A stretch of DNA of 17,172 nucleotides from Nitrospirae bacterium RIFCSPLOW2_12_42_9 (GTDB taxonomy: Bacteria; Nitrospirota; 9FT-COMBO-42-15; HDB-SIOI813), in the NCBI GenBank assembly GCA_001805205.1, contig MHER01000048.1, positions 1 to 17,172 of the forward strand, read 5' to 3'. Under the pieces are notes generated by a model that was not told the origin of the DNA, did not search any database, and saw nothing but the letters and a program-made list of their open reading frames with translations. The translations under genes were made by a program, and so were the position numbers. Shown here one piece after another: positions 1 to 17,172 of this stretch; position 1 is the first letter of the stretch, and every line of letters starts with the position of its first letter.

Positions 1-56
1 CTAAAGGTCTGTCCCTACGTCTACTGTCCCTACGTCTACGCCCATTTTCATTGTCC
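1..56. repeat. Partial copy of the GTAGGGACAG element downstream of flgG
   Basis: On the minus strand this reads GGACAATGAAAATG, then two copies of GTAGACGTAGGGACAG-type sequence, then ACCTTTAG at the window edge. The same order (GGACAATGAAAATG, two GTAGGGACAGACC units) occurs at 15561-15629 in the second cheA, so this is the same element, continuing beyond the window. Confidence 0.8.
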
Positions 57-111
57 TTTGTGTTAACATGTAACATGATTGTTTCATTCGAAAATCTCCC
101 CACCTTCGCTG

Positions 112-900
112 CTATCTTTTCAGTTCGTTAGATGTACGCATCATATCATCCGCAGTCTGGATGGCCTTTGAATTTATCTCATAGGCACGCTGTCCTATAA
201 TCATATTAACAAGCTCTTCTGCTATATTTACATTCGATGACTCTAAGAACCCCTGTGCAAGTGTACCAAAGCCTAATTCACCTGCATTACCGGTGACAGC
301 TTCACCCGATGCCGCTGTTTCAAGGAACAGATTCCTTCCAATCGAATTAAGCCCAGAAGGGTTTGAAAATCTTGTAAGCTGGATTGTTCCAATCTCTGTC
401 GGGATAGGATTGCCGGCCTGTAATACAGACACAATACCATTTGCACTGACCGTAATATTTAAAGTATCTGCCGGAATGGTTATAGCAGGTTCGACTGTAT
501 AACCATCCGATGTTACCATCCGGCCTGCATTATCCTTTTTAAATGCACCTGCCCTCGTGTATCCTGTTGTCCCATCCGGTAGTGATATCTGGAAAAACCC
601 TTCACCCTCTATAGCCAGATCAAGGGCATTCTGTGTATTCTGGAAATCCCCCTGAGTAAATATCTTCTGTACAGCAGCAGATCGTACACCGGAACCGATC
701 TGGATGCCTGCGGGTACCTGCGTGCCGGTGCCGGAAGGTGCGCCTGCCATTCTGATAGTCTGGTAGAGCAGATCCTGAAAATCCCCCCTGCTCTTTTTGA
801 AACCTGATGTGTTTACATTGGCAAGGTTGTTGGAAATAATATCAATATTAAGCTGTTGTGCCTCCATCCCTGATGCAGATATGTATAATGCTCGCATCAT
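112..900 (-). CDS. flgG: Flagellar distal rod protein FlgG
   Basis: FlgG polymerises outside the inner membrane to form the distal rod joining the basal body to the hook. The 262-residue product matches the usual family length (about 260). The N-terminal rod motif is at residues 4-35 (ALYISASGM, then ISNNLANVNTSGFK). The core segment ALDLAIEGEGFF is near 92-103. The C-terminal FlgG signature SSNVNIAEELVNMI and QRAYEINSK is near 221-245. Start: two Met codons are adjacent (898-900 and 895-897); a strong Shine-Dalgarno site (AAGGAGGG on the minus strand, about 910-917) supports this region. It lies downstream of flgF on the same strand, separated by a 174-base repeat-filled spacer, and is probably cotranscribed from the sigma-54 site before flgF. 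The usual next gene, flgA, is not recognisable in the 111 bases left. Confidence 0.96.
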   Translation of the reverse strand: MMRALYISASGMEAQQLNIDIISNNLANVNTSGFKKSRGDFQDLLYQTIRMAGAPSGTGTQVPAGIQIGSGVRSAAVQKIFTQGDFQNTQNALDLAIEGEGFFQISLPDGTTGYTRAGAFKKDNAGRMVTSDGYTVEPAITIPADTLNITVSANGIVSVLQAGNPIPTEIGTIQLTRFSNPSGLNSIGRNLFLETAASGEAVTGNAGELGFGTLAQGFLESSNVNIAEELVNMIIGQRAYEINSKAIQTADDMMRTSNELKR

Positions 901-970
901 AATACCTATCCCTCCTTGTTATTTATTCACCTGAAAATAGTTCTAAGTGCCCGTCTTCCCTGCAAAAATC

Positions 971-1030
971 GTAGGGACAAACCTTTAGGTTTGTCCGTTT
1001 CTTTGGACAGACCTAAAGGTCTGTCCCTAC
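971..1030. repeat. 60-bp nested palindromic element in the flgF-flgG spacer
   Basis: The 60 bp begin GTAGGGACAAACC and end GGTCTGTCCCTAC; the two halves are inverted copies around GTTTCTTT. Each half is itself a hairpin (GGACAAACC / GGTTTGTCC and GGACAGACC / GGTCTGTCC). It can fold as one long stem or two small ones. Copies occur at 15616-15676 and, in part, at the window start. Confidence 0.92.
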
Positions 1031-1034
1031 ATCT

Positions 1035-1070
1035 CGCCCCTTTAATAAAGGGGGGTGAGGGGGGATTTTC
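1035..1070. repeat. Second short palindromic repeat in the flgF-flgG spacer
   Basis: CCCCTTTA (1037-1044) and TAAAGGGG (1046-1053) form a perfect hairpin core with a one-base centre, followed by a GGGTGAGGGGGGA tract. It belongs to the C/G-rich type seen elsewhere in the window and directly abuts the 60-bp element. On the minus strand the pair lies between the flgF stop and the flgG ribosome-binding site. Confidence 0.75.
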
Positions 1071-1074
1071 CTTG

Positions 1075-1803
1075 TTATGTCCTGCCTATTTCATTGGCCC
1101 TTGCTGTAGTCTCATCTATTGTAGTCATCACCTTTCTGTAAGACTCATAACCCCTCAGCACCTCTATCATTGCGGCCATCTCTTTTACAGGGTTAACATT
1201 GGATAATTCAATAGCTCCTTGAACAACACTGTATCCTTCAGCAGGTTTCTCCCCCGTGCCTTTAAACACGTTATTATTGTCTTTCTGCAAGTTATATGGT
1301 TTATCAAAGTCCACAATCTTCAGTCTGTTAATCTCGGTCCCGTTAACAGAAACCCCGCCCTCAGGATCAATGACAACACTACCCTCCCCTAATACTATGG
1401 GGCCACTCTCACCCATGACCATATGTCCATCCATTGTTGTAAGGGTATTGGATGAATTTAGTGTAAAAGCGCCGCTCCTTGTGTACCGCTGGCCATCAGG
1501 GGTACTGACAACAAAAAAACCATCACCTTCTATTGCAAGATCCAAAGTATTCCCTGTCTGTTTTATTGCACCTGAACCGAAATCTGTAAAAATCCTGTCT
1601 ATCTCTGTAAAAAACTTATCCCGGTGCGGATTATTTCCTAATGAAGCAGCCCCTTCTGTAGAAGACGGGGTATCTACTCTGAATATAGGCCTGTCAATCT
1701 TATACCCGGATGTATTAAGGTTAGCTACGTTATTTGAAATAACAGAAAGCAGCCTTTCATATGCAATTCCGCCTGAAAGCGCAGGATAAATTCCTCTATT
1801 CAT
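1075..1803 (-). CDS. flgF: Flagellar proximal rod protein FlgF
   Basis: FlgF is a proximal rod subunit of the flagellar basal body. The 242-residue product has the rod/hook family N-terminus (NRGIYPALSGG, then ISNNVANLNTSGYK at 22-35), a core segment LDLAIEGDGFFVV, and the C-terminal module SNVNPVKEMAAMIEVLRGYESYRKV in the last 42 residues. FlgF rather than a second FlgG is favoured by the short length, the NRGIY opening, the GYESY (not QRAYE) signature and the position directly before flgG. The ATG at 1803 has no recognisable Shine-Dalgarno site. The sigma-54 element at 1818-1833 would start the message only about 4 bases upstream, so translation may be nearly leaderless. Starting further in would remove the conserved N-terminal helix. 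Confidence 0.9.
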   Translation of the reverse strand: MNRGIYPALSGGIAYERLLSVISNNVANLNTSGYKIDRPIFRVDTPSSTEGAASLGNNPHRDKFFTEIDRIFTDFGSGAIKQTGNTLDLAIEGDGFFVVSTPDGQRYTRSGAFTLNSSNTLTTMDGHMVMGESGPIVLGEGSVVIDPEGGVSVNGTEINRLKIVDFDKPYNLQKDNNNVFKGTGEKPAEGYSVVQGAIELSNVNPVKEMAAMIEVLRGYESYRKVMTTIDETTARANEIGRT

Positions 1804-1817
1804 GCAGGATATACATA

Positions 1818-1833
1818 AGCAAGCCCTGTGCCA
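1818..1833 (-). promoter_or_regulatory. Sigma-54 (RpoN) promoter for flgF-flgG
   Basis: On the minus strand the sequence reads TGGCAC-A-GGGC-TTGCT, a complete match to the RpoN consensus TGGCAC-R-N4-TTGCW with correct spacing between the GG of -24 and the GC of -12. The predicted start is near 1807, 4 bases before the flgF ATG. Sigma-54 control of rod and hook genes is established in many flagellated bacteria. The match is seen directly; activity is inferred. No activator-binding site was identified. Confidence 0.82.
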
Positions 1834-2038
1834 TTTATCTAAACGGAACGGAATATTTTATATCCTATTGAAATTGTGCTGTTTCTTAAAATGACTTGTT
1901 CTTAATCCCAGGTCCGGAAATCAAGAATACAGGAATTTTCTGCCTACCGGATAAATCCAATATTGCCTACTATTATTTTCCGACAAACATCGCAAGGAAA
2001 TTATTTAAATTCTAATAAGTTACCTCATGGCAGCTACC

Positions 2039-2065
2039 TAAAGTCTCTATTGCCTGCACCGATAA
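2039..2065 (+). promoter_or_regulatory. Sigma-28 (FliA) promoter for the regulator/mot/che operon
   Basis: TAAAGTCT (2039-2046), then exactly 11 bases, then ACCGATAA (2058-2065). Against the FliA consensus TAAAGTTT-N11-GCCGATAA this is 7/8 at both boxes with perfect spacing. Transcription would start near 2072, about 8 bases before the ATG at 2080. FliA control of motor and chemotaxis genes is established in many bacteria; activity here is inferred. Confidence 0.82.
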
Positions 2066-2079
2066 AACTCTTGCAAATT

Positions 2080-2520
2080 ATGGCACAAAATACCGACATA
2101 CAGCCCGTGTATACAATACGGGTAGCCTCAAAAATTACAGGGGTCTCTCCAGGTACAATACGAGAATATGAACGCCAGGGTCTATTGCGATCCCACAGGG
2201 ACTCCCAGAATAACCACAGGCTCTTTACCCATGGAGAATTAAAATGGATTACACAGGTCTGGAATCTTATACATAAAGAAGGTCTTAATTACGAGGGAAT
2301 ACGGAGGCTCTTATTGACAACCCCATGCTGGAAGATACTTAAATGCCAGACTGAATATAAAGAAAAGTGCAGGGTTTATACTGAAAACAGGTTCTCATGC
2401 TGGTCTTTTGATATATTTCCTGAATGCTGCACAGAAAATAACAGAAGTTGTCAAACCTGTAAGGTATATACAATGGCTCAGGAAAATCCGTATTTAATAT
2501 CAACTAATGAAAGCGGGTGA
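2080..2520 (+). CDS. MerR-family regulator with Cys-rich C-terminal domain
   Basis: A 146-residue predicted DNA-binding protein. Residues 11-80 form a MerR-type winged helix-turn-helix (YTIRVASKITGVSPGTIREY, then ERQGLL and NNHRLFTHGEL), nearest to the HspR-like branch. The C-terminal half has eight cysteines (83, 89, 97, 107, 116, 117, 124, 127) in a repeated CW-x5-C / CW pattern ending CQTCKVY, suggesting a metal or Fe-S site or a redox switch rather than the usual MerR effector helix. Start: the frame is open back to a TTG at 1963, but the ATG at 2080 puts the HTH at the normal distance and lies just after the sigma-28 site. A GTG at 2107 is a less likely alternative. There is no clear Shine-Dalgarno site. 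It is the first gene of the run, 52 bases before motA, so it may control flagellar genes. Target and ligand are unknown. Confidence 0.78.
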   Translation: MAQNTDIQPVYTIRVASKITGVSPGTIREYERQGLLRSHRDSQNNHRLFTHGELKWITQVWNLIHKEGLNYEGIRRLLLTTPCWKILKCQTEYKEKCRVYTENRFSCWSFDIFPECCTENNRSCQTCKVYTMAQENPYLISTNESG

Positions 2521-2572
2521 GCTGTCAGCTTAATTCAGGCAGGAATACCAGGGATGCAGAGAATTATATAAG

Positions 2573-3349
2573 ATGGATATATTTCTTCCATTAGGAATAA
2601 TCGTAAGTATAGGTGCTATCCTTGTAGGTCAGGCATTGGAGGGCGGCCATGTCGGATCTATTACTCAGTTTACCGCGTTTCTTATTGTTATAGGTGGCAC
2701 CATTGGTGCAGTAATGGTCAATTACCCCCTGAATACATTTATGAATGCCTTCAAGCTGGCCATCGGTGCCGTATTCTCCAGCAAGATCGATTACGAGAGC
2801 GTCATAACCCAGCTTGAGAATTATGCCCAGGTAGCAAGGAAAGAGGGAATCCTCTCACTTGAATCAAAGCTTAAGGATGTAAAGGACCATTTCCTGCGTC
2901 GGGGACTCCAGTATGTTGTTGACGGGACTGAACCTGAAACCCTTGAGAAGATACTTGGGATAGAGATGGCCTATGAAGAGGAACGTGAGACACTATCAGC
3001 AAAGGTCTTTGAAACCGCCGGTGGATTTGCCCCCACGGTAGGAATACTCGGAGCTGTCCTTGGATTAATCCATGTTATGGAAAACCTGGCAGACCCTAGC
3101 AAACTCGGGGGCGGTATCGCCACTGCATTCGTTGCAACTGTCTATGGGGTAGGCTCTGCAAACCTCCTGTTCTTACCCCTGGCAGGAAATATAAAGATCA
3201 AGATCAGGGCAAGGGGAGTCTTAAAAGAGCTTATGATAGAAGGGCTGATGGCTATTGCAACAGGTGAGAACCCCAGGTTATTAAGGGAAAAATTAGAAGG
3301 GTTCCTTGAGAAGTCCAAGAACAAGGAAACAAAAGAGGCAGCCGGGTAG
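2573..3349 (+). CDS. motA: Flagellar stator protein MotA
   Basis: Inner-membrane stator subunit that, with MotB, couples ion flow to flagellar rotation. The 258-residue product has four predicted transmembrane segments, near 4-22, 33-51, 150-170 and 184-205, with the large cytoplasmic loop between the second and third. The loop carries RRGLQYVVDGTEPETLEKIL (109-128), the charged region that meets FliG. The prolines conserved in the channel are present: Pro154 in GGFAPTVGILG and Pro202 in LLFLPLAGNIK. Length and the LEGGHVGSI segment after the first helix resemble the MotA/PomA/MotP group; the coupling ion cannot be told from this. The next gene, motB, begins 11 bases after its stop. Confidence 0.95.
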   Translation: MDIFLPLGIIVSIGAILVGQALEGGHVGSITQFTAFLIVIGGTIGAVMVNYPLNTFMNAFKLAIGAVFSSKIDYESVITQLENYAQVARKEGILSLESKLKDVKDHFLRRGLQYVVDGTEPETLEKILGIEMAYEEERETLSAKVFETAGGFAPTVGILGAVLGLIHVMENLADPSKLGGGIATAFVATVYGVGSANLLFLPLAGNIKIKIRARGVLKELMIEGLMAIATGENPRLLREKLEGFLEKSKNKETKEAAG

Positions 3350-3360
3350 GAGCGACTCTC

Positions 3361-4101
3361 ATGTCACATAAAAAGAAAAAACATGAAGAGCATGAAAATC
3401 ATGAGCGGTGGCTTGTGTCATATGCAGATTTTATAACACTGCTCTTTGCCTTTTTTGTTGTGATGTATTCAACATCCTCTGTTAATGAAGGGAAATTCAG
3501 GGCAGTCAGTGATTCTGCTCAGGGTGCCTTTAATCCTTCAAGCTTAACTGCAAAACGTTTGGAGATTGGACCCAAGTTCCAAACTTCAGAGAAATATACT
3601 GCCAGGATAGAACAGGTAGCAGTAATCAAACAGGTTTTTAAAGATATGGAAAAGAAAAATAATCTGAATATATTTCAGGACAGCCGTGGAATAGTAATAA
3701 GGATAACAGACACTGCGTTATTCGACTCCGGGAGTGCAGATATAAGAAACGAGGCAACCGGGGCAATTGATAAATTAGGTGAGATACTTTCCCCCATGAA
3801 AGAGAATATTCATATCGAAGGGCATACTGATGATATTCCCATGAACAGTATTCAGTTCCCATCCAACTGGGAGCTCTCATCCGCAAGGGCAACAAGCATA
3901 GTAAGAAGATTCATCTCCCATGGTGTAAATCCTTCAAGGCTCACGGCAATTGGTTATGGTGAATACAGACATATTACAGGAAATGAGACAGAAGAAGGGA
4001 GAGGGAAAAACCGGCGTGTGGATATAGTAATACTGAACGAAGACCAGGCAAATAGTGAACATGTGTTTGCTAACCCATTTGCTAATCTGAAGATAGAATA
4101 A
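3361..4101 (+). CDS. motB: Flagellar stator protein MotB
   Basis: Stator subunit that anchors the motor to peptidoglycan and carries the ion-binding aspartate. It is 246 residues long. There is a short basic/His-rich cytoplasmic start, then RWLVSYADFITLLFAFFVVM (17-36) with Asp23 at the position of the essential ion-binding Asp. A plug/linker follows to about 110. The C-terminal OmpA-like peptidoglycan-binding domain (about 112-226) includes HIEGHTDDIP, NWELSSARA and GRGKNRRVDIVI. A TAGGAG-like ribosome-binding site sits at about 3347-3352. It is closely linked to motA and the following response regulator, with a 15-base gap. Confidence 0.95.
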   Translation: MSHKKKKHEEHENHERWLVSYADFITLLFAFFVVMYSTSSVNEGKFRAVSDSAQGAFNPSSLTAKRLEIGPKFQTSEKYTARIEQVAVIKQVFKDMEKKNNLNIFQDSRGIVIRITDTALFDSGSADIRNEATGAIDKLGEILSPMKENIHIEGHTDDIPMNSIQFPSNWELSSARATSIVRRFISHGVNPSRLTAIGYGEYRHITGNETEEGRGKNRRVDIVILNEDQANSEHVFANPFANLKIE

Positions 4102-4116
4102 AGGGTGGAATAGAGA

Positions 4117-5778
4117 ATGCAGGGAGATACACACAACATCCTCATAGCCGATGACGACCCTGCGATACAGAGGCTCCTTAAAGACTTCCTGGAGGGTCTC
4201 GGTTATAAGGTTACATCAGCGATGGACGGGGATACTGCAATAATGGAGCTTCAGAAGAATCACTATGACCTTCTTATCTCAGATGTAATAATGCCCGGGA
4301 CAGACGGTATAGCCCTTATAAAGATTATCAGGGGAATGGGGAGATATCATAATCTTCCAATCATTATGCTGTCCGGCAAGAGCAATACCCCTACTAAAGT
4401 AGCTGCCTTCGAGTCCCTCGCAGATGATTATGTAACTAAACCCTTTGACTTTGATGAGATCGGATCGAGGGTTAAAACACAGTTGCGCCTGAAGCAGCTC
4501 CAGGAGAATCTCGAAGAGAAAAACAGGCTGCTCCTCTACCGTAATCTGGAGCTTGAGGCCCACCTCGAGGTCGCAAAACATATCCAGCAGCAGCTCCTCC
4601 CCCTCGATGTTAAAGAGATATACGGTATCAGGATAAGTTCCATATATAAACCGGTAGACAAGGTGGGTGGCGACATATTTGACCTGCTCCCCTTTGGAAA
4701 TGGCAAGATCGGGATCTTTATCGGTGATGTCTCCGGTCATGGTGTACCATCAGCATTCCTAAACATCGTGCTGAGGATGCTGATCCACTCCATTGCTAGA
4801 GAAGAGGCAGTTTCACCATCCCGCATGCTTGAGAAGATTAACAATGCAATAATGCCATATCTTTCAGAGGAAGATTTTATCACAGCATCATACGGGATAA
4901 TTGATGTCAACCACAGGGTATTATATTCTGCTTCAGCCGGCCATCCGAAGGCGATAATCTTCCGCGGGAAAGAAAATAGGACAATATTCATGAATGGCAG
5001 CGGCCCATGTCTGGGCATTCTGGAAGGGGTGGCATATGAAACCCATCCGGTCAGACTCCTCGCAGGCGACAGGCTTATATATTACACCGATGGATTAATA
5101 GAGGCAAAATCCCCCGGAGGTAAGATGCTGGGTACGGAAGGTCTGTGCAGGATGATAGAAGGTTCTGTGGAGGCCAACGGACCAGGTGATATAGCAGCAG
5201 GGATTGCCAGCAGGATAGAGAAGTTCGCAGGAGTGGATTCATATGAAGATGACCTGACTGTACTCTGCCTCGAGATTGAAGACGCCTTCTATTATAGCTG
5301 GTACACGAAGTATATCAATATACAGGCTGCAATAGATATATTGCTCAAACCTTTGACATCGGAGAAGAGGATAGATTTAAAGGATATAAAGAAGGTACGG
5401 GTCGCCCTGCATGAGGCGCTGTCCAATGCCATTGAACATGGCAACCTCCAGATACCGGCATCACTGAAAGAGGGCGGCTGTGTCGAAGATTTATTTGAGA
5501 GATTAAAGGGGGAGCGGATGGCCAATGCTGTATATGCAAGCAGGAAGATTACAGCAGGTTACATTAAACATGACAATGATATTACCTATTGCATCAAAGA
5601 TGAAGGCCCTGGTTTTGATTATAAAAATGTATATGACCCAACATCACCTGATAACATACTCAAGTGCTACGGCCGCGGCATCGTATTAATGCGGATTTGC
5701 ATGGATGAGGTCTCCTTTAATGAGAAAGGAAATGAAATAAGACTTGTTAAAAATTTTCCAGTCCAGGTCTTAACTTAA
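4117..5778 (+). CDS. Receiver-PP2C phosphatase-HATPase fusion (partner-switching regulator)
   Basis: A 553-residue cytosolic protein with three domains. Residues 7-125 are a response-regulator receiver (acidic DDD 12-14, phosphoacceptor Asp56 in ISDVIMPG, Lys108 in TKPF). A coiled-coil linker (about 125-160) leads into a SpoIIE/RsbU-type PP2C phosphatase (about 170-387; metal-site motifs GGDIFD with Asp186, GDVSGHG with Asp204, YTDGL with Asp325, YEDDLTV). Residues 398-545 are a histidine-kinase-like ATPase of the RsbW/SpoIIAB type (N-box HEALSNAIEHGN with Glu433 and Asn437; DEGPGF). In known partner-switch systems such proteins dephosphorylate and phosphorylate a STAS anti-sigma antagonist; the architecture resembles Pseudomonas HsbR. 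The STAS gene follows after 66 bases, a likely substrate. The input would be phosphorylation of Asp56, possibly by one of the CheA kinases (inference). Confidence 0.92.
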   Translation: MQGDTHNILIADDDPAIQRLLKDFLEGLGYKVTSAMDGDTAIMELQKNHYDLLISDVIMPGTDGIALIKIIRGMGRYHNLPIIMLSGKSNTPTKVAAFESLADDYVTKPFDFDEIGSRVKTQLRLKQLQENLEEKNRLLLYRNLELEAHLEVAKHIQQQLLPLDVKEIYGIRISSIYKPVDKVGGDIFDLLPFGNGKIGIFIGDVSGHGVPSAFLNIVLRMLIHSIAREEAVSPSRMLEKINNAIMPYLSEEDFITASYGIIDVNHRVLYSASAGHPKAIIFRGKENRTIFMNGSGPCLGILEGVAYETHPVRLLAGDRLIYYTDGLIEAKSPGGKMLGTEGLCRMIEGSVEANGPGDIAAGIASRIEKFAGVDSYEDDLTVLCLEIEDAFYYSWYTKYINIQAAIDILLKPLTSEKRIDLKDIKKVRVALHEALSNAIEHGNLQIPASLKEGGCVEDLFERLKGERMANAVYASRKITAGYIKHDNDITYCIKDEGPGFDYKNVYDPTSPDNILKCYGRGIVLMRICMDEVSFNEKGNEIRLVKNFPVQVLT

Positions 5779-5796
5779 TAAATTTGAAACCGATAA
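5770..5796 (+). promoter_or_regulatory. Possible internal sigma-28 promoter
   Basis: The -10 box ACCGATAA (5789-5796) is identical to that of the strong FliA site at 2058. Eleven bases upstream lies TTAACTTA, only 5/8 to TAAAGTTT. It sits in the 66-base gap before the STAS gene and would give a leader of about 40 bases containing the GAGAGGG ribosome-binding site at 5834-5840. The weak -35 box keeps confidence low. Confidence 0.35.
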
Positions 5797-5844
5797 AATG
5801 GCTACCATAAAACAGGTATTTTCATAAACCCCTGAGAGGGACAA

Positions 5845-6111
5845 ATGAACTGTGAGGTAAAAGAAAACAAGATTTTAATACATCAGGCTGAACTGGATAT
5901 ATACGATACCCAGGTGCTGAAGGAAAAGATATCTGCTGTGGCTGCTGCGAATAATAATTCTGTCATCCTTGACTTACAGAGGGTAGAGGCCATCTCAACT
6001 CCGGTAATACAGGTGCTGATGGCCGCAAAGAAAGGGATAACTGACTTCAGGATATTGAATATAAATGATGGTGTTACCATGAATCTCAATCTCTTTGGAT
6101 TCTCCTTATGA
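5845..6111 (+). CDS. STAS-domain protein, probable anti-sigma antagonist-like partner
   Basis: Small cytosolic STAS protein of 88 residues covering just one domain: beta-strands at the start, then [23 protein letters not shown] (41-63) as the conserved loop-helix. Aligned by eye to SpoIIAA, Thr52 falls at the position of the phosphorylated Ser58, and the usual DSSG/DTAG loop is replaced by STPV. STAS proteins of this short type occur in chemotaxis clusters, often beside an MCP. The ribosome-binding site GAGAGGG is at 5834-5840. Its stop overlaps the ATG of the next MCP by ATGA, so the two are probably translationally coupled. Likely roles are as substrate of the upstream phosphatase/kinase fusion or as adaptor to the MCP; neither is proven. 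Confidence 0.82.
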
Positions 6112-7313
6112 AGGCATACAACATACTTTTGGCATCACTTCCTGCTCTCTTAATAACCATCTTTACTCTGCATGGATGGGGAATGGCAGCAGGGACTATG
6201 TTAGCCTTAATATCCGGTACTACTTCTTATCTCATTACAAAGAGGTGGTGTAACACAATGGATAAAGAGATAAAGGATAAAATAGAAGTTAATAAAAAGG
6301 AGTCACTGGCCCTGCTCCATCCTGCACAGGATACTGCTCACTATGGAATAGAGTTGATCCCGATCCTTATACAGAATCTGCAGAATATAACAACCCAGAC
6401 CGAAAAGGCCGCTATCGAGATAGGTGATGCCTTCAGAAAGATTATAGAAAAAGCAAAAGAGGGGGCGGAAGAGGCGAATACAGTTGTGAACTACTTTATA
6501 GGTACAACAGACAGGGGATTTGGTGAGTCATACGTACATAAAATAGTCAAGATAAATGAGGATGCAACAGCGAGTGTACTGGACATCCTGAATGAGATGT
6601 CGAAGATGAGTCAGGAATTTTTAGGAGAGATGCAAGTCATATCTAATAATTTTGATGGGATATCCAAATTTGTCTCTGAGATCGAGTATATAGCAGATCA
6701 GACAAATCTCCTCGCATTAAACGCGGCCATAGAGGCTGCGCGGGCAGGAGAACATGGAAGGGGATTTGCTGTAGTTGCTGATGAGGTTAGAAAGCTCGCA
6801 AATAAATCAACAGAGACATCTGTCAATATCAATAAGATAGCAAAGTCATCGAGGGTTACTATAGAAAATATAAATAAAAACATGAAAGGGAGGATCAGCT
6901 CGGATATCAAAAAGATAGAGGCATCTGATCAGATATTGAGAGATGTAACAGAAAAGTTCAGGGAATCTATCACCAATATCTCTGATGCCATGCAGACCCT
7001 TACAAGCAGTTATAACATCATAACAGGTGATATAGAAAATGCACTTTATGCATTACAGTTCCAGGATATTACACGCCAGGAGATTGAACATGTTACAGAA
7101 CCGATGGACAAATTAAAGGAGAGACTTATTAAGATAGCAGGGAACAGCGGGCAGGTATCAGAGTTAAAAAAAGGTATATTAAATGACTTAAAAGACATTT
7201 ACACAGTGGATAATGAGAGGGATGTGCTTAACAACCTGAAAGGGGATAACATGTGTGAGAATGCAGCAGTGGCAGCTACCACTAATCTTGGAAATAATGT
7301 TGAACTATTTTAA
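6108..7313 (+). CDS. Short methyl-accepting chemotaxis protein without periplasmic sensor, with CheZ-like motif
   Basis: A 401-residue receptor. Two hydrophobic segments (about 5-21 and 26-43) are joined by only a few residues, so there is no periplasmic ligand domain. No HAMP or PAS domain is evident before the signalling part. The MCP hairpin tip is clear: [20 protein letters not shown] to [21 protein letters not shown] (about 192-231). After the descending helix comes [15 protein letters not shown] (315-329). FQD-x-T-x-Q matches the CheZ active-site pattern (E. coli Asp143/Gln147; here Asp320/Gln324). The C-terminus ends NNVELF, a possible docking peptide. It overlaps the STAS gene before it and is followed by another STAS gene, suggesting cytosolic or partner input rather than an external ligand. 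Family: certain; phosphatase activity: speculative. Confidence 0.9.
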
Positions 7314-7337
7314 ACAAAATATATGGGGGATATAAAA

Positions 7338-7643
7338 ATGGAATGCAGCGTCAGGGAAAACAATGGCAGGTCAATTGTTGTTGTCCAGGGTGACATGGAT
7401 AATGAACATGCCGTATCAATCTTCCGTGAAACCATGCTTGCACTGCTCAAGTCAGGCAAAAGGGATGTGGTAATTGACATGAGCAAGGTAGAGAGTATCA
7501 ACAGTCATGGGATTGGCAAATTGCTCCTCTTTTATAAAAAGTTTAAAGAAGCCGGCGGAGAGATCAAGATAAGCTCCCTCGAGGGACATACAAAAGAGGT
7601 CTTCGAGACATTGATGCTGGACAGATTGTTTAAGATTGAATAA
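7338..7643 (+). CDS. STAS-domain anti-sigma factor antagonist (SpoIIAA-like)
   Basis: A 101-residue STAS protein with the classical layout: VRENNGRSIVVVQGDMD at the start, then VVIDMSKVESINSHGIGKLL (44-63), in which Ser56 aligns by eye with the phosphorylated Ser58 of SpoIIAA, then a C-terminal helix ending DRLFKIE. Start: the frame opens at an ATG at 7323, but GGGGGA at 7325-7330 is well placed as ribosome-binding site for the ATG at 7338, which begins the first STAS strand. It lies between an MCP and cheY with short gaps. It is the best candidate substrate for the PP2C/HATPase fusion encoded at 4117-5778. Confidence 0.87.
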   Translation: MECSVRENNGRSIVVVQGDMDNEHAVSIFRETMLALLKSGKRDVVIDMSKVESINSHGIGKLLLFYKKFKEAGGEIKISSLEGHTKEVFETLMLDRLFKIE

Positions 7644-7663
7644 TTGCAAGGAGGATATACAAC

Positions 7664-8029
7664 ATGGGAAAAAACATTCTGGCAGTTGATGACTCTGTTA
7701 CCATGCGGCAGACTATATCCACTACCCTTGAGAAGGAGGGTTACAGCGTGACACTTGCCAACGACGGGATGGATGCAATAAGCAAGCTTAATGGCAACAA
7801 ATACCATGTTATTGTTACTGACATTAACATGCCAAATATGGATGGAATACGGTTTATCCAGGAGGTCAGGAAGCTGGCATCTCACAAGTTCACTCCTATT
7901 ATAGTACTGACAACTGAATCGCAGCAGGAGAAGAAGGAAGAGGGAAAGAATGCCGGGGCTACAGGCTGGATAATAAAACCCTTCAAGCCTGAACAACTTA
8001 TAGCAGTAGTAAAGAAGGTGTGTCCTTAA
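7664..8029 (+). CDS. cheY: Chemotaxis response regulator CheY
   Basis: A 121-residue stand-alone receiver. The acidic pair is Asp9/Asp10 in LAVDDSVTMRQ, the phosphoacceptor Asp53 in VTDINMPNMDG, the switch Thr83/Thr84 in VLTTES, and Lys105 in IIKPF. Trp102 is at the place of the aromatic switch residue (Tyr106 in E. coli). When phosphorylated by CheA it should bind the flagellar switch, or act as a phosphate sink if another CheY exists elsewhere. A strong AAGGAGG site lies at 7649-7655. Its stop overlaps the cheA start (TAATG), consistent with coupled translation of kinase and regulator. Confidence 0.95.
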   Translation: MGKNILAVDDSVTMRQTISTTLEKEGYSVTLANDGMDAISKLNGNKYHVIVTDINMPNMDGIRFIQEVRKLASHKFTPIIVLTTESQQEKKEEGKNAGATGWIIKPFKPEQLIAVVKKVCP

Positions 8030-10800
8030 TGGAAGATATAGAGAAATTAAAAGAGACCTTTTATTCAGAGGCAGACGACATTCTTAATAATCTGGATGAG
8101 CTCCTTCTGAACCTTGAACATGATCCTGGAAACAGAGAGACCATAGATGCAGTATTCCGCAATATGCATACCCTCAAAGGGTCATCCGGTATATTTGAAT
8201 TTCACTCCATAGAGAGGCTTGCACATGCATGTGAAGACCTGCTTGATTTCATGAGAACAGTGCTTGCATTGAGCGAAGCGAAAAAAGAGGATGCAGGGGA
8301 AGTCAGCTCTGAGAAGATGATTGATACCCTATTTGTGGGACTTGACCAGATAAAGGATATGCTCTCCCATATCCAGGCCGGCCAGGGGACAACAGGGATA
8401 GCTTATGAAGATACAGTTAAAAATATAAGGGCCTTATTACCGGAGAAAGACCATCAGGAGGTAGCATCTAATTCTATCCGTGACTCCGGCTTAAACAAGG
8501 CATTCTTAAGGAGCATTGAAAAATCGCACAGAGATACCATTATTGAACATTTAAGGAGTGGGAAAAGGGTATTCCAGGTCTCTATAGCCTTGAGCAAATA
8601 TTGTTTCTACAAGGGTATGGACCCCCTTCTCCTCCTGAAGAATCTTTCAGCAGGAGGGGATATATTGTTTATCATTTCTTCAACAGAACACCTCCCCTCG
8701 CTCGATGAATTAAACCCCTTCATGCTCTATTTAGATGATATATGGTTAATATTATCTACTGAACAAAACTGTGAATTTATAAATGACGTTTGTGAATTTG
8801 CCCTTGCGATTGGTGATATAACAGCCCACAGTATAACCGGGGATGATGTCAATGCTGCAATCCCGGCAAATCTGCCGGCAAATCTGCCGGCAAATCTGAT
8901 TGATGCAGACCATATTGAAAGCACAAACCGGATATCCCGTGAAGATGACTGGGGTATGGAGGGTAATGGGATTAATATGCCCGAGTCTGCAGCAGACTCA
9001 TCAGGGCTTAAAAACATATTTTTTGAGTTTATGGAGGAGTCAAACTCCTATTTAGCGGAGATAGAATCTTCGATACTCCTGTTAGAAAAGAAAAAGGATG
9101 ACCTTAATATAGTTAATGAGATATTCCGCCCCTTCCATACGATAAAGGGTAATTGCGGTTATCTCGGCTTTAAAGAGATAGGGCGTGTCTGCCACTCCAT
9201 AGAGACACTCTTAGATGGTGTAAGAAATAGCACAATACCTGTTAATCAGAATATTATAGATATACTTTTAGAGACAGTCGATGCAGTAAAGAGACTCAGA
9301 CTAAGCCTGCCTATGAGTGTAAAGGATAGATTTGGCCTTACAGATGCTGAGCTGAGTCAATATCTGCAATACGATGTTATTGATGCCCGGCCGCTTATAC
9401 AAAAGATTGATACACTCTTGAATCTTAGTTCCACCATTAAAGACCAAAAAAGCCCCCCCAGGATCGGTGAGATACTGCTGGCAACAGGTGATATAACAGA
9501 AGATCAACTCAATCGTGCCCTGAAACTACAGGAAAGGCGCTTAGGAGAAATCCTGGTAGACGAGGGGATCGTACCTGAAGATAAGGTAAAGACCGCCTTA
9601 GAGATACAGGAATACCAGAAGACCAATGTGAAGGCGCCTGCAGGCGCTATAAAGGTAGATACAGAAAAGGTTGACAGCCTTGTAAATCTGGTGGGGGAAC
9701 TCGTAATAACCCAGACTCTGATCAGGGAGAATCCCTCGATCGCACAATTTGCAGGCCAGGGCATTCAAAAAGACATATCCCATCTCGGGAAGATAACGAG
9801 AGAAATACAGGATCAGGTCATGTCCATGCGCATGCTCCCCTTAAAACAGACATTCCAGAAGATGATGAGAGTTGTAAGGGATGTTGCAAAGAAGGCAGGG
9901 AAAAATGTAGATCTCATAATATCCGGTGAGGATACTGAGCTTGACAAAACTGTGATTGAAGAGATCAGCGACCCGCTCGTACACATCTTGCGAAATGCAG
10001 TAGATCATGGAATAGAATCACCTGAAAAAAGGAGTCAAAAGGGTAAACCTGAAAAAGGGGGCATATATCTCTCTGCATTTCACAGAGGGGGTTCTATTGT
10101 CATAGAGATAAAGGACGATGGACAGGGGCTTTGCAAAGAAAAGATTCTGCGGAAGGCAGTTGAAAAGGGACTCCTCGAAGATGCTGTTGAGATAACAGAC
10201 CAGCAGATATACCACCTGATATTTCAAGCCGGGTTCTCCACTGCAGAAAAGGTGACAGATATATCCGGCAGGGGTGTCGGTATGGATGTGGTACGGAGAA
10301 ATATCGAGAAACTGCGCGGCCGTATAGATATACAGAGCAAAGAAGGTTCCGGCACATCCATCTCTATCACACTTCCGCTCACCCTCGCGATCATAGACGG
10401 GATGGTCGTGCAGGTGGGATGCGAGAAATATATCATCCCCACCCTCTCCATAGAGGAATCATACAGACCAAAGCATGAAGAGATTATCACGGTACAGGAG
10501 AAGGGCGAAATCTGCAATCTGCGCGGATCACTTTTGCCTCTGATACGTTTAAGTGAACTTTACAAGATCGAACCAAGATATAAAAAACCATCAGAGGCTT
10601 TATTGGTGGTGGTAGAGAGCGATGGTATGCGGGCGTCCATAATGGTAGATGAACTTGTTGGTCAACAGCAGGTCGTCATTAAGACACTAGGCGATACATT
10701 TAAAAATATAAAAGGTATTGCCGGAGGCACTATTTTAGGAGATGGAAAGGTAGGACTCATATTAGATGTAAGGGGGTTGATAGAGTCCGCTTTATTTTAA
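8029..10800 (+). CDS. cheA: Chemotaxis histidine kinase CheA, large multi-domain form
   Basis: A 923-residue sensor kinase. Domains in order: Hpt/P1 (1-110) with His47 in MHTLKGSSG; a domain at about 155-270 in the P2 position (LRSGKRVFQVSI, GMDPLLLLKNL), of a kind found in some CheAs; a flexible linker with the repeated tetrapeptide PANL; a second Hpt (about 325-430) with His370 in FHTIKGNCG; an MshEN/GspE-N-like segment (about 478-530) with two GEIL repeats (RIGEILLATG, RRLGEILVDEG); P3 dimerisation (VDTEKVDSLVNLVGELVITQ); P4 ATPase (N-box HILRNAVDHGIE, DDGQGL, DISGRGVGMDVV); and a CheW-like P5 at the end. A GTG at 8020 extends the frame by three codons, but the ATG at 8029, overlapping the cheY stop, is preferred. 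It should phosphorylate CheY and CheB. Two Hpt domains and the MshEN-like insert make it much longer than the roughly 650-residue E. coli form. Confidence 0.94.
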   Translation: MEDIEKLKETFYSEADDILNNLDELLLNLEHDPGNRETIDAVFRNMHTLKGSSGIFEFHSIERLAHACEDLLDFMRTVLALSEAKKEDAGEVSSEKMIDTLFVGLDQIKDMLSHIQAGQGTTGIAYEDTVKNIRALLPEKDHQEVASNSIRDSGLNKAFLRSIEKSHRDTIIEHLRSGKRVFQVSIALSKYCFYKGMDPLLLLKNLSAGGDILFIISSTEHLPSLDELNPFMLYLDDIWLILSTEQNCEFINDVCEFALAIGDITAHSITGDDVNAAIPANLPANLPANLIDADHIESTNRISREDDWGMEGNGINMPESAADSSGLKNIFFEFMEESNSYLAEIESSILLLEKKKDDLNIVNEIFRPFHTIKGNCGYLGFKEIGRVCHSIETLLDGVRNSTIPVNQNIIDILLETVDAVKRLRLSLPMSVKDRFGLTDAELSQYLQYDVIDARPLIQKIDTLLNLSSTIKDQKSPPRIGEILLATGDITEDQLNRALKLQERRLGEILVDEGIVPEDKVKTALEIQEYQKTNVKAPAGAIKVDTEKVDSLVNLVGELVITQTLIRENPSIAQFAGQGIQKDISHLGKITREIQDQVMSMRMLPLKQTFQKMMRVVRDVAKKAGKNVDLIISGEDTELDKTVIEEISDPLVHILRNAVDHGIESPEKRSQKGKPEKGGIYLSAFHRGGSIVIEIKDDGQGLCKEKILRKAVEKGLLEDAVEITDQQIYHLIFQAGFSTAEKVTDISGRGVGMDVVRRNIEKLRGRIDIQSKEGSGTSISITLPLTLAIIDGMVVQVGCEKYIIPTLSIEESYRPKHEEIITVQEKGEICNLRGSLLPLIRLSELYKIEPRYKKPSEALLVVVESDGMRASIMVDELVGQQQVVIKTLGDTFKNIKGIAGGTILGDGKVGLILDVRGLIESALF
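8863..8898 (+). repeat. Three tandem 12-bp repeats in the cheA linker
   Basis: CCGGCAAATCTG occurs three times head to tail, encoding repeated PANL/ANLP in the linker between the P2-like and second Hpt domains. The copies are identical and in frame, so unit gain or loss by slippage would change linker length without breaking the gene. Confidence 0.93.
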
Positions 10801-10804
10801 CCAC

Positions 10805-10822
10805 CCCGCCATGGATGGCGGG
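10805..10822. repeat. Intercistronic hairpin between cheA and mcp
   Basis: CCCGCCAT (10805-10812) and ATGGCGGG (10815-10822) are perfectly complementary, leaving a 2-base centre. No T-run follows, so a Rho-independent terminator is unlikely. It lies 5 bases after the cheA stop and ends 9 bases before the mcp ribosome-binding site. It could stabilise or separate mRNA segments; function is not shown. Confidence 0.75.
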
Positions 10823-10844
10823 AAACTAAAAGGAGGGAAGGAAG

Positions 10845-12506
10845 ATGCAGATGACAGTTGGAAAAAAACTTATATTGGGCTTTGGAAGCCTGATAGCCCT
10901 GTTCGCCATTATAGGTATTGTAATTACCGTGATGGTGACAAAGACCGCAAACATCACGGAGCAGACACTGAATGTACGGTATCCGACGGTGTACACATCT
11001 ACGTCGCTATTGAAGAATTTAGAGGGTTCATTAGCAGCACTGCGTGGTTATATGTTAACGGGAAACACCCTCTTTAAGGAGCACAGGAGCGAAGCAATTA
11101 AGGGAATGGGTGAACATCTTAAAGAACTTGATGGGTTATCCGAGAGATGGACAGTACAGGCGAATAAGGAAAAACTGGGTAAGATTACGGGTATGTACGA
11201 GCAGTTTGCAGAGTTCCAGAAAGAGGTAGAAGCAGTCACACGCACAGAGGCCGCTAACAGGATGGTAGAGCATGATGGTAAGATGATGAGATATGACATC
11301 TTTCTGCTTGCTACAAAGCCGGCCCCCCTTGCGAATTCCATGAGGGAGTTATTAAATGAGTTGGTCGAAAATCAACAATCCCTTGTTGCCGAGGACAAGG
11401 CAGCGACCCTATCTCTGCAAAACCGGACAAGGCTCTTTACAATAATCCTTGTACTGATCGGCATGGGTATAGCCTCCTTCACCGCTGTATTTCTAACCAG
11501 GAATATCAAGGGCCTCCTCACTACTACAGTAAATAACCTGACTGACACCGCAACACAGATGGCCTCTGCATCCACGCAGGTCTCATCTTCAAGCCAGTCA
11601 GTGGCGCAGGGGGCCACAGAGCAGGCATCATCCCTGCAGGAGACCTCCGCCACCCTCGAGGAACTCGCCTCTATGTCAAAGCAGAATGCAGACAATGCAA
11701 AACAGGCCAATCAGATAGCACAGGAGACGAGGAATGCAGCAAATGACGGGTCAAAGTCAATGGAACAATTAGAGAGTGCGATGACTGCCATCAATGAGAG
11801 TTCCGATAAGATCTCAAAGATTATAAAGGTGATAGAGGAGATAGCATTCCAGACAAACCTCCTTGCCCTGAATGCAGCAGTGGAAGCAGCACGTGCAGGT
11901 GAACATGGCAAGGGATTTGCCGTAGTCGCAGAAGAGGTCAGAAATCTTGCACAGAGGAGTGCATCGGCAGCAAAAGACACGGCTTCACTGATAGAAGAGA
12001 GTGTCAATAAGACCCAGAATGGCACCCAGATCACAAAAAAGGTGGGGGAATCGCTCGGCAATATAGTGACCAATGTAAAGCGTGTCACTGATTTAGTGGC
12101 CGAGATCGCGGCTGCCAGCCAGGAACAGTCCGAGGGTGTCAATCAACTTAATACCGCTGTCAACCAGATGGACTCGGTAACACAGCAGAATGCAAGCTCG
12201 GCCGAGGAGTCTGCTGCTGCGAGCGAGGAGCTGTCAGCCCAGGCAGAGGGCCTGACAAAGATAGTAGATGACCTGACACAGATTGTGGGTGTATCAGCCA
12301 ATGGAAATGGCCATTATTCATCTCCCGCGAATACGAACAGATTCCATCAAATAACAGGTCTTAAGAGACACAAGGAAGAACCTGTTGCAGTAGGGACAGC
12401 GTCTCACTCTGGACATGCCCCAAAGAAGTCTGCAAAAAAGCCGCTACAGAAGGGGGCTCCAGATGATGCCATTCCTATGGATGACGAATCCTTTAAGGAA
12501 TTTTAA
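10845..12506 (+). CDS. Methyl-accepting chemotaxis protein with four-helix-bundle-type periplasmic sensor
   Basis: A 553-residue transmembrane receptor. TM1 is about 9-31 and TM2 about 196-218. The 160-residue periplasmic region between them, with [15 protein letters not shown] (59-73), looks like a 4HB/CHASE3 helical sensor. A HAMP domain is not obvious: after TM2 the chain runs [14 protein letters not shown] directly into the Ser/Gln-rich signalling coiled coil. The hairpin tip is [20 protein letters not shown] to [20 protein letters not shown] (about 330-368). Probable methylation segments lie in the [18 protein letters not shown] region and its return helix. The C-terminus ends [10 protein letters not shown], not the NWETF-type CheR tether. 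The ATG at 10845 follows a strong AGGAGGG at 10831-10837; Met3 is an alternative. The ligand cannot be predicted. Confidence 0.93.
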
Positions 12507-12523
12507 CAAAGGGGGAAACTGAC

Positions 12524-13012
12524 ATGACTACCGCAGTAGAGACTATAAATAATTTAGATACATCTGCACTTGAAGGGAAATATCTAACATTTATATTAAA
12601 TCGCGAAGAGTATGGCCTGGAGATACTGAAGGTTCGTGAAATAATAGGCCTGATGGATATTACGCCGGTCCCCCAGACACCCGCATTCATGAAGGGGATT
12701 ATAAACCTCAGGGGGAAGGTTATCCCAGTAGTAGACCAGAGACTCAAATTCGGCATGCCGGCAGCAGAATATACAAAAGAGACCTGTATCATCGTTGTAA
12801 ATATAGATAACAGATTGATGGGTATAATAGTTGATACTGTATCAGAGGTACTTGATATAGCAGCAAAGGATATTGAACCTGCGCCTTCTCTCGGCAATAA
12901 AATCAAGACAGACTTCATCCTCGGAATGGGAAAGATAAAGGGTAAGGTCAAGATACTCCTCGACATAGACAAGGTATTGACACTTGAGGAGTTGGCAATG
13001 CTTAATAATTAA
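12524..13012 (+). CDS. cheW: Chemotaxis coupling protein CheW
   Basis: A 162-residue adaptor that links MCPs to CheA in the signalling array. A single CheW domain fills residues 18-158: KYLTFILNREEYGLEILKVREI opens it, followed by TPVPQTPAFMKGIINLRGKVIPVVD (the conserved NLRG motif) and GIIVDTVSEVLDI. An AAAGGGGG ribosome-binding site (about 12508-12515) precedes the ATG at 12524, only 17 bases after the mcp stop. The length is typical. It probably serves both upstream receptors. Confidence 0.96.
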   Translation: MTTAVETINNLDTSALEGKYLTFILNREEYGLEILKVREIIGLMDITPVPQTPAFMKGIINLRGKVIPVVDQRLKFGMPAAEYTKETCIIVVNIDNRLMGIIVDTVSEVLDIAAKDIEPAPSLGNKIKTDFILGMGKIKGKVKILLDIDKVLTLEELAMLNN

Positions 13013-13033
13013 TGGCCTCGTAAAAAGTCAAAA

Positions 13034-13085
13034 ATTCTCCCTCTCCCCATGATTGGATATCGGGAGAGGGTTGAGGTGAGGGTAA
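13034..13085. repeat. C/G-rich palindromic repeat in the cheW-cheR spacer
   Basis: CCCTCTCCC (13039-13047) pairs with GGGAGAGGG (13062-13070) around a 14-base loop, followed by TTGAGGTGAGGG. It resembles the C/G-rich palindromes at 15117-15139 and 16934-16955. The ATG at 13049, which opens the longest cheR frame, lies in the loop. It appears to be a dispersed intergenic repeat inserted before cheR; no T-run follows. Confidence 0.75.
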
Positions 13086-13099
13086 ATCAGGACTTCAAA

Positions 13100-14020
13100 A
13101 TGGGTACAGGAAATCTTAATACATATAGGGATATAAGCAGACCCGCAAACTCTTCTATAATTTCATCCTCAAGCGCCGTACAGATTTCAGAACAGGAATT
13201 TGGGCTTTTCCGGCAGCTTATCTATAATAAGAGCGGTATTAATCTAAACCCTACCAAGAGAAATCTTCTCCAGACAAGGCTTGCCAAAAGACTTCGCCAG
13301 TTAAAATGTGAATCCTTTTCTCAGTACTACAGATACGTCAAGAATGATACTACAGGAGAAGAATTAATAGCCATGCTGAATGCCATTTCAACGAACCTTA
13401 CAAAGTTCTTCAGGGAAGAAGAACACTTTAACTATCTCAATAACACTGTACTCCCTGAGCTGATCTCAGGGAAACATAAGAATGGCAAGAGGCGTTTGAG
13501 GACGTGGAGTGCCGGCTGCTCCTCGGGTGAGGAGGCATATTCGCTTGCTATTACTATACTTACCCATATAGAGACCACACTTACCTGGGATCTGAAGATA
13601 CTTGCAACAGATATATCTACTGATATCCTGAAAAAGGCATCGGATGGTATCTATGAAGAGGAGAAGATAAATGTTATGCCTAAAAACATTTTGAGCGAAT
13701 TTTTCCTGAAAGGAGACGGGGAATACAATGACTACTATAAGGTGAAGCCTGTCTTGCGGAATATAGTAACATTTCGCAGGCTGAATCTTATAGATGAGAC
13801 TTATCCATTTAAGGGGAGATTCGATTTTATCTTTTGCAGGAATGTCATGATATATTTCGACAAGAAGACTCAGGAGGGGATTGTCAACAGATTTTACAAT
13901 CATCTTGAAGAAGGCGGCTATCTATTTATCGGCCACTCTGAAAGTCTGAGCGGAGTCAAGTCTTCATTCAAATATGTCATGCCTGCTGTTTACAGGAAAG
14001 ATGAGGGAATAAAAATATGA
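13100..14020 (+). CDS. cheR: Chemotaxis glutamate methyltransferase CheR
   Basis: Uses S-adenosylmethionine to methylate glutamates on MCPs. The N-terminal all-helical CheR domain includes FRQLIYNKSGINLNPTKRNL and TRLAKRLRQL. The SAM-binding catalytic domain includes STNLTKFFREEEHF, the motif I-like TWSAGCSSGEEAYSLA, ILATDIS, the FDFIFCRNVMIYFDKK motif and GYLFIGHSESL. Start: the frame is open to an ATG at 13049, but those first 17 codons come from the palindromic repeat. The ATG at 13100 has CAGGA about 7 bases upstream and gives a 306-residue protein. Its stop overlaps the cheB ATG (ATGA). Neither MCP ends in a classical CheR-binding pentapeptide, so methylation is probably tether-independent. 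Confidence 0.93.
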   Translation: MGTGNLNTYRDISRPANSSIISSSSAVQISEQEFGLFRQLIYNKSGINLNPTKRNLLQTRLAKRLRQLKCESFSQYYRYVKNDTTGEELIAMLNAISTNLTKFFREEEHFNYLNNTVLPELISGKHKNGKRRLRTWSAGCSSGEEAYSLAITILTHIETTLTWDLKILATDISTDILKKASDGIYEEEKINVMPKNILSEFFLKGDGEYNDYYKVKPVLRNIVTFRRLNLIDETYPFKGRFDFIFCRNVMIYFDKKTQEGIVNRFYNHLEEGGYLFIGHSESLSGVKSSFKYVMPAVYRKDEGIKI

Positions 14021-15105
14021 TTGATACACTCAACAACAGAAAAATAAAAGTCCTCATTGTTGATGACTCGGCTGTAGCACGAAATATCCTTGTCCAGGGT
14101 CTTCGCCAGTACCCATTTATAGAGGTATTAGGTACTGCCCCTGACCCTTATGTGGCCAAGGATAAGATTATTGCCTTAAACCCTGATGTGCTGACACTGG
14201 ATGTAGAGATGCCGAGGATGGATGGCCTCACATTCCTTAAGAAGATTATGGATTACCGGCCTATGCCGGTAATCATGGTAAGTTCCCTTACCAGGAGGGG
14301 GTGCGAACTTACCCTGAACTGCCTTGAGGCAGGCGCGTTTGATTTTATCACAAAACCAGAAATAGATGTGGCAGATGGGATAGAGAGGATGATAAGCAAT
14401 CTGGCTGAGAAGATAAAATTCGCTGCCAAGTCCAGGATAGCAAAGAGGGGCATATCGTATAGTAAAATGACACAGGTAAAGCCTGTACCCTCCTTTGCAA
14501 TGATAGAAACTACGAATAAGATTATTGCAATTGGCGCCTCTACAGGAGGTACCGAGGCTATCAAGTGTGTGCTTGAAAGGATGCCTGCTGATTCACCGGG
14601 TATCCTTATCACACAGCATATGCCGGAAAAGTTTACAACGTCCTTTGCAGAGAGATTAAACAATCTTTGTCACATAGAGGTTAGAGAGGCAAAGCATGGG
14701 GATAGTATAATACCAGGTCTCGCCCTTCTTTCACCGGGCAATTACCATATGGCTCTAAAAAGGAGCGGGGCAAGATACTTTGTTGAAACTCACCAGGACC
14801 CGCCTGTGAATGGGCACAGACCTTCTGTAGATGTGATGTTTGAGTCTGTAGCAAAGTATGCGGGTAGTAATGCCTTAGGGGTCATTATGACAGGGATGGG
14901 TGGTGACGGTGCAAAAGGGCTTTTAACAATGAGAGAAAATGGTGCAAGGACTATTGCCCAGGATGAGGAATCATCCGTTGTATTCGGTATGCCAAAGGAG
15001 GCCATAAAGCTTGGCGCAGCAGAAAGTATAACCTCCCTGTCCCTGATAGCGGATGAGATATTCAAGTTGCTGCGCAAAGATAGCGCTGCAACCGTTGGTA
15101 TATAG
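14017..15105 (+). CDS. cheB: Chemotaxis response regulator / protein-glutamate methylesterase CheB
   Basis: Removes methyl groups from (and deamidates) MCPs, activated by phosphorylation. It has 362 residues. The receiver domain is about 9-130 with Asp16/Asp17, phosphoacceptor Asp62 in TLDVEMPRMDG and Lys113 in ITKPE. A linker follows, then the esterase domain (about 168-352) with the catalytic triad Ser175 in GASTGGTEA, His201 in ITQHMPEKF and Asp297 in TGMGGDGAKG. It is translationally coupled to cheR by ATGA and has no separate strong ribosome-binding site. A 66-base repeat-containing spacer follows before the second cheA. Confidence 0.96.
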   Translation: MIDTLNNRKIKVLIVDDSAVARNILVQGLRQYPFIEVLGTAPDPYVAKDKIIALNPDVLTLDVEMPRMDGLTFLKKIMDYRPMPVIMVSSLTRRGCELTLNCLEAGAFDFITKPEIDVADGIERMISNLAEKIKFAAKSRIAKRGISYSKMTQVKPVPSFAMIETTNKIIAIGASTGGTEAIKCVLERMPADSPGILITQHMPEKFTTSFAERLNNLCHIEVREAKHGDSIIPGLALLSPGNYHMALKRSGARYFVETHQDPPVNGHRPSVDVMFESVAKYAGSNALGVIMTGMGGDGAKGLLTMRENGARTIAQDEESSVVFGMPKEAIKLGAAESITSLSLIADEIFKLLRKDSAATVGI

Positions 15106-15108
15106 TCC

Positions 15109-15155
15109 CACCCTATCCCTCCCCCATTAAGAGGGAGGGAAGAAGGGAAGGGGTC
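15109..15155. repeat. C/G-rich palindromic repeat between cheB and the second cheA
   Basis: TCCCTCCC (15116-15123) pairs with GGGAGGGA (15133-15140), flanked by CCCACCCTA on the left and an AG-rich right arm. It shares its CACCCT / CCCTCCCCC plan with the element at 16927-16969. No T-run, so not a typical terminator. It fills most of the 66-base gap between cheB and the second cheA. Confidence 0.75.
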
Positions 15156-15171
15156 CAGTAGCAAGTAAACT

Positions 15172-16986
15172 ATGGATTTAGAAAAATACCGTCAGATATT
15201 CCTTGATGAAACCACAACAGAGATCAATTCTTTAGAGAGTCGCATCCTCAGGATTGAAGCTGCAACTTCTTCAAATATTGGGGCAGATATTGAGGCTCTA
15301 AATGTAATCTTCCGTTTATTTCACAGACTGAAGTCATCTTCTGCAATGATGGGATTGAACAACTTCAGCGAGCTATCCCACCGCTCAGAGGACTTACTAT
15401 CCCTGATAAGAGAAGGCAAGATCGCGGTAGAAGGCTCTGTAATCAGTGTACTCCTCTCCGTTGTCGACACCATGCGTAATCTTATAAGAGAGACCGAAGG
15501 GGGCAACATCGAAGGGTTCAGACCGGTAGATTTACTGGCCAGGTTAAAGCAGATCTGCAAGGACAATGAAAATGTCATTCCCACGCAAGATGTAGGGACA
15601 GACCTCACACAAGATGTAGGGACAGACCTTCAGGTCTGTCCAAAAGAAATGGACAAACCTAAAGGTTTGTCCCTACGCAGAAATGACAATGGGTCAGAGG
15701 TATTTCCAGAGGCATCTTCCGATGTCTCCGCAGCCCAGATCCATCATGGATTAAATGTAATAAGGATTAACGAGGCCGATTTAAATGACCTGATAGATAT
15801 GGCCGGAGAGATGATATCAACCATATCAGAATTGGACAGGGTGATATCTTTTCTCGGGAATATCTCTTCATTAAAAGAGGTACAGGTTGTCAATCATAGC
15901 ATAAGCAGCATAAAACGTAAGGCAGATAAGCTTTCCGTTAATATACATAATCAGCTTCTCAGTTCAAAGATGGTCTCTGTAGGGGAGGTATTTGAAAGGC
16001 TCAAGCGTGTCACCCATGATCTCTCAGTCAGGACAAACAAATGTATGCAGGTAGTAATGAATGGTACTGAGATAGAGATGGACAGGGCTATTGTGGACAA
16101 ACTATTTAATCCCCTCCTCCATATTGTCAGGAATGCGGTTGATCATGGCATAGAAACCGATGAAGAGAGGTTAAAAAGCGGGAAGTCGCCAATCAGCACA
16201 ATTAATTTATCTGCCACCCTTGAAGGACATTTTGTAACTATCTCAGTTGAAGATGACGGAAGGGGAATAGATATAAACAGGGTAAAGAGAGAGATCCTGA
16301 AGAGGGGGCTCCTTGATGAAAAAGAGAGCGGGACCATTTCAGAGAATGAGATCATGAGTTATCTGTTTCAACCTGGTTTCAGTACTAAAGAGGAGGCGAC
16401 AGATATCTCAGGGAGGGGTATGGGGCTTGATATAGTTAAAGAAAATGTAAAGGAGCTCAAAGGGAAGATTGATATATCCACTAATAATGGATGCGGAACC
16501 ACTGTAAAGATCACAATCCCGCAGACATTATCAATTATCCGCTGCCTTCAGGTATTTATAGGTGCAGAGACCTATTCCATACCTATTGAATCCATTATGG
16601 AGATTATCCCTTATAATTCCAATGCACTCATGACTGTTCAGGAAAGACCTTTATTACTTTACCGGGGATCACCTGTGCCAATGGCCGACTTATATGAAAC
16701 CCTCAACATCCAATGCAGGAAGGAATCCATTACCTCTCATGTAATCATCGGTAATAAAGACCTGAGGATTGCAATCTCTGTCAGTGAAGTAGTTGGTGAA
16801 CAGGATATATTAATAAAACATTTAGGCGACTCTTTTCCCGGCGTAGCAGGCATACTGGGGGTTGGTATGCCGGGTGGCGGGAAGCTCTCTTTAATTATAG
16901 ATACAGATTTTCTATTGCAGCGCTATCACCCTTCCCTCCCCCTTAAGGGGGAGGGCTATGGAGTGGGTGCAGGAGTTTCCCTATGA
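15172..16986 (+). CDS. Second CheA-type histidine kinase, lacking P2 and carrying repeat-derived segments
   Basis: A 604-residue hybrid of CheA domains. The Hpt/P1 is at 1-105 with His51 in FHRLKSSSAMM; the usual HxxKG glycine is Ser here. A linker (about 111-195) stands where P2 should be, with residues about 134-173 encoded by a palindromic repeat (PTQDVGTDL, TQDVGTDLQVCP, KPKGLSLRRND). P3 is about 198-290, P4 ATPase about 298-452 (NPLLHIVRNAVDHGIE, DDGRGID, DISGRGMGLD) and CheW-like P5 about 455-584. The last 20 residues (from YHPSLPLKGEGYGVG) come from a second repeat. ATPase motifs are intact, so kinase activity is plausible. Without P2 it may transfer phosphate poorly to CheY/CheB or serve another receiver, such as that of the PP2C fusion (inference). 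The start at 15172 has only a weak ribosome-binding site. Confidence 0.9.
   Translation: MDLEKYRQIFLDETTTEINSLESRILRIEAATSSNIGADIEALNVIFRLFHRLKSSSAMMGLNNFSELSHRSEDLLSLIREGKIAVEGSVISVLLSVVDTMRNLIRETEGGNIEGFRPVDLLARLKQICKDNENVIPTQDVGTDLTQDVGTDLQVCPKEMDKPKGLSLRRNDNGSEVFPEASSDVSAAQIHHGLNVIRINEADLNDLIDMAGEMISTISELDRVISFLGNISSLKEVQVVNHSISSIKRKADKLSVNIHNQLLSSKMVSVGEVFERLKRVTHDLSVRTNKCMQVVMNGTEIEMDRAIVDKLFNPLLHIVRNAVDHGIETDEERLKSGKSPISTINLSATLEGHFVTISVEDDGRGIDINRVKREILKRGLLDEKESGTISENEIMSYLFQPGFSTKEEATDISGRGMGLDIVKENVKELKGKIDISTNNGCGTTVKITIPQTLSIIRCLQVFIGAETYSIPIESIMEIIPYNSNALMTVQERPLLLYRGSPVPMADLYETLNIQCRKESITSHVIIGNKDLRIAISVSEVVGEQDILIKHLGDSFPGVAGILGVGMPGGGKLSLIIDTDFLLQRYHPSLPLKGEGYGVGAGVSL
15573..15688. 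repeat. Palindromic element inserted in frame in the second cheA
   Basis: The ends form an imperfect inverted repeat: TGTCATTCCCACG (15573-15585) versus CGCAGAAATGACA (15676-15688), 10/13 paired. Inside are a 24-bp tandem duplication (15584-15607 and 15608-15631) and a 61-bp nested palindrome (15616-15676) running from GTAGGGACAGACC to GGTTTGTCCCTAC. The same element lies intergenically at 971-1030 and partly at 1-56. Here it contains no stop codon in the cheA frame. Confidence 0.88.
16927..16969. repeat. C/G-rich palindrome forming the 3' end of the second cheA
   Basis: A perfect 22-bp palindrome (16934-16955, centre TTAA, arms CCCTCCCCC and GGGGGAGGG) lies between outer arms CACCC (16927-16931) and GGGTG (16965-16969). 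It is read in the cheA frame as SLPLKGEGYGVG. It belongs to the same family as the spacer element at 15109-15155. Confidence 0.85.
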
Positions 16987-17172
16987 CAAAACCTATGCTT
17001 AATAACGAGCAGATTTCCAGATTAGATTCTATTGCGAGGGTTGGGGGGGATAAGATAGGCAGTGCACTATCTAAATGGACATCTACGGATATTATTACGA
17101 AAAGTTCTCATGCCTCAATAGTCCATTACTCACAACTGTTAGAACCTTCCTTCTCCCCGGAAGATCTGATAA
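16983..17172 (+). CDS. Probable CheC/CheX-family CheY-P phosphatase, N-terminal part (cut by window end)
   Basis: An open frame from the ATG at 16983, overlapping the second cheA stop by ATGA, runs to the window end (63 complete codons). AGGAG at 16971-16975 is a good ribosome-binding site. The protein begins MTKPMLNNEQISRLDSIARV, then GGDKIGSALSKWTSTDI and HASIVHYSQLLEP. The pattern of a leading helix followed by a Gly-x-x-x-(I)-x-(S)ALS helix recalls the CheC/CheX/FliY phosphatase fold, which usually has an E-x2-N catalytic pair; that pair is not evident in the visible part. Identification rests on weak similarity and chemotaxis context. Confidence 0.5.
   Translation, partial: MTKPMLNNEQISRLDSIARVGGDKIGSALSKWTSTDIITKSSHASIVHYSQLLEPSFSPEDLI

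Follow-up and report, generated by a model that had tools for sequence, protein, structure and literature searches.

Probable RPE-like protein-coding palindromic elements in Nitrospirota and their recurrent permissive landing sites

The second cheA gene (cheA2) of a Nitrospirota draft genome holds, between two domains of the encoded chemotaxis kinase, a palindromic repeat that also lies between genes. The question raised by this locus is how such a repeat came to lie in a reading frame, and whether the added segment would do anything there. The gene lies in the window, the whole stretch of 17,172 nucleotides that was analysed, which is contig C48 of a 208-contig draft of 2.05 Mb that is 85% complete (G000) and that named orthologues assign to Nitrospirota; all genomes compared are drafts. 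The best explanation, with a probability of roughly 0.84, is a mobile palindrome lying in frame in the disordered linker of CheA2, in a lineage that carries elements like the Rickettsia palindromic elements (RPEs), with the insert most likely acting as neutral padding. RPEs are reportedly the discovery of Ogata et al.

The repeat within the cheA2 reading frame

The gene and the domains of its product are as follows.

15172..16986, + strand: cheA2 (second cheA), 604 aa; open reading frame, with Pfam Hpt, HATPase_c and CheW over the cut-off
15187..15477, + strand: P1/Hpt domain, residues 6-102 (Pfam PF01627, E 6.3e-13)
15571..15765, + strand: P1-P3 linker, residues 134-198, predicted disordered (pLDDT <50, without secondary structure)
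15757..15933, + strand: P3 dimerisation region (H-kinase_dim), residues 196-254 (Pfam PF02895, 19.7 bits, below the cut-off of 23)
16111..16527, + strand: P4 HATPase_c, residues 314-452 (Pfam PF02518)
16543..16923, + strand: P5 CheW-like domain, residues 458-584 (Pfam PF01584)

Neither CheA of the window matches a P2 family in Pfam at E 0.1, the region between P1 and P3 included. The AlphaFold model of CheA2 was built from 28 aligned sequences; its mean pLDDT is 67 and its pTM 0.41, so only the disorder is taken from it. Predicted helices at residues 119-133 and 201-228 border the linker. The repeat and its other copies in the window comprise the following parts.

15559..15574, + strand: remnant of a larger element's left end, encoding KDNEN; same sequence as AAGGACAATGAAAATG in the left flanks of many copies in the window genome
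15582..15629, + strand: 24-bp tandem duplication with the first half-REP twice (DVGTDLTQDVGTDL); repeat search, 96%
15616..15641, + strand: complete GTAG REP, loop TTCAG (pattern match, 0 mismatches)
15642..15650, + strand: spacer separating the two REPs of the dimer (sequence)
15651..15676, - strand: inverted GTAG REP, second half of the dimer; its + strand encodes DKPKGLSL (pattern match, 0 mismatches)
971..1030, no strand assigned: intergenic copy of the same dimer, between genes named flgF and flgG in the earlier note (names taken as given)
6..18, - strand: partial copy, truncated by the contig end

The palindromic part occupies 15592-15676 and consists of a half-REP, a complete GTAG REP, a 9-bp spacer and an inverted REP, that is, a head-to-head dimer with one half duplicated; the GTAG tetranucleotide adjoins a short stem-loop (GTAGGGACARACCTNNAGGTYTGTCC). 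Two pairs of arms, 970-1004/15643-15677 and 1002-1034/15612-15644, are each 97% complementary, and therefore the element at 971-1030 and that of cheA2 are the same palindrome in opposite orientation. The reading frame crosses the repeat without a stop and yields the peptide ...NVIPTQDVGTDLTQDVGTDLQVCPKEMDKPKGLSLRRND...; segments encoded by inserts include DVGTDLQVCPK and PHPHLNPLPEGEE. An earlier note on this DNA had described an intergenic palindrome read in frame inside cheA2, and the open frame and the complementary arms bear it out. The 24-bp duplication that it reported is real (15582-15605 and 15606-15629, 96% identical). It had placed the repeat at 15573..15688; the left edge needs correction, because 15559-15574 likewise agrees with the sequence to the left of many other copies and the insertion therefore begins left of 15573.

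Stops interrupt five of the six frames of 15559-15676; the only one left open is that of cheA2. The commonest loop of the family, TT (56 of 83 REP matches, symmetrical REPs being counted twice), is a stop in the cheA2 phase; the cheA2 copy has TC (8 of 83).

Repeats do break assemblies here, and several copies in the window genome are found where a contig ends or next to runs of N, which could make the open frame an assembly artefact or the gene a decaying pseudogene. This is very improbable. An orthologue that is 99% identical (P0002), from a separately assembled contig that may or may not share a sample with the window genome, has the identical insert and small differences elsewhere (two residues ahead of the C-terminal tail); this speaks against the artefact that the earlier note had considered. 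The insert is also internal to a 17-kb contig, and cheA2 is a full reading frame whose Hpt, HATPase and CheW domains score over the cut-off.

Two further hairpins, both G+C-rich, are seen around the gene. One (16925-16970) corresponds to the C-terminal tail of CheA2 (HPSLPLKGEGYG; -33.6 kcal/mol for 16915-16986), a tail that is two residues longer in P0002. The other (15106-15155) lies immediately upstream of cheA2.

The GTAG family across the window genome

The GTAG family is mostly found between genes and at high copy number. A 26-bp REP pattern with up to 3 mismatches matches the genome 58+61 times and its reversed control 0+0 times; since symmetrical REPs match on both strands, these are not element counts. 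Counted with a 13-mer (up to 1 mismatch) in the window and 35 further stretches of the same genome, there are 46 element loci: single 30-bp REPs, dimers of 59-69 bp, a few clusters and some copies cut at contig ends. The commonest forms are inverted dimers of 62 and 69 bp with the tags outside. The cheA2 copy, preceded by 141 open codons and followed by 435, is alone in having more than 100 on each side. The genome-wide count of copies in open frames that the earlier note had proposed therefore makes the coding copy the exception, at 1 of 46. Other loci open into a downstream gene via leaders of at most 60 codons, which more likely sit upstream of the true start. A copy at a contig end (C161) is preceded by 203 open codons, and the contig stops there.

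Many of these copies are embedded in a larger repeat, whose left part carries ACAAAGGACAATGAAAAT and whose right part carries GGGGGATTTTCAGGTGAA. Where it contains the GTAG dimer, the larger element often ends at, or a few bases before, an apparent gene start, with the right end GGGGGGGATTTTCAGGTG (e.g. L072, C127:1223-1284; L060, C47:4744-4805; L078, C146:18377-18438; L086, C206:8139-8200). The element looks as if it supplied the ribosome-binding region of the downstream genes, which by eye resemble ribosomal protein, CheW, lyase and acyltransferase genes.

RAYT genes flanked by REPs are absent from this genome as assembled; a RAYT-like gene on C110 has no REP match on its contig. Since no flanked RAYT was found in a genome that is 85% complete, from which one may be missing, the family is termed REPIN-like rather than REPIN. 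The C110 reading frame (L089, C110:3856-4176) was named by eye from a Y1_Tnp match, and two further Y1 transposase genes lie on C73 and C44. As owner of the element the RAYT-like gene was rejected, there being no copies on C110. For the cheA2 element itself, the search tied no transposase to it and found neither a target-site duplication nor empty-site DNA; its near relatives were reached as proteins only.

GTAG-tagged REPs are known from other bacteria. In the main text of PMC3733652, such REPs and their head-to-head dimers (REPINs) are mostly intergenic, some lie in frame in open reading frames, the idea that flexible linkers tolerate intragenic REPs is already stated, and two Xanthomonas recB genes carry different REPs at about the same site. 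The elements described here share with them the GTAG tag, the short-loop stem and head-to-head dimers with the tags outside (PMC3733652); they differ in having no adjacent RAYT and in being embedded in a larger element. The sequence family of cheA2 does not appear in that main text (GGGACAGACC, 0 occurrences; Nitrospira, 0 occurrences). Small non-autonomous elements whose open frames are fused to genes also include the enterobacterial RU/ERIC elements and the Neisseria MITEs, fused in frame to reading frames according to passages of PMC2759123 and PMC2229807; by those descriptions, the present elements belong to other organisms and other element families.

A route to the present cheA2 gene can be proposed on these data. 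A non-autonomous palindrome, made of a GTAG-tagged head-to-head REP dimer and the remains of a larger MITE-like element, would have entered the disordered P1-P3 linker in sense orientation, in a phase free of stops. We infer that such elements are mobile and moved by a transposase, and that the insert is transcribed and translated as part of cheA2 and is neutral there. That the linker is floppy and that P1 requires no more than a tether may explain why the insert is tolerated.

Recurrent occupation of the CheA2 linker

Orthologues show what the linker looks like with and without the insert. The 42 orthologues compared (P0002-P0043) were taken before the E value drops from 1e-161 to 1e-99. Between the same end points, the linker has 67 residues in the window CheA2 and 40 in the nearest insert-free orthologue (P0003), a difference of 27. 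The earlier note had asked whether orthologues from genomes lacking the repeat carry the same segment; 10 of the 43 rows are insert-free, among them P0003 with 75% identity. The exact gap at residues 134-173 that it expected was not seen, because linker length varies in all orthologues.

Its suggestion that the repeat replaced P2 is rejected. The precomputed Pfam lists of the insert-free orthologues contain no P2 family, and their linkers measure 36-47 residues between aligned end points (7 measured), so P2 was most likely gone before the insertion. The other suggestion of that note, a neutral linker, is supported as probable.

Linkers were typed by eye in 43 rows including the query: 32 have repeat-like inserts of five types, 10 have none and 1 is truncated (P0041). 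The types are distributed as follows.

REPIN: 2 rows
PHPHLNPLPEGE: 1 row
PPLVQGG: 1 row
LPLEKGSKGG: 1 row
HPELVS: 27 rows

In a tree of 39 rows and 3 outgroups, with the linker excluded and the partial P0040-P0043 left out, the five types occupy different lineages, among which insert-free lineages are interspersed; for example, the insert-free P0008 is sister to P0005 with support of 100/96. Support is weak at the basal forks (83/52 and 92/26) and the outgroups sit on long branches, which leaves the root uncertain. This recurrence at one site, together with the persistence of the HPELVS type across 27 of 43 rows, is what would be expected if the insert were a selected functional module that either took the place of P2 or tunes phosphotransfer through linker length. 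Such a role is unlikely: insert-free orthologues lack P2 as well, the types differ in sequence, the segment is predicted disordered, and the same palindromes occur in many unrelated enzymes.

The repeat nature of the other inserts was assessed at several levels. At the DNA level, the genome of the same family but another genus (G005) has its cheA2 on a contig of 45,375 bases (C139; protein row P0006), and there the linker holds a nested palindrome of its own, with 66 BLAST matches in G005 at E 10. At the peptide level, the inserts of P0007 and P0005 match element peptides of the window genome in a way equalled by 0 and 2 of 500 shuffles; six insert-free linkers taken as controls gave 19, 67, 48, 498, 416 and 487 of 500. 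A codable-stem test on linker peptides supports the HPELVS type (0-2 of 100 shuffles in 3 rows); P0001 is weak (3 of 100), P0005 and P0007 give 17 and 40, and P0006 gives 96 despite its known palindrome, which makes the test low-powered.

Recurrence at this linker is therefore seen as DNA in two lineages only, and the other three types are peptide resemblances. DNA of orthologues beyond G005 was not found: a contig search returned 12 loci at only 30-39% identity, and a draw of 395 genomes of the phylum (query P0016, E 1e-120) matched in G000 and G005 alone. In relatives, other palindrome families would have entered the same linker independently, one at the least and probably four, perhaps because the site is permissive. 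A resident repeat might also have been swapped for another in some of these linkers.

Palindromic families kept inside genes

The family of the G005 linker is distinct from the GTAG family, whose pattern has 0 copies in G005. Allowing up to 3 mismatches, its 37-bp core is found 52 times in G005 and at most once in any of the nine other family genomes. Eighteen of the 52 are intragenic, the reading frame continuing on either side for 60 codons or more, or else as far as the stretch reaches, and all 18 are read in sense phase 0. For the whole element the count is 17 rather than 18 of 52, because the eighteenth (L099) falls to 57 codons after it. The whole element is open in frames +0, +1, +2, -0, -1 and -2 in 40, 29, 0, 20, 12 and 2 of the 52 copies, respectively; under proportional use of open frames, all 17 would fall in +0 with a chance of about 1e-7, copies being treated as independent.

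The hosts, by Pfam (cheA2 via the list of its orthologue), are cheA2, a CheA-receiver hybrid, CheB, a histidine kinase, MutS, an NAD-dependent DNA ligase, a UvrD-like helicase, a phosphoglycerate mutase, PEP carboxylase, a D-Ala-D-Ala ligase, an aminotransferase-class enzyme, a zinc dehydrogenase, a P-type ATPase, a CCG/Fe-S protein, a glycosyltransferase, an HI0933-like flavoprotein, a TPR protein and one without a family. The element lies between domains in CheA2, the CheA hybrid and CheB, and within a domain in several others.

This strict frame use bears on two other explanations. The palindrome might be retained for a hairpin in mRNA or DNA (attenuation, or a gyrase or nucleoid site), the peptide being a by-product; predicted folding is strong (-56 kcal/mol for window 15555-15700, -79 kcal/mol for the G005 linker) and start codons adjoin many copies. 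A hairpin alone needs neither one phase nor one orientation, yet all 18 intragenic G005 copies share both, and the cheA2 copy lacks the commonest loop, so the hairpin explanation has little probability. Alternatively, the segment might be skipped by the ribosome or spliced out and never reach the protein, which would make insertions in catalytic domains of housekeeping enzymes easier to tolerate; mitochondrial byps and inteins are precedents. Skipping would not require a segment to keep frame or avoid stops, whereas the intragenic copies that were found all have the same open phase. These counts take in open-frame copies only, so that out-of-frame insertions would escape, but just 1 of the 35 non-intragenic copies (L172) has reading frames of at least 80 codons entering from both sides on one strand (longest frames). 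Skipping is accordingly very doubtful. The long frames on either side of L172 sit in different frames.

Translated padding remains the preferred reading, and solved structures show where the inserts fall. In 6 of 6 enzymes compared, the element lies in an unaligned query stretch flanked by two aligned stretches.

Phosphoglycerate mutase: query 244-274 unaligned, chain 241/240, exact
Ligase: query 289-341 unaligned, chain 275/277
Aminotransferase-class enzyme: query 235-261 unaligned, chain 253/256
LipB: query 71-106 unaligned, chain 57/66
Ddl, two elements: query 153-216 unaligned, chain 137/151
MnmG: query 489-562 unaligned, chain 508/530

The first three cases are clean; in LipB, Ddl and MnmG, 8 to 21 chain residues are unaligned opposite the insert. 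The phosphoglycerate mutase (iPGM) has 547 aa against 514 in an 86%-identical homologue, and its segment is absent from 12 of the 13 closest other homologues aligned; P0247 has a different extra of 10 residues.

The elements in LipB and MnmG of the window genome belong to the TKDNEN family. Its left-end pattern (up to 1 mismatch) occurs 23 times in G000 and 33 times in G005. A long reading frame in sense phase 0 is found at 6 of 21 places in G005, 4 of 19 in G000 and 1 of 8 elsewhere; one of the G000 places has, in addition, an antisense frame that passes the filter. The exact pattern is present in 6 of 10 family genomes, with one match each in 6 of 385 other genomes of the phylum. With a consensus peptide as query, the 10 genomes of the family give at least 33 matches in G000 and at least 89 in G005 at E 10, in frames of every size and some with stops. 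Among 18 LipB homologues aligned and typed by eye, P0122 and P0123 have the G000 insert and 9 have none; other repeat-like segments occupy the same loop in P0125, P0126, P0127, P0132 and P0133, with short ones in P0129 and P0135. The 37-residue insert region is identical in L198 (G000 C196), P0122 and P0123, and the rest of P0123 is identical at 178 of 212 positions; constraint, local conservation and gene conversion are all candidate reasons.

These families invite comparison with RPEs, which passages of PMC2229807 and PMC10969869 describe, nearly half of them in open reading frames in R. conorii. As described there, RPEs and the protein-coding palindromic repeats of Wolbachia are palindromes of ~100-150 bp, with several families per genome, a recognisable peptide per family and a large share in frame in unrelated conserved proteins; the present elements are alike in these respects. 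They differ in phylum (Nitrospirota), in their G+C-rich or GTAG-tagged cores with shared TKDNEN...FSDE ends, and in the repeated occupation of one linker by different families; the likeness is one of description. Many in-frame copies in unrelated conserved proteins are found for the G005 family (18 of 52), not for the GTAG family alone (1 of 46), and a recognisable peptide in one frame is seen in 18 of 18. The resemblance to RPEs that the earlier note had drawn from the cheA2 copy is thus supported beyond its data.

The same two fractions agree with survival in frame: the GTAG dimer is closed in most frames and rarely in genes, in contrast to the G005 core. Elements would move, insert widely and persist in genes when orientation and phase yield a hydrophilic peptide at a tolerant site. 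The KPHPHLNPLPEGEEISLPFKGRVRVGMG family of G005 and the TKDNEN...GGFSDE family would be the RPE-like ones, kept inside genes in one frame that encodes such a tolerable peptide. A broader proposal, put tentatively and at slightly under even odds, is that a Nitrospirota lineage, outside Rickettsiales, hosts selfish palindromes with a sequence moulded to give a tolerable hydrophilic peptide in one frame, which would allow them to reside within proteins, and that a few permissive sites (the CheA2 linker, the LipB loop) are reoccupied by different families, recording insertion pressure against protein tolerance.

Searches of an open-access library turned up, by title and abstract opening, no Nitrospirota or CheA case, and so far as they show, the lineage, the element families, the strict frame use and the recurrent occupation of the CheA linker and LipB loop are new. 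A phenomenon of similar scale in a Nitrospirota family known from drafts makes mobile DNA testable as a general route by which peptides are added to proteins. One linker reoccupied by different families is a natural experiment on insertion-tolerant protein sites, and odd extra protein segments in this group may be translated repeats, not domains.

Several minor observations concern other repeats. In a further genome (G001), where the intragenic candidates L125, L128, L134 and L144 were compared with Pfam only, a histidine kinase (L125:1339-2736) seemingly holds two different repeats in tandem near its ATP-binding domain, PPLIGKTGEGKGG and then NVGTDLQVCP. Other G001 frames passing a looser filter (40 and 20 codons) have no Pfam family where scanned, and L130 and L145 were dropped as one-mismatch half-sites that are not REP-like by eye. 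The D-Ala-D-Ala ligase of G005 (L119:1029-2225) carries two different element families in tandem, both in frame. On G005 contig C125, a related palindrome variant, differing from the core by 3 mismatches, occurs 11 times within ~25 kb (6219-31334; L163, L164).
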